In this document: positions 1 to 64,000 of the stretch, piece after piece | How the letters are laid out: each line of letters starts with the position of its first letter | How positions within the stretch are numbered: the stretch's first letter is position 1 | Origin: Pseudodesulfovibrio sp. JC047 | GTDB lineage: Bacteria > Desulfobacterota > Desulfovibrionia > Desulfovibrionales > Desulfovibrionaceae | Direction: 5' to 3' | Length of the DNA stretch: 64,000 nt | NCBI RefSeq assembly: GCF_010468615.1 | Contig: NZ_WUEH01000012.1 | Coordinates: forward strand, 1-64,000 | Notes under the pieces: generated by a model | The model's input: the letters and a program-made list of their open reading frames with translations, nothing else | Told to the model about the DNA's origin: nothing | The model's database searches: none | Program-made: the position numbers and the translations under genes

Positions 1-167
1 GCCTTTTTGATGAGGAGCCGAGGCGCGGAATCCATCAGGGCCATATCAAGAGTATAGGCCGAATATATGACAGCATTCGATTCTGCGTTGCCAACAAAAA
101 AAGCACTTGCCAAATGGGCGGGTCCATATATGCCTGCTTTTTGCCGCCAAGCAAAAAGCAGGTCGCC
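1..167. other. window edge, no assignable gene
   Basis: No gene can be supported here. On the minus strand an ATG at 44 opens a frame that runs off the window edge after about 14 codons, but it has no clear ribosome binding site. On the plus strand one frame is open from base 3 to about 185, but its end lies inside the repeat and reads like non-coding sequence. Either could be the edge of a neighbouring gene. Confidence 0.2.
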
Positions 168-292
168 GTAAGGGCGAAACCTTTGAAATAATTTCGAATG
201 ACTCTCTACCGCGAAGCGCGCAACGCTCAATAAATAAGGAAATAACTGGTCTTTTCCTTGTGCTTTTTCTTTGTTCTTTAAAGAAAAAAATT
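168..292. repeat. degenerate direct repeat, copy 1
   Basis: First of two related blocks with a period of 153 bases. It starts with GTAAGGGCGAAACCTTTG, has a central stretch with GCGAAGCGCGCAACGCTC shared exactly with copy 2, then a short inverted pair (AAGGAA...TTCCTT) and an A-rich end after CTTTAAAG. The blocks hold no convincing coding sequence. They resemble dispersed intergenic palindromic elements, but only two copies lie in this window. Confidence 0.75.
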
Positions 293-320
293 ACCGTCGC
301 CGGAACACCCCCTCGTCGTT

Positions 321-443
321 GTAAGGGCGAAACCTTTGGAATAATTTCGAAAGACCTTCACCGCGAAGCGCGCAACGCTCAATAAACAAGGAAAAATGGG
401 GCCTTTCCCTTATGTCTTCTTTTTCCCCTCTTCAAAGAAAAAA
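321..443. repeat. degenerate direct repeat, copy 2
   Basis: Second block, 153 bases after copy 1. The same order of parts is kept: GTAAGGGCGAAACCTTTG, the GCGAAGCGCGCAACGCTC core, an AAGGAAA...TTTCCCTT inverted pair and a final CAAAGAAAAAA. It ends about ten bases from the stop codon of the minus-strand membrane protein gene, so it occupies that gene's 3' region. Confidence 0.75.
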
Positions 444-452
444 TGACAAAAA

Positions 453-875
453 TCAGGGCTTGATCCCATTTTTGTAATTCTCCACCATCACTCGTATCAA
501 TGCGCCAAAGCCGATAATCAGGGCGAGGGCGGCCAGTTCTCGACTCCAGAGTGCCCAGAGAAAGAAAATTGCGATGCAAAAGACCAGAAGGAATCGTGTC
601 CATTTGCCGGTATTCCATGGCGTTGCAAACCAATCCTTTTCCCATTCAATGCCCGCGTGAACAAACCGGAACCAGCGGGTGTTCGGTGTTGTTTTCATGC
701 GCAATTCGAGAAAGCCGACCGCACCGAGAATGATCGTTGCGGTCAAGAAAAAAGGACTGTGAAAAAGGACCGCTAAACAGCATGAAATGAGCGCGGTAAA
801 ATGCAAACTCCAATTCCACGGCTGGCGATGGCGTTGTGTGGCGAGCTGGAATAGATCGGACGGGGTGATAGTCAT
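453..875 (-). CDS. small four-helix membrane protein, unknown function
   Basis: A 140-residue protein with four hydrophobic segments near residues 24-38, 42-58, 94-110 and 113-131, and a Trp-rich polar loop between the second and third. It has no signal peptide and no motif I recognise. The ATG at 875 is preceded by AAGGAG at good spacing, which supports a real gene. It is divergent from pncC, with 86 bases between the two starts. The likely location is the inner membrane; the function is unknown. Confidence 0.7.
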   Translation of the reverse strand: MTITPSDLFQLATQRHRQPWNWSLHFTALISCCLAVLFHSPFFLTATIILGAVGFLELRMKTTPNTRWFRFVHAGIEWEKDWFATPWNTGKWTRFLLVFCIAIFFLWALWSRELAALALIIGFGALIRVMVENYKNGIKP

Positions 876-961
876 GGGATCTCCTTGCGTCAGGATACAG
901 AGGGGCTGCCCGAGATTGCAACCTCTTCGAAGATTTTGTACAGCCGTGGCTGGAGGACAGT

Positions 962-1447
962 ATGGATATCAAACTTATTTCTCGGGCCGTCGCCGAAGTG
1001 GGCGAATGCCTGCGTGTGGAAGACAATTTGCTCGCCACGGCAGAATCCTGCACCGGCGGACTGCTGGCAAGCACTTTGACCGATACCCCCGGGAGTTCGG
1101 AATGGTTCGCCGGATCGATCGTCGCGTATTCCAACACGGTCAAGGCCAACGTGCTCGGCGTGTCTCCCAAAACGTTGGAAGAACACGGTGCCGTTTCAGA
1201 AGCGGTGGTGCTCGAAATGGCCCAAGGTGTTTTGAAAACCGTTGGAGCACATGTTGCCGTGGCCATTTCCGGCATAGCCGGTCCCGGCGGTGGATCGCCG
1301 GAAAAACCGGTTGGAACGGTCTGGTTGGCCTGGGCGTGGCCGTCAGGCACCCGGGCGCGAATGTATTCTTTTTCCGGCACACGACAGGATGTCAAGGAAC
1401 AGACGGTCATGGCCGCGGTCAATGGCCTTTTGAGTGTGACCAAATAA
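962..1447 (+). CDS. pncC: nicotinamide-nucleotide amidohydrolase (CinA C-terminal family)
   Basis: The 161 residues match the stand-alone CinA C-terminal domain, which deamidates nicotinamide mononucleotide to nicotinic acid mononucleotide in pyridine nucleotide recycling. The family signature TAESCTGG lies at residues 26-33 with the expected nucleophilic Ser at 29, and the AISGIAGPGGGSPEKPVGTV block is intact. GGAGG stands just before the ATG. The N-terminal MoCF-like domain of full CinA is absent, as in E. coli PncC (YgaD). The gene is monocistronic: a strong terminator follows at 1465. Confidence 0.93.
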   Translation: MDIKLISRAVAEVGECLRVEDNLLATAESCTGGLLASTLTDTPGSSEWFAGSIVAYSNTVKANVLGVSPKTLEEHGAVSEAVVLEMAQGVLKTVGAHVAVAISGIAGPGGGSPEKPVGTVWLAWAWPSGTRARMYSFSGTRQDVKEQTVMAAVNGLLSVTK

Positions 1448-1464
1448 AATTCACTGCGTCAAAA

Positions 1465-1507
1465 GAAGAAACGCCTTCAGCGCATCGTCTGAAGGCGTTT
1501 CTTTTTT
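1465..1507 (+). terminator. intrinsic terminator after pncC
   Basis: A near-perfect stem, AAGAAACGCCTTCAG paired with CTGAAGGCGTTTCTT, has an 8-base loop and runs into a T tract. It lies between two convergent genes (pncC and the DUF3124 gene), so it may work in both directions; the A-rich 5' flank would supply the U tract on the minus strand. Confidence 0.9.
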
Positions 1508-1532
1508 GGTATGATTGTGTGAGAAGGAATGA

Positions 1533-2012
1533 CTATTCCTTTTCCTTGATGGCAACACCGTCACACACGAAAGATATGCCCTGCGATGAAGCCGTGCCGA
1601 TCATGACCGCCTGGATGATTGGGGTGGAGACCTTGGTTGTGCTCTCCCACATGACGGTGAAGTTGGCACCCGAGCCGCCGGATGTGTCGCGTTCCGGGAT
1701 ATAGACTTCTTTTGTCCCCATGGGCGGAATGGTGACCGGGGAGGTGAAATACGCTTTTTGCATGGTGCCGTTGTCGTCATAATATTTGACTGACGTGATG
1801 GTGATCGGCTCGTTGTAATCGACGTTGCGAATGGAAAGCAGGGCAGATAGATTGTATGGCTTTCCCTTGATTCCCTGATAAATGTGAGAATACACCGGAA
1901 CATAGACTGTTTGCCCGGACGAGAGAAAGATTTCTCGACCTGCCAATGCCGGGACCGAAAGCATCACGATCAGCAATGCCGTCAGGATCGGACGAAGGAT
2001 GCGGGTAGACAT
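1533..2012 (-). CDS. exported DUF3124 protein
   Basis: A 159-residue protein starting MSTRILRP, with a typical Sec signal peptide (hydrophobic core around residues 7-20, cleavage after ALA). The mature part is a beta-rich domain with the DUF3124 pattern: a YVPVYSHIY segment, the SIRN segment and YFTSPVTIPPMGTKEVYIPE. The frame stays open upstream to 2105, but the ATG at 2012 has AAGGAG before it, and the longer form would overlap the next gene. The protein is likely periplasmic and its role is unknown. Confidence 0.8.
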   Translation of the reverse strand: MSTRILRPILTALLIVMLSVPALAGREIFLSSGQTVYVPVYSHIYQGIKGKPYNLSALLSIRNVDYNEPITITSVKYYDDNGTMQKAYFTSPVTIPPMGTKEVYIPERDTSGGSGANFTVMWESTTKVSTPIIQAVMIGTASSQGISFVCDGVAIKEKE

Positions 2013-2076
2013 GGGTGACTCCTTGCGTTGCAGGTTCGTCTTCATTGTATGCCCTGTCAAGGGGGTGAAGGCAAGC

Positions 2077-2811
2077 CTACAAAACGCTGCGGAGCACCAG
2101 TGCAAGCCCGAGCAACGCGATCAATGCGAGGACGATTTTGCGGAAAACAGCTTCGGGGAGCAGGCGGCGGACCTTGCCTCCGAGCCAGATGCCAAGTCCT
2201 ACCGGGACGATGCCGACAGCGGAAAGTGTCATGTTTTCGACAGAAAGGAGTCCCAACCGGCCCAGTCCTGCCAACATGACCAGACTGGCGATGGTAAAGG
2301 AGGTGTTGATGGCCTGAACCAATTCATCTTTGGTGATGCCCAGTGACATCAGGTACGGCATGATGGGCATGATCTGCGAACCCGTCAGCCCGTTGATGAG
2401 TCCGGTGAAAAGGCCGACAGCCATTTCGAGAGGCGGTGTCTGTCGCAGGGAAAGTTGTCCTCGCCACAAGCCCCAGGAACCGTACATGAACATGGTTGCG
2501 CCAAGGACCATGCGGGGCAGGTCCGTGGTGTTGTCGCCCAATATCCAGAGTCCGACAGCCAACCCGGGGAGCGCGGAAAAATAGAGAATCCAAAATCGGC
2601 GGAAGATGGACCAGAAATTTCCGGCGTCGATCATGACCATGGTGTTAGCCAGAAGAGAAGGAATGATGACAAGGGGGATGGCGAGGCGCAAATCGATATA
2701 GCTCGCCATGATACCGAGACAGGATGTGGCAAAACCGAGACCTGCCGTGCCCTTGAGAAACGCTGCGAAGAAGAACGTGCCGAGAACGAGTCCGATAATG
2801 AGTGGTTCCAT
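2077..2811 (-). CDS. TauE/SafE-family membrane permease
   Basis: A 244-residue protein with about seven or eight transmembrane segments and the duplicated TauE/SafE architecture: a glycine-rich first half (FLKGTAGLGFATSCLGI) and a matching second half (GLFTGLINGLTGSQIMPIM). Family members export sulfite, sulfoacetate or related organosulfur anions, or take part in cysteine metabolism. The substrate cannot be read from the sequence. It lies upstream of the DUF3124 gene on the same strand, with 64 bases between them, so co-transcription is possible. Confidence 0.85.
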   Translation of the reverse strand: MEPLIIGLVLGTFFFAAFLKGTAGLGFATSCLGIMASYIDLRLAIPLVIIPSLLANTMVMIDAGNFWSIFRRFWILYFSALPGLAVGLWILGDNTTDLPRMVLGATMFMYGSWGLWRGQLSLRQTPPLEMAVGLFTGLINGLTGSQIMPIMPYLMSLGITKDELVQAINTSFTIASLVMLAGLGRLGLLSVENMTLSAVGIVPVGLGIWLGGKVRRLLPEAVFRKIVLALIALLGLALVLRSVL

Positions 2812-2925
2812 TGCCGTGTGGTGTTACGCCTTCTGTCTTTCTTGTGCAACATGTTCCCCCTTTTCACACGGGGCACTCTGAGGTACCGTGATGACCCGAT
2901 GAAAAAAAATGGTATGGAGAATTCA

Positions 2926-4107
2926 ATGAATATACCTGTTGGATATGAATTTGCCGCCACTGCGGCATCATTTAAGAAACCTGGGAAACTCGACCTGGGA
3001 GCGATTGTCAGCCGGTGCCCGGCGGTGGCTGCTGGCGTGTTCACGACCAATAAATTCAAGGCCGCTCCGGTCCTGCAATGTCAGGAGTTGCTGGCAGACG
3101 GTCGCATGATGTCCGGGTTCCTGATGAATTCGGGACAGGCCAATGCCTGTACCGGCGAAGAAGGGCGTGCCAACTGTCGTGAAACCCTGAATCTTGCGGC
3201 CCAGGCACTGAATGTCCCGGCGGACGAATTGCTGCCGGCCTCCACAGGCGTGATCGGTGCGCAGTTTGACATGACCCAGTGGAAAGCGGCCATGCCGGCC
3301 CTTGGCGAGAGCCTTGGCAAGGCAACCCCGGAAGACACGGCCAAGGCCATCATGACCACGGACACCATCCATAAAATCAGTGAGGCTTCGTTTTCGTTGA
3401 AAAACGGTGAAGTCCGTGTGCTCGGCATGTGCAAAGGGGCCGGGATGATCTCGCCGAACATGGCGACCATGCTGTCGTTCATTACGTGTGACGCCGCCAT
3501 TGACGCGGAGGCGTGGCAATCCATGCTGACGGATTGTGTGAATCAGTCCATCAACAGGGTGACCGTGGATGGCGACACGTCCACTAACGATTGCGTGATG
3601 GCCCTTGCCAACGGTGCATCCGGTGTGACCATTGAATCCGACGAGGAGCATGTCTTGCTCCGTAAACATCTGCTGACCGTGCTTGAAGATCTGGCGTACA
3701 AGATCGTCATGGATGCCGAGGGCGGAACCAAGGTCGCCTTCATTCAGGTTTCGGGTGCGAAAACTGATGCTGATGCCGAATTGGTCGCGCGTGCCGTGGG
3801 CAATTCCCCGTTGGTCAAGACCGCGCTTTTCGGGTCCGATCCCAATTGGGGACGTATTATTTGTGCGGCCGGGTATTCCGGTGCGGACTTCAAGGCGGAA
3901 AATCTGGTCCTGAAAATCGGGGGGATCCTCGTTTTTCATCATGGGACTCCAGAACCCGGTGATATGGACGACCTGCTCGGGCCGATCATGCAGAAACGGG
4001 ATATTGTCATTCACCTCGATTTGGGCAGTGGTCCCGGCAGTTCCATCCTGCTCGCTTCGGATTTGACCCGGGAATATGTGAGTATTAACGCGGATTATCG
4101 ATCCTAG
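2926..4107 (+). CDS. argJ: bifunctional ornithine acetyltransferase / N-acetylglutamate synthase
   Basis: A 393-residue ArgJ, which recycles the acetyl group in the cyclic arginine pathway by moving it from N-acetylornithine to glutamate. The N-terminal half carries GVFTTNKFKAAPV, and the self-cleavage site lies in GAGMISPNMATML, where the Thr after Ala is the nucleophile of the mature beta chain. The C-terminal half has TVDGDTSTND and FGSDPNWGRI. The start at 2926 has GGAG seven bases before it; an in-frame ATG at 2899 is possible but less well placed. Whether it also uses acetyl-CoA cannot be told from the sequence. Confidence 0.95.
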   Translation: MNIPVGYEFAATAASFKKPGKLDLGAIVSRCPAVAAGVFTTNKFKAAPVLQCQELLADGRMMSGFLMNSGQANACTGEEGRANCRETLNLAAQALNVPADELLPASTGVIGAQFDMTQWKAAMPALGESLGKATPEDTAKAIMTTDTIHKISEASFSLKNGEVRVLGMCKGAGMISPNMATMLSFITCDAAIDAEAWQSMLTDCVNQSINRVTVDGDTSTNDCVMALANGASGVTIESDEEHVLLRKHLLTVLEDLAYKIVMDAEGGTKVAFIQVSGAKTDADAELVARAVGNSPLVKTALFGSDPNWGRIICAAGYSGADFKAENLVLKIGGILVFHHGTPEPGDMDDLLGPIMQKRDIVIHLDLGSGPGSSILLASDLTREYVSINADYRS

Positions 4108-4116
4108 GAGTATTGT

Positions 4117-4314
4117 ATGCCGATCTTGACGCTACAGACATGGGCGGGAACCCCGCTGGAAAAGAAACGTGAGCTGGTGGACACCTTGACTCGTGAGATT
4201 GTCAGGATGCTTGAGTGTCCGAAAGAGGCGGTCACTGTGCTGATTGAAGAGGTGCCCAAGGAAAATTGGGGTGCGGCCGGAGAGCTGTGTTCGGAACGGT
4301 TCCCCGACAAATGA
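4117..4314 (+). CDS. 4-oxalocrotonate tautomerase-family small protein
   Basis: A 65-residue protein beginning MPILTLQTW. After removal of Met, Pro becomes residue 1 and is the catalytic base in this superfamily. The pattern (beta strand, helix with KKRELVDTLTREIVRML, second strand VTVLIEEVPKENWG) fits a 4-OT monomer that assembles into hexamers. It begins nine bases after argJ stops, with AGGAG before the start, so it is probably in the same transcript. The natural substrate is unknown. Confidence 0.88.
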   Translation: MPILTLQTWAGTPLEKKRELVDTLTREIVRMLECPKEAVTVLIEEVPKENWGAAGELCSERFPDK

Positions 4315-4406
4315 TGAGAACTCGATAGATTTCCCTGTTTGCCGTGCGCCGGGCTGTCTGGCTTGGGTGGATTTGGCGCGGACAGTGGATGGGAGAGCGT
4401 TGGATA

Positions 4407-5027
4407 ATGGTGAATATGAAAGGTCGGGATAAACTGACCAGAATAGTTGATTTTTTAAATGAATGCGGTATGTTGCGAAAAACGCCAAGGACCGGATATC
4501 AATTTTTGGGATCAGGATCGGAATCCGTGGCCGAACATTCGTTTCGGACAGCGGTCATCGGGCATGTGTTGGCCCTGATGGCAGATGCTGACGTGGCGCG
4601 CACGACGTACATGTGTTTGTTTCATGACCTGCACGAAGCCCGGACCGGGGATTTCAATTACGTGAATCAGCTCTATAACAGCTCGGAACGGACCACGGCC
4701 CTGAAACATGCCTGTGATGGCACCGGACTGGAAGACGCTGTTCTCGGATATTGGGACGAATTGGAAGAGACCGAAACGCTCGAAGCGACGTTGGCGCAGG
4801 ATGCTGACCAATTGGACTTCATCTTGAATCTCAAGGAAGAGAGCGACCAGGGCAACACCTATGCCGGGCAATGGCTGGAATCGGCCTTGAAACGGGTGCG
4901 GACGAAATGGGGTCGGGAATTGGCCGAGACCATCGCCAAAACCGATCACAAGGATTGGTGGTTTTTGGGACCTGATTCAGAGTGGTGGACCCATAAGAAT
5001 GGCAAGGATGACAAAAAAACGTCATGA
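4407..5027 (+). CDS. HD-domain phosphohydrolase (HDDC2/YfbR-like)
   Basis: A 206-residue HD-superfamily protein. The metal-binding residues are visible as SVAEHSFR, LFHDLHEARTGDFN and AQDADQLDFIL, giving the H...HD...D set. The arrangement resembles HDDC2 and YfbR 5'-deoxynucleotidases, which remove phosphate from dNMPs. The ATG at 4407 has GGAG about eleven bases upstream; ATGs at 4389 and 4416 are alternatives. It follows the tautomerase gene on the same strand after 92 bases. The substrate is inferred from family only. Confidence 0.82.
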   Translation: MVNMKGRDKLTRIVDFLNECGMLRKTPRTGYQFLGSGSESVAEHSFRTAVIGHVLALMADADVARTTYMCLFHDLHEARTGDFNYVNQLYNSSERTTALKHACDGTGLEDAVLGYWDELEETETLEATLAQDADQLDFILNLKEESDQGNTYAGQWLESALKRVRTKWGRELAETIAKTDHKDWWFLGPDSEWWTHKNGKDDKKTS

Positions 5028-5192
5028 GGGTGTTTTTTGGATGAAGTGTTCAGAGAGAATAGGTGGAGAACCTTGCCGTTTTTGAAGATATTGGGTACAT
5101 GATTTTCTTGATACTGTGCTCTGTATAGGGCGCGTGGTGTTTTTTTGAGTGCTCTATTGTGCTTTATCTGTCTTGGATGATATGGATATTTT

Positions 5193-5999
5193 ATGACTGT
5201 GAAGATTCGAGACCATTCAGTGCCTGCTTTTTTCCCGTATACACTGTGTCGGAAGATTGTGGATGAAATAGGGGAAATATTCCTTTTTTCCCTTGATTCG
5301 TTGCGGTTGATTTTTGCGGGACGAGGGCAGTTCTCCAAGATTATCCGTCAGATATATTTTATTGGAGTGCAATCTGTCAGTGTTATCGCCTTGATCGGAC
5401 TGTTTACGGGCATGGTCATGGGGATGCAGTTGTATTATGCCCTCTCCGTGTTCGGTGCTGATGGTTTTCTCGGGACGGGTGTCGCGTTGTCCATGGTGCG
5501 AGAGCTGGCTCCGGTGCTCACGGCGATCATGTTGACGGGGCGGGCCGGGTCCGCCATGACCGCTGAAATCGGGGTCATGCGAATTTCTGAACAGATTGAC
5601 GCTCTATCCATCATGGATATCAATCCCATGCGATATCTGGTGGCTCCCAAAATGGCCGCCTGTCTTATCAGTTTTCCAATTCTGACGGCTTTTTTCAATC
5701 TGATCGCCTTGTGGGGTGGATGGTTGACCGGGGTAAAATTGCTGGGGGCCAATGCCGGAGTGTACTGGTCGAGAGTGAATGGTGCTCTCAGTTGGGATGA
5801 TATTGAAGGCGGATTCATCAAGTCCATCGTTTTTGGCCTGCTCGTCTGTACCGTCTGTTGTTTTGAAGGATACTATACCCATATTCGTTCCGGTCATGCG
5901 GGACCGGAAGGAGTGAGCCAGTCCACCACTAATGCGGTGGTCAAATCCTGTGTGATAACCCTTGCGGCAGATTATGTTTTGACGTCGCTGCTTTGGTAG
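5193..5999 (+). CDS. mlaE: MlaE-type lipid ABC transporter permease
   Basis: A 268-residue inner-membrane permease of the MlaE/YrbE family, first gene of a complete mla operon that moves phospholipids between the inner and outer membranes. Around five hydrophobic segments are visible, with the family block VRELAPVLTAIMLTGRAGSAMTAEIG (positions about 105-130) followed by the EQIDALSIMDINP segment that meets the ATPase. It is preceded by a 165-base intergenic region that must hold the operon promoter, but I cannot pick a convincing one. The next gene starts within ten bases of its stop. Confidence 0.95.
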   Translation: MTVKIRDHSVPAFFPYTLCRKIVDEIGEIFLFSLDSLRLIFAGRGQFSKIIRQIYFIGVQSVSVIALIGLFTGMVMGMQLYYALSVFGADGFLGTGVALSMVRELAPVLTAIMLTGRAGSAMTAEIGVMRISEQIDALSIMDINPMRYLVAPKMAACLISFPILTAFFNLIALWGGWLTGVKLLGANAGVYWSRVNGALSWDDIEGGFIKSIVFGLLVCTVCCFEGYYTHIRSGHAGPEGVSQSTTNAVVKSCVITLAADYVLTSLLW

Positions 6000-6007
6000 A
6001 GGTCTTT

Positions 6008-6862
6008 GTGAGTAACGCACCCAGCATACGACTTGAAAATCTGGCTGTCGGCTATGGCGGCAGGCCTGTTGTCAGCGACCTGAATATCGAATTTCCCGGC
6101 GGGAAATTGTCCATGGTCGTTGGTGGCTCTGGATGCGGAAAATCCACATTGATTCGGCATATCCTGCAACTTCAGGCACCGATCAGCGGTAAAATTTATA
6201 TGGGCGGTCATGATCTCAGTTCCATTTCCGCCAAGAAACAACATTGTCTCAGACAACGAACAGGGGTGCTGTTTCAGGACGGTGCCATGTTGGGATCGTT
6301 GCGCCTCAAGGATAACATTGCTCTGCCCTTGCGGGAGCACACGAAACTCGGCGAAGCAGAAATTTTGCGGATTGTTCAGGATCGGCTGGAAATGGTCGGG
6401 CTTGGACATGCCATGGAATTATATCCCAATGAATTATCCGGGGGAATGCGCAAACGGGCCGGACTTGCCCGTGCGTTGGTCATGAACCCGCAGGTCTTGT
6501 TTTGCGATGAGCCGACATCCGGGCTGGACCCGATTTTGTCAGCGGAGCTGGATCAGTTGCTGCTCGACATGATGTGTCATTTCGACATGACCATGGTTGT
6601 TGTCACACACGATTTGGCAAGTATGCGTGCATTGGCCGATAATGTGGTCATTCTGGGAGAAAGAAAATGCCTGTATCAGGGCACGATCGAGCAGCTTGAG
6701 ACAACGGAAGATCCATATTTGCGGTGTTTTTTGGATAGAAAGGCCGAGGAGCGGACAGCCCCCAGGTTGACCATGACTCCTTTGGACCCGTCCATGCTGA
6801 AACGTGATTGTACAAAGATACTTGGCGAAAACATAACGATCCGAAAAGGTGACCGATGCTGA
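6008..6862 (+). CDS. mlaF: MlaF-type lipid ABC transporter ATPase
   Basis: An ABC ATPase of about 284 residues: Walker A GGSGCGKST at 39-47, signature LSGGMRKRAGLARAL, Walker B VLFCDEPTSGLDP and the switch His in VVVTHD. I place the start at GTG 6008, with AGAGG just upstream; a TTG at 5993 overlaps the mlaE stop and is the alternative. It powers lipid movement through MlaE. No mlaB (STAS-domain) gene, the usual fourth member of the E. coli inner-membrane complex, is found in this operon. Confidence 0.94.
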   Translation: MSNAPSIRLENLAVGYGGRPVVSDLNIEFPGGKLSMVVGGSGCGKSTLIRHILQLQAPISGKIYMGGHDLSSISAKKQHCLRQRTGVLFQDGAMLGSLRLKDNIALPLREHTKLGEAEILRIVQDRLEMVGLGHAMELYPNELSGGMRKRAGLARALVMNPQVLFCDEPTSGLDPILSAELDQLLLDMMCHFDMTMVVVTHDLASMRALADNVVILGERKCLYQGTIEQLETTEDPYLRCFLDRKAEERTAPRLTMTPLDPSMLKRDCTKILGENITIRKGDRC

Positions 6863-7302
6863 AAATGAAAAAAGAAACCGCAGTAGGGATTTTTGTGGTC
6901 ATGGGGTTGCTCGCCGTGGTCTACATGAGCATCAAGCTGGGTAACGTGCAGTTGTTCACGGATAAATATTATGAAGTGAAGGCCAATTTTTCGGATGTGT
7001 CCGGACTGAAGGTCAATGCGCCGATTCAGATGTTTGGTGTGGGGATCGGGTTTGTCAGGGAAATTCATATAGATCAGGACAAGGGCGTCGCGGCCATTTC
7101 CATGATGATCGACAAGAAGGTGACGTTGACGGACGATGCCATAGCTGCAATTAAGACAAGTGGACTTATCGGAGATAAGTTCGTGAAAATTGTGCCTGGT
7201 GGGCTTGGAGATCCTGTTCATGCCGGAGATACGCTGTTTGACACGCAGTCGGCTATAGACCTTGAAGATCTCATCAGTAAATTCGCCTTTGGCAATGTAT
7301 AA
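6856..7302 (+). CDS. mlaD: MlaD-type MCE-domain lipid-binding protein
   Basis: A 148-residue MCE-domain protein: one N-terminal membrane anchor (about residues 8-26), then the MCE fold with FSDVSGLKVNAPIQMFGVGIG and the KTSGLIGDKFVKI strand. It forms the periplasmic ring through which lipid passes in the Mla complex. It overlaps mlaF by seven bases. At 148 residues it is shorter than E. coli MlaD (183); the missing part is the C-terminal helical tail. Confidence 0.92.
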   Translation: MLKMKKETAVGIFVVMGLLAVVYMSIKLGNVQLFTDKYYEVKANFSDVSGLKVNAPIQMFGVGIGFVREIHIDQDKGVAAISMMIDKKVTLTDDAIAAIKTSGLIGDKFVKIVPGGLGDPVHAGDTLFDTQSAIDLEDLISKFAFGNV

Positions 7303-7321
7303 AGAGTGTGAAAGGATCTGC

Positions 7322-7966
7322 ATGGTGTTGAAAAGAATTTGTACCGTATTGGTCATGTGTAGCGTCCTTTTCGCGAGCAGCCTTGCTCTGGCGGATCAGA
7401 CGCCGACGGACCGAGTCAAGGCTGGGGTTGAAGAGTTGATTGCCATGTTGTCTGATCCGGATATGTTGGACCCGGACAAGCATGACGCCTCGGTGACCCG
7501 TTTGCGAAAGACTGCGGAAAAATATATCGATTTCGGATTGGTGACCAAGTATTCCATCGGCAAGCCGTGGCTCAAGATGTCATCGGCACTGCGTGCTGAC
7601 ATGACAGAGGCGTTCATTCAGTTGATGGAGCGGTCGTATCTTCGCCGGATTCCGGCGTATAGCGGTGAAAAAGTTCAGTACACAAAAGAATTGATTTCCG
7701 GGAAGAAAGCGAAAGTTCTTACGGAAATAATGAATAAAGATAAAAAAATAGTCGTTGAATTCCGGTTAAGAATAGTTCATGGAGTATGGATGATCTATGA
7801 TGTCGTTGCCGAAGGTGTGAGCCTGGTGATGAATTATCGGAGTCAGTTCTCTGCCATTTTGCAAAAGGGAACGCCCGAAGATCTGTTGCAATTGATTCAT
7901 GAACGGGTCGAGAAACTCGACAGAAATGAGCCGGATGAACTGGACAAGGAAGAATTTGCGTCGTGA
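7322..7966 (+). CDS. mlaC: MlaC-type periplasmic lipid carrier
   Basis: A 214-residue protein with a signal peptide (hydrophobic core ICTVLVMCSVLFASSLALA, cleavage after ALA) and the Ttg2/MlaC fold: the FGLVTKYSIGKPWLKMSSALR segment and a later WMIYDVVAEGVSLVMNYRSQF segment. It shuttles phospholipid between MlaA and MlaFEDB. The ATG at 7322 has AAAGGA upstream and was preferred over a TTG at 7262 inside mlaD. The stop overlaps the start of mlaA. Confidence 0.93.
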   Translation: MVLKRICTVLVMCSVLFASSLALADQTPTDRVKAGVEELIAMLSDPDMLDPDKHDASVTRLRKTAEKYIDFGLVTKYSIGKPWLKMSSALRADMTEAFIQLMERSYLRRIPAYSGEKVQYTKELISGKKAKVLTEIMNKDKKIVVEFRLRIVHGVWMIYDVVAEGVSLVMNYRSQFSAILQKGTPEDLLQLIHERVEKLDRNEPDELDKEEFAS

Positions 7967-8784
7967 AAACTGGTGCTGAAATACGTCAATATCTGCTGAT
8001 ATGTTGCTTGTTTGCCGCATTGTGTGTGGGGTGTGCTGGAACCGTTTTTGCGGCGGACTCCACTGCGTCCGAGACGCCGGTTCAACTGGCTCAGTTTTCT
8101 TCTGATATGGATGAAGAAGATGATTTTGACGATTTCAACAGTGAGTATACAGAGCAGGTTCGTGTCGCTGATCCGTTATATTATTGGAACCGGGTCTGGT
8201 TTGAAATCAATGATGCGTTGTATCACGGGCTGTTTCGTCCTGCTGCCGAGGGATACGCCTGGCTGGTTCCTGTCAAGCCGCGTACCTGGGTCAATAATTT
8301 CTTCACCAACCTGTTGTTTCCCGTCCGATTCGTCAACAATATCCTGACTGGCAAGTTCGATGCCGCCTACATGGAGACCTCGAAGTTCATCGCGAATACC
8401 GCATTCGGCTTGGGGGGATTGGGTGATGTGACCGGCGGAATGCCTCGCAATTGGGAGCCAGAACGGCCAACAGCCGACGGTTTTGGCCAGACCCTTGGCA
8501 AGGCTGGCATCGGGCATGGCGTCTATCTTGTCTGGCCATTTATTGGCCCGAGTTCCATTCGTGAATCCGTGGGCTGGGTGGCTGATGCCTATATGGACCC
8601 GTTGACCTATGGTCGGTTCACCTTTCTTGAATTTGTCTCCATTCGGGCCTTCAACAATGTGAATACCTTGTCACTTCAGTTGAAGGGGAACGAATATGAA
8701 GCCCTCACTGAAGGGGCTGTGGACAAATATGCGGCTGTGCGTGACGCCTACATTCGGTTCAGGGCCAAAAAAGTCGCTGAATAG
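7963..8784 (+). CDS. mlaA: MlaA/VacJ outer-membrane lipid protein
   Basis: A 273-residue MlaA homologue that removes misplaced phospholipid from the outer leaflet of the outer membrane. It starts at GTG 7963 with a 4-base overlap with mlaC. A signal peptide ends near VGCAG; this resembles a lipobox but with Cys at -3, so lipidation is probable rather than certain. The family core is clear: DPLYYWNRVWFEINDALYH, the VNNILTGKFDAA segment, GLGGLGDVT and FGQTLGKAGIGHGVYLVWPFIGPSS. In E. coli this gene lies away from the mla operon; here it is part of it. Confidence 0.94.
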   Translation: MKTGAEIRQYLLICCLFAALCVGCAGTVFAADSTASETPVQLAQFSSDMDEEDDFDDFNSEYTEQVRVADPLYYWNRVWFEINDALYHGLFRPAAEGYAWLVPVKPRTWVNNFFTNLLFPVRFVNNILTGKFDAAYMETSKFIANTAFGLGGLGDVTGGMPRNWEPERPTADGFGQTLGKAGIGHGVYLVWPFIGPSSIRESVGWVADAYMDPLTYGRFTFLEFVSIRAFNNVNTLSLQLKGNEYEALTEGAVDKYAAVRDAYIRFRAKKVAE

Positions 8785-8805
8785 TTTTTCCCCTCCTGAT
8801 GTATT

Positions 8806-9285
8806 ATGAAAATCGCTGTTATCTCGGATACCCATATGGGGTCAGTCCCTGCGTGGCTTGACGATGTTTATTCCACATGGCTCGCGCCTGCGGATGTTCT
8901 TGTTCATTGTGGTGATATCACTTCTGTCGCGATCTGGTCCTACTTCATGCAGCACGACAATTTTGTGTGCGTTCGTGGGAACTGTGATTGGGACCCGCAA
9001 TTCGCCGATTTGCTCAAACCCATGACCTCTTTTGAACGGGACGGTCTCTCCGTGGGGGTGACACATGGTTGGGGACCTCGTTCCCATGTTCCGGTGACGG
9101 TTGCTCAAGCCTTTGGTCCCGAATATGACCTCGTCTGTTACGGTCATACCCATGCACGAGACTGGTCGATTGTCGAAGGTCTGCAATTGGTGAATCCTGG
9201 CTCTTTGGGTGAATCGGGTTCCCTTGCCCTGATCAGTATTGCGACCGATGGGACCATGCAATGTGAGTTCGTGGACGTTTTCTGA
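8806..9285 (+). CDS. YfcE/MJ0936-family phosphodiesterase
   Basis: A 159-residue calcineurin-like metallophosphoesterase with all metal motifs: ISDTHMG, HCGDI, RGNCD, THGW and CYGHTHAR. Small members of this family hydrolyse phosphodiester bonds, with Mn2+ usual. It follows mlaA after 21 bases on the same strand and may be the last gene of the mla transcript. The physiological substrate is unknown. Confidence 0.9.
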   Translation: MKIAVISDTHMGSVPAWLDDVYSTWLAPADVLVHCGDITSVAIWSYFMQHDNFVCVRGNCDWDPQFADLLKPMTSFERDGLSVGVTHGWGPRSHVPVTVAQAFGPEYDLVCYGHTHARDWSIVEGLQLVNPGSLGESGSLALISIATDGTMQCEFVDVF

Positions 9286-9422
9286 TCCTTTTTCGGAAGT
9301 GTTTTTTATCAACTCGTTGCCGTTTGGACATACCTGTGTGAAAATACGGTTAATCTCCAATGAAAAATGGCAGATTGGTTGCGCTTTTTTCCTATGAATG
9401 GCATAAATTAACCGTGTCAAAA

Positions 9423-10667
9423 ATGAGCTTCACAATGCGCTGTGCGACAGCTGTTCTTCTTCTGCTCATGTCTCTGTTGTTTTCTGCTGTGCCGGTCAGA
9501 GCTGAAAATTCCCGTGAGTTGACTTTTGGCATGTCCGCAGCTTTTACCGGCGCGAATGGAGAACTCGGCATTGAGTTTTACCGCGGGTTCATGGCCTATA
9601 TTGATGCTTTCAATGCCGCTGGCGGCGCAGACGGATGGACGATCAAGGTTGTGCCAGCCAATGATGGGTATAATCCTGGCCCGTGTTTTCAGAATACCGT
9701 GCGCTTCATAAAGCAGGATGCAGTCTTCGCCCTGTTTTCCTATGTTGGAACACCGACCACTACCCATATTCTTCCTTTGCTACAAAAATTTGAAGATGAG
9801 AATATTTTCTTGCTCTTCCCTTTCAGCGGGTCGCAACCTTTGCGGACTGAACCTTTTGGTCAATATGTCTACAATCTTCGGGCATCGTATTTCGATGAAA
9901 CCCAGGGGCTGGTGGACCGCCTTGTCGCGATTGGGCGAAAAAGGATCGGTGTTTTTTATCAGAGCGATGCCTATGGTCGAACCGGCTGGGATGGAGTGCA
10001 TCGGGCCTTGGAACGACACGGTTTGTCCCTTGCGGGTGAAGCTGCGTACAAACGCGGTGCGTCTTTTTCCCAAGATTTTTCTTCCGAGGTGGAACTGTTG
10101 TTGAGCAGTGACCCGGATGCCATCATTGTCGTTGGGACCTATGCCTCTCAAGCCGCGTTTATCCGCGACGCGCGAAATTATGGGTATACGGATCCCATCG
10201 CGGGGTTGTCTTTTGCCGATAGCGACAAGATGCTCGAATTGCTCGTGGCCGAAGGGAAGCGGGTTTCAAAAAAGTACACCGGAAATCTGATCAATTCGCA
10301 GGTGGTCCCAAGTTATACGGACGAGCGGCTTCCCGGTGTGCGGCTGTATCGGAAGATCATGGAAGGGTATACCTATGAGCCGGTGGCCAGAAACGACGAG
10401 TATACGCCTAGAGTTTACAGTTATGTCAGCTTCGAAGGGTTTCTGAATGGCGTTATTCTGGGAGAAATGGTCAAACGGATGGCAGATGATCCTCGCCGGA
10501 CGCGGATTCCACAAGTCATGAATTCCATGCAGAATTTCGATTTGGGGATCGGTGTCAATGTGGATTTCAGCCGGAATGGTCATCAGGGGCTGGATACCGT
10601 GTATTTCACCACCGTCATCAATGGATTGTTTCAGTCTGTAGACGATTGGGAGCAGTGGCGACGATGA
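9423..10667 (+). CDS. orphan LivK-type periplasmic binding protein
   Basis: A type I periplasmic binding protein (Peripla_BP_6, LivK-like) of about 414 residues with a signal peptide (MRCATAVLLLLMSLLFSAVPVRA). Family signs are FGMSAAFTGANGELG at the mature N-terminus and FYQSDAYGRTGWDGV in the middle. ATG 9423 is chosen because it gives a normal signal peptide; 9360 and 9414 are alternatives and none has a strong ribosome binding site. No ABC permease or ATPase is nearby. Its stop overlaps the start of a PAS-GGDEF-EAL gene, so it is more likely a ligand sensor for that protein than part of a transporter. Confidence 0.85.
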   Translation: MSFTMRCATAVLLLLMSLLFSAVPVRAENSRELTFGMSAAFTGANGELGIEFYRGFMAYIDAFNAAGGADGWTIKVVPANDGYNPGPCFQNTVRFIKQDAVFALFSYVGTPTTTHILPLLQKFEDENIFLLFPFSGSQPLRTEPFGQYVYNLRASYFDETQGLVDRLVAIGRKRIGVFYQSDAYGRTGWDGVHRALERHGLSLAGEAAYKRGASFSQDFSSEVELLLSSDPDAIIVVGTYASQAAFIRDARNYGYTDPIAGLSFADSDKMLELLVAEGKRVSKKYTGNLINSQVVPSYTDERLPGVRLYRKIMEGYTYEPVARNDEYTPRVYSYVSFEGFLNGVILGEMVKRMADDPRRTRIPQVMNSMQNFDLGIGVNVDFSRNGHQGLDTVYFTTVINGLFQSVDDWEQWRR

Positions 10668-13237
10668 AGGCACCCAAACTTTTTATCAAGCCGCTGATTT
10701 TCATGGTGGTCGTCTTTGGGATGATCGCCTTGGTCACCTCTTTTACTTTCAGTACGCGCATCAAGCGGGAAATGACGCGGGAGTACGAATCCAAGGCCCT
10801 TTCCCTGGCCAGAAGTGTCGCGGAATCGGATATCTCGACGATCTTGAGCCAGGACGCCGGGTCGGTTCAGTCCCGGATTGATCAGTATCAGGCCATCGCC
10901 GGGGTTTCCTATGTACTGGTGGCGGACGAAGAAGGGACCGTCCTCGCGCACACCTTTGTCCCGATTGTGCCGGAAGCCGTCCTGCATATGGTTGTCGAGA
11001 CGTCCTATCAGCGCAACCGGGAAGAGCACATTATTCGGGATGTGGAACTGAGTGGCGAACGATTTCTGCATGTGACCAGCCCAATTTTGACCGGCATTGC
11101 CGGATACGTGCATATCGGCATGGACATGGCGGTGATCCAGCAGAATATTCAGGAAGCAGTGGTTGAACAACAGCTTGTCATGCTTGTCCTTTTTGTGGGC
11201 AGTGTGCTGTTGGCATTCGTCTTTGTCCTGAATATTTCCAAACCATTGACCCAGTTGTCAGAGTACGCCGGGCGTGTGGCGGTCAAGGATTTCACCAATG
11301 TGCCGGATATCAAATCCAATGATGAAGTCGGCCAATTGGCCCGTGCCATGAATGCCATGACGGGTCAGATTTCGGAACTGGTCGGGAATTTGGAAGACCG
11401 GGTTCTGGAAAAAACGCACCAGCTCCAGGAGGCTCGGGACGCCTTGAAGCAGAAGGTCGAGGAACGAACGTGCGAATTGATGCGGACCAATACCCAGTTG
11501 AAGATCGAGATCGCCGAGCGAAAGGTGATTGGGGACGCGCTGCGCAAGGCTGAAAAAAAATATCGCGCTATCTTCGAGAACGCTGTGGAAGGAATTTATC
11601 AATCGTCGCCCAGCGGTCGTTTTCAGGACACGAATCCTGCACTCGCTCGAATCCTCGGCTACAATTCGCCCGAAGACCTCATGAGTTCCATCTACGACAT
11701 CGGCACACAGATGTATGTGGACCCGAATCGCCGCAAGGAATTTTTGAAACTGCTTGAGGGTAAGGACGAGATCAAGAATTTTATTTCCAAGGTTCGTAAA
11801 AGGGATGGGCGGATTATTTGGGTGGCGGAAAATGTTCGCAAGATTGTGGATGGCGACGGGCATGTGGTTTGCTATGAGGGGTCCATCGAAGACATCACCA
11901 TGCGTAAGAAAGCCGAAGATCAGTTGAAACGTCAGGCCTTTCATGATCCGTTGACGGGACTACCCAACCGTGCGCTTTTTTTGGATCATTTGCGAATGGC
12001 CATGGAACGGTCCCGCCGCCGCAAGCATATGTTCGCGGTGTTGTATATGGATCTCGATCGGTTCAAGGTGGTCAATGATTCTCTGGGGCATGATGCCGGG
12101 GACGAATTGTTGTGCGGCGTGGCTCGTGTGCTGGAAAATTGTGGCCGATCCGTGGATACCGTCGCTCGTTTCGGCGGCGATGAATTTGCTATTTTGCAGG
12201 AAGAGATATCCGCGCCAAAGGATGCCATTGCCATTGCCCGCCGTATTCTCGAAGGTGTGCGACAGCCGTTCAATATCGGTGGGAACGAGGTCTTTACGTC
12301 GGCGTCACTTGGTATTGTCCTCAAAACCGATGGGTACGACCGGCCCGAAGCCCTGTTGCGAGATGCCGATACCGCCATGTATCGGGCAAAGGAACTGGGA
12401 AAATCCCGATTCAAGGTCTTTAACCGCAAAATGCACGATCAGGCTTTGCAGCTCATGGAGCTGGAAACAGATCTTCGTCGGGCCGTGGACCTTCGTGAAT
12501 TCGAAGTGTACTATCAGCCGATCGTTCAATTGGATAAACGCCGGGTGTGCGGCTTCGAAGCGTTGGTCCGCTGGCGGCATCCCGTGCACGGCATTATTGG
12601 CCCGGTGGATTTTGTTTCCTTGGCTGAGGATACCGGGTTAATCTATTCCATTGATAATTTAGTCCTTGAAGAAGCGTGCGCTCAAGTCAAACGTTGGCAG
12701 ACCGTGGCAAAGGTCGAGTCCGGTCGGGATCTGACGATTAACATCAATATTTCAGGCAAACACTTCGGCCACTCCATGCTGGGCGGACAGGTGGCGCGCG
12801 CTTTGGAAGACTCCGGACTCGGACCGGAGTCGCTCAATATCGAAATCACTGAATCAGCCCTGATGGACAATCCCACGGTGGCGGAAGAGATGTTGCAACA
12901 ACTCAAAGACTTGGGTGTCAGCATTTGCATTGATGACTTCGGGACAGGGTATTCTTCACTTTCCTATTTGCAGCGATTCCCCATTGATGTGGTCAAGGTT
13001 GATCGGAGTTTCGTGATCGATGTCGAGACGGACGCGGACAGTCAGGCCATTGTCCGAACCGTGTTTTCCCTGGGTGAGTCCATGCGACTCAAGATCGTTG
13101 CCGAGGGTGTCGAGACATCCGGGCAACTTGAGTTCTTGGAAAACGAAGGATGCAAGTTCGTGCAGGGGTATTTCTTTTATAAACCCATGACGGTGGAAGC
13201 CGTGGATCGATTACTGGCTGGCACTGTCGGAGCGTGA
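10664..13237 (+). CDS. membrane PAS-GGDEF-EAL cyclic-di-GMP protein
   Basis: An 857-residue protein, in order: transmembrane helix (about 8-28), periplasmic domain (30-165), second helix (170-190), HAMP (190-245), coiled coil (245-290), PAS (295-415), GGDEF (420-585) and EAL (600-850). The cyclase active site GGDEF is intact, and an RxxD inhibitory site (RSVD) sits five residues before it. The phosphodiesterase side has EALVRW, DDFGTGYSSL and EGVET, so both activities are possible. It starts at ATG 10664 in an ATGA overlap with the binding-protein gene. The periplasmic domain probably receives the signal. Confidence 0.94.
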   Translation: MKAPKLFIKPLIFMVVVFGMIALVTSFTFSTRIKREMTREYESKALSLARSVAESDISTILSQDAGSVQSRIDQYQAIAGVSYVLVADEEGTVLAHTFVPIVPEAVLHMVVETSYQRNREEHIIRDVELSGERFLHVTSPILTGIAGYVHIGMDMAVIQQNIQEAVVEQQLVMLVLFVGSVLLAFVFVLNISKPLTQLSEYAGRVAVKDFTNVPDIKSNDEVGQLARAMNAMTGQISELVGNLEDRVLEKTHQLQEARDALKQKVEERTCELMRTNTQLKIEIAERKVIGDALRKAEKKYRAIFENAVEGIYQSSPSGRFQDTNPALARILGYNSPEDLMSSIYDIGTQMYVDPNRRKEFLKLLEGKDEIKNFISKVRKRDGRIIWVAENVRKIVDGDGHVVCYEGSIEDITMRKKAEDQLKRQAFHDPLTGLPNRALFLDHLRMAMERSRRRKHMFAVLYMDLDRFKVVNDSLGHDAGDELLCGVARVLENCGRSVDTVARFGGDEFAILQEEISAPKDAIAIARRILEGVRQPFNIGGNEVFTSASLGIVLKTDGYDRPEALLRDADTAMYRAKELGKSRFKVFNRKMHDQALQLMELETDLRRAVDLREFEVYYQPIVQLDKRRVCGFEALVRWRHPVHGIIGPVDFVSLAEDTGLIYSIDNLVLEEACAQVKRWQTVAKVESGRDLTININISGKHFGHSMLGGQVARALEDSGLGPESLNIEITESALMDNPTVAEEMLQQLKDLGVSICIDDFGTGYSSLSYLQRFPIDVVKVDRSFVIDVETDADSQAIVRTVFSLGESMRLKIVAEGVETSGQLEFLENEGCKFVQGYFFYKPMTVEAVDRLLAGTVGA

Positions 13238-13275
13238 TTCAGCGTCGGGGACGCGTCAAGCAGGGAGAAGAAACC

Positions 13276-14646
13276 ATGACCATCAGGCAACGTCTGACGT
13301 GTGGCTTGGAACCCATTGAACAGGTGCTTTTACCATTTCAGGCCTTTTTCAAGTCCAAGACAACAGGCGGTATCCTGTTGATTATAAGTGCCGTTGCCGC
13401 GCTTGTCTGGGCCAATTCTCCGTGGTCCGATACGTATTTCGCCTTGCGGGATACCAGCTTTACCGTTGGTTTCGGTCAGGCCTCTCTGTCAAAGCCGGTT
13501 GTGCTGTGGGTCAATGACGGGCTGATGGCTCTGTTCTTTTTTGTTGTCGGACTTGAGATCAAGCGGGAATTTTTGGTGGGGGAACTGTCTTCCCGCAGTC
13601 AGGCTGTCCTGCCTATAGCTGCTGCACTTGGCGGTATGATTGTCCCTGTGCTGGTGTATGTGCTGGTCAATTGGGGCACGGAATCCGCCAGAGGATGGGG
13701 AATCCCCATGGCGACCGACATTGCATTTGCCCTTGGTATTCTCAGCCTTCTCGGCGATCGTGTTCCATTTCAGTTGAAGATATTTTTGACCGCTGTCGCC
13801 ATTGTAGACGATCTCGGCGGTATCCTCGTGATTGCATTTTTTTATACCGCCGATATCTCTTTTGGTCTTCTCATGGCAGCCGGCGGGTTGCTTCTTGTGG
13901 CCTTTGTGGGAAATCGTCTGGGAATACGATCGCCGGCATTTTATGCGATCGTGGGGCTTCTGGTATGGTTGACGGTCTTGAAATCCGGTGTGCATTCCAC
14001 GGTTGCCGGTGTGCTCATGGCTTTCATGATTCCGGCCCGGACCCGATGTGACGCGTCCGCCTTTGTCCAGAATGCAACTGATGTGCTGGAAGAGTACAAG
14101 GGAGCGATGCGACCGGGGACGTCTGTCCTGACCAATTCCTCAATGCTTTCGGCCCTGCTGTCCATGCAATACGTCACCTCCCGATCACAAACTCCGTTGC
14201 AACGATTGGAACATGGGCTGCACCCGTTGGTTGATTTCGCGGTCATGCCGCTCTTTGCCCTGGCCAATGCCGGCGTGGTTTTTGGCGGTGACATGGGAGC
14301 CGTGATGTCCAGTCCCGTTGCTGTGGGGACCGCATTGGGGCTGGTTGTCGGCAAACCTCTCGGGATTGTCGGTGCTGTCCTGCTGATCTTCTGGATTTCC
14401 GGCGGTGTGCCTCGCGGCGTCCATATACGACATTTTATCGGGATCGGATTGCTCGGCGGCATCGGCTTCACCATGTCCCTGTTTATCGCGACGCTGGTTT
14501 TTGGGGACGCTCCCCTCTTGTTGACCGGTGCCAAGACAGCCGTTTTTGGAGCCTCTGTGGTGGCGGGCATTGCCGGATATTTTGTTCTGCGCAGTGCGCC
14601 AACCGTCGAGGAGTTGCTCTCGGGAGAGACTTCTCAACACGACTGA
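13276..14646 (+). CDS. nhaA: Na+/H+ antiporter NhaA
   Basis: A 456-residue NhaA with about twelve membrane segments. Key signs are VNDGLMALFFFVVGLEIKRE, ATDIAFALGIL and the ion-binding Asp pair in AVAIVDDLGGI. It exports Na+ or Li+ in exchange for protons and helps with salt and alkaline pH. The start at 13276 has GGGAG upstream. It is longer than E. coli NhaA (388); the extra length is mainly a soluble segment between membrane halves (around ARTRCDASAFVQNATDVLEE) and a C-terminal tail. Confidence 0.95.
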   Translation: MTIRQRLTCGLEPIEQVLLPFQAFFKSKTTGGILLIISAVAALVWANSPWSDTYFALRDTSFTVGFGQASLSKPVVLWVNDGLMALFFFVVGLEIKREFLVGELSSRSQAVLPIAAALGGMIVPVLVYVLVNWGTESARGWGIPMATDIAFALGILSLLGDRVPFQLKIFLTAVAIVDDLGGILVIAFFYTADISFGLLMAAGGLLLVAFVGNRLGIRSPAFYAIVGLLVWLTVLKSGVHSTVAGVLMAFMIPARTRCDASAFVQNATDVLEEYKGAMRPGTSVLTNSSMLSALLSMQYVTSRSQTPLQRLEHGLHPLVDFAVMPLFALANAGVVFGGDMGAVMSSPVAVGTALGLVVGKPLGIVGAVLLIFWISGGVPRGVHIRHFIGIGLLGGIGFTMSLFIATLVFGDAPLLLTGAKTAVFGASVVAGIAGYFVLRSAPTVEELLSGETSQHD

Positions 14647-14722
14647 AGACGTGTACGGTGCGGAGACCTGCTGCCCTGCACGAGCGGGCAGTTCACTCAA
14701 CGTTATTGTCGGATAGTGAAAT

Positions 14723-15454
14723 ATGAACGTAGACAACCGGCTTCAAGGTGTTTTTTCCATTGAACGAAGAGCGAAAATCGGGACCGGCACCACGGCCCGA
14801 CGTGTTGCACAGTCCGCGCTGTATTATGCGCAGGAAGTGGATGATGAGATTATTCTGCTTCAGGGATTGAACACCAAGCATGTTCCGTTTGGTGAAGTGG
14901 AAGAGATCACCAAGGATCAATTGTTGGCCGACTATTTGCCCATGCCGCAGCTTTTCAAGGAAGTTGTCGGTAATTTGCGGAAGGTCCAGAAATCCGTGGC
15001 CCGTGGTGACAAGTTCCGCAAACGTGGAGAGACCTTTACCGCAGAATATGAATACGCCAACGCCTTGAATCTAGACGAACAGAATGTGCGGGCGAATTTT
15101 GGCATTGGACTGTGTTTGTTGGCCCGGGATGAAACCGACAAGGCCCGAAAGGTCTTTGATCGGATCATCCAGATCGATTCGGCCTTTGGACAGGATCACA
15201 AGCATTTGTTCAATGAATATGGCATTGCCTTGCGCAAGAAGAAATTGATCGGTCAGGCCGTGGATTATTATCGGCGTGCGTTGGATCTCGCGGTTGACGA
15301 TGAGAACTTGTGGTACAATCTGGCCCGGGCGCAGTTCGAGCGTGAAGATTGGGCCAAATGCGGAGAGGCGGTGTCCCGGTGTCTGGATCTTGATCCGGCG
15401 CACCCCGAAGGCAAAAAATTATTGGAATATCTCACCGGCAAGGGATTGGTTTGA
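14723..15454 (+). CDS. tetratricopeptide repeat protein
   Basis: A 243-residue cytoplasmic protein without signal peptide. The first 70 residues form a separate basic region (RRAKIGTGTTARRVAQSALY). From about residue 95 on there are at least three TPR-like helical hairpins (AEYEYANALNLDEQNVRANF, then an ALRKKKLIGQAVDYYRRAL unit and an ARAQFEREDWAKCGEAVSRC unit). TPRs bind partner proteins. It stands between nhaA and cbiA with no partner evident. Confidence 0.85.
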   Translation: MNVDNRLQGVFSIERRAKIGTGTTARRVAQSALYYAQEVDDEIILLQGLNTKHVPFGEVEEITKDQLLADYLPMPQLFKEVVGNLRKVQKSVARGDKFRKRGETFTAEYEYANALNLDEQNVRANFGIGLCLLARDETDKARKVFDRIIQIDSAFGQDHKHLFNEYGIALRKKKLIGQAVDYYRRALDLAVDDENLWYNLARAQFEREDWAKCGEAVSRCLDLDPAHPEGKKLLEYLTGKGLV

Positions 15455-15513
15455 AGAATCGTTCCCATGGCTGATTGCTGTGTTGGCAGTGAAAATATGG
15501 ATCAAGGATACGC

Positions 15514-16917
15514 ATGAGTACGCTCAAAGGTTTTGTTATCGCGGGAACGCACAGCGGATGTGGCAAGACGTCAATCGCATTGGGGTTGATGGCGTCTCTG
15601 TCACGCAAGGGACTTGCTGTGCAACCATTCAAATGTGGACCGGACTTTATTGATCCCGGACACCATGCCCTGGCCTGTGCCCGGGACGGCCAGCCTGTGC
15701 CAAGTCACAATCTCGATGGATGGATGCTCGACGAAACAACGAATATTGATATTTTCAATCGGTATGGAGCGTCAGCCGATGTCGCGGTGATCGAGGGCGT
15801 CATGGGGCTGTTTGACGGCATTTCCGGGGTTACGGATGAAGGGTCCACCGCGCAGATGGCCAAGACGTTGAAATTGCCAGTGATTCTGGTGGTGGATGCA
15901 CGGTCCATGGCTCGGTCCGCAGCTGCACTTGTCTCGGGGTATGCCGATTTTGATCCCGAGGTGAATATTGTCGGGGTCATTTTTAATCGGGTCGGTAGCG
16001 AATCTCATGGGGATTTGCTTCGTGAAGCCATGTCGCTCATGCCGGATGTGCCAGTGCTCGGCTGTCTGAAACGGGATGAAGCGATCGCCACTCCGTCGCG
16101 CCATTTGGGATTGGTGACGCCGAATCAGGAAGGCCCGGACATGGATCGATATCAGCGGTTGGCCGATTGGGTGGAAACCGGTCTTGATCTGGACGCGCTG
16201 CTCGAAACCTTGCCGCAAATTGCTGTTGATCCGCCGTTCGAGCCGGTCCCCCAGTTGCCCAGTGTCACCATCGGATTGGCTCGGGACAATGCCTTTTGTT
16301 TTTATTATGAAGAGAATCTGCGGCTGTTGCGCACGGCCGGGGCTCGCTTGGTGGAATTTTCACCCCTTGAAGATACGCGGCTGCCTGAACATCTTGATGG
16401 GTTGTATCTGGGAGGAGGATACCCGGAATTGTCTGTCTTTGAGTTGGGACAAAACACCCGGCTTCGTCGAGAGATCAAGGCATTTTGCGAATCAGGACGC
16501 CCGGTGTACGCCGAGTGTGGCGGGTTCATGTATTTGATGAACGACATCATTACGGGGCGGGGGCGATATGCCATGGCCGGGGTCTTTCCGATTCGGGCAG
16601 AGATGTTTGAAAAATTCCGTGCCCTTGGATACCGGGAAGTGACCACGCAGGCCGAAACACTTTTGGGACCGGCCGGAACCTGTGGGCGTGGCCATGAATT
16701 TCATTATTCTTCGATTCAGGATGAGCCGGGAATGCAATCGTTGCCGTCTGTGTATTCCATGACCGGGCGCAAGGGACCGATCACGACTCCGGAAGGGTTT
16801 CAGATGGGGAATACGCTCGGGTCGTATGTGCATATGCATTTTGGCAGTCAGCCTGAGATGGCGCGCTATTTCGTGGATGCGTGCAAGCGTGAATCTATTC
16901 GGAACATGCAGGATTGA
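15514..16917 (+). CDS. cbiA: cobyrinic acid a,c-diamide synthase
   Basis: A 467-residue CbiA/CobB that uses ATP and glutamine to amidate the a and c acetate side chains of cobyrinate. The N-terminal ATPase domain has the P-loop AGTHSGCGKTS at 9-19. The C-terminal class I glutamine amidotransferase-like domain has YLGGGYPELS, the nucleophile Cys in YAECGGFMYL and the GHEFHYS histidine. In a strict anaerobe it should act on cob(II)yrinate. It is followed 34 bases on by dinB; no other cobalamin gene is next to it. Confidence 0.95.
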   Translation: MSTLKGFVIAGTHSGCGKTSIALGLMASLSRKGLAVQPFKCGPDFIDPGHHALACARDGQPVPSHNLDGWMLDETTNIDIFNRYGASADVAVIEGVMGLFDGISGVTDEGSTAQMAKTLKLPVILVVDARSMARSAAALVSGYADFDPEVNIVGVIFNRVGSESHGDLLREAMSLMPDVPVLGCLKRDEAIATPSRHLGLVTPNQEGPDMDRYQRLADWVETGLDLDALLETLPQIAVDPPFEPVPQLPSVTIGLARDNAFCFYYEENLRLLRTAGARLVEFSPLEDTRLPEHLDGLYLGGGYPELSVFELGQNTRLRREIKAFCESGRPVYAECGGFMYLMNDIITGRGRYAMAGVFPIRAEMFEKFRALGYREVTTQAETLLGPAGTCGRGHEFHYSSIQDEPGMQSLPSVYSMTGRKGPITTPEGFQMGNTLGSYVHMHFGSQPEMARYFVDACKRESIRNMQD

Positions 16918-16951
16918 TTGTTGATTTCGAATGGAGTCAGGATCATTGGGT

Positions 16952-18139
16952 ATGCAGCATTGGATACTTCACATCGACATGGACGCCTTTTTTGCCTCTG
17001 TGGAGCAGCTCGATAACCCCGAATTGCGCGGTCAGCCCGTGGCGGTCGGTGGGTCTTCTGAACGGGGGGTTGTCTCAGCCGCAAGCTATGAAGTCCGGGC
17101 GTATGGCGTGCATTCGGCCATGAGCGTGGTCAAGGCGCGGCAATTGTGCCCGAATATCATTCTCGTGCCCGGTCGGATGAAGCGGTACAAGGCTGTTTCG
17201 CGTCTGGCCATGGGCGTGTTGCACGAGTTCTCTCCGACGGTCGAACAGACCAGTGTGGATGAAGCCTATCTGGATGGGACCGGACTGGAGCGACTGTTCG
17301 GGCCGATTGACGAAGTCGCTCGGCGGATCAAGACCCGGATGGTGGAGGTCACTGGATTGACCTGTTCCGTTGGTGCCGCCCCGGTTCGTTTTTTGGCCAA
17401 GATCGCATCCGATGTGAATAAACCAGATGGTATTTTCATCGTGCATCACCAGGATGTCCCGACATTTTTGCACACGCTACCCGTCCAGAAAATTCCCGGT
17501 GTCGGTAAAAAGTTTGTTCAAAGATTGAAACGGCATGGAGTTCGAACCTGTGGCGATGTGTTGCGTAAACCACGTTATTATTGGGAAGAAAGACTTGGCA
17601 AGTATGGTGGTGCACTGCATGATCGCGCCAGTGGAATCGACCCGACGCCGGTCATGGTTTCCTCGGGTGCCAAGAGTTGCAGCGCGGAAAATACGTTTCA
17701 TCAAGATACCACGGACAGAGATATTTTGAAGAAGTGGTTGCTTGTTCAATCGGAACGGGTTGGGGCAGATCTTCGACGACATGGCTACAAGGGGCGGACC
17801 GTGACGCTCAAAATCAAATACGCTGACTTCAAGCAGATCACGCGGTCCAAAAGTCTGGATGGACGCACGGATGAAACCTCGGTCATTTTCGAAACCGTGT
17901 GTGGCCTTTTGCAACGGGAGCGGCTGCGCCGGGCCGTGCGACTTATCGGGGTCGGCGTTTCCAATTTTGAAATACGCACACGACAGGTCATGCTTTTTGA
18001 AGAGTCGCCGTTGGAACTGGAAGCGACCAGCGAACTGGACAAGGCCGTGGATGCGGTCCGCCGTAAATTTGGTGGGACAGCCGTGACGCGTGTGGACCTG
18101 CTGGGATTTCAGGGAAAAAAAACGGATTCTGATAAATAA
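16952..18139 (+). CDS. dinB: DNA polymerase IV (Y family)
   Basis: A 395-residue translesion polymerase. The catalytic motifs HIDMDAFFASVEQ and SVDEAYLDGT are intact, followed by the helix-hairpin-helix (IPGVGKKFVQRLKRHGV) and little-finger domains. I chose ATG 16952, which gives the normal family N-terminus MQHWILHID; ATG 16931 is an alternative. There is no clear C-terminal beta-clamp peptide: the end reads DLLGFQGKKTDSDK. No LexA box is recognisable upstream. Confidence 0.93.
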   Translation: MQHWILHIDMDAFFASVEQLDNPELRGQPVAVGGSSERGVVSAASYEVRAYGVHSAMSVVKARQLCPNIILVPGRMKRYKAVSRLAMGVLHEFSPTVEQTSVDEAYLDGTGLERLFGPIDEVARRIKTRMVEVTGLTCSVGAAPVRFLAKIASDVNKPDGIFIVHHQDVPTFLHTLPVQKIPGVGKKFVQRLKRHGVRTCGDVLRKPRYYWEERLGKYGGALHDRASGIDPTPVMVSSGAKSCSAENTFHQDTTDRDILKKWLLVQSERVGADLRRHGYKGRTVTLKIKYADFKQITRSKSLDGRTDETSVIFETVCGLLQRERLRRAVRLIGVGVSNFEIRTRQVMLFEESPLELEATSELDKAVDAVRRKFGGTAVTRVDLLGFQGKKTDSDK

Positions 18140-18258
18140 GTTCATCATTTCATCGATATAGCAGAAACTTGCCAAGGCCATGAAAGATTACTACATCATG
18201 CCTTGAGACGTGACATTAACTGTCCGCATGTCTGTGCGGCGTAACCCAATATGGATAT

Positions 18259-19536
18259 ATGAAAAAAAAGAGTGTGCGTTTTCAAACTGTTGCCCATGGC
18301 TTTTGGGTCATGCTCGTTTGTTCCCTGCTGGCTGTTTCTTCGGCCTTTGCCGAAGACCCGGAAGGATTGATGGACGTTGATCTGTCCCCCAAACCCGCTG
18401 CCTTGGACTCGGCTGTCGAGGCCGGACTTGACCATGTATTTCAGGTTTTGGAAGGGGACAATGCCCAGTTCAACCTTCAGGCAATTCAGCCCATGCTGGA
18501 TTTTGTCGTGAATACGACCGATGACCCCAAGAATATCGCTCCGGCCAAACGATTCAAGGGAAAAGGCATCTGTTTGCGGCAGGAAGTCGCCACGGATCTC
18601 GATACGATTTTACGGTATTTCTACAACCCGGATATTCCCAATTATCTGTTGTGCCCAGCGGTGCTTCGGTTGTCCGGTTGGCACAAGGACAGCCAGTTCC
18701 TGACCCGGGACAAGGGCTTGTGGGAAGAACTGCCGACATTGACCGAACCGGTGTTTGTCCGGGGACGTGAATTTGAGGCCAATACGCCGGACTCCTTTGC
18801 TGAAGCCTATTATGCTTATGATTCAAATCGGCTGCTCATTCTGCTTAACTATCAGGGAAAAAACGTTTTGGTGTCCGTCACGGAGCAGGACGGCAAATCT
18901 GATGTTGGCCGCAAAGGCGCGATCTTGAATGACACGCAATGGGATTATTTCTATTCCGGTCTGGAGGGATTGAACAAGGGCATGATCGGGTGGATGGATA
19001 CCTTCATGTATTCGTCCGGTTCGGTGCAGATTTTCGTGGAGCATGACGCGACCGCGCCACAAAGTTCCGTGTTCCTGTTCAAGTGGCTGAACGCGGGTTG
19101 GGCTGGAATGAACGTGGTCAAACGGAGCCATATCTATGACGGAAGTCTTCGGTATGCCCGGAGTTTCAAAAAGGTAGTCGAGTCCACGGATCTGACCCCT
19201 GAATCGGTGGTGCAGAACATGGCTGACGTGGTCTCCATGTCTGATATCGAAATGGATGTGCTGATCCGCCAGTATGCCAGGAATTTTGAAACCCGTTTCA
19301 AGAATGATCCCAAACTCAATTCTGGAGAATATGCAGAGATCATCGCGGACGGCGGCTATGCAAACGTTTTGGACAAAGAAGGTCGTCGGTCGGTTTTGGC
19401 CTTGGAAAAGCTCAAGAGTATGCTCGGCATGGAAACGCTGGTGACGCTTGGTGATGCACCCGCAGCCCCGAAAGTGGTTGCGACACCGGCTCCGGTTGTC
19501 GTCGAAACCCCTGTCAAGGAAATGCCGGAAGGGTAA
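18259..19536 (+). CDS. unrecognised periplasmic protein
   Basis: A 425-residue protein with a clear signal peptide (AHGFWVMLVCSLLAVSSAFA) and no motif I recognise. The mature part is mixed alpha/beta, rich in Asp, with two cysteines (GICLRQE and YLLCPAVL). It ends in a Pro/Ala/Val tail (APAAPKVVATPAPVVVETPV) that looks like a flexible linker. The upstream region of about 120 bases and a terminator at 19571 make it a single-gene unit. It is probably periplasmic and particular to this bacterial group. Confidence 0.8.
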   Translation: MKKKSVRFQTVAHGFWVMLVCSLLAVSSAFAEDPEGLMDVDLSPKPAALDSAVEAGLDHVFQVLEGDNAQFNLQAIQPMLDFVVNTTDDPKNIAPAKRFKGKGICLRQEVATDLDTILRYFYNPDIPNYLLCPAVLRLSGWHKDSQFLTRDKGLWEELPTLTEPVFVRGREFEANTPDSFAEAYYAYDSNRLLILLNYQGKNVLVSVTEQDGKSDVGRKGAILNDTQWDYFYSGLEGLNKGMIGWMDTFMYSSGSVQIFVEHDATAPQSSVFLFKWLNAGWAGMNVVKRSHIYDGSLRYARSFKKVVESTDLTPESVVQNMADVVSMSDIEMDVLIRQYARNFETRFKNDPKLNSGEYAEIIADGGYANVLDKEGRRSVLALEKLKSMLGMETLVTLGDAPAAPKVVATPAPVVVETPVKEMPEG

Positions 19537-19570
19537 ACGCTGGCAGGAAACTCGTATCCACGCTATATTG

Positions 19571-19605
19571 ACGGCGCGTTCCATTTGGTGACGCGCCGTT
19601 TTTTT
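19571..19605 (+). terminator. intrinsic terminator before the cysteine mini-gene
   Basis: The stem ACGGCGCGT / ACGCGCCGT with an 11-base loop runs into seven T. It ends the transcript of the periplasmic gene. The T tract lies only 16 bases before the next start codon and touches that gene's ribosome binding site, so any read-through directly sets expression of the mini-protein. Confidence 0.9.
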
Positions 19606-19620
19606 GCCAAGGAGAATACC

Positions 19621-19794
19621 ATGTTGGTCAGTGAAAGTGATGCCAAGTTCATGTTTTGTCCCCTGCTTAAAACACACGATGATAAAATGAAGATGTGTCA
19701 GGTTACCATGTGCATGATGTGGCGATGGGCTGATGAAACCCGGGGAAAAGGGTATTGCGGTTTGGCTGGAAGTCCTGTTTCAGCCAAGAAATAA
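19621..19794 (+). CDS. four-cysteine mini-protein (57 residues)
   Basis: A 57-residue protein, MLVSESDAKFMFC..., with Cys at 13, 26, 31 and 46 and a striking CMMWRW core followed by GYCGLAG. The cysteine spacing suggests one metal or Fe-S site. AAGGAG stands nine bases before the ATG, which supports translation. It has no signal peptide. I do not recognise the family with certainty; small proteins with a similar C-x-WRW pattern may occur in related bacteria. Confidence 0.72.
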   Translation: MLVSESDAKFMFCPLLKTHDDKMKMCQVTMCMMWRWADETRGKGYCGLAGSPVSAKK

Positions 19795-19830
19795 CTGGCT
19801 GTTTTTCTGGAAGAATAGCGGGAGACGGGT

Positions 19831-20271
19831 GTGTCAAAACCATTTGAATTTCAACTGGAAAAGGTTCTCGAATACCGGGAGCAGCTCGAAGAGCAGGCCA
19901 AGGGTGCTTTGGCATTGGCCAAGGCTGCGCGGGAGACGCAGGCGGCCAGGGTAACTGCGTTGGAAGAGCAACTGCGGAAACATCTGCTGACGGAAAACAC
20001 GTCCCATTCTTCAGCCAATGATATGTGGTTGTGGCGGCAGTACAAGGACGCGTTGACTCAGGATCTTTCTGTTGAACGGGTGAACCTGAATACTTTGGAA
20101 CTCAAATTGCAAAGATGTCGGACGGAGGCCGTGGAACGCTCCAAGGAAAAAAAACTTCTGGAGAAGCTCAAGGCAACACAAGCCAAGAAGCATCATGACG
20201 AAGAAAACGCCCGCCAAGAGAAGGAAAACGATGAAATGGCAACGCTTCGGTACAAATCTCAAAATTTCTAG
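19831..20271 (+). CDS. fliJ: flagellar export protein FliJ
   Basis: A 146-residue, almost fully helical coiled-coil protein that begins KPFEFQLEKVLEYREQLEEQ, the FliJ signature. FliJ links the FliI ATPase to the FlhA export gate in the flagellar type III secretion system. It starts at GTG 19831 with GGGAG upstream. It overlaps the next gene (motE) by 41 bases, a normal fliJ-motE arrangement. No fliI, fliH or hook gene lies in the window, so this pair is split from other flagellar genes here. Confidence 0.88.
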   Translation: MSKPFEFQLEKVLEYREQLEEQAKGALALAKAARETQAARVTALEEQLRKHLLTENTSHSSANDMWLWRQYKDALTQDLSVERVNLNTLELKLQRCRTEAVERSKEKKLLEKLKATQAKKHHDEENARQEKENDEMATLRYKSQNF

Positions 20272-20905
20272 AATTCTCGCCAGCCTCGTCTTTTTGGCGT
20301 TGCTCAAGCTCGCGGTATTCGGAATGCTCAGTGTCGATTCTCTGACACTCAAGGTCGTGGAATCGGTTTTGCCCGACAGTGTGGCCTCTGTGGCCAGTGC
20401 TGCGGAAACCGAAAAACCGTCTTCCACTCCCATTGCGGATACGGCTGATTCAGAGGCCAACCGGCGGATTCAGGCAGAGGCTGAAGCGGACAAGGCCGCC
20501 GCGTTGCGGACAGAAGACGATTTGCCCAAGGAGTGGAAAGCCCTCAAGCGCAAAGAGGAACAGCTCGCCATCAAGGAGCGCACGCTCAAGGAGATGGAGG
20601 CCAGTATCAAGGCCGAGGCCGCCAAGGTGGAGAAGCTTCACGCCGAATTGCGGCAGATGCTCGACGAGGCCAAGCGGGTCAAGGACAAGCGCGTCAAGCA
20701 GTTGGTGGATATGCTCTCCAACACCAAGGCCAAGAAGGCCGCCGAGATTTTGCAGAACATGGACGACGACTTGGCCGTGAAGGTGTTGTCCGGGATGCGG
20801 GGTCGTCAGGCCGGTCAGATCCTTTCGTTTGTAGAGGCGAACAAGGCGGCGCGGCTTTCGGAAGAGCTGACCAAATTGCAAATTCCCTTTGATGCCGACA
20901 TGTGA
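20231..20905 (+). CDS. motE: MotE-like flagellar motor chaperone
   Basis: A 224-residue protein: short cytoplasmic start, membrane helix or signal anchor (about 13-32, ILASLVFLALLKLAVFGML), a variable linker, a long coiled coil (about 105-165, KRKEEQLAIKERTLKEME), and a C-terminal MgtE-N/FliG-like domain (MLSNTKAKKAAEILQNMDDD, SGMRGRQAGQIL). This is the architecture of MotE, a periplasmic chaperone of the stator protein MotC. ATG 20231 has AAGGA at good spacing; ATG 20195 is an alternative. The motor role comes from family knowledge. Confidence 0.82.
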   Translation: MKWQRFGTNLKISRILASLVFLALLKLAVFGMLSVDSLTLKVVESVLPDSVASVASAAETEKPSSTPIADTADSEANRRIQAEAEADKAAALRTEDDLPKEWKALKRKEEQLAIKERTLKEMEASIKAEAAKVEKLHAELRQMLDEAKRVKDKRVKQLVDMLSNTKAKKAAEILQNMDDDLAVKVLSGMRGRQAGQILSFVEANKAARLSEELTKLQIPFDADM

Positions 20906-20928
20906 TTTTGAGAGGAAAATGATGGAAA

Positions 20929-20958
20929 GGGTGTGGTTTTGAGCCGCACCCTTTTTTT
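20929..20958 (+). terminator. intrinsic terminator after motE
   Basis: GGGTGTGG pairs with CCGCACCC (one G-T pair) across a 7-base loop and is followed by seven T. It closes the fliJ-motE transcript; truA starts 71 bases later and needs its own promoter or read-through. Confidence 0.88.
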
Positions 20959-21029
20959 GTGGGGAAGCCTCTGGTGGCCTTTTGGGGGTGGTCTTTCCAG
21001 TTCGGGATGTTTCGGGTATACCCGGGCGC

Positions 21030-21776
21030 ATGATTCGTATTCGATTGACCCTTGCCTATGACGGGACTGATTTTTGCGGGTGGCAGTTGCAACCCCGGGA
21101 CAGGACCGTGCAGGGCGAGTTGGAAAAAGTACTTGCCACGATTTTGGGCACACCCATTCGGGTGCATGGTTCGGGCCGGACTGATTCCGGGGTTCATGCC
21201 CTGGGACAGGTCGCGCATTTTGACTGTGACGATGCCCGGGAGGATTTTCCGTGGCGGCGCAGCCTGAATGCCCTGTTGCCCAAGGATGTCCGGGTGGTTG
21301 CTGCGGCAAAGGCTCCCTTGACCTTTCACGCCCGGTATTCTGCCGGATCGAAGACGTATGAATACTCCCTCTGGCATGAACGCGAGTTCTGTCTGCCCCA
21401 GCGGCGTTTATTCGTGTGGGACTGTGGCCCGGTAGATTTTTCTGCCATGGATGCGGCGGCCCGGATATTGGTGGGCGAGCATGATTTCGCCGCGTTTCAG
21501 AATGTGGGAACTGACGTTTCGTCAACGGTTCGTTCCATCAGTGAGATTTCGCGACATCCCGGCCAGACGGTCCATGAGTCGATGTGGCGGTTCTCGGCCA
21601 ACGGATTTTTGAAACAGATGGTCCGCAATCTGGTGGGGTGTCTGGTGGCGTGTGGTCGAGGTCGGATGTCTCCGGATGCCGTCTCAAAACTGCTGGATGG
21701 TCGTGATCGGACACAGGCTCCAGCCACGGTGCCGCCGCAGGGCTTGACCCTGATGCAGGTGGAGTATCCGCACTAA
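21030..21776 (+). CDS. truA: tRNA pseudouridine(38-40) synthase
   Basis: A 248-residue TruA that makes pseudouridine at positions 38-40 of the tRNA anticodon arm. The catalytic Asp is in GSGRTDSGVHALGQVAHF; YDGTDFCGWQLQ at the N-terminus and MVRNLVGCLV near the end are also typical. I chose ATG 21030 because the family normally starts at IRLTLAYDGT. Its stop codon abuts the stop of convergent fapA, with no base between. Confidence 0.94.
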   Translation: MIRIRLTLAYDGTDFCGWQLQPRDRTVQGELEKVLATILGTPIRVHGSGRTDSGVHALGQVAHFDCDDAREDFPWRRSLNALLPKDVRVVAAAKAPLTFHARYSAGSKTYEYSLWHEREFCLPQRRLFVWDCGPVDFSAMDAAARILVGEHDFAAFQNVGTDVSSTVRSISEISRHPGQTVHESMWRFSANGFLKQMVRNLVGCLVACGRGRMSPDAVSKLLDGRDRTQAPATVPPQGLTLMQVEYPH

Positions 21777-23678
21777 TTATCTGGTCAGTATATCGCGGTC
21801 CTTTTCGCTGAAAAAGAAGGTACTCGCTTCCATGCGCTGCGTGATGGGCTTGACCTTTTTGCAGAATTTGATGGTGGTTCCCGGGTAGACCATTCGTTTG
21901 ACCTGAATGTCGATGCCATCGAGTTCCCGTTGATGAGCAACCATGAGGTCTTGCATCCTGTTTTCCACCGATTGATGACATTTGGCCAGAGCGGCCCGAT
22001 GTTTGAGCACTTTGGCGATGGCCTGTCGTTTGTCCTTGGGTGCGCGGGTGAGCAGTTCCTTGGGAGACGATGTGCCGATGGCCTCGTCGATTTTCGCGAT
22101 GGCCTGCCGCACCTTGTTCCGTTTCAGGCGGAGGTCGTCATCTTCCTGTTGTTCAAGGTAGACCCCGATGACGGTAATCACGCCAAGCTCCGAGCTGGTC
22201 TCGTTGGCTTCGACGCCTTTGCGAGTCAGGATCGTTCCACCATTGATGACGCCTTTGCCCGAAGTGGCGAATAAACGACCATCCGCAGAGATCGTGGAGT
22301 TGAGGATTTCGTTGGCCACATGGATGTCGCCTCCGGCCCGGACATTCGCATTGGTCATGTAGTTGGCAATGATGTCCCCGTCACAGACCACTTCTCCCCC
22401 ATCCGGCATGAGGATGCCCCCTTTGACCTCGATCAGGTCTCCGGCATAGACCGTGGCGCTTTCGATGGACCCTTCGACAATGACGTGCGCCGGGGCTGAG
22501 ACGGAAAATCCGGCCTGGACGGACCCGAGAATCTTGATGGAGCCGTGCTCCACCTTGATGTTGCCGGAATTCAGGTCCACATTGCCCGGAATAACGAGAC
22601 ATTCGGTGACGGAAAGCGTGTTGCGTTCCATGACGACGATGCCTTTTGCCTTGGAGCGAAAGGTGATCTCGTCGTCATCGAGCATCACGTTTTCGCCAAG
22701 GTGGACATGCAGTTCTTTCCCTTCATGAGCCGGGATGGTCTTGCCATAGAGGTCAATGCCTCCTTCTCCCGTTGTGGGTGGGTGCAATTTGCCGATGGCC
22801 TGATTGGTTCGGACTGTCGGATAGGTTCCCCTGTTGCGAAAATCCAATCGTCCCGACGTGTCTTCGGTCCCAGTTGTCTCTCTGGTGGTAACGAGATATT
22901 CGAGCCAACCATCCCGACCCGGAACCGGGTGTGCGCCTTTGACGAGCGTCTGTTCGTGCAAGGGAAGGCCAAGTCTTTTGGCTTGGCTCAGCTTTTCGTC
23001 AAGTGCTGTGCGGTCAACGTCAATGACGACGCCGAGATCACGCATTTCCTTGTCAATGCGTTTCGGGGTGATGCGGTTGCCTTTGAAGTCCTGATGGTGA
23101 AGTGTTCCCGAAATTTCCACGGCGTCTTCTGAAATGCGTGGAATGGGGAAGACCGAAACAATGCCGTCCGAGACTGAGGCCATACCCCATACTTCGGAAA
23201 TATATGACTGGCTAACGGCATCCCAGTGGACGTTGTCTCCGGCTTCGATGGAGATTTCTTCCGGTTTGAAAACGCCTTTGGGCGTCAATGTATGACCGTC
23301 GATGGTCTGACCGTTCGCGGCTTTTTGGGCCTTGCGGAATCGAATGAATCGATCGTTCGGGAAAACAGGAAATTTGAGATCGCCAAGGGCCATGAGTGTT
23401 GCGTCTCGGGGCTCTTGTGCTGGAATGCCTCGCACCAGAGTGATGCCCTTGAATTCTTTTTCTTGAGTGATGGCATCGATGATTCGTCTGGCAGCGACAT
23501 CGTCAACGGGAAGCTGGACACCGGCTTCGGCAACCTGTTTTCGCAGCAGACTGACGCTGGGCTGCTCTCCTCCATCGGGAGGGAAATAGCGGTTCACTCC
23601 AAGTTTCATGCCGTCTTTGGACATGGCGAAACGAAATCGTGCGTCCAGGCCTTTTGTATGTGCTTTTTCGTCTGCCAT
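21777..23678 (-). CDS. fapA: FapA-family protein (DUF342)
   Basis: A 633-residue DUF342/FapA protein. It has an N-terminal region of about 170 residues, a FapA domain, then a right-handed beta-helix with repeated turns (GSIKILGSVQAGFSVSAP, GSIESATVYAGDLIEVKGGI, GGDIHVANEI), followed by a coiled coil and a final domain with VKRMVYPGTTIKF. Homologues are linked to flagellar or polar assembly in some bacteria, but the molecular role is unsettled. The start at 23678 has GGTGGAA upstream. It lies near, but opposite to, fliJ-motE. Confidence 0.88.
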   Translation of the reverse strand: MADEKAHTKGLDARFRFAMSKDGMKLGVNRYFPPDGGEQPSVSLLRKQVAEAGVQLPVDDVAARRIIDAITQEKEFKGITLVRGIPAQEPRDATLMALGDLKFPVFPNDRFIRFRKAQKAANGQTIDGHTLTPKGVFKPEEISIEAGDNVHWDAVSQSYISEVWGMASVSDGIVSVFPIPRISEDAVEISGTLHHQDFKGNRITPKRIDKEMRDLGVVIDVDRTALDEKLSQAKRLGLPLHEQTLVKGAHPVPGRDGWLEYLVTTRETTGTEDTSGRLDFRNRGTYPTVRTNQAIGKLHPPTTGEGGIDLYGKTIPAHEGKELHVHLGENVMLDDDEITFRSKAKGIVVMERNTLSVTECLVIPGNVDLNSGNIKVEHGSIKILGSVQAGFSVSAPAHVIVEGSIESATVYAGDLIEVKGGILMPDGGEVVCDGDIIANYMTNANVRAGGDIHVANEILNSTISADGRLFATSGKGVINGGTILTRKGVEANETSSELGVITVIGVYLEQQEDDDLRLKRNKVRQAIAKIDEAIGTSSPKELLTRAPKDKRQAIAKVLKHRAALAKCHQSVENRMQDLMVAHQRELDGIDIQVKRMVYPGTTIKFCKKVKPITQRMEASTFFFSEKDRDILTR

Positions 23679-23834
23679 TATTCCACCGTCAATGAGAAAA
23701 TGGTTGAGGGTCAGGTCACAGGGCGTCTTTGCAAAAAAGGGAAATCCAGAGTCTAAAAAAGACCTATCACAGGATTCTCGAGTCTGGCAATTCCTCGAAG
23801 AAAGAAGTATTTATAGGAGTAGTTATGGTTTGCT

Positions 23835-25073
23835 TTAGCGGGAAAGTCGCCAGTACAATTCTTCAAGGAGTGCCACGAGATCGGCGTGGATTCCCCCTGG
23901 TTCCGGGGGGATGCCGAACAGAGCGCGACGTTGTTCGCGGAGTCCTTCGGTCGAGACGGCCAACGGGTCGGAATGGAAGACTGTCATGGCCAGCCGTTCG
24001 GCGAGGAGATAGCCGGTCAGGCCATTGACCAAAAGGTCCATCAGCTCTTTGAAACGGTTGCGATTCCGGTTCCAGAATTCGAGAGCATCATTATTGGGTT
24101 CGGTGGCCACGGATTCGCAGATGAGCGAGTATAACGAATTGATACCGGCGCCGGGAATGCCACGTCGCCAGCCAAGGAGCCACGGGTTGCGCCAGAAGAG
24201 CAGGAAGTGGTCCGTGCCAGTGGTGATGATCTGTTCCATGGCCTTTTGGGCTGAGAGAAGGATGGGGTCATCCCAATGGGTCGGGCGGGCCGAGATATCC
24301 CATGCCGGGACCGGGCCAGTGTCGAACGTGGTACCCAGGGCCTTGCCCAAAATGTGTTGGAGCCAGTGGTTCGCATGTGGTGAGGCTGGAGTTTCAAGGT
24401 GTGCATAACTCAGAATCACTGTTCCCTGACCAAAGTCGTTGGCCGTGACACAGGGCAGACCATCCATGAAATCCGGGCTGAGATGGATTCCGTACAGATT
24501 TTCCCAATCCGCCATGGTCCCCTTGGGCAGGGTGGACAGATTGATGTCTGCGACCCAGAAATCCGGGCCGGGTTTTCCGTATCGGGCCAACACGGTCACG
24601 GAGTCGTCCTTCGGAGCGAATCGGCCTGGCCACCAGACCGGGAGCAGGGCATCTTTCATGTCGTCGGGGATCAGGGAATTCCCTTGCGTCAGGGTCACGT
24701 TGACATGGCCGGATAAGAAGTGGTGGAGTCGATTTTTGTAGCCCCGGCGAGTCCAGGGTGAGAGTCCCAGTCCATACGGGCCGGTCAGGGCCAGACCCGT
24801 GCCGCCGCAGAATCCGAGATAGGTGCCGCCATCGTGAACGAATTGACAGATGGCGTCCATTCCCCGTGCGGTCAACCGATCCGCCTTGCCTTTGGCCCGT
24901 CCTCCGGGAACGATAAGGAGCTTTGGCGTGTCTCCGAGCTTGCCAGAGAGCGCGCCATCAGCTATTTCTTGGCCGCGTACAAGACGATGGGGAATACCCC
25001 ACGCGGACAGTGCCCGTGTGATCAAAAGTCCCCAAAAATGGGATTCGTCCCAATATATATGTATGCTTGACAT
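23835..25073 (-). CDS. BPL_N-domain (class I GATase-like) protein
   Basis: A 412-residue cytoplasmic protein. The first 230 residues form a BPL_N domain, related to class I glutamine amidotransferases: IHIYWDESHFWG, LLIVPGGRA, and a nucleophile-elbow Cys in YLGFCGGTGLALTG. The C-terminal 170 residues are helical, Trp-rich and unfamiliar (NPWLLGWRRGIPGAGINSLY). No biotin ligase catalytic domain is present. The ATG at 25073 has GAGGGGG upstream. The reaction is unknown. It is divergent from valS. Confidence 0.78.
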   Translation of the reverse strand: MSSIHIYWDESHFWGLLITRALSAWGIPHRLVRGQEIADGALSGKLGDTPKLLIVPGGRAKGKADRLTARGMDAICQFVHDGGTYLGFCGGTGLALTGPYGLGLSPWTRRGYKNRLHHFLSGHVNVTLTQGNSLIPDDMKDALLPVWWPGRFAPKDDSVTVLARYGKPGPDFWVADINLSTLPKGTMADWENLYGIHLSPDFMDGLPCVTANDFGQGTVILSYAHLETPASPHANHWLQHILGKALGTTFDTGPVPAWDISARPTHWDDPILLSAQKAMEQIITTGTDHFLLFWRNPWLLGWRRGIPGAGINSLYSLICESVATEPNNDALEFWNRNRNRFKELMDLLVNGLTGYLLAERLAMTVFHSDPLAVSTEGLREQRRALFGIPPEPGGIHADLVALLEELYWRLSR

Positions 25074-25154
25074 ATGCGGCCCCCTCGACAAGGGTAAGTG
25101 CGCACGCTACCAAGGCCTGCCCCGGGAGGCAAGCTTAACCAAACGATATTTCAG

Positions 25155-25182
25155 GCCGTCAGTTTCGCAGACTGGCGTTTTT
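25155..25182 (+). promoter_or_regulatory. hairpin with T tract in the valS leader
   Basis: CGTCAGT pairs with ACTGGCG across a 7-base loop and is followed by five T, 22 bases before the valS start. No plus-strand gene lies upstream that it could terminate, since the neighbour is divergent, so it may be an attenuator for valS. It carries no T-box consensus. The stem is short, so the call is tentative. Confidence 0.4.
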
Positions 25183-25204
25183 GCTCTCATAAAGGAAGGA
25201 TTTC

Positions 25205-27871
25205 ATGGCACGTAAAGAGTTGGCCAAAGCCTACGAACCGTGGGATGTCGAGGAAAAGTGGGAAAACCACTGGGAAGAAAACAAGACTTTTACCCCTGAT
25301 CCCGAGGCGGAAGGCGATCCGTATTCCATCGTCATTCCTCCGCCGAACGTCACTGGCGTTCTGCATATGGGCCACGCGCTCAACCTGACCATCATGGACA
25401 TCTTGTGTCGTTTCAACCGGCAGCAGGGCAAGAATGTCCTGTGGGTGCCCGGGATGGATCACGCGGGTATCGCCACGCAGAACGTGGTCGAGCGGCAGCT
25501 CAAGGAAGAGGGTTTGACCCGGTACGACCTTGGCCGCGAAAAATTTATCGAACGTGTATGGGACTGGAAAAAGGAGAAGGGTGACCATATCCTGAGCCAG
25601 ATCCGTCGCATGGGCGCATCCGTTGACTGGAGCCGGGAATGTTTCACTTTTGACGAACAGCGCGCCAAGGCCGTTCGCAAGGTTTTTGTCGAGCTGTATG
25701 AAAAAGGTCTCATCTACAAGGGCGACTACATCATCAACTGGTGCAATCGGTGCCACACCGCCCTGGCTGACGATGAGGTCGAGCACGAGCCGAAACCCGG
25801 CAAGCTCCATCATATTGAATACAAACTTGGTGACGGGTCCGGTACCCTGACTATCGCCACCACGCGTCCCGAGACCATGCTGGCCGATACAGCCATTGCC
25901 GTGAACCCCGAGGACGATCGTTTCAACCATTTGATTGGCAAGACCGCGATCCTGCCCATCATTGGCCGCGAGTTGCCGATCATCGGTGACAAATACGTTG
26001 ATATCGAATTCGGAACCGGTTGCCTCAAGGTGACCCCCGCACACGATATGAACGACTGGGAATTGGGCCGCAAGCACAATCTCGAAGTGATTTCCATTCT
26101 GGATGAAGATGGTGTCGTCAACGAGAATGCCCCGGAACGATATCAGGGACTCGACACCGTGGCCGCGCGCAAGCTCATCCTCGAAGAACTCGACGAACTC
26201 GGACAGCTCAAATCCATCGAGGACCACGATCACAAGGTCGGCGTGTGTTATCGCTGCAAATCCGTGATCGAGCCGCATGTTTCCACCCAGTGGTTCGTGT
26301 CCATGAAGCCGCTGGCTGAAAAGGCCCGTGCCGCCATCCCGTCCAAAACCCAGATTTTCCCGGAACATTGGACCAAGACGTATTACAACTGGTTGGACGA
26401 AATTCGTGACTGGTGTATTTCTCGTCAGATTTGGTGGGGGCATCGTATCCCGGCCTGGACCTGTGAGGAGTGCGGTGAATTGACCGTGGCCGTGGATGAT
26501 CCGACCTGTTGCTGCAAGTGTGGGTCAAAGAAGATCGTTCGAGACGAAGATGTGCTCGACACCTGGTTCTCGTCCGCCCTGTGGCCATTTTCCACCATGG
26601 GCTGGCCCGATGAGACCAAGGAATTGGCGAAATATTACCCGACGTCCTGCCTGGTCACCGGCTTTGATATCCTGTTTTTCTGGGTGGCCCGCATGATGAT
26701 GATGGGGCTTGAATTCATGGATGAGATTCCGTTCCACCATGTGTATATTCACGCGTTGGTCCGGGATGAAAAGGGCAAGAAGATGAGCAAGTCCACGGGC
26801 AATGTCATTGACCCTCTGGACATGATCAAGAAATATGGTGCTGATGCCCTGCGTTTTACTCTGACGAGCTTCGCTGCCATGGGCCGCGACATCAAGCTCT
26901 CGGAACAGCGAATTGAAGGCTACAAGCACTTCATGAATAAAATTTGGAATGCGACCCGGTTCGCCATGATGAATCTGCCGGAAGAAATTCCGGCGGTTAC
27001 GTTGTCTGAAGCGGATGGGCTGGCCAACAAGTGGATTCTGCACCGCCTCGAAGAGGTCAAGCTGGCGATCACCAAGGCCACTGAGGAATACAAGTTCAAC
27101 GAGATCGCCCAGATTCTCTACAAGTTTATCTGGAGTGAGTTCTGCGACTGGTATCTGGAGATGGTCAAGCCTGCGCTGTACGGTGAAGACGAACAGGCCA
27201 AGGCCGCGACACAAGTGGTGTTGTGGACGGTGCTGTCCGAAATCATGGTTCTGTTGCACCCGGTGACGCCGTTCATCACGCAGGAAATCTGGTCCGTGCT
27301 GCCCCGTCCGGCTGGCGATGACCGGTCCGATGATATCGCGACCCTGCCGTTCCCCGAGACTCGGGATGCGTGTCTGGATGCGGCCAGTGTCAAGGACATG
27401 GAATTGTTCATGGGCGTGGTGTCCGGTGTGCGGAATATCCGGACCGAACTGTTGATCGAACCGGCCAGAAAGCTGGATTTGCTCATCAAGACCGTGTCCG
27501 ATGCCGACAAGGCCGTGCTCGAAGCTAATATTACCTTGATTCAGTCCTTGGCCCGGGTAGACACCGTGACCATTGGTCCTGATGTGGTCGCTCCCAAGGC
27601 ATCCGGCGCAGCCGTGGTGCAGGGCAACGAAGTGTCGGTCCCGCTGGAAGGCGTGGTGGACTTCGAGTCTGAACTGGCCCGTCTGGACAAGAATATGGTC
27701 AAACTTGAAAAGACCATGAAGGGTGTATCCGGCAAATTGGCCAACCCCGGCTTCGTGAACAACGCTCCCGAAGCGGTTGTCGAAGGCGAGAAGAGAAAAT
27801 TGGCTGAAATGGACGAAGAAAAAACCAAACTGTCCGAACTCAAGGCCCGCCTTGAAAGCGTGATGGGATAA
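25205..27871 (+). CDS. valS: valyl-tRNA synthetase
   Basis: An 888-residue class Ia synthetase that charges tRNA-Val. The HIGH motif is HMGHAL in PPPNVTGVLHMGHAL (about 47-58), and KMSKS is in GKKMSKSTGN (about 525). The CP1 editing domain (TTRPETMLADTAIAV) is intact, zinc-like Cys pairs are present (WTCEECGELTV and CCCKCGSKK), and the C-terminal coiled-coil arm of ValRS follows (LARLDKNMVKLEKTMKGV). AAGGAAGG precedes the ATG. Length is normal for ValRS. Confidence 0.97.
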   Translation: MARKELAKAYEPWDVEEKWENHWEENKTFTPDPEAEGDPYSIVIPPPNVTGVLHMGHALNLTIMDILCRFNRQQGKNVLWVPGMDHAGIATQNVVERQLKEEGLTRYDLGREKFIERVWDWKKEKGDHILSQIRRMGASVDWSRECFTFDEQRAKAVRKVFVELYEKGLIYKGDYIINWCNRCHTALADDEVEHEPKPGKLHHIEYKLGDGSGTLTIATTRPETMLADTAIAVNPEDDRFNHLIGKTAILPIIGRELPIIGDKYVDIEFGTGCLKVTPAHDMNDWELGRKHNLEVISILDEDGVVNENAPERYQGLDTVAARKLILEELDELGQLKSIEDHDHKVGVCYRCKSVIEPHVSTQWFVSMKPLAEKARAAIPSKTQIFPEHWTKTYYNWLDEIRDWCISRQIWWGHRIPAWTCEECGELTVAVDDPTCCCKCGSKKIVRDEDVLDTWFSSALWPFSTMGWPDETKELAKYYPTSCLVTGFDILFFWVARMMMMGLEFMDEIPFHHVYIHALVRDEKGKKMSKSTGNVIDPLDMIKKYGADALRFTLTSFAAMGRDIKLSEQRIEGYKHFMNKIWNATRFAMMNLPEEIPAVTLSEADGLANKWILHRLEEVKLAITKATEEYKFNEIAQILYKFIWSEFCDWYLEMVKPALYGEDEQAKAATQVVLWTVLSEIMVLLHPVTPFITQEIWSVLPRPAGDDRSDDIATLPFPETRDACLDAASVKDMELFMGVVSGVRNIRTELLIEPARKLDLLIKTVSDADKAVLEANITLIQSLARVDTVTIGPDVVAPKASGAAVVQGNEVSVPLEGVVDFESELARLDKNMVKLEKTMKGVSGKLANPGFVNNAPEAVVEGEKRKLAEMDEEKTKLSELKARLESVMG

Positions 27872-27885
27872 ATTGTCTTCATTCC

Positions 27886-27915
27886 GGGAGCGGTTTCGAT
27901 CATGAAGCCGCCCTC
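27886..27915 (+). terminator. hairpin after valS, possible terminator
   Basis: GCGGTTTC pairs with GAAGCCGC (one G-T pair) around a 6-base loop, 18 bases after the valS stop, and partly extends outward with GGG/CCTC. The tail (GGTTCTTTCA) is only weakly T-rich. It may be a weak terminator between valS and cobA-hemD. Confidence 0.35.
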
Positions 27916-28020
27916 GGTTCTTTCACCTGAACTTGTACCGCGTCGTCAAGAGTTCGGGAATGCAAATGATATTTATTGGCGACGCGCGGCACAGTCCTTT
28001 TGCTTGTGCCAGAAACATCA

Positions 28021-28089
28021 GCACCCCGTTTTCCCCCTCACTCGCGAAGCGGCCCACGCGTTTCGGAAAGGAGAAAGGGATGGGGGTGC
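28021..28089 (+). promoter_or_regulatory. long imperfect hairpin beside the cobA-hemD start
   Basis: GCACCCC at 28021-28027 is complementary to GGGGTGC at 28083-28089, and inner parts (TTTTC and CTC against GAG and GGGA) also pair in places. The 3' arm ends one base before the GGAGG ribosome binding site of cobA-hemD. The block also contains GCGAAGCG, like the core of the repeats near position 200, so it may be a related intergenic element. No B12-box is present. Confidence 0.35.
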
Positions 28090-28102
28090 GGAGGCAAACA
28101 TC

Positions 28103-29611
28103 ATGGCAAACGTATTTCTTGTTGGAGCCGGCCCGGGTGATCCGGGAATGCTCACATTGCGTGCAAAGGAAATCATCGAGACCTGCGACATCATGATTTA
28201 CGACTATCTGGCCAACGCCGACTTTTTGAAGTGGTGCAAGCCGGAGTGTGAAATTTTGTATGTGGGCAAAAAGGGTGGAGATCACACCCTGCCGCAGGAT
28301 AAAATCAACGATCTGATCGTGGAAAAAGCTCGGTCCGGCAAGGTTATTTGCCGACTCAAGGGCGGCGATCCCTATGTCTTTGGTCGTGGCGGCGAAGAAG
28401 GCGAGGAATTGGTCGAGGCCGGTATTGATTTCGAAGTCGTTCCAGGTATCACCGCAGGTGTGGCCGCCGCAGCCTATGCCGGTATTCCGGTCACCCATCG
28501 CGATCACACGACCTCTGTCTGTTTTATTACCGGACATGAGGACCCGACCAAGAGCCAATCCGGTAACAATTGGGCCGTGTACGGGCAATCCACATCCACA
28601 CTGGTTTTTTATATGGGTGTGGGCAACCTGCCCATGATTGCCAAGAATCTCATGGACAATGGTCGTGCCGTTGATACGCCAGTCGCTTTGGTGCGCTGGG
28701 GGACCCGGTGCAACCAGACGTCCTTTGTTTCCACTTTGGAAAATGTGGCTGAAGAGGCCAAAAAACGCGATTGGAAGGCCCCGTCCATCATTATTGTCGG
28801 TGGGGTGTGTTCCCTGCATGACAAGCTGGCGTGGTTCGAGAAGAAACCCATGCTCGGCCAGGGCGTGGTTGTGACCCGCGCTCGTGAACAGGCGTCCGGG
28901 CTGGTCGATGTCTTGCGCGGCCACGGTGCCTGTGTCCACGAGTTCCCGACCATTTCCGTGGAACCACTCGCTGACTATATGGCTGTCGAGACCGCGATCT
29001 TGCAGTTGGCCAGATATCAATGGACGATTTTCACCTCGGTGAATGGCGTGAAATTCTTTTGGAAACAACTCAAGGAAATCGGTTTGGATTCCCGTATCTT
29101 CTGCGGAATGCAGGTGGCGGCGATCGGACCGGCCACGGCGGACGCATTGCGCTCCCGTGGGATCGAGCCGGATTTTGTACCGGAAAAATATGTGGCTGAA
29201 CATGTGGTCAAGGGGCTGCTCGAACTGGATATTCAGGGAGCGGATGTCCTCATTCCCCGCGCCAAGGTCGCCCGTGAAGTCCTGCCCGAAGCATTGAAAA
29301 AGGCCGGATGCAACGTCACGGTGCTGCCAGTGTACGAAACCAAACTCGTCCAGGCTTCCGGGGATGACATGGAAGCATCGCTGACCAATGGTGAAATTCA
29401 GTATGTGACGTTCACCTCGTCCAGCACGGTAGAGAACTTTTTTGCATTGGTCTCACCCGATGTTTTCAAGAAGTACCCTGAAGTGAAGATCGCCTCCATT
29501 GGACCGATTACTTCTGACACCGTCAGGAAATTCGGCTTTACGCCAAGTCTGGAACCGGAGGATTACACGATTCCCGGTCTGGTGGCGGAATTAGTCAAGG
29601 ATACGGAATAA
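28103..29611 (+). CDS. cobA-hemD: uroporphyrinogen-III C-methyltransferase / uroporphyrinogen-III synthase fusion
   Basis: A 502-residue fusion. Residues 1-245 are SUMT (CobA): VFLVGAGPGDPGMLT, RLKGGDPYVFGRGGEE and VPGITAGVAAAAYAGIPVTHR. Residues about 250-500 are HemD, with VVVTRAREQASG, FTSVNGVKFFW and FTSSSTVENFF. The fusion would convert hydroxymethylbilane to uroporphyrinogen III and methylate it twice to precorrin-2, the branch point to siroheme, heme (by the siroheme route) and B12. GGAGG precedes ATG 28103. A strong terminator follows. Confidence 0.95.
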   Translation: MANVFLVGAGPGDPGMLTLRAKEIIETCDIMIYDYLANADFLKWCKPECEILYVGKKGGDHTLPQDKINDLIVEKARSGKVICRLKGGDPYVFGRGGEEGEELVEAGIDFEVVPGITAGVAAAAYAGIPVTHRDHTTSVCFITGHEDPTKSQSGNNWAVYGQSTSTLVFYMGVGNLPMIAKNLMDNGRAVDTPVALVRWGTRCNQTSFVSTLENVAEEAKKRDWKAPSIIIVGGVCSLHDKLAWFEKKPMLGQGVVVTRAREQASGLVDVLRGHGACVHEFPTISVEPLADYMAVETAILQLARYQWTIFTSVNGVKFFWKQLKEIGLDSRIFCGMQVAAIGPATADALRSRGIEPDFVPEKYVAEHVVKGLLELDIQGADVLIPRAKVAREVLPEALKKAGCNVTVLPVYETKLVQASGDDMEASLTNGEIQYVTFTSSSTVENFFALVSPDVFKKYPEVKIASIGPITSDTVRKFGFTPSLEPEDYTIPGLVAELVKDTE

Positions 29612-29633
29612 CGATTTTGAAAAGGCTTTTGAC

Positions 29634-29668
29634 AAGGGCTTTGACCATGTGGTTGAAGCCCTTTTTTT
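29634..29668 (+). terminator. intrinsic terminator after cobA-hemD
   Basis: A 13-bp stem, AAGGGCTTTGACC against GGTTGAAGCCCTT, with a 4-base loop is followed by a run of T. It separates cobA-hemD from the convergent binding-protein gene, whose stop is 14 bases away. Confidence 0.92.
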
Positions 29669-29681
29669 GTTGGATGGCGTG

Positions 29682-30428
29682 TTATCGATAGCGTGCTATA
29701 ATGCGATCGAGTTCGCCTGAGATCGTGAGGTGGTCGAGGGCCTTTTGGAGTTTGTTGACCGTGGCCGGGTCCATGGATGGATTCACTCCGAAGGAGAAAG
29801 CATTGTCCATGAGTGGGTAGACGCTTTCAAACAGGTCTGGGTCCGCCCCCAGCTTTTTGATATGATGTGAAAAAGCGAGTTCCGGTATGGCGATCAGATC
29901 AATGCGACCAGAGAGCAGTTTCTGGACGTTCAGTTGAATGTCATGCAAACGCTGGATATTTTGGTTTGGCACGCCGTGCGCGGTCAGCGCGTGATCGGAC
30001 GCACTTTTTCGCACCGTTCCGATGGAATAGTGCCGAGTGTCGGCTACCAGGTCTCGAATGACGATTTTCTTGTTTTTAGGGGCAATGAGGCTGCTTTTGA
30101 TGTGGACAATCGGTCCGATCCATTGGAAGTGCTTTTCTCGTTCAGGAGTTCTTGCCATGCAAAAGAGGATGGCATTGGGTTCGTCCTGGAGTTTTTGATA
30201 CGCTCTGGCCCACGGCAGGATCTGGATGTCGTCGCGGGTGAGTGGCACCTGAGCAATCTCGGTCATTCTGAACAGGATATCTGTTGCCAGACCGGATATC
30301 CCTTCTGCTGATGTATAGTTGAAGGGAGGATTCTCTTCCGTCAGAAAAAGTATCTTCTGGGCTTTGGCCGAAGCGGTCCCTAGAATGACGGTGTATAAAA
30401 AGGCGAATGCCCACAGTGCTTTTTTCAT
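29682..30428 (-). CDS. orphan SBP_bac_3-like periplasmic protein
   Basis: A 248-residue protein with signal peptide (KALWAFAFLYTVILGTASAKA) and the family 3 solute-binding fold: FLTEENPPFNYTSAEGISGL at the mature start, ILPWARAYQKLQDEPNA, and LLSGRIDLIAIPE. This subfamily is common as orphan binding proteins beside sensory genes. No ABC permease is adjacent. The start ATG 30428 is chosen for its signal peptide; the frame is open to 30617. The ribosome binding site is weak. Confidence 0.8.
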   Translation of the reverse strand: MKKALWAFAFLYTVILGTASAKAQKILFLTEENPPFNYTSAEGISGLATDILFRMTEIAQVPLTRDDIQILPWARAYQKLQDEPNAILFCMARTPEREKHFQWIGPIVHIKSSLIAPKNKKIVIRDLVADTRHYSIGTVRKSASDHALTAHGVPNQNIQRLHDIQLNVQKLLSGRIDLIAIPELAFSHHIKKLGADPDLFESVYPLMDNAFSFGVNPSMDPATVNKLQKALDHLTISGELDRIIARYR

Positions 30429-30634
30429 AGTAGAGACAGACAATACGATGTTAGATGTGCCCTCACCCCTGTTGTGACAAAACCTCAGTAGGGAAGCAAT
30501 GTTTTTACAGATATTTGCACGCGATGTTGTACTGTGGCTGCTTGTGGAAAATCCGCGCTTGAAAAAATGGGCGGATTGGGCCAAGTTCGGGCCTGGAGAA
30601 AAACACCTTCTGGACATATTTCAAGGGAGTATTC

Positions 30635-31339
30635 ATGCCATTGCCCATAGCCGTTCTCGTGTCTGGGAGCGGGTCGAATCTGCAATCCATCATCGATCGG
30701 GTCGAAGCCGGAGTACTGGATGTCGAAATCAAGCTGGTCATATCCAACAAGGCCGATGCCTACGGGCTTGAACGAGCCAGACTCCACGGCATTCCCACAC
30801 GGGTTCTGCTGCATACCGACCATGCCTCCAGAGAAGCCTTTGATGCCGAAATGGTCCGGGCGATCACGGAGAGTGGTGTCGGTCCTGAGGGTGTGGTCGT
30901 CATGGCTGGATTCATGCGTATCGTGACCCATGTTTTTCTCGGTGCATTTGAAAATCGGGTCATCAACATTCATCCGGCGTTGTTGCCGTCGTTCCCCGGT
31001 GTGCATGGGCAGGACGACGCCGCAAAGTATGGCGTCACGATTGCCGGGTGTACGGTTCATTTTGTCGATGAGGAAATGGACCATGGGCCGGTTATCATTC
31101 AGGCCGCTGTTCCCTGCCTGGCAGGCGAAGGTGGCGATGGCCTCGGATCGCGTATTTTGGAAATGGAACATCGGGTCTTTCCACAGGCCTTGCAATGGCT
31201 CGCAGAAGGACGACTCGAAATCGAGGATCGGTCCGTGCGGCTGAAACCGGCAGAAAAAAAACAGGCCATCCAACCTGTCGCGGGTGTCGATAAAGAGACT
31301 CGTGCATTGATTTGGCCACCATTGGAAGCGGGGTTTTAA
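30635..31339 (+). CDS. purN: phosphoribosylglycinamide formyltransferase
   Basis: A 234-residue PurN that transfers formyl from 10-formyltetrahydrofolate to GAR in purine synthesis. The motifs are VLVSGSGSNLQSI, the FMRIVTHVFL segment, NIHPALLPSFPG and a catalytic Asp in EEMDHGPVI. It has about 20 more C-terminal residues than E. coli PurN. AAGGGAG precedes the ATG. It is followed after six bases by an exonuclease gene. Confidence 0.95.
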   Translation: MPLPIAVLVSGSGSNLQSIIDRVEAGVLDVEIKLVISNKADAYGLERARLHGIPTRVLLHTDHASREAFDAEMVRAITESGVGPEGVVVMAGFMRIVTHVFLGAFENRVINIHPALLPSFPGVHGQDDAAKYGVTIAGCTVHFVDEEMDHGPVIIQAAVPCLAGEGGDGLGSRILEMEHRVFPQALQWLAEGRLEIEDRSVRLKPAEKKQAIQPVAGVDKETRALIWPPLEAGF

Positions 31340-31345
31340 ACGGGT

Positions 31346-31888
31346 ATGTCACTGCATTCTATTGAAGATGTTCGATTTGTAGCTATTGATTTTGAAACGG
31401 CTGATCCCAAACGGGATTCCGCCTGTGCCGTTGGCATTGTCGTGGTGGACAAGGGTGAAATCGTCACCCGGGATTACCGGCTTATTCGGCCTCCCCGGAA
31501 GAAGTTCAACCCATTTTGCGTTCGGGTCCATGGCCTGCATTGGGAAGATGTGTGTGATGAACCGAGTTTCGGCGACCTATGGCCGGAGCTGGAACCGCTT
31601 TTCACGGATGCTGATTTCATTGTGGCGCACAATGCGCCTTTTGATAAGTCAGTCTTGCACACCTGCTGCAAGGAATCCGGGTGGAACGCTCCGCCGCAAC
31701 CGTTTTTGTGTACGGTCCAGTTATCTCGGACCACGTGGGAACTGGCGTCCAATAAACTGCCCAGCGTGTGCGATCATCTCGGGATTGCGTTGAATCACCA
31801 TAATGCGGCGTCCGATGCAGAAGCGTGTGCGCTTATTGCGGTCAATGGTCTGCGGGAGAACCCGCATTTCATGGACCGGATTTTTTAG
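31346..31888 (+). CDS. DnaQ-family 3'-5' exonuclease
   Basis: A 180-residue DEDDh exonuclease. The metal motifs are AIDFETADP (ExoI), HNAPFDKSVL (ExoII) and HHNAASDAEA (ExoIII, with His and Asp). It could proofread or act in repair or RNA trimming. It is a stand-alone domain, without the DNA polymerase III core or a BRCT domain. It starts six bases after purN and is probably co-transcribed with it. Confidence 0.9.
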   Translation: MSLHSIEDVRFVAIDFETADPKRDSACAVGIVVVDKGEIVTRDYRLIRPPRKKFNPFCVRVHGLHWEDVCDEPSFGDLWPELEPLFTDADFIVAHNAPFDKSVLHTCCKESGWNAPPQPFLCTVQLSRTTWELASNKLPSVCDHLGIALNHHNAASDAEACALIAVNGLRENPHFMDRIF

Positions 31889-31968
31889 ATAGCATGAGAA
31901 GGGGCACTCTTTGTCCGGGGATTTGTCCTGTGGATGTGGGTGTTTTGTGCCGTTTTCTTGGCTTTCGC

Positions 31969-31992
31969 GACACCACCGTGTAGCGTGGTGTC
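31969..31992 (+). promoter_or_regulatory. perfect hairpin in the cobM leader
   Basis: GACACCAC pairs exactly with GTGGTGTC around an 8-base loop, about 40 bases before the cobM start. There is no T tract, so it is not an ordinary terminator. The sequence AGCGTGGT appears in the 3' side and again at 32013. Whether it regulates cobM or ends the exonuclease message is unknown. Confidence 0.35.
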
Positions 31993-32030
31993 ATCGTCAT
32001 GAATTTTCAAACAGCGTGGTATAAAATTAT

Positions 32031-32798
32031 ATGGGTCTGACAAATGTGTATTTCATTGGAGCAGGACCGGGTGATCCTGAATTGCTGACTGTCAAGGGGC
32101 AGCGGTTGATCAAGGAGGCTGATCTGGTCTTGTATGCCGGGTCATTGGTGCCTCTGGAGGTCATTTCCGGAACCAAGCCCGGCGCACGGGTGGCGGACTC
32201 TGCGCCGTTGAATTTGGAAGAAACCCATGCCCTGATGATGGAGACTGTTCAGGCCGGTGGCACGGTGGCGCGAGTACACACGGGAGATCCGTCCCTGTAC
32301 GGGGCCATCCGTGAACAGATGGCCCTGCTTGATCGGGATGGGGTGTCGTATGCGGTCATTCCCGGTGTCACGGCTGGATTTGCGGCTGCGGCTGCGGCCA
32401 CCCGGTCATACACCGTTCCGGAAGTGACTCAGACCCTGATTTTTACTCGATTGGCCGGGAAAACACCGGTCCCTGAAGCCGAGGCCTTGCGCCGATTGGC
32501 GTCTCATGGTTCGGCCATGTGCATTTATTTATCCGCAGGCAATCCCGAAGGTATTCAGACGGAACTGCTGGCAGGAGGCCTGGCCGAATCCACGCTGGTG
32601 GTCATGGCATATCGAGTGGGATGGCCGGAACAACGAGTGGTCGAGGCCCAGCTCGGCAATCTGGCTCAGACCGCGCGGGAGAACGATTTTGTGCGTCAGA
32701 CCGTGTTCCTGATCTTGCCGGGACAGGGTGTTGACGATGCGGGCACGGCCCAGTCCTTGCTGTATGATGAGAATTTCACGCATATGTTCCGAAAATAG
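32031..32798 (+). CDS. cobM: precorrin-4/cobalt-precorrin-4 C11-methyltransferase
   Basis: A 255-residue tetrapyrrole methyltransferase. VYFIGAGPGDPELLTVKGQR is the SAM-binding start, YAGSLVP marks the CobM/CbiF subgroup, and VHTGDPSLYGAI with VIPGVTAGFAAAAAATRSYT completes the core. It methylates C11 of (cobalt-)precorrin-4. The anaerobic partners (cbiD, cbiG) in the window indicate the cobalt-early route, so CbiF is the better name. No ribosome binding site is obvious. Confidence 0.93.
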   Translation: MGLTNVYFIGAGPGDPELLTVKGQRLIKEADLVLYAGSLVPLEVISGTKPGARVADSAPLNLEETHALMMETVQAGGTVARVHTGDPSLYGAIREQMALLDRDGVSYAVIPGVTAGFAAAAAATRSYTVPEVTQTLIFTRLAGKTPVPEAEALRRLASHGSAMCIYLSAGNPEGIQTELLAGGLAESTLVVMAYRVGWPEQRVVEAQLGNLAQTARENDFVRQTVFLILPGQGVDDAGTAQSLLYDENFTHMFRK

Positions 32799-32898
32799 CA
32801 ATGGTTCGGCGCGGTCGTCTCTTTTCGCCGAAATGCGAGAGAGCGTGACAATGCGTCATGACGTTCGCCTGGATTGTCTTAACCCAAGGAGAAATGTG

Positions 32899-33306
32899 GT
32901 GGAAACGCTCCGTGTGCAGACCCGTTCCCGGGAAGCAATGGTGGATATCACGCAGGCCGTGCAACAGCGGATTCGGGAAAAGGGATGGTCGGATGGCGTG
33001 CTGATGGTGTATTGTCCGCACACCACGGGAGCCATCACCATCAACGAGGGGGCCGATCCCGATGTGGTGCGGGATATCCTCGTGAATTTGCGGGCACTTG
33101 TTCCGTTACATGGTGACTATCTGCACGCCGAGGGCAATTCCGATGCGCATATCAAATCCAGTCTGTTTGGGTGCGATCAGCATGTGATCGTTGCGGACGG
33201 AGTCCTTCAGCTCGGGACATGGCAGAAGCTGTACTTCTGTGAATTTGATGGGCCAAGAACGCGTACCGTGTGGATGCAGTGGATGGCTTCGACCTGCGAA
33301 CAGTAA
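32899..33306 (+). CDS. yjbQ: YjbQ-family (UPF0047) protein
   Basis: A 135-residue protein of the YjbQ family, which has secondary thiamine-phosphate synthase activity in E. coli, although the physiological role is uncertain. The conserved stretch is present: VYCPHTTGAITINEGADPDV, then LHAEGNSDAHIKSSLFG and GTWQKLYFCEFDGPRTR. I chose GTG 32899, seven bases after AAGGAG; GTG 32896 is possible. A perfect 10-base palindrome (CGTCATGACG at 32854) lies upstream. Confidence 0.9.
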   Translation: METLRVQTRSREAMVDITQAVQQRIREKGWSDGVLMVYCPHTTGAITINEGADPDVVRDILVNLRALVPLHGDYLHAEGNSDAHIKSSLFGCDQHVIVADGVLQLGTWQKLYFCEFDGPRTRTVWMQWMASTCEQ

Positions 33307-33366
33307 CACGATGGAGCGCGTTTTCGTGTTGTGACGGAGCGTGTTCATCATTCAGGGAATGGTGTG

Positions 33367-33639
33367 ATGAAAAATAGTCACCGGTTCTTTAGTAATACCG
33401 ATTGTCAGTATTTCCCGTGTCACAAGACCAGTCGGCCGGAACGGTTCAACTGTCTGTTCTGTTATTGTCCGTTGTATTTCTTTGAGGAATGCGGCGGCAA
33501 CTACCGACTTTTGAAATCCGGGGTCAAGGACTGCACCGCCTGTCTCATCCCACATACATATGAAGGGTATGACCACATTCTGGCCAAGTTGCGGGAACGG
33601 TTCGCCGTGATCCGTGGTGAGACTTCTTCGGAGGAGTGA
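33367..33639 (+). CDS. cysteine-rich small domain protein
   Basis: A 90-residue protein with eight cysteines at 13, 18, 29, 32, 34, 42, 56 and 59. The pattern CLFCYCPLYFFEECGGNY followed by KDCTACLIPH matches the cysteine-rich small domain of Pfam PF04071, a presumed metal-binding module often found with cobalamin genes. It starts 60 bases after yjbQ on the same strand, with AGGGAA upstream. The function is unknown. Confidence 0.82.
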   Translation: MKNSHRFFSNTDCQYFPCHKTSRPERFNCLFCYCPLYFFEECGGNYRLLKSGVKDCTACLIPHTYEGYDHILAKLRERFAVIRGETSSEE

Positions 33640-33645
33640 GCGGGG

Positions 33646-34092
33646 CTATTTGGTATGTCTGTTCACTGAGAATGGTGAATGGGTCATGTACAGATTCAGC
33701 TCCCTTTCGAGGCGATTCCTTTCCCAGGTAGCCGCCCGGGCTTGCGCTTCAAGGTCATGCTTGGGATTTTGAAATCGGGAAATGGCTACAAAGCAGTGCT
33801 TGATCCTTTGCAGGTCTTCGTGCCGACGTTTTCTCCAGAAATAATACGCCAGTATTTTGGCCGCACTTTTGATGTCTTCCTTGGAATACGGGAGCATTGA
33901 TTCATCCAGTGGGTGGTCGCTTTCGTCTTCAACGAGTGGAAGCACCGCCATCAGGACATCTTTGGACCGGTGTAAGGATTCCCGGCTGATCCGATAGATT
34001 TTCACCTTTCGTTTGCGAAGGACATACCATTTGAGCAGATAGAGCAGAAAGGTCGTGACAAGGATGCCGACCCAGACCTGGGTGTCGATCAT
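33646..34092 (-). CDS. membrane-anchored helical mini-protein
   Basis: A 148-residue protein with one membrane helix near the N-terminus (about 7-24, VGILVTTFLLYLLKWYVL) and a basic, helical cytoplasmic part (KEDIKSAAKILAYYFWRKRR). It has no recognised domain. It is downstream of the HD-GYP gene on the same strand with a gap of 73 bases, so it may share its transcript. Confidence 0.65.
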   Translation of the reverse strand: MIDTQVWVGILVTTFLLYLLKWYVLRKRKVKIYRISRESLHRSKDVLMAVLPLVEDESDHPLDESMLPYSKEDIKSAAKILAYYFWRKRRHEDLQRIKHCFVAISRFQNPKHDLEAQARAATWERNRLERELNLYMTHSPFSVNRHTK

Positions 34093-34165
34093 GTGGATTC
34101 TCCGATGGCGTGCGTGGCTGGCGGTGGTGTCATGGCGTGTGGGAACAGTGAAGTGACCGACGGCA

Positions 34166-35368
34166 TTATTGCGGCATCATGCTTTCGAGAAGCGTGTCGC
34201 GGTATTTCGAAGGATCGGCACATTCCTTGATTTCGACGGGAGGCGTTTTACCCGAAGACTGGTTTGCCAGGTCGAGATCCCATGGCGTGACGGGCCGCAT
34301 GGTGTGGTCCATGATGATTTTGATTTTTGGACACAGTGGGCGATCGGCGTTGGACTCGAAAACCAGCGCAAAATCGCCGGTGTTCAATTTGACGAGACTG
34401 CCTGCTGGAAAGATCCCAAGGCACTTGATGAACAACTGGACCTCCACGGAGTCGAAGTCCTGATCTCGCATTCCGTACATGATGCCCAGGGCCTTGTTGG
34501 GCAGGACCCCTTTTTTGTAACACCGATCACTGGTGAGCGCGTCGTAGATGTCTGCCATGCACAGGATGCGGGCAAAGGCCGGAATATCTTGACGAGTCAG
34601 TCCGTTGGGATAGCCGGACCCGTTGCATTTTTCGTGGTGCGCTCGGACCGCTTCAAGCACCTTGTGTGGAATGGCGGTATTTCGGCTCAGAATGGCGTAT
34701 CCGTACTCGGGATGCCGTTGCATTTCCGCACACTCGAATCGGGAGAGCCTGCCGTTTTTGTGGACGATTCCGGTTGGAACTGATGTCTTTCCAAGATCAT
34801 GCATCATACCGGCCAGGCCCAGCATGACGAGATCGTCGCGGGACATGCCGATGAATTCACCGAAGACAACGGCAATGGCAGCCACATTGATGGAATGGGT
34901 GTACGTGTACTCGTCAAAAGCCGCGAGTCGTGAAAGACAGATCAAAGTGTCCGGGTTACTGATCGCCGAATCCACAATGGCATTGGCCGTTTCCAGTGCC
35001 GTTTCATAGTCGATTCCTCGACCCATTTTCACGTCGTTGATGATTTTCATGGCATAGGCCATGGCACTTTCATAGGTAACTCGTGTTGTCTTGATGGCCT
35101 CGGAAAAGGGGGCGCGTTGCACGGAATCGGCCGAGGCTGTGTGATGCAACAAGGTATTGAGCGTGGTGCTGTCGGCGAGAGCTTCAACATCTTCCGTTCT
35201 GACAACAACTTGCTGGAAACCCGATTTCTTGATTCGGGTGATCGCGTCTTCGGATTCAATGACACCGGGAACCGCATAGAGATATGGTTGATGTTTCCAC
35301 GGGCTGGAAGACAGTGCAACCACTTCCATGCCGACGGTGAGTTCGTTAATGGCTATTTTTTTTATCAT
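34166..35368 (-). CDS. HD-GYP cyclic-di-GMP phosphodiesterase
   Basis: A 400-residue protein with an N-terminal region like DUF3391 (about 1-110, KKIAINELTVGMEVV) and an HD-GYP domain (about 165-330). The motifs are MHDLGKTSVPTGIV, HPEYGYAIL, the HHE and GSGYP of AVRAHHEKCNGSGYP, and CMADIYDALTSDRCY. HD-GYP proteins cleave c-di-GMP to GMP or pGpG. About 70 C-terminal residues are variable. It starts four bases after the PilZ gene stops. The frame is open upstream, but only ATG 35368 avoids overlap. Confidence 0.92.
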   Translation of the reverse strand: MIKKIAINELTVGMEVVALSSSPWKHQPYLYAVPGVIESEDAITRIKKSGFQQVVVRTEDVEALADSTTLNTLLHHTASADSVQRAPFSEAIKTTRVTYESAMAYAMKIINDVKMGRGIDYETALETANAIVDSAISNPDTLICLSRLAAFDEYTYTHSINVAAIAVVFGEFIGMSRDDLVMLGLAGMMHDLGKTSVPTGIVHKNGRLSRFECAEMQRHPEYGYAILSRNTAIPHKVLEAVRAHHEKCNGSGYPNGLTRQDIPAFARILCMADIYDALTSDRCYKKGVLPNKALGIMYGMRDQDFDSVEVQLFIKCLGIFPAGSLVKLNTGDFALVFESNADRPLCPKIKIIMDHTMRPVTPWDLDLANQSSGKTPPVEIKECADPSKYRDTLLESMMPQ

Positions 35369-35372
35369 GGGT

Positions 35373-36119
35373 TTAACGGGTATGCCTTTGGACTCGGGCC
35401 AGGTATGCGTTGATGTGTTCCTTTTCTTCTTTTTGAATATCCAGAAACATGGTTCCCATGGTGATGATGCCGTGGTCCTTGTGGACGTTTCGTATAAGGA
35501 TTGGCAGCTTGAGAATGCCATTTGAACCGAGATTCATTATCACGAACAAGGTGTCATCGACCCGTGCTTTGGACAATTGGTCTCGCGAACCGGCCCGAGC
35601 GGAAATTTTGCAGCCGGTTTCACTCACGTTGACGATGAAACAGTCATATGTCGCGTTGGATGTATGGAGTGTCCCGTCAATGTTGCAATGCGTGCGCTCC
35701 TTGCGCCGTAATTCGATTTTTTCAATCACACTGGGATAATCGAAGAAAAGGAGAGAAGTCGGAGAAACAATGGCGTTGTGCACCGTGGTCTTGAACCCAT
35801 ACACCGTGCCTTTGTGGATGTATTTCAAAATGATTTCACCGCCGAGCGCGAGTTCATGCCGGATGCGTGACGGCAGACGCACATTGGCAATGACATAGTC
35901 GTATGGTTCGTAGCCCACGATTTTTCCGCGATAGGACTGTTTGGTCCCAGGAATTCGGATGATGACTTTTTTCCCTAATGAAATCTGCATTTTGACGCCG
36001 GGAATGAGTGCGACTTTGGTGTCGTTCAGGGTACAGATTTCCGGTTTGGTTGTATGCGGCTTCGGAGGCATTGTGTGATGGGACGTGATGTTAGGGAATC
36101 TCGAATGCGTTTTGTCCAT
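35373..36119 (-). CDS. PilZ-domain c-di-GMP receptor
   Basis: A 248-residue YcgR-type protein: an N-terminal YcgR-like (PilZN) domain (VIIRIPGTKQSYRGKIVGYE) and a C-terminal PilZ domain with an RRKERTHCNIDGTL arginine motif and NVSETGCKIS. Both c-di-GMP-contact motifs are therefore present. In the related class it acts as a flagellar brake. The neighbour is an HD-GYP phosphodiesterase gene four bases downstream, so receptor and degrader are made together. Confidence 0.9.
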   Translation of the reverse strand: MDKTHSRFPNITSHHTMPPKPHTTKPEICTLNDTKVALIPGVKMQISLGKKVIIRIPGTKQSYRGKIVGYEPYDYVIANVRLPSRIRHELALGGEIILKYIHKGTVYGFKTTVHNAIVSPTSLLFFDYPSVIEKIELRRKERTHCNIDGTLHTSNATYDCFIVNVSETGCKISARAGSRDQLSKARVDDTLFVIMNLGSNGILKLPILIRNVHKDHGIITMGTMFLDIQKEEKEHINAYLARVQRHTR

Positions 36120-36245
36120 TTTTAGAACAGTCGAGTCCGTTCGGACACGCGAATATAGCCTATACTTTCGAGTGTTGTCGATAGGAGAAAGTCCCGTTTG
36201 TACATTACGGGTTGTATTGAAGGGCTGATGCTGTGCGTGTGTGGA

Positions 36246-36803
36246 CTAGAAAATAACTGCTTCAAACCAGAAAATATCAGTATTTTCATACATCCAGGCA
36301 TTCTTGGGTAATCCGGCCTTGATGCAGGTCTGCGTCAGGAATGTTTCCCGATCCCACGCCCATTCCACCGGGACCTGTGGCAAGAGCAGACCGGAATACC
36401 GCCCTTGGGAGACGATCAGGCCATGGCGACCTATTTCCACCTGTTCGGGGTCCAGGCATTTTTCAATGGGACCCAGAATGGATATTTCGATGTCGAGTGC
36501 ATCGAATTCATGGTCGGTAACCGGGGGAAATCGGGGATCTTCAAAGGCTGCGCTGTGTGCCATGGCCCAGACGGTACGGTACAGTTCGCCCTGGCCCCGA
36601 ACATTCCCAATGCATCCTCGCAGGGTGCCGCCGAGCTTGAGAGTGACAAATGCCCCCAGTTCATCCCGAAGCGTTTGTGTCGGCGGCTCCGGGGGAGTGG
36701 ATGGAGCATCGGCTGTGCCAAGTCCGAATTTGATGGACTGTTTGACCAGTTCTTTGAGGTAGGTCTTTTCTTCATCTGTCAGGGTAAAACGAAAATGGGT
36801 CAT
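36246..36803 (-). CDS. AMMECR1-domain protein
   Basis: A 185-residue AMMECR1-domain protein: FVTLKLGGTLRGCIGNVRGQ, AFEDPRFPPVT, then IEISILGPIEKC and QVPVEWAWDRETFL. The LRGCIG motif is the invariant core. The domain is widespread but its chemistry is unknown; in many bacteria it is linked to MEMO or to radical SAM genes, neither of which is here. ATG 36803 has AGAGG upstream. It starts ten bases after the UMF1 transporter stop on the same strand. Confidence 0.9.
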   Translation of the reverse strand: MTHFRFTLTDEEKTYLKELVKQSIKFGLGTADAPSTPPEPPTQTLRDELGAFVTLKLGGTLRGCIGNVRGQGELYRTVWAMAHSAAFEDPRFPPVTDHEFDALDIEISILGPIEKCLDPEQVEIGRHGLIVSQGRYSGLLLPQVPVEWAWDRETFLTQTCIKAGLPKNAWMYENTDIFWFEAVIF

Positions 36804-36813
36804 GATATGCCTC

Positions 36814-38085
36814 TCATTGGGGTTTGACGGCAGGGACAAAACACATTCCGATCAGGCCAAGGACGAACAGGACGATGATGGAAGCCATGCCCACCCGTTG
36901 GTTTCCTGAAACAAGGGTGAGCCAACCGACCAGAAAGGGACCGACAAAGGATGTGAGTTTGCCGGACAGGGCGAGAAGCCCGAACATTTCAGTTCGATGT
37001 TCGGGTGGGGCCGCGTGAGATAGGTAGGAGCGGCTCGAAGCCTGGACCGGGCCGACGAAAAAACCGAGGCTCAGGCCGAATATCCAGAACAGGGTCACGT
37101 CCGTGACGAGCAGGATGGCTGTTCCCGGAACGATCAGTCCGATCAGGGCATAGAGGATCGTCTTTCGCGGTCCCAGCCAGTCGTCGAGCCAGGCGAATGA
37201 GGCCGCGCCCAGTCCGGCCGTGATGTTGAGCCCGATGCCGAAGATGATGACCTGTGAGGGGGCCAGACCAAAGGTGGCCGCCGCATAAATACCGCCAAAA
37301 GCGAACATGGTGGTCAGTCCGTCATTGTACAGCATCCGGGCCAGCAGAAAAATGGCGATTCCCTTGGAGTCTCGCATGGATCTGAGGGATTGACGGAGTT
37401 GGATACATGCTTCGGCCACTGCCTGTTTGAAGGGAATGGCTGCGGTCGGGGTGTCCGGGGTATACCAGAACAGCGGTAGGCAGAAAATCAGATACCAGAG
37501 CGCGGTCAGCGGCATGACCATTCGGATATGCAGGGCTGCTTCCCGGGAGATGCCGAACCACCCCGGGGGTTGGACAAATCCATAGAGAGCGATCACCAAC
37601 AACACGAGTCCGCCTGCATATCCCAATGCCCAGCCCCAGCCTGACCATCGGCCAATGGTTTGCGGGGATGCCAGATCAGGGAGCATGGCGTTGTAGAAGA
37701 TTAGGGCGTATTCACTGCCGAGCGTGCCGATTCCGGCCAGCAGCAATGCGAGCCAGACACACGATGTGTCCGGTTGGACCAGCCAGAGAAGGGCCGTGGC
37801 CACAATACAGAGTCCGGTGAACAGGCCGAGCCATGGCTTGCGGCTGCCCGATCGATCGGCAATGGCTCCGAGAATCGGGCCGCCAAGACCTATCAGCAGG
37901 CCGGAAACCCCCATCATGGTGCCCCATTGGGCCGTGCCGATGGTTTCGTTTTCGGCGACGGCCTTGGTAAAGTAGGCAGCGAATACAAAGGTCTGTACCA
38001 GTGCCGCAAATCCCGAATTGGCCCAATCGTAGAGCGCCCATGCGCGGATGGCCCGAAGTGGTGAAGAGGGACGTGCGGCAGACAT
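36814..38085 (-). CDS. UMF1-family MFS transporter (Atg22-like)
   Basis: A 423-residue MFS protein with twelve membrane segments. It opens IRAWALYDWANSGFAALVQT, the Atg22/UMF1 signature (AWALYDWANS), and has the MFS motif-A-like stretch IADRSGSRKPW. Atg22 in yeast exports amino acids from the vacuole; bacterial members are uncharacterised. It is upstream of the AMMECR1 gene and likely co-transcribed with it. Confidence 0.88.
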   Translation of the reverse strand: MSAARPSSPLRAIRAWALYDWANSGFAALVQTFVFAAYFTKAVAENETIGTAQWGTMMGVSGLLIGLGGPILGAIADRSGSRKPWLGLFTGLCIVATALLWLVQPDTSCVWLALLLAGIGTLGSEYALIFYNAMLPDLASPQTIGRWSGWGWALGYAGGLVLLVIALYGFVQPPGWFGISREAALHIRMVMPLTALWYLIFCLPLFWYTPDTPTAAIPFKQAVAEACIQLRQSLRSMRDSKGIAIFLLARMLYNDGLTTMFAFGGIYAAATFGLAPSQVIIFGIGLNITAGLGAASFAWLDDWLGPRKTILYALIGLIVPGTAILLVTDVTLFWIFGLSLGFFVGPVQASSRSYLSHAAPPEHRTEMFGLLALSGKLTSFVGPFLVGWLTLVSGNQRVGMASIIVLFVLGLIGMCFVPAVKPQ

Positions 38086-38139
38086 GGTGACGGTATCCTC
38101 GGGTTAAATGACTGCTGACACTGTTTCGGTCACATTGTC

Positions 38140-39384
38140 TCAGGGTTTTTCTGCCCAGAGGACGAAGACTGGATTTTGCGCCTTGAATCGAAGGTCCCCA
38201 GCAAGGGAATCCGTGGCCGAAGCCTGGAGTTGCGTGACGCCAAAATGCCAGCCGAGTTTTTTGAAGGTGTCTTTGGCTTCATGCAGGGAATCCAGCAGAA
38301 TGCAATGAATCACAATACGGCCCTGCGGTTTGAGCCGGTCACAGGCAATGGAGAGCAGGGATGATTTCTGATTGGCCGGCCCCCCCAGTCCCCCACCGAT
38401 GAAGATGCGATCTGGTGCAGGAAGTCCATCAAGAGCCTTTGGAAGTTCTCCGAGAACCGTATTGACGAGCCATGCGCCAGTGCGTCGAATGTTTTCGCGG
38501 ATCATGGCCGCTCGGGTCTTGTGTCGCTCCACGGCAAAGACGTGTCCGCGATGGGCGAGGTATGAAGCCTCAATGGACACGGACCCGCAGCCCGCGCCGA
38601 GGTCCCAGACTGTGGAGTCCGGTTTGACATTGAGGTGGGCCAATCCCGTGGCTCGAACAGGCAGCTTGGTGATGAGATTCTTCTGGTGCAGATAGAAATG
38701 ATCGGGAATACCGAGATTTAAATCGATCTCAGGTGGATATAACCGTTCCAGTATGACCAGATTGAGGGGAGAGAACTCCATGCCCCAGGTGTCGGGCAGA
38801 GCCAGAGGACGAATACGTTCCTCCGGGGTGCCAAGGTCCTCAAGGACGGTCATGGCAAAGCAGTCGGCACCCCGTTCAAGCAGGGCACGAGCCACTTCGG
38901 CCGGGGTGTTTTCAGCATCGGTGAAGACGGCGATCTGATCGGCTCGGACCAATGCCGCATAGAGTGGCGCGTAGTCCGAACGTCCATGCAGAGACACGAA
39001 ATTCATGTCCTGCCACGGGAGTTTCAGCCTTGATGCAGCCACTTGGACGGTTGATATATTGGGTTCGACCGAGATGTTTTCACGACCGAATTCTTCGGAG
39101 AGTCGTTTGCCGATGCCGAAAAAAAGCGGGTCCCCGTCAGCGAGGACGACCACGGATTTTCCAGCTTGGGCAGTTGTACGTATGGTTTTGATGATTGGCG
39201 CCAGTGCCCCGGCAATGGGGAGTGTGGTGCATGAAGTTGACGAAATTTCGTCATGGCAGGCGGCGAGTAAACGGGTACCACCCACGACCAGATTGGCTGT
39301 GGCAAGGGTCGTGCGTGCGGCGTGCGATAGGGCAAGCGAACCGGGGGCAAGACCGATGATGTGAAGAGGTTCCATGATCGACAT
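38140..39384 (-). CDS. cbiET: CbiE-CbiT fusion (cobalt-precorrin-7 C5- and precorrin-6B C15-methyltransferase)
   Basis: A 414-residue CobL-like fusion. Residues 1-215 are CbiE (IIGLAPGSLALSHAARTTL, FVSLHGRSDYAPLYAALVRA) and about 225-414 are CbiT, with the SAM motif VWDLGAGCGSVSIEASYL and a decarboxylating-type IFIGGGLGG. It methylates C5 and C15 and decarboxylates the C12 acetate. ATG 39384 was chosen; ATG 39375 is also possible and neither has a strong Shine-Dalgarno. It is divergent from the transaldolase-like gene. Confidence 0.94.
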   Translation of the reverse strand: MSIMEPLHIIGLAPGSLALSHAARTTLATANLVVGGTRLLAACHDEISSTSCTTLPIAGALAPIIKTIRTTAQAGKSVVVLADGDPLFFGIGKRLSEEFGRENISVEPNISTVQVAASRLKLPWQDMNFVSLHGRSDYAPLYAALVRADQIAVFTDAENTPAEVARALLERGADCFAMTVLEDLGTPEERIRPLALPDTWGMEFSPLNLVILERLYPPEIDLNLGIPDHFYLHQKNLITKLPVRATGLAHLNVKPDSTVWDLGAGCGSVSIEASYLAHRGHVFAVERHKTRAAMIRENIRRTGAWLVNTVLGELPKALDGLPAPDRIFIGGGLGGPANQKSSLLSIACDRLKPQGRIVIHCILLDSLHEAKDTFKKLGWHFGVTQLQASATDSLAGDLRFKAQNPVFVLWAEKP

Positions 39385-39455
39385 GCCGTCAATGTAAACG
39401 AATCCGGACAAAGGGGAAAGGAGAATAGCATGGTATCGAAAACGTTTGCGGTTGG

Positions 39456-39484
39456 TTTCCACTTTTTTTCGACTGTGCTATGCT
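39456..39484 (+). promoter_or_regulatory. candidate promoter before the transaldolase-like gene
   Basis: TTTCCA and TATGCT (four of six consensus bases each) are separated by 17 bases and lie about 50 bases before the start. It is the best sigma-70-like match in this divergent gap. Confidence 0.35.
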
Positions 39485-39535
39485 CGCGGGAATTGATGTG
39501 CGGAGCATGGTGTTTCCGCTTCAGAAGGAGGACGG

Positions 39536-40186
39536 ATGAAATTTTTTTTGGATACAGCGAATTTGGATCAGATACATGAAGTGAATGAACTCGGTCTGCT
39601 TGATGGGGTGACCACCAACCCGACATTGATGTCTCGGGAGGGCGGAGATTGGCGAGCGCAGGCGTCGTTGATTTGTGAAGCCGTGGACGGTCCGGTGTCG
39701 TTGGAGGTGATCGCCACCACCCACGAGGCCATGATCGAGGAGGCCATGGACCTCGTGACATTCGGGCCGAACGTCGTGGTCAAGATTCCCATGATTCCCG
39801 AAGGACTCAAGGCGTTGAAGGTGCTGCATGAACGGGAAATAAAGACCAATGTCACGTTGGTTTTTTCACCGTCACAGGCTTTGCTGGCTGCCAAGCTCGG
39901 GGCAACCTATGTGTCTCCTTTTGTGGGCCGGATTGACGGGCTGGGTCAGAGCGGCATGGAGTGCGTGGATCAGATGCGGACCATCTTTGATAATTACGGT
40001 TTCACCACCAAAATTCTGGTCGCTTCGGTGCGGCATCCCATGCATGTCATCGAATCCGGGCTGATCGGTGCGGATGTCGTCACCCTGCCCTATGCCACGA
40101 TCATGCAGCTTATGCACCATCCATTGACAGACAAGGGGCTGGCTGCATTTTTGGCTGATTGGGACGCCTTTCAAAAAAATCAATAG
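39536..40186 (+). CDS. transaldolase-like / fructose-6-phosphate aldolase family protein
   Basis: A 216-residue protein of the small transaldolase/FSA family: FFLDTANLDQI, DGVTTNPTLM, the Schiff-base Lys at 83 in VVVKIPM, TLVFSPSQALLA and YVSPFVGRIDGLG. Small members are usually either transaldolase or fructose-6-phosphate aldolase. The exact activity cannot be decided here. AGAAGGAGG precedes the ATG. A perfect bidirectional hairpin follows. Confidence 0.92.
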   Translation: MKFFLDTANLDQIHEVNELGLLDGVTTNPTLMSREGGDWRAQASLICEAVDGPVSLEVIATTHEAMIEEAMDLVTFGPNVVVKIPMIPEGLKALKVLHEREIKTNVTLVFSPSQALLAAKLGATYVSPFVGRIDGLGQSGMECVDQMRTIFDNYGFTTKILVASVRHPMHVIESGLIGADVVTLPYATIMQLMHHPLTDKGLAAFLADWDAFQKNQ

Positions 40187-40195
40187 GTGTGAATA

Positions 40196-40233
40196 ACAGA
40201 GGTCTCATTGTCTTATGATGAGGCCTCTGTTTC
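40196..40233. terminator. bidirectional hairpin terminator
   Basis: A 13-bp stem (ACAGAGGTCTCAT against ATGAGGCCTCTGT, one G-T pair) with a 9-base loop lies between two convergent genes. The T tracts on both sides are short, so termination strength is uncertain. Confidence 0.7.
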
Positions 40234-40236
40234 AGA

Positions 40237-41079
40237 TTATGGCGCGTCTGGTGCGGTGATACCCCTGCGTTCAACCGTTTTCAGCAAGGTGCGGATGTCG
40301 ATCGGGGTCGGGATGTATCCCCGTTGAAAGGGGTGAGCGTGAAGTCTGCCTCGGAGGAGTCCTTCAGCCCATTCCTGCACCGTTGGGTGAAAAAAGGGTG
40401 GGTTGTTCTTGACGATGGTGGCCTTGGCATGTCCATCGTGGTCCCGTGCGGTGTGGGAAAAGTTTGCTGAGTGCATCTCATAGATGAAAAGCGGGGTGGG
40501 GAGGTGGAGAAAACGCGCCTTTTTCATCACGCATTGTATCCAGTAATCCCAATCTTCATATTCTGTGGTGGTGCGATACCGGATACCGGCATCCCAGATC
40601 CATCGACGATACATGGCGGTGTTCGGCAGGATATTTTGTGTCCGGAGCAGTCCCTGATTGAATTTCGGTAATGCTACTTTCCGAGCGGAGTGAAGGCCTT
40701 TTTCGAGATAATCCGTGTAGACGATATCGGTGTCCGGCGTTGTGTCGAGCGTGTTGACACACCGGGCGAGGAAGTCGGGCAACAGGGAGTCATCCGCGTC
40801 CATGCAGAGCAGATAGTGACCAGTGGCCGTGGCCAGCCCCGCATTGCGGACCGGGCCGGGAGAGCCGGTGTGGTCCAGTTGAAGGATTTCGAAACGGGCG
40901 CAGGGCAATCGGGTCGCCCATTGCGTTGCATTTGCCACGGATTCGTCGGTGCTGCCGTCGTCCACGAAAAGGATTTCCACTGTTTCAAGCGGTAGGGTTT
41001 GCGCGGCAATGGACCCGAAAAGGCGGTCCGAGAAATGACCGTAATTGTAGTTGGGAATGATGATCGAGACCTGTGGCAT
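40237..41079 (-). CDS. family 2 glycosyltransferase
   Basis: A 280-residue GT2 (GT-A fold): IIIPNYNYGH, ILFVDDGSTDES, GLATATGHYLLCMDADDSLLP with the DxD metal motif, and a C-terminal acceptor region (TTEYEDWDYWIQ). It transfers a sugar from a nucleotide sugar to an unidentified acceptor. Cbi genes and no polysaccharide cluster are around it, so it stands alone. It starts ten bases after cbiD stops. Confidence 0.9.
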   Translation of the reverse strand: MPQVSIIIPNYNYGHFSDRLFGSIAAQTLPLETVEILFVDDGSTDESVANATQWATRLPCARFEILQLDHTGSPGPVRNAGLATATGHYLLCMDADDSLLPDFLARCVNTLDTTPDTDIVYTDYLEKGLHSARKVALPKFNQGLLRTQNILPNTAMYRRWIWDAGIRYRTTTEYEDWDYWIQCVMKKARFLHLPTPLFIYEMHSANFSHTARDHDGHAKATIVKNNPPFFHPTVQEWAEGLLRGRLHAHPFQRGYIPTPIDIRTLLKTVERRGITAPDAP

Positions 41080-41088
41080 GGACGTTCC

Positions 41089-42219
41089 CTATGCTGAAGG
41101 CGTTTCTTTTGAATATTTGGCTGTGTCGGTCGCAGGCTGTGACGTTCCCAGTGTGCGTCCGTCAAAGTCGAAGACCATGTACGAAACCGTGCAGCGACCG
41201 TCGGCAAAGGCCGTGGCTGAAGCCGAGGCCTTGCGGATCAGCAGATCGATGAGCGCGGGCCGGGCCGGATCGTTCTCTAGCATGGCGAGCACCTGAACCG
41301 CAGTATTCGCACCCCGGATGACCGGGATATGGTGCGCGGCCACGTCGAGGCTTTCACACCAGTTGGCCAGCCTGTCGAAATCCACGGGGTGGGTCTTGGC
41401 ATGGGTGTATGGCAGCCCCTGGGCCTGTTTGACCAGCTTGCCGAAAAACAGGGACCAGGTGACATGGGGAAAGTGTCGCTCTGCTGCGGCCTGCATGGCG
41501 GATTCGAAAAAGTCTGCGGCCTGAATCATGGCCAGTTCCGGGATGTGTGGATGGGCTTCCTGATACAGTCGTTCGGACCGTCGTCCCGTGGTGAAGATGG
41601 CGGTGTCCAGACCTTGCGCCTTGGCCACATCCAATCCTTCTTCAATGGTCGCGATCCATGAGGCGTGGGAAAAAGGCTTGACGATACCCTGTGTGCCCAG
41701 AATGGAAATGCCGCCGATAATGCCGAGTCGGGAATTCATGGTTTTTGGGGCAATGGTCGCACCATTTGGCACCTCGATGACAACGACAATGCGTTTGCCC
41801 TCAAGCGCACCGGCACCCGCTCGAATAGCTGTCTCGATTTGCCTGAGTGGTTCGGGATTGATGGCTGCCTTGCCCACTGCCACGGGCAACCCCGGTAGGG
41901 TGACGCGGCCAACACCGGTTCCGCCGTCAATGTCCACGGACAGCCCGTGTTCATGGGATGACTCGATGGACACCACGGCCTGGATTTCCGTCCCGTGGGT
42001 CGCATCCGGGTCGTCGCCACCATCTTTCATGACCGTGACGCGGATGTTTTCGCCGTCCGGCTCGTATCGTTCGATGGGGACGGAAAGGGAGCCTCCGGGA
42101 GGAAGAGGGACGTCCACCGCCGTTGGGCGGGAGCCGGTCAGAAGAGCGATGACGCCACTCATGGCCGCTGCCGAAGCACACGACCCCGTGGTTCGTCCGG
42201 TACGAAGCGTTTTAGACAT
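41089..42219 (-). CDS. cbiD: cobalt-precorrin-5B C1-methyltransferase
   Basis: A 376-residue CbiD that methylates C1 after the lactone ring is opened in the anaerobic B12 pathway. It begins LRTGRTTGSCASAAA, the family signature, and has GGDDPDATHGTE, IEVPNGATIAPKTMN and the LGIIGGISILGTQGIVKPFS stretch. ATG 42219 has AGGATC upstream; the open frame extends to 42312 but would overlap the next gene. It is a marker for the oxygen-independent route. Confidence 0.95.
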   Translation of the reverse strand: MSKTLRTGRTTGSCASAAAMSGVIALLTGSRPTAVDVPLPPGGSLSVPIERYEPDGENIRVTVMKDGGDDPDATHGTEIQAVVSIESSHEHGLSVDIDGGTGVGRVTLPGLPVAVGKAAINPEPLRQIETAIRAGAGALEGKRIVVVIEVPNGATIAPKTMNSRLGIIGGISILGTQGIVKPFSHASWIATIEEGLDVAKAQGLDTAIFTTGRRSERLYQEAHPHIPELAMIQAADFFESAMQAAAERHFPHVTWSLFFGKLVKQAQGLPYTHAKTHPVDFDRLANWCESLDVAAHHIPVIRGANTAVQVLAMLENDPARPALIDLLIRKASASATAFADGRCTVSYMVFDFDGRTLGTSQPATDTAKYSKETPSA

Positions 42220-42226
42220 GATGATC

Positions 42227-43729
42227 CTAGGCGACACGACGAGGCGGTTGATACAAGTGCGTCCCTGCCAGGTCGGAGATATTTTTGAGAATGTTTTTGA
42301 ATAAAAGGCCATGGAATGGATACATGGCGTACCAATAGAGAATGCCGGTCAGGCCCTTGGGGAGGAATTTTGCGGTCATGGACAGGTCCACGGCATTGCC
42401 CCAATGCGCATCGAGCTTGAATTCGAGCAGGGCTTCGCCTGGTAGTCGCATTTCTGCCAGCAACAACAGTTTTTTGCCGGGGTCGCTGGAGATCACTCGC
42501 CAGAAATCCAATGCATCGCCCACGCGTGGCGTTTCGGTGCCATATGGTCGGCCTCGCCGGAGTCCGGGACCGGCCAGCAGCCGGTCGATCAGTCCCCGAA
42601 TGCGCCAGAGTGAGTCGCCATAATACCACCCCTGTTCACCGCCGATTCGGGAAACGACCTCCCATACCTTGTCCGGGTCTCCCTGCAATCGGGCTGCGTA
42701 GCCCATTTCAAAACGGGTGCCTCCGGCATAATCCGGGTCATTGACCGAGGCCCATTCCGGCAGACAGGCACTGCCCACGTCAAACAGACAGGTTTCGACC
42801 TGTTTGTGTTCGGTCTTGTCGAGGGCCAGTCGGATGGCATCCCGGCAGGACATGCGGTGGATGGGAATGAGTGAGTGGATACGGTTGTCCCGGCAGATGA
42901 CTTCATTGCGCAATCCTTCGATCAGGGAGCGGGAGAGTGTCATGGGGACCGGAGTGATCATGGAGACCCAGAAGGACGACAGTCGGGGCGAGAGAAACGG
43001 CAACGCGTGGATGCGCCGTTTCGGGATGTCCGCAACTTCGGCATAGAGTTGAAATAGTTCTTCATAGGACAGGATGTCCGGGCCGCCGATATCCAGCGTC
43101 AAGCCGGCTGTTTCTTTGGTTTCCAGGCAGCCGATCAGATAGTCGAGCACATTACGGATGGAAATGGGCTGGGTTTTTGTGCGGACCCATTTGGGGGTGA
43201 GCATGAAGGGCAATCGGTCCGCCAGATACCGCACCAATTCGAATGATGAGGACCCGGAGCCGATGATTTGGGCGGCGCGCAGTGTGGTCACCGAAGCCGG
43301 GGCCAGCGCGAGAATTCGACTGACTTCGGCCCGGGAACGGAGATGCTTGGACAACGGATGGTCTGCGTGATCTTCCCCCAGTCCTCCTAAATAGATGATA
43401 CGCGAAAGGCCGGTTTTTTGCGCTGCTGTGACCATGTTGTACGCGGCATCGCGTTCCTGTGCCGCGAAATCCCGGCTCGGACCGCTCATGGAATGGACCA
43501 GATAATAGGCTGCGGAACACCCTTTGGCCGCACGGGTCAGGCTGGCCGCGTCGTGCATATCCGCTTGTACCGCTTCCACATGGGGATTGCGTCCCCATGA
43601 CCGTCCCCGGATCTTGTCCACACTGCGTCCGGCAGCGCGCACAGTAAATCCTTTTTCCACCAGCAGGGGAACCAGTCGGCCTCCGACATAGCCGGTGGAA
43701 CCGAGAACCAGAATCGGGCCGTGTGTCAT
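42227..43729 (-). CDS. SDR / NmrA-like protein with DUF2867 domain
   Basis: A 500-residue two-domain protein. Residues 1-300 are an atypical SDR with the nucleotide motif LVLGSTGYVGGRLVP, YLVHSMSGPSRDF, and IIYLGGLGED. The C-terminal 170 residues are DUF2867 (EMGYAARLQGDPDKVWEVV, WRVISSDPGKKLLLLAEMRL). This fusion is common in bacteria, with unknown substrate. ATG 43729 has AGAGGGA upstream. It starts 13 bases after the lipoprotein gene on the same strand. Confidence 0.88.
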   Translation of the reverse strand: MTHGPILVLGSTGYVGGRLVPLLVEKGFTVRAAGRSVDKIRGRSWGRNPHVEAVQADMHDAASLTRAAKGCSAAYYLVHSMSGPSRDFAAQERDAAYNMVTAAQKTGLSRIIYLGGLGEDHADHPLSKHLRSRAEVSRILALAPASVTTLRAAQIIGSGSSSFELVRYLADRLPFMLTPKWVRTKTQPISIRNVLDYLIGCLETKETAGLTLDIGGPDILSYEELFQLYAEVADIPKRRIHALPFLSPRLSSFWVSMITPVPMTLSRSLIEGLRNEVICRDNRIHSLIPIHRMSCRDAIRLALDKTEHKQVETCLFDVGSACLPEWASVNDPDYAGGTRFEMGYAARLQGDPDKVWEVVSRIGGEQGWYYGDSLWRIRGLIDRLLAGPGLRRGRPYGTETPRVGDALDFWRVISSDPGKKLLLLAEMRLPGEALLEFKLDAHWGNAVDLSMTAKFLPKGLTGILYWYAMYPFHGLLFKNILKNISDLAGTHLYQPPRRVA

Positions 43730-43742
43730 GCCGTCCCTCTGC

Positions 43743-44021
43743 TTACCGGGGTTTGGTTTCGAACCGATACCCATCGTAATCTCGCTGGGGTATCCAGCCT
43801 TTTTCCCGCAAGCATTTTTCGTATTGGACGGCCTGTTGGCGTTTGTCCAATGGATACAGGTCCAGTGCATTGAACTTGCAAGTATCCGTGTCCTTGGCGA
43901 ATTGTTTGTCGGCCGCCGCGCCGCTGAGATCGGTGTGATACCACGCTCTTGAACAGCCTGAAAACAGGAGCAGGGCAAGGAGCAAAAGGGTGAGACTCAC
44001 GGTGAAAACGAGCTGGCGCAT
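43743..44021 (-). CDS. small lipoprotein
   Basis: A 92-residue protein with a signal peptide (hydrophobic core LLLLALLLF) ending in FSGC, a lipobox. The mature part (about 70 residues) has two more cysteines and a C-terminal REKGWIPQ. It resembles small uncharacterised envelope lipoproteins. It lies between gpsA and the SDR gene, same strand, gaps of 14 and 13 bases, so these three look like one transcript. Confidence 0.72.
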   Translation of the reverse strand: MRQLVFTVSLTLLLLALLLFSGCSRAWYHTDLSGAAADKQFAKDTDTCKFNALDLYPLDKRQQAVQYEKCLREKGWIPQRDYDGYRFETKPR

Positions 44022-44035
44022 GGCGACTCCCGGGG

Positions 44036-45028
44036 TTATTCGTCTTTCAGGTTCCGGTTCATCAGGTCGCGAGTGGCCTGGGCCGGGTCTTTGTCCTCAT
44101 AGAGTATCTTATACACTTGATCGGTGATGGGCAATTCCACGCCGAGTTTTTGTGACAGGTCATGCAGGGACTTGGTGGTTTTGACGCCTTCAGCCACCGC
44201 GTGCATGTCATTGATGATGTCGTTGAGTTTTTGTCCTTGTCCGAGTTTCAGGCCCACTTGTCGGTTGCGAGACAGGTCGCCGGTGCAGGTCAGGACCAGA
44301 TCGCCCATGCCGGAAAGTCCCATGAAGGTCCGTTCCTGACCGCCCATGGCTTCTCCCAGACGGCTCAGTTCGGCCAGTCCTCTGGTAATGAGTGCGGCTC
44401 TGGCATCGTGCCCGAAGTTGAGACCATCGGCCATGCCGGCTGCAATGGCAATGACGTTCTTGACCGCGCCACCCAGCTCCACACCGCGATAATCGGGGGT
44501 GAAATAGACGCGGAAATACGGGGTGGAAAAGGCTTCCTGCAATTCGCGGCCAAGTTCGTGATCCTCACATCCCAGCGAGACTGAGGTGGGCATGTCAGCG
44601 GATACCTCGGCGGCAAAGGACGGGCCGGATAACGAGGCGTAACGGGGGCGTTTCCCTTCGAGTGATTCGGCGACGACACGGGACATGGGGGCCAGAGTAT
44701 CCAGTTCGATGCCCTTGGATGCGCAGACGATAACCGGGTTGTCCGGCAGGATGTCGCGGAATCCTTCAAGGGCTGGTCGGATGAACTGACTCGGAATGAC
44801 GACCAGAAAGTAATCGGCTTCGGCAAAGGCGATTTCGGGGTCGGATTCGACGTTGAGTTTTTCGGACAGGGTGACACCCGGCAGAAACGTGGTGTTTTCC
44901 CGGTTTTTTCGAATGGCGGTGACCACTTCTGGTTCACGTGCCCACAGGGTTGTATTGACATTGTTCTTTGCGAGCATGTCGGCCAGGGTGGTACCCCATG
45001 CGCCTGCGCCCAGAACTGCTATTTTCAT
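44036..45028 (-). CDS. gpsA: glycerol-3-phosphate dehydrogenase [NAD(P)+]
   Basis: A 330-residue GpsA that reduces dihydroxyacetone phosphate to sn-glycerol-3-phosphate for phospholipid synthesis. The N-terminal Rossmann motif is AVLGAGAWGTTLADML. GGAVKNVIAIAAGMADG with the catalytic Lys, and MGLSGMGDLVLTCTGDLSRN, are typical. AAAGGAG precedes ATG 45028. The frame is open upstream to 45658 but that stretch belongs to the opposite-strand ahb gene. Confidence 0.96.
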   Translation of the reverse strand: MKIAVLGAGAWGTTLADMLAKNNVNTTLWAREPEVVTAIRKNRENTTFLPGVTLSEKLNVESDPEIAFAEADYFLVVIPSQFIRPALEGFRDILPDNPVIVCASKGIELDTLAPMSRVVAESLEGKRPRYASLSGPSFAAEVSADMPTSVSLGCEDHELGRELQEAFSTPYFRVYFTPDYRGVELGGAVKNVIAIAAGMADGLNFGHDARAALITRGLAELSRLGEAMGGQERTFMGLSGMGDLVLTCTGDLSRNRQVGLKLGQGQKLNDIINDMHAVAEGVKTTKSLHDLSQKLGVELPITDQVYKILYEDKDPAQATRDLMNRNLKDE

Positions 45029-45169
45029 GGATAAACTCCTTTGGTGCTCTCTACGATTGTGCAGCATACGTATGCTGGGAGCGGGTGGCAAGTCCCCAGT
45101 TCCGACTGGATAAAGGCGGGTGCGTGCACAAGGTTGCATCCTGTTACAGCCAGATGTATAGACCCTCCC

Positions 45170-45646
45170 ATGGCTATACAATTCACCGAGACCGAGGAAA
45201 GGATACTCGCGCTGGCCGGGACTGATTTGCCGGACACCGAGCAGCCGTTCAAAACCATTGCCGAGACAGTGGGAGTGGACGAGCAGGATGTGCTCAATCT
45301 TTTGGCTGATCTCAAGGAGCGCAAGATTATTCGCCGCTTTGGAGCGACGCTCAGACACCAGCAGGCCGGATATGGTCACAATGCCATGGTGGCTTGGCGT
45401 GTGCCGGAAGAGCGGACAGACGAGGTCGGTGCAATCTTTTCGGCCCGATCCGAAATCTCCCATTGCTACATTCGGCGTACCTACCCGGAGTGGACGTATA
45501 ATTTTTACACCATGATTCATGGTGAACGACCGGGCCATGCCCAGGAAGTGGTGGCCGAACTCGAGCAGATCATCGGTATTGATGACAACTGCGTCCTGCG
45601 GTCCCTGAAAGAACTGAAAAAAACCTCCATGGTCTATTTCAAATAA
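45170..45646 (+). CDS. siroheme decarboxylase subunit (AhbA/AhbB, AsnC-like)
   Basis: A 158-residue AsnC/Lrp-type protein with a winged-helix part (IAETVGVDEQDVLNLLADLKE) and a RAM-like domain. The stretch ISHCYIRRTYPEWTYNFYTM is the known siroheme-decarboxylase signature (AhbA/AhbB, NirDL-like). These pairs convert siroheme to didecarboxysiroheme in the alternative heme pathway. Only one subunit is here; the second must lie elsewhere. The next gene, hemL, begins 27 bases after it. No clear ribosome binding site. Confidence 0.85.
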   Translation: MAIQFTETEERILALAGTDLPDTEQPFKTIAETVGVDEQDVLNLLADLKERKIIRRFGATLRHQQAGYGHNAMVAWRVPEERTDEVGAIFSARSEISHCYIRRTYPEWTYNFYTMIHGERPGHAQEVVAELEQIIGIDDNCVLRSLKELKKTSMVYFK

Positions 45647-45673
45647 TCCAATCGACACGAATCCGAGGCTGTC

Positions 45674-46933
45674 ATGAACTCAAAAGAACTTTTTGCCAAG
45701 GCCCAGACCTTGATGCCCGGCGGTGTAAATTCGCCCCTGCGTGCCTGCAAGTACGTCAACGCTGAACCTGTCTTCATCGAGAACGCCAAAGGCGCGTATC
45801 TCTACGATGTGGAAGGTCGCAAGTATATCGATTACGTCTTTTCCTGGGGACCGCAGATTCTCGGCCATCAGGACCCTGCCGTGTCCGAAGCGGCACACAA
45901 GGCCATCGATCAGGGATCAAGCTATGGCGCGCCCTGTTTTGGTGAGGTCGCTCTGGCCGAAGCCATCAACAAGATCGTTCCTTCCATGGATATGATGCGC
46001 ATGGTTTCATCCGGAACCGAGGCCACCATGTCCGCTCTGCGTCTGGCTCGGGGCTACACGGGCCGGGACAAGTTCGTGAAGTTCATCGGTAACTATCATG
46101 GTCATGCCGACGCCTTCTTGGCTGCTGCCGGTTCTGCCGCAGCCGTTGTGCCTGGAACGCCCGGTGTCCCGGAAGCAGTGACCAGTCACACTTTGCTCGC
46201 CCAGTATAACGATCTTGAGGCGGTCAAGGCCCTGTTCAAGGAGTCCGGTGACGAGATTGCCTGTGTCATCGTGGAGCCGGTCGCCGGAAACATGGGACTG
46301 GTCAAGCCCAAGGACGGGTTCCTTCAGGGATTGCGTGATTTGTGTACCGAATACGGTGCAGTGCTGATTTTTGATGAAGTCATTACCGGATTCAGGGTCG
46401 CTCGTGGTGGCGCGCAGGAACGGTTCGGCATCACCCCGGACCTGACCACGCTCGGCAAGATCATCGGCGGCGGTTTCCCGGTGGGATGTTTTGGCGGCAA
46501 GCGGGAAATCATGGAACACATGGCCCCTGTCGGCGGCGTATTCCAGGCAGGAACACTGTCCGGCAACCCGGTGGCCATGGCTGCTGGTGTGGCAGCCTTG
46601 AACCGTTTGAGCGAATGTGATTATGACGCTCTGGAAGCCCGGACAACCGCGTTTACCGAAGAACTGGCATCCATCATTTCCGGAAAGGGCAAACCTGTTC
46701 ATCTTGTGCAGGTTGGTTCAGCTTTTACCATGTATTTTTCCGACAAGCCGGTGACCAATATGATTGAATCCGGTGAATGTGACGGAGAGGCATATGCCAC
46801 CTATTGGCAACAGATGATCGCTCAGGGTATTTATTTGGCCCCGGCCGGTTTCGAGTGCGCCTTTACATCTTTCGCCCATACGGACGAGGATTTTGAGAAA
46901 ACACTGGATGCAGCCCGAAAGGTTGAATTCTAG
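45674..46933 (+). CDS. hemL: glutamate-1-semialdehyde 2,1-aminomutase
   Basis: A 419-residue PLP enzyme that makes 5-aminolevulinate from glutamate-1-semialdehyde in the C5 pathway. The start [13 protein letters not shown], the [17 protein letters not shown] block, [12 protein letters not shown]-like [11 protein letters not shown] and the PLP-binding Lys in [14 protein letters not shown] are all present. It lies with the ahb gene, linking early and late heme synthesis. Confidence 0.96.
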
Positions 46934-47087
46934 TCGAGAGTTTTTGGTTGAGTCGAAAACCGGGTCGATGCGCCGCGCGTATCGGCCTGTTTTTATTGTA
47001 AAGTTGATAGTGCTTCCTCTTTTTGCCGAGGGGTATTTTTTCACTTTTTCACTTTTGAATCATGCATGACGCTGATAAAGATAGAGA

Positions 47088-48116
47088 ATGACAGCAAAAA
47101 AAATAGCGTATTACGCCCTGACCAGTAAGGGGCATACCATTGTCAGCCGTTTGGCTGTGAAGTTGGGCGGGACTGTGTATGCGTCCCGACGTCTTGAGGC
47201 CGAAGGGGCCACTCCGTTCGATTCGCTTTCCGATTTGATCGCCGCGACCTTCAATGCGTTTGATGCGCACGTTTTTGTTGCCGCATCCGGGATTGTTGTT
47301 CGTTGTCTTGCTCCGCACTTGCAAAGCAAGGAAACCGACCCCGCAGTGGTGTGTCTGGATCAGGAAGGCAAGTTTGCCATCAGCCTGTTGTCCGGCCATC
47401 TGGGGGGTGCCAATGAATTGGCCACGCAGTGCGCGCGGGTCATGGATGGACAACCCGTGATTACCACGGCCACGGATTCCGTGGGTGTTTTGTCCATCGA
47501 CATGCTGGCGCAGTCTCGGGGATTGGCCATCGGCGATATCAGCAAGGTGAAGTATGTCAATATGGCCTTGTTGGAAGGGTTGCTGGTGCAGTTGCATGAT
47601 CCCGAAGATTGGCTCGGTCTTGCCTGGAATATGAACTTTGAAGGCGTGAATTCGGTTGAGGATTGGGATACGTCCCGGCCTGGTGTCTGGGTTTCCTGGC
47701 AGAATGATTGCCCGGAAGGGGCGTTGTGCCTGCATCCTCGGACATTGCATATGGGTATCGGCTGCCGTCGTGACGTGTCCAAGGAAGAAATTCTTGACCA
47801 TGTTCATACGATTTTCGCGGCAAAAGGACTTGCTTTGAAGAGCGTTGCCTCTCTCGGGTCTGTGGAAGCAAAACGGAATGAAGTCGGATTGCTTGAAGCC
47901 GCTGAAGATTTTGGCGTTGAGCCGGTTTTTTATTCGACCAAACAGCTTGCCTCTATTGATGTTCCCTCCCCGTCCGACATGGTGCTTGCTCATATGGCTG
48001 TACCTTCGGTGGCCGAAGCTTCAGCTTTGCTCGCGTCCCATGGTGGAGAGTTGATCGTGACCAAACAGAAAACCAGTACAGTGACCTTGGCTGTTGCGAG
48101 GACGCGGAATGATTAA
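47088..48116 (+). CDS. cbiG: cobalt-precorrin-5A hydrolase
   Basis: A 342-residue CbiG that opens the delta-lactone of cobalt-precorrin-5A and releases acetaldehyde. The N-terminal part has AYYALTSKGHTIV and FVAASGIVVRCLAPHL with LLSGHLGGANELA, and the C-terminal CobE-like domain has MGIGCRRDVSKEEI. It is one of the markers of the oxygen-independent pathway. It overlaps cobJ by 8 bases, so the two are translationally coupled. Confidence 0.94.
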   Translation: MTAKKIAYYALTSKGHTIVSRLAVKLGGTVYASRRLEAEGATPFDSLSDLIAATFNAFDAHVFVAASGIVVRCLAPHLQSKETDPAVVCLDQEGKFAISLLSGHLGGANELATQCARVMDGQPVITTATDSVGVLSIDMLAQSRGLAIGDISKVKYVNMALLEGLLVQLHDPEDWLGLAWNMNFEGVNSVEDWDTSRPGVWVSWQNDCPEGALCLHPRTLHMGIGCRRDVSKEEILDHVHTIFAAKGLALKSVASLGSVEAKRNEVGLLEAAEDFGVEPVFYSTKQLASIDVPSPSDMVLAHMAVPSVAEASALLASHGGELIVTKQKTSTVTLAVARTRND

Positions 48117-48855
48117 AGCAGTGAGTTTGGGACCCGGTGACGAGAGCCTCTTGGTCCCTGCCGCCCGAGCGGCTTTGCAGGATGCGGATGTTATCGCCGG
48201 GTACAAGGGATATATTGAGTTGACGCCTCCTGAATTGTTGGAAGGCAAGGAAATCGTGTCCACGGGTATGATGGGTGAAGTGGAACGCGTGAAGGCTGCG
48301 GTGGACTGTGCCCGTTCTGGCAAGAAAACCGTGATGGTGTGCAGCGGCGACGCTGGCATTTACGCCATGGCCGGATTGATTCTGGAAATTCTCGAAGCGG
48401 AAAATCTGCTTGAGACCATTCCGTTCGAGGTTATTCCCGGAGTGGCCGCATTCAATGCGGCGTCTGCCCTGCTCGGAGCACCGCTCATGCACGATTTTGC
48501 TTCGATCAGTCTGAGCGATCTGCTCACACCGTGGGAACGTATCGAAAAACGACTCTCGGCTGCGGCAGAAGCGGATTTCGTCATCGCCATCTATAATCCG
48601 CGTTCCCGAAAACGGCATGACCAGTTGCGCAAAGCGCTTGATATTATCGGGAAATTCCGTTCACCAGAAACCCCGGTCGGTGTTGTTGGCAAGGCATATC
48701 GTCCTGGCCAATCCGTCACGGCGGTGCCTTTGAATCAGGTCGATGTGGAGACAGTGGACATGCAGACCGTGCTCATTGTCGGGAATTCCGCAACCCGGAT
48801 TACGGGTGGCCGTATGTTGACACCACGGGGTTATCACCGAAAATATGATATCTGA
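48109..48855 (+). CDS. cobJ: precorrin-3B / cobalt-precorrin-3 C17-methyltransferase
   Basis: A 248-residue CobJ/CbiH that methylates C17 with ring contraction. SLGPGDESLLVPAARAAL, VCSGDAGIYAMAGL, VIPGVAAFNAASALLGAPLM and IAIYNPRSRKRHDQL mark this subgroup. The start at 48109 lies inside the end of cbiG. After it comes a hairpin (AAAGGCCCTT against AAGGGGCTTT, one mismatch) near 48880, which has no T tract. Confidence 0.94.
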   Translation: MIKAVSLGPGDESLLVPAARAALQDADVIAGYKGYIELTPPELLEGKEIVSTGMMGEVERVKAAVDCARSGKKTVMVCSGDAGIYAMAGLILEILEAENLLETIPFEVIPGVAAFNAASALLGAPLMHDFASISLSDLLTPWERIEKRLSAAAEADFVIAIYNPRSRKRHDQLRKALDIIGKFRSPETPVGVVGKAYRPGQSVTAVPLNQVDVETVDMQTVLIVGNSATRITGGRMLTPRGYHRKYDI

Positions 48856-48939
48856 TACGAGTGGGGAAACTCGGAAAAGGCCCTTGCCTTGAAGGGGCTT
48901 TATCAGGTAAAAGCGAAAGTCTACGGTAGCGTACCTTCC

Positions 48940-48968
48940 TTGACAGGGGGGGGATACTTATTTATCCC
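48940..48968 (+). promoter_or_regulatory. candidate promoter of the cytochrome gene
   Basis: A perfect -35 box TTGACA is followed after 17 bases by TATCCC, a poor -10 box (three of six). It lies about 60 bases before the cytochrome start, in a leader with a run of eight G. The position is right for an independent, well-expressed unit. Confidence 0.35.
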
Positions 48969-49026
48969 GCTCAGTAGAGAGTGTGACTGTTTATCTTTTT
49001 TTTATGCAACAGGAGGAACTAACTCA

Positions 49027-49440
49027 ATGAAGAAATCACTGATGATCAGCCTGATGGTTGTTGCTCTGGTGTGCGTGTTCGCCTTGCCTGCGGTTATCGC
49101 CGGTAATGCCGCTCCGGACCAGATTACGATCACTGCCCCTGAGGGCGTGAAGGCGACCAAGACACCCGTTGACTTTCCGCACAAGATGCATGCCGATTCC
49201 GGCATCGACTGTCTGGTCTGTCACCACAAGGACGAGTCCAAAGACGCAGTCAAGAGCTGTGCCGCCGAGGGCTGTCACGTAGATGCCAGCAAGGCTGCCA
49301 AGAAGAAACCTGAAGGTTTCTACCAGGCTTTCCATAACAAGAAGTCCAAGACTTCCTGTCTGGGTTGCCACAAGGCTGAAAAGAAAGCCGGCAACAAGAA
49401 AGCTCCCGTAAGCTGTAAGGCTTGCCACCCCAAGAAGTAA
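49027..49440 (+). CDS. tetraheme cytochrome c3 (class III)
   Basis: A 137-residue precursor: signal peptide to about residue 26, then a c3 fold. Heme sites are CLVCH, CAAEGCH (CX4CH), CLGCH and CKACH. The FPHKMH and CHH segments supply axial histidines as in D. vulgaris c3. The fourth site is CX2CH, not CX4CH as in D. vulgaris. It is periplasmic and passes electrons from hydrogenases or formate dehydrogenases to membrane complexes. AGGAGG stands ten bases before the start; a strong terminator follows. Confidence 0.95.
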   Translation: MKKSLMISLMVVALVCVFALPAVIAGNAAPDQITITAPEGVKATKTPVDFPHKMHADSGIDCLVCHHKDESKDAVKSCAAEGCHVDASKAAKKKPEGFYQAFHNKKSKTSCLGCHKAEKKAGNKKAPVSCKACHPKK

Positions 49441-49456
49441 AACGCTCGGGTAATTC

Positions 49457-49494
49457 GAGGGGGGGCTGTTCAAAGACGGCTCCCTCTTTTTTTT
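49457..49494 (+). terminator. intrinsic terminator after cytochrome c3
   Basis: GAGGG(GGGGCTGT) folds back on ACGGCTCCCTC with a short loop and is followed by eight T. It ends the cytochrome transcript, 22 bases before the next start codon. Confidence 0.88.
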
Positions 49495-49516
49495 AATCTT
49501 CTCTCAGGAGGTCGAT

Positions 49517-50806
49517 ATGACCCCGGCTTCTCCCCATGACAAAAACGTCGATGTCAGTGAGCTTTTGAATGAAAATGTGCCCGGAAAGGACGGATTGGAT
49601 CCCGATTCCGTGGATGCAAATTTTGAACAGGAGCTTGAAGACCTTTTTGCTGACGACCTGGAAGATGCTCCGTCCGATGGCAATGATGGGCCTGTTGTGC
49701 TCGACGAGGTTGTGGAGGACGACGTCATTGTGTTGGACGACGTCATCGAATCCACTGATGATGCGACTCAGGAGATCGAGACGCCTGTGGTCGAAGAATT
49801 CGACGACGATGACGAATTGATCGTGCTCGAAGATATCGTTGAAGAGGATTCGGATGAACCGTTGATTCTCGATGATGAAGTGCCCGTTGTTTCCGACGAA
49901 AAAGTGGCCGAGGTCGAAGCCCTGATTGACGATATCGCCGAAGTCTCCGAGCCTGAATTCGAGCCGGAGAGCGCGGAAGAAATCATTGAGTTGGATGATT
50001 TGGTGATTGAATCCGAGTCCGCAGACGATGCGATTCCGGAATTGGACGAGTTGTTGGATGAAGCCGACAGTTTCGGGGATGGAACCGACGTGATTCCCGA
50101 GAGTCAGAGTGACTCGGATGCGGACGCTCTTTTGGATGACGAGAGCGAGTCTGAATCCGAAGAAAATTTTTCTGTTTCTGAAAACATAACCGAAAATGAA
50201 CCAGTTGAATCTTTTGTGGAGGACATTCCTGTGGAACAGGCCGTGTCCGAGGCAGCCATTGATTCGATCATGGATGAACCCGAGTCTGAATCCGATGTTG
50301 AGCCGACGGCTGAGAAAGTTCCGGCCAGTGCGGTTGTTGCTGGAAATGTGTTTAACCAGATTCGTAAGAATACACAGGATTCCACCGAGGTGGACAGCGA
50401 TTTGACAGGCCTTGAGGCACTGGAAAATGATGCCATCGAAGACGTGGACAGCTTGCTTGACCATGTTGATGTTTCGGATGTCATTGACGCTGAAAGCGAT
50501 GATGGTCTGGGCATGGATATTGCGGTCGAGGATTTTGAAGACGTGGAGATTCCCGAGAGAGTGTCGCCCGACGCCGAGTATGACATGGCCGATGATCTGG
50601 ATGTGGATGGATTGCTTGAAGACGTGTGTTCGGAAACCGAGGCCGCGACCATCGCGGAATTGCAGGACACGGTTGCCGCGCTTGAATCTCGTGTTGAAGA
50701 TCTCGAAAAACGACTGCGAGACGATATTGCCCAGATGGTCCCGGCTGTCGCCGCACGTATAATCCGTGAGGAGATCGTGGCGTTGGCCAACGATTTGGAC
50801 GAATAA
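49517..50806 (+). CDS. very acidic disordered protein with C-terminal coiled coil
   Basis: A 429-residue protein with no signal peptide. By hand count about 150 residues are Asp or Glu, spread over the first 380; Lys and Arg are rare until the end. The last 60 residues form a coiled coil (LQDTVAALESRVEDLEKRL) and a helix with MVPAVAARIIREEIVALA. This shape, acidic linker and a final helix with an RREEI-like motif, recalls PopZ-type polar scaffolds, but that is an inference. AGGAGG precedes ATG 49517. Confidence 0.78.
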   Translation: MTPASPHDKNVDVSELLNENVPGKDGLDPDSVDANFEQELEDLFADDLEDAPSDGNDGPVVLDEVVEDDVIVLDDVIESTDDATQEIETPVVEEFDDDDELIVLEDIVEEDSDEPLILDDEVPVVSDEKVAEVEALIDDIAEVSEPEFEPESAEEIIELDDLVIESESADDAIPELDELLDEADSFGDGTDVIPESQSDSDADALLDDESESESEENFSVSENITENEPVESFVEDIPVEQAVSEAAIDSIMDEPESESDVEPTAEKVPASAVVAGNVFNQIRKNTQDSTEVDSDLTGLEALENDAIEDVDSLLDHVDVSDVIDAESDDGLGMDIAVEDFEDVEIPERVSPDAEYDMADDLDVDGLLEDVCSETEAATIAELQDTVAALESRVEDLEKRLRDDIAQMVPAVAARIIREEIVALANDLDE

Positions 50807-50874
50807 TGCTATAGATTCCAATTCGGCTTTTGCGTCGGTTTGGTGCTTATGGTCAGATTGCTGTTATGCAGCAG

Positions 50875-50928
50875 AAAAAGATCAGCTTCCCGTGTCTGAA
50901 AGTGACGCGTCGGTCCTGATCTTTTTTT
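50875..50928 (+). terminator. terminator after the acidic gene
   Basis: AAAAAGATCAG pairs with CTGATCTTTTT around a 30-base loop and runs into T. It lies between the acidic gene and convergent selO. The A-rich 5' side means it could work on both strands. Confidence 0.7.
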
Positions 50929-50934
50929 GTGGGA

Positions 50935-52389
50935 TCAGGTCCCACAAAAGGTCTGTTTGACCTGCTCGGATGGTGTTGGTGGAAGCAGGTATTCCGCATA
51001 CTTCGGTTGGTCCGAGAACGGTGCGTCAAGCAGGGTGATGAGGGTGTGCGTTTTGGAAAAATCCCCATGTGTTTCGGCTGCCTGTATGGCCTTTTCAACC
51101 TGATGATTCCTGGGGATGAAGGCGGGATTGGTGGCTCGCATGGACTGAATGATGGATTCCTTTGATCGGGGTTCCCGACCAAGAAGGACATGCCAGTCCG
51201 AGAGCCAGTGCTCGATTTCGGGGTGCGTTGAAAATAGCGCAGCGAATGAGGACGTTTCTGTGACCGCGCCACTCAGACGGCGGAAGGTTTCGGTGAAATC
51301 CGCATGGTCCTGATGCATCAGTTCGAGCAGACGTTTGACATGGGCGAACCCGTCATCGCTTTCTTTAGACAGCCCTATCTTGGCACACATGGCCGTGCGG
51401 TAGTGGTGGGCAAAGGTCGGGGTGAATGTCGCGAGCACGGTTTCGCCGATGTCCGTGGCAGCATCTTCATCCGCATGGAACAACGGCATGAGACACCCTC
51501 CCAGACATCCGAGATTCCATTGGGCGATCAATGGTTGCTGGTTATAGGCATAGCGTCCCTGATGGTCGATGGAGCTGAAGACCTGGGCCGGATCATAGTG
51601 ATCCATGAAAGCGCATGGACCGTAGTCTATCGTTTCGCCGGAAAGAGCGGTGTTGTCGGTGTTCATGACTCCATGAATGAACCCCACGCTCATCCATTTG
51701 GCCAGCAGACGGGCCTGACTGTCGCAAATGAGTGCCAAAAGTGTTGCTGCCGGGATTTCCGTGTCCAGTGCTTCGGGGTAGAGTCGCTGTATGACGAAAT
51801 CAGTGAGCTGTTTTAGACCGTCCACATCCTGTCGGGCCGCGAAAAATTCAAAGGTGCCCACTCGAACGAAACTGCGGGCGATTCGTGTGAGAATGGCTCC
51901 GGGAAGTTCGGTTTCCCGGTGGACTTTTTCACCCGTCAGAACCATGGCCAGTGCGCGGGTGGTCGGAATCCCCAGTGCGTGCATGGCTTCAGAGACGATG
52001 TATTCCCGGATAACCGGTCCCAAGGGCGAGCGGCCATCACCACCGCGTGAAAAAGTTGTTGGCCCGGATCCCTTGAGCTGTATGTCGAACCGAGCGTCTT
52101 TGCTCGTGAGAATTTCTCCCAGAAGCACAGCCCGACCATCGCCGAGTTTGGGGACAAAATGACCGAATTGATGGCCTGCATAGGCCTGCGCAATGGGGTC
52201 CATCCCGTCGAGCAACATATTGCCCGCAAAGAGTTCCGCCAGTTGTATTTGATTGTCTGGCAGAGGGAGTTCCAGTTCTTTTGCCAACGGGGTGTTGATA
52301 CGAATGAGACTGGGCTTTTCAACGACGACAGGGCTGATTTGTTGAAAAAAGCGGCTTGGGAGCCGAGCATAGGTGTTGTCGAATATCAT
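50935..52389 (-). CDS. selO: SelO protein adenylyltransferase (YdiU)
   Basis: A 484-residue SelO-family pseudokinase that transfers AMP from ATP to proteins. YAGHQFGHFVPKLGDGRAVLLGE, KGSGPTTFSRGGDGRSPLGP, GVMNTDNTALSGETIDYGPCAFMD and the C-terminal FCGT are the family signs; the last Cys sits near the end, where animals have selenocysteine. It starts inside the 4-base overlap with the kinase-like gene. Role in redox stress is known from E. coli. Confidence 0.95.
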   Translation of the reverse strand: MIFDNTYARLPSRFFQQISPVVVEKPSLIRINTPLAKELELPLPDNQIQLAELFAGNMLLDGMDPIAQAYAGHQFGHFVPKLGDGRAVLLGEILTSKDARFDIQLKGSGPTTFSRGGDGRSPLGPVIREYIVSEAMHALGIPTTRALAMVLTGEKVHRETELPGAILTRIARSFVRVGTFEFFAARQDVDGLKQLTDFVIQRLYPEALDTEIPAATLLALICDSQARLLAKWMSVGFIHGVMNTDNTALSGETIDYGPCAFMDHYDPAQVFSSIDHQGRYAYNQQPLIAQWNLGCLGGCLMPLFHADEDAATDIGETVLATFTPTFAHHYRTAMCAKIGLSKESDDGFAHVKRLLELMHQDHADFTETFRRLSGAVTETSSFAALFSTHPEIEHWLSDWHVLLGREPRSKESIIQSMRATNPAFIPRNHQVEKAIQAAETHGDFSKTHTLITLLDAPFSDQPKYAEYLLPPTPSEQVKQTFCGT

Positions 52390-53330
52390 GGATGTCCCAA
52401 AAGGTTTTTCCAGGCCGGCAACAGGGTGTCGATGGAGTTGGCGAGCAGCTGCATGTATTGAATTTCGATGTCGATCATTTCCGTATCATTTCGTCTGAGC
52501 CATTCGGACATCCACGCGAACCGCATCCCCAGAATCAACTCTGGAAGCAGTGTGAATGCGTCGTTTTCAAGATACCCTGCCGTGTTCAGAGTGGCCAAGA
52601 GCGTTGGAGACAGGCCCCGAATGAGGGCCAGCGGGTCTTCGATGCCGACACACCCCAGGCAGTTGGCCACATCGAACAGGGCAGGTCGAACGCCGGAAAA
52701 TTCCCAGTCGATGACCGCCGCCACTTCGTGCTCCTGCCAGATGATATTCAGAGGGTGAAAGTCGCCGTGGCAGAGTGTGGTTGGCAGATCGGGCCATGCT
52801 TCGAAAAGAGGAGAGAGTCCGTCCTGGATCGGGATCAGGGCGTGATGGATTTCCGGATGCCGGACAGCCAGCGTCTCCATGAGTTCATGGATGTATGTTT
52901 CCAGTCTGAATGGTGTGGCCGCGTCACATTTCTGAAGATTCGGAGCCGCTTCGTGGAGCGCGACCAGAAATTGACCCAGCGCATGGCCGCGTGTTCGATC
53001 TTCGATGTAGTCGGGTTGCGGCAGCGGTGTCCCGGGGACAAAGGGGGACAGTTGAAAAAACGCGTGATCCTGTTTCACCACGTAGTGGCCATTGCGGTCG
53101 GCACGGTATGCGGGGATGGGGAGATCTTTTTGGGCGAGGGTCGCGAGGCAGTGCCCTATCTGCTCGCGTCGTTCGAGTTGGTCTGGTCGGAGCTGTTCAA
53201 GTATCCAGACCGTGCCTGAGCGATCTTCCACTGGTGCGCGGTGGAGGCATCGTTGGGGGCTTCCCGGTAATTGTATGTCTGGTCGTGGTCTGCCTGGTTC
53301 CAGGTCCCACAGCAACAGATGGTCTTTCAT
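52386..53330 (-). CDS. aminoglycoside phosphotransferase-like kinase
   Basis: A 314-residue APH-type small-molecule kinase. The Brenner motif is HGDFHPLNIIW with the catalytic Asp, and the metal Asp is in AVIDWEFSG. The N-lobe (TVWILEQLR) and a Leu-rich C-terminal bundle are normal. The substrate is unknown; drug resistance should not be assumed. It starts four bases before the mini-protein gene ends and its stop overlaps selO, so all three are likely one message. ATG 53330 has AGGAAG eleven bases before it. Confidence 0.88.
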   Translation of the reverse strand: MKDHLLLWDLEPGRPRPDIQLPGSPQRCLHRAPVEDRSGTVWILEQLRPDQLERREQIGHCLATLAQKDLPIPAYRADRNGHYVVKQDHAFFQLSPFVPGTPLPQPDYIEDRTRGHALGQFLVALHEAAPNLQKCDAATPFRLETYIHELMETLAVRHPEIHHALIPIQDGLSPLFEAWPDLPTTLCHGDFHPLNIIWQEHEVAAVIDWEFSGVRPALFDVANCLGCVGIEDPLALIRGLSPTLLATLNTAGYLENDAFTLLPELILGMRFAWMSEWLRRNDTEMIDIEIQYMQLLANSIDTLLPAWKNLLGHP

Positions 53331-53334
53331 GGTG

Positions 53335-53541
53335 TCAATACTTCCTGGCAAGACCAAGGGCCAGACACAGTGCGTCCATGTTCTCGCGGATGAGTGTTTG
53401 TTCGGAAACCGGGATGTGGGTATCGATGGCGGAGCGGTGGGCTTCCATCTGGCCGTCCAGTTGTTCGGCGAGCATCTGTTTCATTCTGATTCGTTGTGTT
53501 TCGGGCATGTTTTGCCTCTGTGCCTTGATCTGATGAGTCAT
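53335..53541 (-). CDS. small helical protein, unknown
   Basis: A 68-residue basic-acidic helical protein (MKQMLAEQLDGQMEAHR) without signal peptide. It stops four bases before the kinase-like gene starts, which supports co-translation. Its ribosome binding site is weak (TGGAAA). No family is recognised. Confidence 0.55.
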   Translation of the reverse strand: MTHQIKAQRQNMPETQRIRMKQMLAEQLDGQMEAHRSAIDTHIPVSEQTLIRENMDALCLALGLARKY

Positions 53542-53662
53542 GGTTTCCAGCTAGTCCACGTTTACCATGGTCAGGGCGTGGTTGTATATGTCCATGACTC
53601 GTTCTTTTTTTCAGCCTCGGCTGTTGCGTGAGGCCATTTGGCCATCGGACAACGATAGGTGT

Positions 53663-54283
53663 TTATGCGGTAAAGACGTTTTTGAGCAGTTCGGTGTCCC
53701 CGGAGTCGGTCGGGTCCATGGACTGCATCACATATGGCCGCCAGATAAGGGTCGTGATGCTTGGGGCTTCGACAGCCAGTTGGTGTGCCAGATGTTCTTC
53801 TGCTGCCTTGGCTGCGTAATAGGCTCCAATTCCTGGCTGCGCTTGTTCAGCACCGTCAGAACCAAAGAAAATGGCCAATCCTTCGCCTTTTCGTAGCAGA
53901 ATGGGGACGGCATATCGGATCAATTGGTGGGCCGCGCCCACTGAAGCGTTCATGACCTCGTGGAGGTGGTCTTCAGTGATGTCCCAGACCAGTGGTCCCG
54001 GTTTGAAAATCCCGGCGGCCTGCACAAAACCATGAAAATTGCCAAGGTCGTAAGCGGTTTTGACAAGCTTTTTGGCAACGGCCGCAGTTGAGGCGTCACC
54101 GGCCAGACTTTCCGCCTGGACGCCGTAACTGCGGCAGGTGTCACGGGTCTTCTCAAGTCCCGATTCCGTTCTGGCGCCAAGGACGAGGTTGACGCCATCA
54201 TGGGCCAGTTCTTTGGCCAGGTTTGCCCCAATGCCTTTGGATGCCCCTGTCACCACAAGGGTTTTATTCCTGAGAGAAGTCAT
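53663..54283 (-). CDS. SDR-family oxidoreductase
   Basis: A 206-residue classical SDR: TGASKGIG at 12-19, catalytic Ser in FFGSDGA and YxxxK in YYAAK. The NAD(P)H-dependent reaction is not identified. It lies divergent from the aminotransferase gene, with 51 bases between starts. Confidence 0.9.
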   Translation of the reverse strand: MTSLRNKTLVVTGASKGIGANLAKELAHDGVNLVLGARTESGLEKTRDTCRSYGVQAESLAGDASTAAVAKKLVKTAYDLGNFHGFVQAAGIFKPGPLVWDITEDHLHEVMNASVGAAHQLIRYAVPILLRKGEGLAIFFGSDGAEQAQPGIGAYYAAKAAEEHLAHQLAVEAPSITTLIWRPYVMQSMDPTDSGDTELLKNVFTA

Positions 54284-54334
54284 ATACGGTATCCTTTCTC
54301 TAAAAAAAACACGTGACCATAAAGAGTATACACC

Positions 54335-55495
54335 ATGACACTAAAAATGGGCAAGCACAGACAATTAGTGGCTCAATCCGAGATACGAAACATGACGCTG
54401 GAGTGTGCGAAAGTCGGTGGAGTGAACCTGGCTCAGGGGGTCTGTGATCTGCCCGTGCCAGATGAAGTCGTTGCCGGTGCGGAAGAGGCCATGCGGTCCG
54501 GATTCAATACCTATACCCGATATGACGGGCTACCCCGGTTTCGTGAGGCCATCGCTGCCAAGCAGAAACGATACACCGGTATGGACGTGGACCCGGACTC
54601 GCAGGTCGTGGTTTCCGCTGGAGCAACCGGTGCCTTTTATGCCACCTGTCTTGCCTTGCTCGATGAAGGCGACGAGGTCCTCGTATTCGAACCGTATTAC
54701 GGATATCATGTCACGACCCTGGCCTCGCTGGGAGTTACGTCGGTTCCGGTGGTTCTCGAACCGCCGGAGTGGGCGTTTACTGCGGACGATCTGGAGCGTG
54801 CGATCACGAAAAAAACGCGGGCCATTCTTGTGAATACCCCGTCCAATCCGGCGGGCAAGGTCTTTACCCGTGAAGAATTGACCGTGATTGCGGCGTGTGC
54901 CGAAGCCCATGATTTGTTTGTGTTCACGGATGAAATTTATGAACATTTCGTATTCGATGGTCGGGAGCACATCAGCCCGGCCACCCTTCCGGGCATGGCT
55001 CGGCGGACCATCACCATTTCCGGGTTGTCCAAGGTCTTTGCCGTGACCGGTTGGCGGCTCGGCTATGCCGTGTGCGATCCAGAATGGGCCTTGGCTATCG
55101 GGCATTTCAGTGATCTGGTGTATATTTGTGCGCCTGCTCCGTTGCAGGTCGGTGCGGCCAGGGGGTTGGAGCGGTTGGGACCGGAGTATTATCAAGGGAT
55201 ATCAGACGACCATCAGCTCAAACGAGATCTTTTTTGCCAGACGTTGGAAGATATCGGATTGACGCCGCACAGGCCCCAGGGTGCGTATTATACGTTGGCT
55301 GACGTCACCGCGCTTCCGGGTCGGACAGCTCGGGAGCGGGCCATGTTCCTGTTGGAAAAAACCGGCGTGGCCTGTGTGCCGGGGTCGGCGTTTTATTCCG
55401 GCCCGACCGGAGAAACGCTGGCCCGTTTCTGCTTTGCCAAACAGATGGATGCCTTGGAGGATGCCATGACTCGATTGAGAGGGCTTCAGTTATGA
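54335..55495 (+). CDS. class I aminotransferase
   Basis: A 386-residue fold-type I PLP enzyme. NLAQGVCDLPVPDEV, FNTYTRYDGLPRFREAIA, NTPSNPAGKVFTREEL and the PLP Lys in SGLSKVFAVTGWRLGY are present. The closest type is the aspartate/kynurenine aminotransferase group; the substrate is not decided. Its stop overlaps the dksA-like gene by 4 bases. Confidence 0.92.
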   Translation: MTLKMGKHRQLVAQSEIRNMTLECAKVGGVNLAQGVCDLPVPDEVVAGAEEAMRSGFNTYTRYDGLPRFREAIAAKQKRYTGMDVDPDSQVVVSAGATGAFYATCLALLDEGDEVLVFEPYYGYHVTTLASLGVTSVPVVLEPPEWAFTADDLERAITKKTRAILVNTPSNPAGKVFTREELTVIAACAEAHDLFVFTDEIYEHFVFDGREHISPATLPGMARRTITISGLSKVFAVTGWRLGYAVCDPEWALAIGHFSDLVYICAPAPLQVGAARGLERLGPEYYQGISDDHQLKRDLFCQTLEDIGLTPHRPQGAYYTLADVTALPGRTARERAMFLLEKTGVACVPGSAFYSGPTGETLARFCFAKQMDALEDAMTRLRGLQL

Positions 55496-55824
55496 CTGAC
55501 GCGCAAAAAAGGGAATTCAGAGCATATGCCCAGGCGGAAATCGACGGTTTGAAGACGGAGATTCCTCGACTGGAGACATTGGTGCAGCCTGTTGCGCCGG
55601 ATAATGCCATTGGCCGTATTTCCCGGATGGATACGATCGTCAATCAGTCCGTGACCAAGGCGCAACTCTCCAAATGCAAGATCCGGCTTGTTCGTTTGAA
55701 GGCGGCCCTTGAGCGGGTGGACGACGAGGATTTCGGGCTGTGTGTCGAATGTGATGAGCCGATCCCCATGGCGCGGCTCAAGGCCATGCCCGAGACGCAA
55801 CTGTGCGTGGAGTGTGCAGACTGA
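55492..55824 (+). CDS. DksA/TraR-type zinc-finger protein
   Basis: A 110-residue protein: N-terminal coiled coil (about 5-75) and a C-terminal zinc finger CVEC-(17)-CVEC. This is a short DksA/TraR-family protein that may bind RNA polymerase through its secondary channel. The start ATG sits in an ATGA overlap with the aminotransferase, so expression is coupled. At 110 residues it is shorter than E. coli DksA (151). Confidence 0.9.
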   Translation: MTDAQKREFRAYAQAEIDGLKTEIPRLETLVQPVAPDNAIGRISRMDTIVNQSVTKAQLSKCKIRLVRLKAALERVDDEDFGLCVECDEPIPMARLKAMPETQLCVECAD

Positions 55825-55840
55825 TCCCAGCCAGCGGGGA

Positions 55841-56821
55841 CTATGCCCCGAGAATCATCATGTAGATCCGTTTGAGCATGGCCGGTGACATGGTGGAATC
55901 CCAATGCCCGGTCGCCTTGGCCCAGGCCCAGACCAGCAACAGCGTGGCCACGGCTCCGATGCCGACGGTCAGCCACGGGATGCGTTTGCCTCCCGGCAAT
56001 CCCATGGACAAACAGTCCTCAACCGGACAGGCTTCAATACATTGAGCACAGCCGAGACATTCCGGTGAATGAACCACGGTTTTTTGGTGGATCGTAATCC
56101 CGGACGGGCAGTGATCTGTACATTTTTCACAGTGGATGCACTGGGTCGTGTCTCGTTTTACGGCGACAGGGCTGAACCAGGCGAGCAGGCCGAGCAACGC
56201 GCCGTATGGGCAGAGATATCGACACCAGAAATTCCGAATGCAGAGGCTCAACACGAGCAATCCGCCGAGTATGGACAGCGACAGGGCGGACGGATTGGTG
56301 AAGAATGCGAGCATTTTTGCGTCGGAGACCCGATTATACGGGCTGGAAATGAATGACTCCAATGCCTGGGGAGTCATGGAAAAAATGGCATAGCAGAAGC
56401 CGCCCAGAAGCAGATATTTCAGGCCCATCAGGGGGAAATTGATCCATTTGGGGGGAGTGATGGCCAGATGCAGTCGGCGTCCCGCCAGTTCCAGAAGGTG
56501 TGAAATGAATCCGACCGGGCAGATGTACCCGCAGAATCCTTTTCGAAAAAGCACGGCCATGAGCAGAATGGCAATGAAGATGGCCAGACCCGCAGGGTGG
56601 ACTGTATCCCATGTCCCGGAGTGCAGGAATTGACGGAACCCCATGAGCGCGCTGATGGGAAGGAACCCTTCGACCGCGCCGGGTTTGGGAACAAAGATTT
56701 GGGATGTGCCAAGTGCCCAGGCCATGAAGGCCGCGAATCGGAATCCGACATAGGCACAGAAAAGGGTGAAAGCTGCTTGGACGGTCAGACGAAATGTGGT
56801 GGGAGTGATACGTTGTTTCAT
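55841..56821 (-). CDS. NapH/NosR-like membrane polyferredoxin
   Basis: A 326-residue membrane iron-sulfur protein with several helices. CGYICPVGF and CRYLCPYG are the NapH/CcoG-type membrane Cys motifs, followed by two [4Fe-4S] clusters: CIHCEKCTDHCPSG and CLGCAQCIEACPVEDC. Proteins of this class pass electrons across the inner membrane. No partner reductase is next to it. The start ATG 56821 is chosen after a long open frame. Confidence 0.87.
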   Translation of the reverse strand: MKQRITPTTFRLTVQAAFTLFCAYVGFRFAAFMAWALGTSQIFVPKPGAVEGFLPISALMGFRQFLHSGTWDTVHPAGLAIFIAILLMAVLFRKGFCGYICPVGFISHLLELAGRRLHLAITPPKWINFPLMGLKYLLLGGFCYAIFSMTPQALESFISSPYNRVSDAKMLAFFTNPSALSLSILGGLLVLSLCIRNFWCRYLCPYGALLGLLAWFSPVAVKRDTTQCIHCEKCTDHCPSGITIHQKTVVHSPECLGCAQCIEACPVEDCLSMGLPGGKRIPWLTVGIGAVATLLLVWAWAKATGHWDSTMSPAMLKRIYMMILGA

Positions 56822-56959
56822 GGAATACCTACTGGATTTGGTGGGGTTCCTATACCAAGCCGGAGTGAAGGGCAACTGTGTGCAGATCATGCACACGATA
56901 ACGAAGAAATGGATTGTGTGGATGACGTGACCGCACGGTCTGGAACTGTGTGGTGAGCA

Positions 56960-58579
56960 TCAGGCGGAGTCTTTGGTCGCGTGCGGTTCGATGGAGGATA
57001 TGTCCATTTCCCGACAGATGTGGGAGGCCAGCCCGATTCCCGCTTCGGCAAAGACGTTGAACGATGTGGAGACACCGGCTTCCTGAAGGATTTCGACCTC
57101 ATCATCATACGTGGCCATGGCCGCGATTTTTCCCGAATATCCACGGTGTTTCAGTCGCTCGACAACAAAGAGCTGTGATGTCAGATTTGGTACAGTGAGG
57201 ATGACCAGCGAGACTTTGGCTCCAATGGTGGGGAGCTTGTGCCAGAAATCCGGGTCCGTGACATCGGCGAGAAGAACCTGTTTTCCGCGTTCCTGAAGGG
57301 CATCCACGGTGTCGGCGTTGAAGTCGATTCCCAGCACGACCGGGCCGAATTTGTCCGTGAAATATGCATAGGCTCCGGTCCCGACTCGGCCCATGCCCAC
57401 GACCACGATCTGCCAGGTCCCGGCGTCGTATTGTTCTTCATCTGGGTGCCGTTCCACTGTTTCGAATCGCTTCAGCATTCGGCGAAAGGTGTTGAAGAGC
57501 CTGTCAGCCATGGCATTGAATGGTGAGGCGATGACAAAGGAAAGAGACATGGCCACAGCCAGGGCCAGCAGCCAGTCGCGACTGAGCCAGCCGTTGGCAA
57601 CGGCCACTCCGCAGACGATCAGACCGAATTCGCTATAGTTGGCGAGATTGAATGAGGTTATCAGGCTTGTTCTGGCTTTCAGACGGAATCGGGTGAACAG
57701 AAAAAAGAACAGGGCGACCTTGATGGGCGTGGCCAGGACAAAAAGTAGGGCCGCGTTCAGGGTGTTGATCGACGGAAGCCCGGCGAGTCCTATTTCCAGG
57801 AAAAAACCGACCAGAAGAAAATCCTTGATGGAATAAAGCGATGTGGCGAGGTCGCTGGCTCTGGCATGAGGGGCGAGCAGCATTCCCATGATGAGCGCGC
57901 CGAGGTCCGCCTTGAGTCCCACGATGTCAAAGGCCCAGGCTCCTGCCACAAAGGCGAGGAAGAACCCGAACAGGATTTGCAATTCGCCGTGCCCGATACG
58001 GTTGAGGATGCGCATGAACAGCCAGCGGGCCACAGGCAGGGCCGCAATGACCGCAATGGCCCATGCCGAGGGGATTTTGCCGGTGGAAAAGGCGAGGAAC
58101 AGGACCGCGAAAATATCCTGAATGATGAGGACGCCGATGGCGGTTCGTCCGTTGAGTGACGAGGAACGGCCGCTTTCATCAAGAATTTTGACGGCGAATA
58201 CCGTGGAAGAAAAGCTGAGGGCAAAGGCAATCAATGCGGCGGTTCGCCAATCCAGATCCGTGAAAAATGTCAAGCCGGAGGCCGCCAGACCAAGGAGGCC
58301 GATGGTGAAGAGTGTCACGGTGATGAGCATGTGCAGGGATGCCCCGGCCCAGACTTCGGGACGGAGCAGGCTCTTGATCTTGAGTTTCAGCCCAATGGTG
58401 AACAGGAGAATCGTGACACCGATGTCGGCGATTTCCTGAATGATCGGTCCGGTCGTGTATCCCTGTGTGGAAAGAATGAATCCCGCGACAAGGTAGCCGA
58501 CCAATGGAGGGAGCCCTGTCCGGCTGGCAACATAGCCGAATCCAAAGGCACAGACGATGACGAGGGGGTCGATATACAT
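56960..58579 (-). CDS. CPA2 cation:H+ antiporter with RCK/TrkA-N domain
   Basis: A 539-residue KefB/KefC-like protein. About 12 membrane helices (residues 1-375) with LVGYLVAGFILSTQG, VAGAWAFDIVGLKADLGALIMGML, then a cytosolic TrkA-N domain (VVVGMGRVGTGAYAYF, 402-417) and GIDFNADTVD. The RCK binds a nucleotide to gate ion flow. It starts nine bases after the K+ channel gene stops. The regulatory cysteines or glutathione site of Kef are not visible. Confidence 0.92.
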   Translation of the reverse strand: MYIDPLVIVCAFGFGYVASRTGLPPLVGYLVAGFILSTQGYTTGPIIQEIADIGVTILLFTIGLKLKIKSLLRPEVWAGASLHMLITVTLFTIGLLGLAASGLTFFTDLDWRTAALIAFALSFSSTVFAVKILDESGRSSSLNGRTAIGVLIIQDIFAVLFLAFSTGKIPSAWAIAVIAALPVARWLFMRILNRIGHGELQILFGFFLAFVAGAWAFDIVGLKADLGALIMGMLLAPHARASDLATSLYSIKDFLLVGFFLEIGLAGLPSINTLNAALLFVLATPIKVALFFFLFTRFRLKARTSLITSFNLANYSEFGLIVCGVAVANGWLSRDWLLALAVAMSLSFVIASPFNAMADRLFNTFRRMLKRFETVERHPDEEQYDAGTWQIVVVGMGRVGTGAYAYFTDKFGPVVLGIDFNADTVDALQERGKQVLLADVTDPDFWHKLPTIGAKVSLVILTVPNLTSQLFVVERLKHRGYSGKIAAMATYDDEVEILQEAGVSTSFNVFAEAGIGLASHICREMDISSIEPHATKDSA

Positions 58580-58588
58580 GAAGGAATC

Positions 58589-59371
58589 CTAGGTTTTCTG
58601 GGAGTCTTGTACTTGAACGACACCACGAGTGATGATGCCGACCATGAGCGCGAACATGACGTAACTGACCAGGCATTGGACGATGAGCATGAGTTTGCCG
58701 TCCCATGTGGAGGGGACAAAATCGCCGAATCCCAAGGTGGTCATGGTCACGACCGTATAATAGAGGGAATTGAGAAAAATATCTCCTCCATCCATCATGA
58801 ATCCGAAAGGAGGACGACTGCCGAGCAAAAGGTGTGCGCCTTCCAGCGTTGCATTGAGCAGCGTGAATCCGGCAAGCATGGTCATATAGATGCGCATGAG
58901 TTCGGAGACGTCACCCCAAGTGGCAATGTTGCCGGGTTTGAGCATCTTTATGATGTGGTGATTGAAAATTTTCAGGTGCCAGGCGAGAATGAAGATGACC
59001 ACGATGGTGACGAGAATGACCCCTTCGGCGTGCAGCAGAAGCAGGACGTCGAGCGCACCGCCGATGAATCCGAGAATGGTGGCATAGAGTATTTCTGTTG
59101 GTTGGAAGGGGTGGGAAGACTGTTTGTGCCTGCGTTTGATGCGTCGATTGCGGTTGATGTGAAAGAGGAAGACAATTCCCCCGGTGAGAAGCCCGTTGCA
59201 GATGCCGATGAGTATGTCCTCCTTGCCAAACATGCCTTGGGCCAGAGCGGTCACGGTTTCTTTGGGAAGGATGCCACTGAGGACATACAACAGAAAGACA
59301 CCGATGAAAAAGCAGGGGACGAAGTGAGTGAAGGCGATGAGCCAGAATGAGGCGGTCGGTGTTTTTTTCAT
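58589..59371 (-). CDS. K+ channel-family membrane protein
   Basis: A 260-residue protein with about five helices and a final pore module: VVTMTTLGFGDFVPST contains the K+ filter TTLGFGD, flanked by helices GGDIFLNSLYYTV and LIVQCLVSYVMFALMVGI. A basic loop (HINRNRRIKRRHKQ) lies after the second helix. No cytosolic RCK domain is attached, but the following antiporter gene carries one. The start ATG 59371 has a weak binding site. Confidence 0.85.
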   Translation of the reverse strand: MKKTPTASFWLIAFTHFVPCFFIGVFLLYVLSGILPKETVTALAQGMFGKEDILIGICNGLLTGGIVFLFHINRNRRIKRRHKQSSHPFQPTEILYATILGFIGGALDVLLLLHAEGVILVTIVVIFILAWHLKIFNHHIIKMLKPGNIATWGDVSELMRIYMTMLAGFTLLNATLEGAHLLLGSRPPFGFMMDGGDIFLNSLYYTVVTMTTLGFGDFVPSTWDGKLMLIVQCLVSYVMFALMVGIITRGVVQVQDSQKT

Positions 59372-59418
59372 GGTGGTGTTCTTTGTCTTGAGACTTTTCG
59401 TGTGCCGGTCTGTCTTTT

Positions 59419-60225
59419 TTATTGTGGAGTGTTCAGATGAATGACGGCTCTGGTCCCAATGGAGAGTCGCTTGATGGATTTGGCCCAATATTTGGCGATG
59501 AGTATGTCTATCAAACCTGTTTTTTTCGCTTTTTCAAGCGCATCAGAGAGTATTTGCGCAAGTTGTGGTTGCGTGGGGCTGACATAAAAAATGAAGTCGC
59601 GATCATACATAATGAGAATATGCGGCTCGATGGCAAGGTCAGGATGCAATTCGGATTCACGGAGAATCTCATTCATGCCTCGGGAAAAGTAATCCACGCC
59701 GCGAGTGCCTTTGGCCACCATGCCGTAAATGTGATGCCATTGGGGAACTTCCAAGTAGGGTAGGTCATTTGCTTTCCAGACATCGGCGTCGAACCAGCGA
59801 GAGCCGAGTCCGCCGATTTTTCCGAGTTTCTTGAAATCGTGAAGTGTCGAAACTGCGCGGTAGTCGTTTTTTTGGGCCGGAGGAACCAGAAGAATGCGTT
59901 TCCCTACCATGCCGTTGGTCAGATTGACGGGAATCGGAAGATAGCGTCGGTCCTTTTCTTCGGAACGGACCCGCCACAGCACGTTGAATTCACCCTTGTC
60001 CAACATGTCCAATTCTCGCAGGTGTGGTATGTCGTATACCTGACGGATAATGGTTGTATGCCCGGCCTGGGCGAGTGCGGAAGACAAGAGTTCGACAAAA
60101 TACCGGTGACTGCCATCGGAGTATCCGGGGATCGAGAGCGTCAGGGATTGGGCACGAGCGATGCCCCCGCTTGCGATGAACAGGATTAGCCCGAGTAGTA
60201 TGAAGAAAAAACGAAAACGGTTCAT
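59419..60225 (-). CDS. orphan periplasmic binding-like protein
   Basis: A 268-residue exported protein (signal peptide FFFILLGLILFIASGGIARA) with a two-lobe solute-binding-like fold: a HRYFVELLSSALAQAG segment, NGMVGKRILLVPPAQKNDY and an LIAKYW end, as in family 3 proteins. No transporter is beside it; the K+ channel and antiporter genes follow on the same strand with gaps of 47 and 9 bases. AGGAG precedes ATG 60225. Ligand unknown. Confidence 0.78.
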   Translation of the reverse strand: MNRFRFFFILLGLILFIASGGIARAQSLTLSIPGYSDGSHRYFVELLSSALAQAGHTTIIRQVYDIPHLRELDMLDKGEFNVLWRVRSEEKDRRYLPIPVNLTNGMVGKRILLVPPAQKNDYRAVSTLHDFKKLGKIGGLGSRWFDADVWKANDLPYLEVPQWHHIYGMVAKGTRGVDYFSRGMNEILRESELHPDLAIEPHILIMYDRDFIFYVSPTQPQLAQILSDALEKAKKTGLIDILIAKYWAKSIKRLSIGTRAVIHLNTPQ

Positions 60226-60350
60226 TGAGACTCCTGTCTCTAGTTTCCTTGAAGCAAGACGCCAAGTCAATGGGGTCATACATATCTTTTTTATGCGATA
60301 AAAGCACGTTTGCGAGACGGATCAATACGGTGTCCTGAGTGTTGTTGAGC

Positions 60351-60379
60351 TTGACTATATTGGCGATCTGGCTTAACAA
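60351..60379 (+). promoter_or_regulatory. candidate promoter of the ffh operon
   Basis: TTGACT (five of six -35 bases) and TAACAA (three of six -10 bases) are 17 bases apart, about 80 bases before the ffh start. It is the best sigma-70-like pair in this gap of 236 bases, which otherwise shows nothing coding. Confidence 0.3.
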
Positions 60380-60461
60380 ACCACCTCTTTGCCCGCGCTG
60401 GACGGGAGTTGTGCGCGTGGTAGATATTTGGAAAACGAGATAATCCCGGGAGATAGGACAG

Positions 60462-62000
60462 TTGTTCGAGAGCCTGCAAGAGAGACTTGGCAACACTTTT
60501 TCGAAGTTGAGCGGCCAAAAGGTCCTTGATGAAAATAACATCAAGGATGGTTTGCGTGAAGTGCGTCTTGCACTGCTCGAAGCCGACGTGAACTTCAAGG
60601 TGGTCAAGCAATTCGTCGATCAGGTCAGGGACCGAGCCCTCGGCGACGAGGTTATGAAAGGGCTTGACCCCGGCCAACAGATTATCAAGATCGTCAATGA
60701 AGAGTTGATAGAACTCCTTGGCGGTGAACAACAAGGTTTGGACCTGAAGGCCCAGCCACTCAAGGTGATGATGGTTGGTTTGCAGGGGTCTGGTAAGACG
60801 ACCAGTTCCGGCAAATTGGCGATGTATCTTCGCAAACAGCATGGGAAAAAACCGTATTTGGTGCCTGCGGACGTGTACCGTCCAGCAGCCATCGATCAGT
60901 TGAATACCCTGGCAAAACAGCTCGATGTGCCTGTCTATCCGTCCACGACGGATATGAATCCAGTTGATATCTGCAAGGATGCACTGGTCAAGGCCGAAGA
61001 ATTGGGATGCGACCTTGTCCTTTTCGATACTGCGGGTCGGTTGCACGTTGACGAAGTCTTGATGGAGGAACTTGCCACCATCAAGCGGGAATGTCAGCCG
61101 CAGGAAATTTTGTTTGTGGCGGATGCCATGACCGGTCAGGATGCGGTCACTGTTGCCGAGAGTTTCAATGAAAAACTCGAAATTTCAGGCGTGGTCCTGA
61201 CCAAGATGGATGGTGACGCCCGAGGTGGTGCCGCCCTGTCCATCAAGACCGTGACCGGCAAATCGGTCAAGTTCGTGGGTGTGGGCGAAAAACTCTCTGA
61301 ATTGGAGTTGTTCCACCCTGACCGTATTGCCTCGCGTATTCTCGGCATGGGCGACATGATGACGCTCATCGAGAAGGCGCAAAGCGAAATCGATGAAGAT
61401 GAAGCCAAGGCCATGGCTGAAAAGATGGCCAAGGCTGAATTCGATTTTGAAGATTTTCTTGGACATATGCGCAAGCTCAAGAAGCTTGGTTCCATGGAAG
61501 GGCTGCTCAAGATGATTCCCGGTATGGGGAACATCATGAAGCAGATGGGCAACGCGACGTTGCCGGAAGATGAAATGAAGCGCACCGAAGCGATCATTTC
61601 GTCCATGACCATGCAGGAACGTCGTCAACCAAAACTCATCAATGCGAGCCGCAAAGAGCGGATTGCCAAGGGTTCCGGGGTCAAGGTTGCCGATGTGAAT
61701 GTGCTCATCAAGAATTTCAAGCAGATGAGCAAGGTCATGCAGTCCATGATGGGCGGCGGCAAAAAGAAGAAAGGTAAATTCGGTTTGCCGAAAATGCCTG
61801 GCTTGGGCGGTGGAATGCCGAACATGGACGCGCTTGGCGGAATGCCTGGCATGGGTGGAATGCCCGGAATGCCGGGGATGCCCGGGATGGGAATGGAGGA
61901 AGAGGGCGGAAAACGTTCTTTATCCAAGAAAACCCTGAAGGCGCGTAACAAGAAGAAATTGAACAAGAAAAAGAACAAGAAGAAGAAAAAGAAGAGATAG
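60462..62000 (+). CDS. ffh: signal recognition particle protein Ffh
   Basis: A 512-residue SRP54 homologue that targets membrane proteins. It starts at TTG 60462 with GGGAG upstream (MFESLQERLGN is the usual N-terminus). The G domain has GLQGSGKTTSSGKLA, DVYRPAAIDQL, DTAGR and TKMDGDARGGAAL. The M domain has LKMIPGMGNIMKQMG. The C-terminal tail is odd: tandem GMPGM units (about 459-478) then a Lys-rich end (KKLNKKKNKKKKKKR). The family usually lacks so basic a tail. Confidence 0.96.
   Translation: MFESLQERLGNTFSKLSGQKVLDENNIKDGLREVRLALLEADVNFKVVKQFVDQVRDRALGDEVMKGLDPGQQIIKIVNEELIELLGGEQQGLDLKAQPLKVMMVGLQGSGKTTSSGKLAMYLRKQHGKKPYLVPADVYRPAAIDQLNTLAKQLDVPVYPSTTDMNPVDICKDALVKAEELGCDLVLFDTAGRLHVDEVLMEELATIKRECQPQEILFVADAMTGQDAVTVAESFNEKLEISGVVLTKMDGDARGGAALSIKTVTGKSVKFVGVGEKLSELELFHPDRIASRILGMGDMMTLIEKAQSEIDEDEAKAMAEKMAKAEFDFEDFLGHMRKLKKLGSMEGLLKMIPGMGNIMKQMGNATLPEDEMKRTEAIISSMTMQERRQPKLINASRKERIAKGSGVKVADVNVLIKNFKQMSKVMQSMMGGGKKKKGKFGLPKMPGLGGGMPNMDALGGMPGMGGMPGMPGMPGMGMEEEGGKRSLSKKTLKARNKKKLNKKKNKKKKKKR
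61836..61893 (+). repeat. in-frame GMPGM-coding repeat in ffh
   Basis: Nine-base-like units GGNATGCCN repeat several times and encode GGMPGMGGMPGMPGMPGMG. The methionine-rich end may help bind signal sequences or simply be slippage-prone DNA. Confidence 0.8.
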
Positions 62001-62087
62001 GAACTGAAGGCGATTCGTCTTTGAACGATATTAACTTGCCATAAAGTCGGCAAAAACGTATTAATCAATTATTGGGAGAATAAGCTC

Positions 62088-62327
62088 ATGGCTATGAAAA
62101 TCAGACTGACCCGGATGGGTTCCAAGAAGCGTCCTTTCTACCGCGTAGTGGCTCTCGACTCAGCCGTTCGCCGCGATGGACGCCCCGTAGAATTCCTCGG
62201 GCATTACAATCCGATGGTCGAGCCCAACGAAATCAAGCTCGATATGGATAAAATCGAAAAATGGTTGGAAAAGGGCGCAGAGCCCAGCAACACCGTTCGT
62301 TCTCTGCTGAAAAAGGCCGGCAAGTAG
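62088..62327 (+). CDS. rpsP: ribosomal protein S16
   Basis: A 79-residue bS16: [20 protein letters not shown] at the start and [15 protein letters not shown] in the middle are family signs. It is part of the 30S body. GGGAG precedes the ATG. The gene follows ffh after 87 bases and leads the rpsP-khpA-rimM-trmD string. Confidence 0.97.
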
Positions 62328-62439
62328 CCTCGTGCTTCAACATGCAGAAAAGGCTGTAGGCCTTCCTGTATGGTCCGGTTCACATTTGGCAGCTCAAGTT
62401 CATGGCACGAGACGATGTGCCAGCCCCGGAGGTGACGTC

Positions 62440-62673
62440 ATGTTGAAAGAGATGATTGAGTACATTGCCAAGTCCTTGGTGGACAACCCGGACGAAGTGC
62501 AAGTTTCGGAAGTCGAAGGCGAACAGACCTCGGTGATCGAACTGAAGGTGGCCAAGGAAGATCTTGGCAAGGTGATCGGCAAACAAGGTCGCACGGCTCG
62601 CGCCATGCGGACGTTGCTCGGTGCCGCATCTACCAAAGTTCGAAAACGCTCCGTTTTGGAGATTCTCGAGTAG
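62440..62673 (+). CDS. khpA: KH-domain RNA-binding protein KhpA
   Basis: A 77-residue single KH domain protein with the GxxG loop in [16 protein letters not shown]. It binds RNA, in other bacteria with KhpB. GGAGGTGAC precedes ATG 62440. Its normal place between rpsP and rimM supports the name. Confidence 0.95.
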
Positions 62674-62686
62674 TTTCGGTAGATCG

Positions 62687-63292
62687 ATGACCATGAAGCA
62701 ACCCGCTAAGGGATTTATCCCTGTGGGTGGGGTGGTCAAGCCGCACGGAATTCGTGGGGAGTTCTGCATAAAGAGTTATGCAGACTCCCCGTCCATTTTC
62801 GGCACGATCCCCGCCGTCTATCTTCAGGATGGGAAGAAACCACCACAACCCGTCACCATTGCGTCTTGGCGTGAGCATAAAGGCCTTGTCCTGCTCACGG
62901 CCAAAGGTGTGACTGATCGCGATCAGGCGGAAGCCCTTCGTGGTCGGACTGTTTTGGTGCGCGAAGTGGACCTGCCCGAACTGGGAGACGACGAACAATA
63001 TCTGTATCAGATGATTGGTTGTCGTGTTGTGGTGACGGATGGGACAGATGTTGGTGAATTGACAGGGTATTACGAAACCGCTGAACAGGACATTTGGGTC
63101 ATCGTCAACGAAGCCGGGACAGAAATTCTGCTTCCTGCCGTGCCCGAGTTTGTTCTGGATATCGACCTTGACGAAGAATGTATCACCATCGATCCCCCCG
63201 AGGGACTGCTGGATTTGTATCTGAACCCGGACCCACCCAAGAAAAAGCGAAAACGTCGTCCGCCTCGCACGAAAAAGTCAAAGCAGTCATGA
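62687..63292 (+). CDS. rimM: ribosome maturation factor RimM
   Basis: A 201-residue RimM: FIPVGGVVKPHGIRGEF N-terminal barrel, LRGRTVLVREVDLPEL, then a PRC-barrel with LLPAVPEFVLDIDLDEECI. It helps 16S processing and binds S19. It has a basic C-terminal tail (KKKRKRRPPRTKKSK), like the Ffh tail. ATG 62687 or 62693; no strong binding site. Its stop overlaps trmD by 4 bases. Confidence 0.94.
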   Translation: MTMKQPAKGFIPVGGVVKPHGIRGEFCIKSYADSPSIFGTIPAVYLQDGKKPPQPVTIASWREHKGLVLLTAKGVTDRDQAEALRGRTVLVREVDLPELGDDEQYLYQMIGCRVVVTDGTDVGELTGYYETAEQDIWVIVNEAGTEILLPAVPEFVLDIDLDEECITIDPPEGLLDLYLNPDPPKKKRKRRPPRTKKSKQS

Positions 63293-64000
63293 ACTACCAT
63301 CTGGTTTCTATTTTTCCGCATTATTTCGAATCCCCGTTGTCAAATGGCCTTATGAAAAAAGCCGTTGAGAACGGGTTGGTCAATCTGGATTATGTCGATG
63401 TGCGGCTGTTTGCCGGAGGCGTCCACAAGTCCGTTGATGACCGTCCTTTTGGTGGTGGTCCCGGCATGTTGCTCAAGCTCGATTCCATGGTGAAGGCCCT
63501 TGATTCTGTCGAATCCAAGGGGCGTATCCTGATGATGTCGCCACGCGGCAAGCCGCTGGATCAGGCCATGGCTCGTGAGTTGTCGCAAGAAGAGGACATC
63601 ACGCTGATCTGTGGCCGATATGAGGGGATTGATGAGCGGTTGCTCGATCTCTATCCCGTCGAAATGGTTTCTGTGGGAGATTTCGTGCTCAATGGCGGTG
63701 AAGCCGGTGCCGTGTGCCTGGTGGAAGCCGTGTCCCGTCTCTTGCCCGGTTTCATGGGCCATGAGGATTCAGGCGACGAAGAATCCTTTTCTGCCGGATT
63801 GTTGGAATATCCGCATTATACGCGGCCTGATACCTACGATGGGTTGAAGGTCCCTGACGTTCTGCGTAGTGGTGACCATGGCCGTATCGCGGACTGGCGT
63901 CGTGAATGCAGTCTTTCAATGACGTTAAATGACCGCCCCGACATATTGCCGGGGGCGACCTTGACGGTTGAAGACATCGATTTTTTACGGGAACAGTCGC
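63289..64000 (+). CDS. trmD: tRNA (guanine37-N1)-methyltransferase, partial
   Basis: The first 237 residues of TrmD; the reading frame runs to the window edge with no stop. MNYHLVSIFPHYFESPL, FGGGPGMLLK, CGRYEGIDERLL and SVGDFVLNGGEAGAV (knot and SAM pocket) are intact. It methylates G37 of tRNA to prevent frameshifts. It starts in an ATGA overlap with rimM. Confidence 0.96.
   Translation, partial: MNYHLVSIFPHYFESPLSNGLMKKAVENGLVNLDYVDVRLFAGGVHKSVDDRPFGGGPGMLLKLDSMVKALDSVESKGRILMMSPRGKPLDQAMARELSQEEDITLICGRYEGIDERLLDLYPVEMVSVGDFVLNGGEAGAVCLVEAVSRLLPGFMGHEDSGDEESFSAGLLEYPHYTRPDTYDGLKVPDVLRSGDHGRIADWRRECSLSMTLNDRPDILPGATLTVEDIDFLREQS

Follow-up and report, generated by a model that had tools for sequence, protein, structure and literature searches.

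Two overlapping genes of Pseudodesulfovibrio sp. JC047 probably encode one sensor built from a LivK-type binding protein and an sCache GGDEF-EAL receptor

Organization of the locus

The window, the whole 64,000-nucleotide stretch that was analysed, carries two overlapping genes, flanked by YfcE and NhaA, that encode a LivK-type binding protein (BP) and a membrane receptor with sCache, HAMP, PAS, GGDEF and EAL domains (Table 1). The stop of the BP gene overlaps the start of the receptor gene, as the earlier note had described, and ATGA or GTGA stands at the BP stop in 65 of 80 cassettes that join a BP to an sCache receptor. The BP N-terminus, MSFTMRCATAVLLLLMSLLFSAVPVRA, reads by eye as a signal peptide, and the protein is predicted to be secreted.

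Table 1. Coordinates of the gene pair, its domains and neighbouring genes in the window
Feature	Position	Strand	Basis
Peripla_BP_6 (LivK-type) binding protein, 414 aa	9423..10667	+	Pfam PF13458, E = 6.9e-41
Signal peptide of the binding protein	9423..9503	+	Sequence, by eye
ATGA stop/start overlap (receptor ATG at 10664; BP stop TGA, 10665-10667)	10664..10667	+	Sequence
Membrane receptor sCache-HAMP-PAS-GGDEF-EAL, 857 aa	10664..13237	+	Pfam
Periplasmic sCache_3_2 ectodomain, residues 31-165	10754..11158	+	PF17203, 9.2e-13
GGDEF domain, residues 425-581, RSVD-TVARF-GGDEF	11936..12406	+	PF00990, 5.4e-48; motif
EAL domain, residues 603-841	12470..13186	+	PF00563, 8.8e-74; motif
YfcE	8806..9285		
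NhaA	13276..14646		
MlaE and ABC ATPase (lipid-type Mla set)	5193..7302		

Pfam places sCache_3_2 at receptor residues 34–166, scoring 48.9 bits where the profile cut-off is 28.4, followed by HAMP at 188–237 and PAS at 299–404. The periplasmic domain of roughly 130 residues recognised previously corresponds to this sCache_3_2 domain; in the structural model, long helices spanning residues 8–54 and 155–206 flank a mixed ectodomain some 135 residues long. The GGDEF with its RxxD inhibitory site and the EAL, both said to be intact, are borne out by their motifs and Pfam domains. Specifically, the RxxD (I-site) lies five residues upstream of the GGDEF motif, EAL and DDFG are also present in the window receptor, and GGDEF, RxxD, E[AV]L and DDFG are kept in all 42 GGDEF-EAL receptors compared (EAL in 40, EVL in 2). 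With cyclase and phosphodiesterase motifs both in place, the receptor is a putative bifunctional GGDEF-EAL enzyme.

Structural models of the binding protein and the ectodomain

The two proteins were each modelled as a single chain with AlphaFold; confidence is moderate in both cases (mean pLDDT 71.8 and 71.6), and each alignment has just five close sequences. The BP model shows the fold of a type I periplasmic binding protein, and its top match is 3lop (Z 28.1, rmsd 3.3, 342 aligned), and 4kv7 and 3lop are also the nearest solved structures by sequence. In both family and fold, the BP corresponds to a Peripla_BP_6 ABC transport protein of the LivJ/LivK kind.

Compared with PDB by sequence, the ectodomain on its own gave no match up to E = 10. 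Fold comparison of its model puts two integrative models, 9a5d (WalK–YycH, Z 12.8) and 9a65 (Z 10.5), as well as CHASE4 domains at a Z of about 10, ahead of LuxQ and DcuS. The model aligns with LuxQ 3c30 at Z 9.6 (rmsd 4.2, 146 aligned, 8–10% identity), with DcuS 3by8 at Z 9.5 (rmsd 3.4, 121 aligned), with chain D of the LuxP complex 2hj9 at Z 9.1 (rmsd 3.0, 120 aligned) and with CitA 2j80 at Z 8.1 (rmsd 4.1, 120 aligned). By profile and model, the ectodomain has a Cache-type sensor fold and could bind a ligand of its own. Its resemblance to LuxQ, the receptor for the binding protein LuxP, was counted in favour of reading the two genes as one sensor.

Conservation of the pair and exchange of outputs

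Across 98 related genomes, a BP match lies directly upstream of 77 of the 83 strong ectodomain matches (at least 80 bits), or of 78 when a BP cut by a contig end is counted; the six remaining matches comprise five BP-less receptors and this one cut BP. Viewed from the other gene, the 79 top BP matches in the same genomes include 78 that have the ectodomain directly downstream; two of the 79 are partial BPs (G010, G032). Weak ectodomain matches (32–45 bits) follow a listed BP in at least 30 of 67 cases among the matches listed, these counts being lower bounds, and one unpaired weak match (L107) has a PF12974 binding protein upstream instead. The adjacency recurs across the family and is therefore not due to chance. 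Co-occurrence across genomes, the check proposed in the earlier note, thus supports the pairing, and the absence of conserved pairing in relatives, which that note had named as an argument against it, is rejected. Two features of SBP-activated receptors of the NspS–MbaA type are observed: the SBP gene adjoins the receptor gene with no transporter gene beside it, and the pairing extends beyond this genome. A GTDB contig scan confirmed just four close relatives, and a plasmid search with the DNA of the pair found nothing. Gene calls around the loci are subject to antisense ORFs, which can mislead the caller.

The outputs behind the shared front end differ. The 80 cassettes comprise 38 with GGDEF-EAL, 38 with a kinase (histidine kinases and hybrid kinases), 2 with sigma-54 activators and 2 that are cut or frameshifted. 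On a tree of BPs from 76 paired rows, output changes 4 times, compared with a shuffled mean of 27.4, and none of 200 shuffles is as low. Because kinases, hybrid kinases and sigma-54 activators share this front end, gene order and domains suggest that the BP and ectodomain travel together as a portable sensing unit; no fewer than three output kinds have been attached to it in the phylum. The locus forms a natural series in which input is kept and output is swapped.

Proposed mechanism

We consider it probable that the pair encodes a single sensor. In this scheme the BP would catch a small periplasmic ligand and, once liganded, dock on the sCache ectodomain of a receptor dimer. Docking would shift both transmembrane helices, and HAMP and PAS would relay this shift to the output domains, where it would tip the balance of synthesis by GGDEF and hydrolysis by EAL. 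Ligand concentration would in this way determine the c-di-GMP level, and the 4-base overlap would couple synthesis of the BP and the receptor. Such a two-part sensor, as the earlier note had envisaged, is supported by conserved pairing, by joint inheritance of BP and ectodomain across swapped outputs and by the lack of an adjoining ABC gene. Counted against it is a report from Pseudomonas aeruginosa, in which adjoining SBP and kinase genes gave no interaction in a test (PMC11113362).

Partial distance correlations were calculated between the BP and the parts of the receptor. The BP and ectodomain correlate at r = 0.40 (p = 0.0005) given GGDEF and EAL, and values for the other parts are 0.04 for PAS, 0.10 for TM1, −0.02 for TM2 and 0.12 for HAMP (p = 0.06). 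The BP–EAL correlation given GGDEF, PAS and ectodomain reaches r = 0.44. The BP–ectodomain value stands, but because the EAL value is just as high, with other controls, the signal does not single out the ectodomain and carries little weight as evidence that BP and ectodomain touch.

Receptors without an intact binding protein

The BP is intact and adjacent in 30 of the 35 same-genus genomes that have the receptor. In the other five the receptor is kept and the BP is absent (G013, G016, G020), truncated (G010) or frameshifted (G032). The locus therefore does not strictly require the BP, which weighs against a strict form of the two-part reading. These natural losses with the receptor in place make the need for the BP directly testable. 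They agree with an alternative in which the receptor senses directly through its own sCache domain, whose modelled fold is that of the direct sensors DcuS and CitA, and the BP has a supporting part that can be dispensed with, such as ligand delivery or buffering. We regard direct sensing as unlikely, since the BP is intact in most of the genus and the pairing is kept across swapped outputs. Moreover, in a comparison of 42 receptors whose paired set included two loci with a broken BP (L079, L081), ectodomain divergence relative to output is greatest in two BP-less receptors (L104, L105), and this faster divergence than in the rest of the receptor speaks for one two-part sensor and against direct sensing. 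L104 and L105 may represent one loss event, and no relaxation is seen in the ectodomains of two further BP-less receptors (L102, L103); relaxation after BP loss is suggestive for L104 and L105 only. Sequencing errors may account for the frameshifts of L081 and L121.

The survival of BP-less receptors could also be explained if BP2, the BP of a histidine-kinase cassette, drove the GGDEF-EAL receptor in trans. A BP2 cassette is indeed found in all five same-genus genomes that lack an intact adjacent BP, but 25 of the 36 genomes of the genus carry BP2, which makes five of five expected by chance with a probability of 0.14, about 1 in 7 and not significant, and the window BP shares just 43–48% identity with the BP2 proteins of the genus. 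BP2 action in trans is accordingly judged improbable. A wider version, in which a LivK-type BP plus sCache is a general plug-in periplasmic module of the phylum, driving phosphorelay kinases, c-di-GMP enzymes and sigma-54 activators of membrane-receptor layout, and sister-cassette BPs act in trans on BP-less receptors, is a speculative reading that we hold to be rather doubtful; if it were true, one ligand would be read by several signalling systems per cell.

Neighbouring genes, transport and ligand

No ABC gene or LivH-type permease adjoins the window BP among the window ORFs and Pfam matches, in agreement with the original view of a BP that lacks an ABC partner. The nearest ABC genes in the window belong to the Mla set, which comes with an MlaD of its own; over 2 kb separate it from the pair, on the upstream side. 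The retrieved flanks of several orthologous pairs (for example L068–L072) showed no Mla genes, so this set is not a fixed partner. Unlike the window BP, three other BPs of the genome (L039–L041) are followed by LivH. The genome has 12 BPD_transp_2 permease matches, six beside these three BPs and six on C4, C8, C18 and C27. A dedicated ABC permease, the second argument that the earlier note had named against its reading, is thus rejected for the adjoining genes, which this check covered, and a distant permease may still serve the BP.

The aligned binding pocket bears on the ligand. A position read by eye from the alignment is Asp in all three LivH-linked BPs of the genome and Ser in all 28 aligned signalling-clade rows. 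An acidic residue here presumably contacts the alpha-amino group, a role taken from the E. coli LIV-binding protein; this feature of LivJ/LivK transport proteins is absent from the signalling-clade BPs. The amino-acid-like ligand suggested at first is not upheld, and the BP ligand, judged from these residues, need not be an amino acid.

That the BP serves ordinary transport with a distant permease, the overlap coupling expression only, is very unlikely: six permease matches do lie away from L039–L041, and SBP genes away from transporter genes are reported in PMC9602780, but an sCache receptor is the next gene in 80 of 105 BP rows (three Liv loci excluded), the pocket residue differs from that of the LivH-linked BPs, and Liv-type ABC genes stand nearby only at 31–32% identity among the rows examined (L142, with a LivH stretch; L140, with a branched-chain-type ATPase).

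Comparison with known systems

The two-gene sensor proposed here resembles LuxP–LuxQ, in which a periplasmic BP is docked on a PAS/Cache-like ectodomain that the window ectodomain model matches. LuxQ is a kinase, and its ectodomain is larger than that of the window receptor. ScrB–ScrC of Vibrio parahaemolyticus is, like the window pair, an SBP and GGDEF-EAL sensor pair, with a different SBP class and ligand source.

In NspS–MbaA of Vibrio cholerae, a periplasmic BP likewise controls a membrane GGDEF-EAL protein: PMC8967002 describes NspS association as favouring MbaA cyclase activity, and NspS is reported, in work cited there, to bind polyamines and to signal independently of transport. Systems of this type are also reported for Sinorhizobium meliloti. 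The present pair differs in its Peripla_BP_6 BP, its sCache_3_2 ectodomain and its swapped outputs. SBP-driven cyclase/phosphodiesterase receptors are referred to Trimble and McCarter 2011 in PMC9602780 and PMC11113362, and the former describes SBP-driven receptors as thought to be widespread, with about 10 SBP–kinase examples characterised.

Dret_0059 of the sulfate reducer Desulfohalobium retbaense (PDB 5ere) joins an SBP to a tandem PAS-like sensor in one chain (Wu 2017, cited in PMC8694187). The ectodomain model aligns with its residues 352–507 (Z 8.4, rmsd 4.0, 146 aligned), and Dret_0059 is not among the BP sequence matches at E ≤ 0.01; it is one polypeptide with a tandem (dCache) sensor, whereas the window pair comprises two genes and an sCache domain. 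The RsbQ–RsbP family, an alpha/beta hydrolase with PAS, is likewise a bipartite sensing module with diverse outputs, although its partner is a hydrolase and not a periplasmic BP (PMC3183031). Control of c-di-GMP in sulfate reducers is reported to bear on biofilm formation and metal corrosion.

Among the titles and abstracts listed from the open-licence PMC literature, none describes a pair of Peripla_BP_6, sCache and GGDEF-EAL. The principle is already known from NspS–MbaA; the BP class, the ectodomain and the swapping of outputs set the present pair apart.

The overlapping gene pair

The stop codon of the binding protein (BP) gene overlaps the ATG of the receptor gene at 10664-10667, confirming the overlap described in the earlier note. 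The BP carries a probable N-terminal signal peptide, as read from sequence, and its predicted structure is that of a type I periplasmic binding protein (best match 3lop, Z 28.1, rmsd 3.3, 342 aligned), while the modelled receptor ectodomain resembles, by fold comparison, LuxQ, DcuS, CitA and other Cache/PAS-like sensors. The receptor contains GGDEF, an RxxD inhibitory site five residues upstream of it, EAL and DDFG, in line with the intact GGDEF and EAL previously read; these motifs are kept in 42/42 GGDEF-EAL receptors examined (EAL in 40, EVL in 2). YfcE lies upstream of the pair and NhaA downstream, with the mla set farther upstream.

Features of the cassette in the window
Feature	Position	Domains	Length (residues)	Support
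BP	9423-10667	Peripla_BP_6	414	E=6.9e-41
Receptor	10664-13237	sCache_3_2, HAMP, PAS, GGDEF, EAL	857	domain matches

Among the window genes checked, no LivH-type gene or other dedicated ABC permease adjoins the BP, and the MlaE permease and ABC ATPase come from an mla set that includes an MlaD; the claim that the BP lacks an ABC partner therefore holds for adjoining genes. The flanks fetched for L068-L072 and other loci yielded no Mla genes. Six of the 12 BPD_transp_2 matches in the same genome belong by position to three other BP loci (L039-L041), each followed by a LivH-type gene (Pfam-confirmed for L040). Among the rows of distant BP relatives examined, Liv-type ABC genes appear only at 31-32% identity (L142, L140).

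Conservation of the pairing

BP matches occur in at least 87 of 98 related genomes at E<=0.001, ABC-type relatives included, and ectodomain matches in at least 77. A BP match directly precedes (gap -120 to 400 bases) 77 of the 83 ectodomain matches scoring at least 80 bits; five strong matches lack a BP (L101-L105), and in one further case (L106) the BP is cut by a contig end. The ectodomain directly follows in 78 of the best 79 BP rows, the exception being in G044. There, the BP (L073, G044:C2) immediately precedes a glycoside hydrolase family 3 gene with no receptor adjoining, and about 134 kb of the contig separates it from the GGDEF-EAL receptor. Scored at the BP stop, ATGA or GTGA is present in 65/80 cassettes and 35/38 GGDEF-EAL cassettes. 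The co-occurrence proposed as a check on the sensor reading is thus conserved among the 98 relatives.

One front end with several outputs

In 80 of 108 BP-bearing rows, the next gene carries an sCache ectodomain belonging to one of three reference types, followed by GGDEF-EAL (38), kinase (38) or sigma-54 (2) outputs; the remaining two receptors are frameshifted or truncated at a contig end. Besides the GGDEF-EAL output of the window, these comprise histidine kinases, hybrid kinases with receiver, a kinase with receivers and Hpt (L084), and sigma-54 activators (L122, L123) in which sCache, HAMP and four PAS domains precede Sigma54_activat and HTH_8, paired with the same BP family. The remaining 28 rows are the three Liv loci, L073 with its glycosidase neighbour, a BP fragment (L081) and 23 distant relatives. 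Among the latter, a kinase is next in ten by reference domains and in L134 by Pfam, there with another ectodomain, dCache_2; a chemoreceptor is next in L131, L136 and L144. In the distant relative L148 one small gene separates the BP from a chemoreceptor. Across the phylum, BP relatives at E<=1e-30 occur in 48/395 genomes, the window's own included.

A tree built from 76 BPs (38 GGDEF-EAL, 35 kinase, 2 sigma-54, 1 with a frameshifted receptor) requires at least 4 output changes; shuffled outputs need 27.4 on average, with 0/200 shuffles as low, a clustering that near-copies inflate. All GGDEF-EAL rows except L085 fall into one set of 38 rows including the frameshifted one (support 86, not starred). 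Cassette order, domains and this tree together indicate that BP and ectodomain were kept together while the output changed.

The window's genome holds two further BP+sCache cassettes (L037, L038; G000:C4), both with histidine-kinase outputs, the L038 kinase gene overlapping a response regulator gene. A kinase with a similar ectodomain (L107, G000:C3, 4056-7087, minus strand) is preceded, 11 bases upstream, by a different BP, Phosphonate-bd PF12974, so this receptor type goes with two BP classes within one genome. L108, L109 and L130 contain ORFs of 765-774 residues with two tandem domains of a further BP type, BP3, with sCache receptor genes downstream in L108 and L109. A molybdopterin oxidoreductase, probably formate dehydrogenase, often lies near BP3-type cassettes (L038, L112, L115, L133, L134, L135, L138, L141, L143, L147, L150, L151); its motif is in the fetched flank of 11/37 BP3 rows versus 0/68 rows of window-type (BP1) or kinase-cassette (BP2) BPs. 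By Pfam the molybdopterin family is confirmed for L115, and also for L038, where the motif gave no match.

Receptors without an intact BP

A GGDEF-EAL receptor is present in 35/36 same-genus genomes. Three (G013, L104; G016, L105; G020, L102) have no BP between the SpoU-type methylase gene and the receptor, the place it occupies in L068-L072, L121 and L126. G010 matches BP residues 110-414 only, and G032 has a BP broken across two frames; both keep an intact receptor. An intact adjacent BP therefore occurs in 30/35 genomes, and the receptor's survival without it speaks against a strict two-part sensor. Measured against their outputs, the L104 and L105 ectodomains have diverged further than any others among the 42 (residuals -0.089, -0.085; the 38 paired rows have an sd of 0.022 and a minimum of -0.061); the residuals are 0.033 and 0.025 for PAS and -0.029 and -0.022 for HAMP. 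The pattern is consistent with constraint having been relaxed in one lineage once its BP was lost; neither L102 (-0.007) nor L103 has drifted in this way. The kinase-cassette BP might act in trans on receptors whose own BP is gone: all five genomes hold such a related BP, an association that is not significant, and in G013, G016 and G020 no BP elsewhere is closer than this one among the matches listed.

Across 36 GGDEF-EAL pairs, BP distance with the GGDEF and EAL contribution removed remains correlated with that of the ectodomain (r=0.40, p=0.0005); there is no such relation for PAS (0.04), TM1 (0.10) and TM2 (-0.02), and a weak one for HAMP (0.12, p=0.06). Given GGDEF, PAS and ectodomain, BP distance tracks EAL too (r=0.44, p=0.0005), so the ectodomain signal is not specific.

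Ligand and comparison with known systems

The amino-acid-like ligand suggested earlier is not supported, though an amino acid may still be bound, because an Asp in the three LivH-linked BPs aligns by eye with Ser in 28/28 signalling-clade BPs; in LIV-binding protein the acidic residue at this position contacts the amino group of the ligand. Judged by title, solved structures related in fold have amino acids, 2-oxo acids, aromatic acids or amides bound.

BP and receptor likely form a two-part sensor: conserved pairing and retention of BP with ectodomain across outputs favour the proposal, and the 5/35 same-genus receptors lacking an intact adjacent BP count against its strict form. SBPs are reviewed as acting on kinases, chemoreceptors and cyclases/phosphodiesterases, and for 10/11 SBP-kinase couples that have been characterised the two genes are described as neighbours (PMC9602780; PMC11113362). 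Adjacency alone is not proof, since two neighbouring cases are reported without detectable binding (PMC11113362). Where a c-di-GMP input review treats periplasmic-binding domain families, it names only SBP_bac_3 as studied in such networks (PMC8846402), and none of the titles and abstracts listed in literature searches describes a LivK-type BP with sCache and GGDEF-EAL. The ectodomain model matches by fold the structure of Dret_0059 from a sulfate reducer, in which, by its cited title (PMC8694187), SBP and tandem PAS-like sensor are joined in one chain. The likeness to NspS-MbaA, where NspS association is reported to favour cyclase activity (PMC8967002), is that an SBP is paired with a GGDEF-EAL protein. 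SBP-driven GGDEF-EAL control is thus already known; distinctive here are the LivK-type BP with an sCache ectodomain, the conserved overlapping gene pair and the interchangeable outputs.
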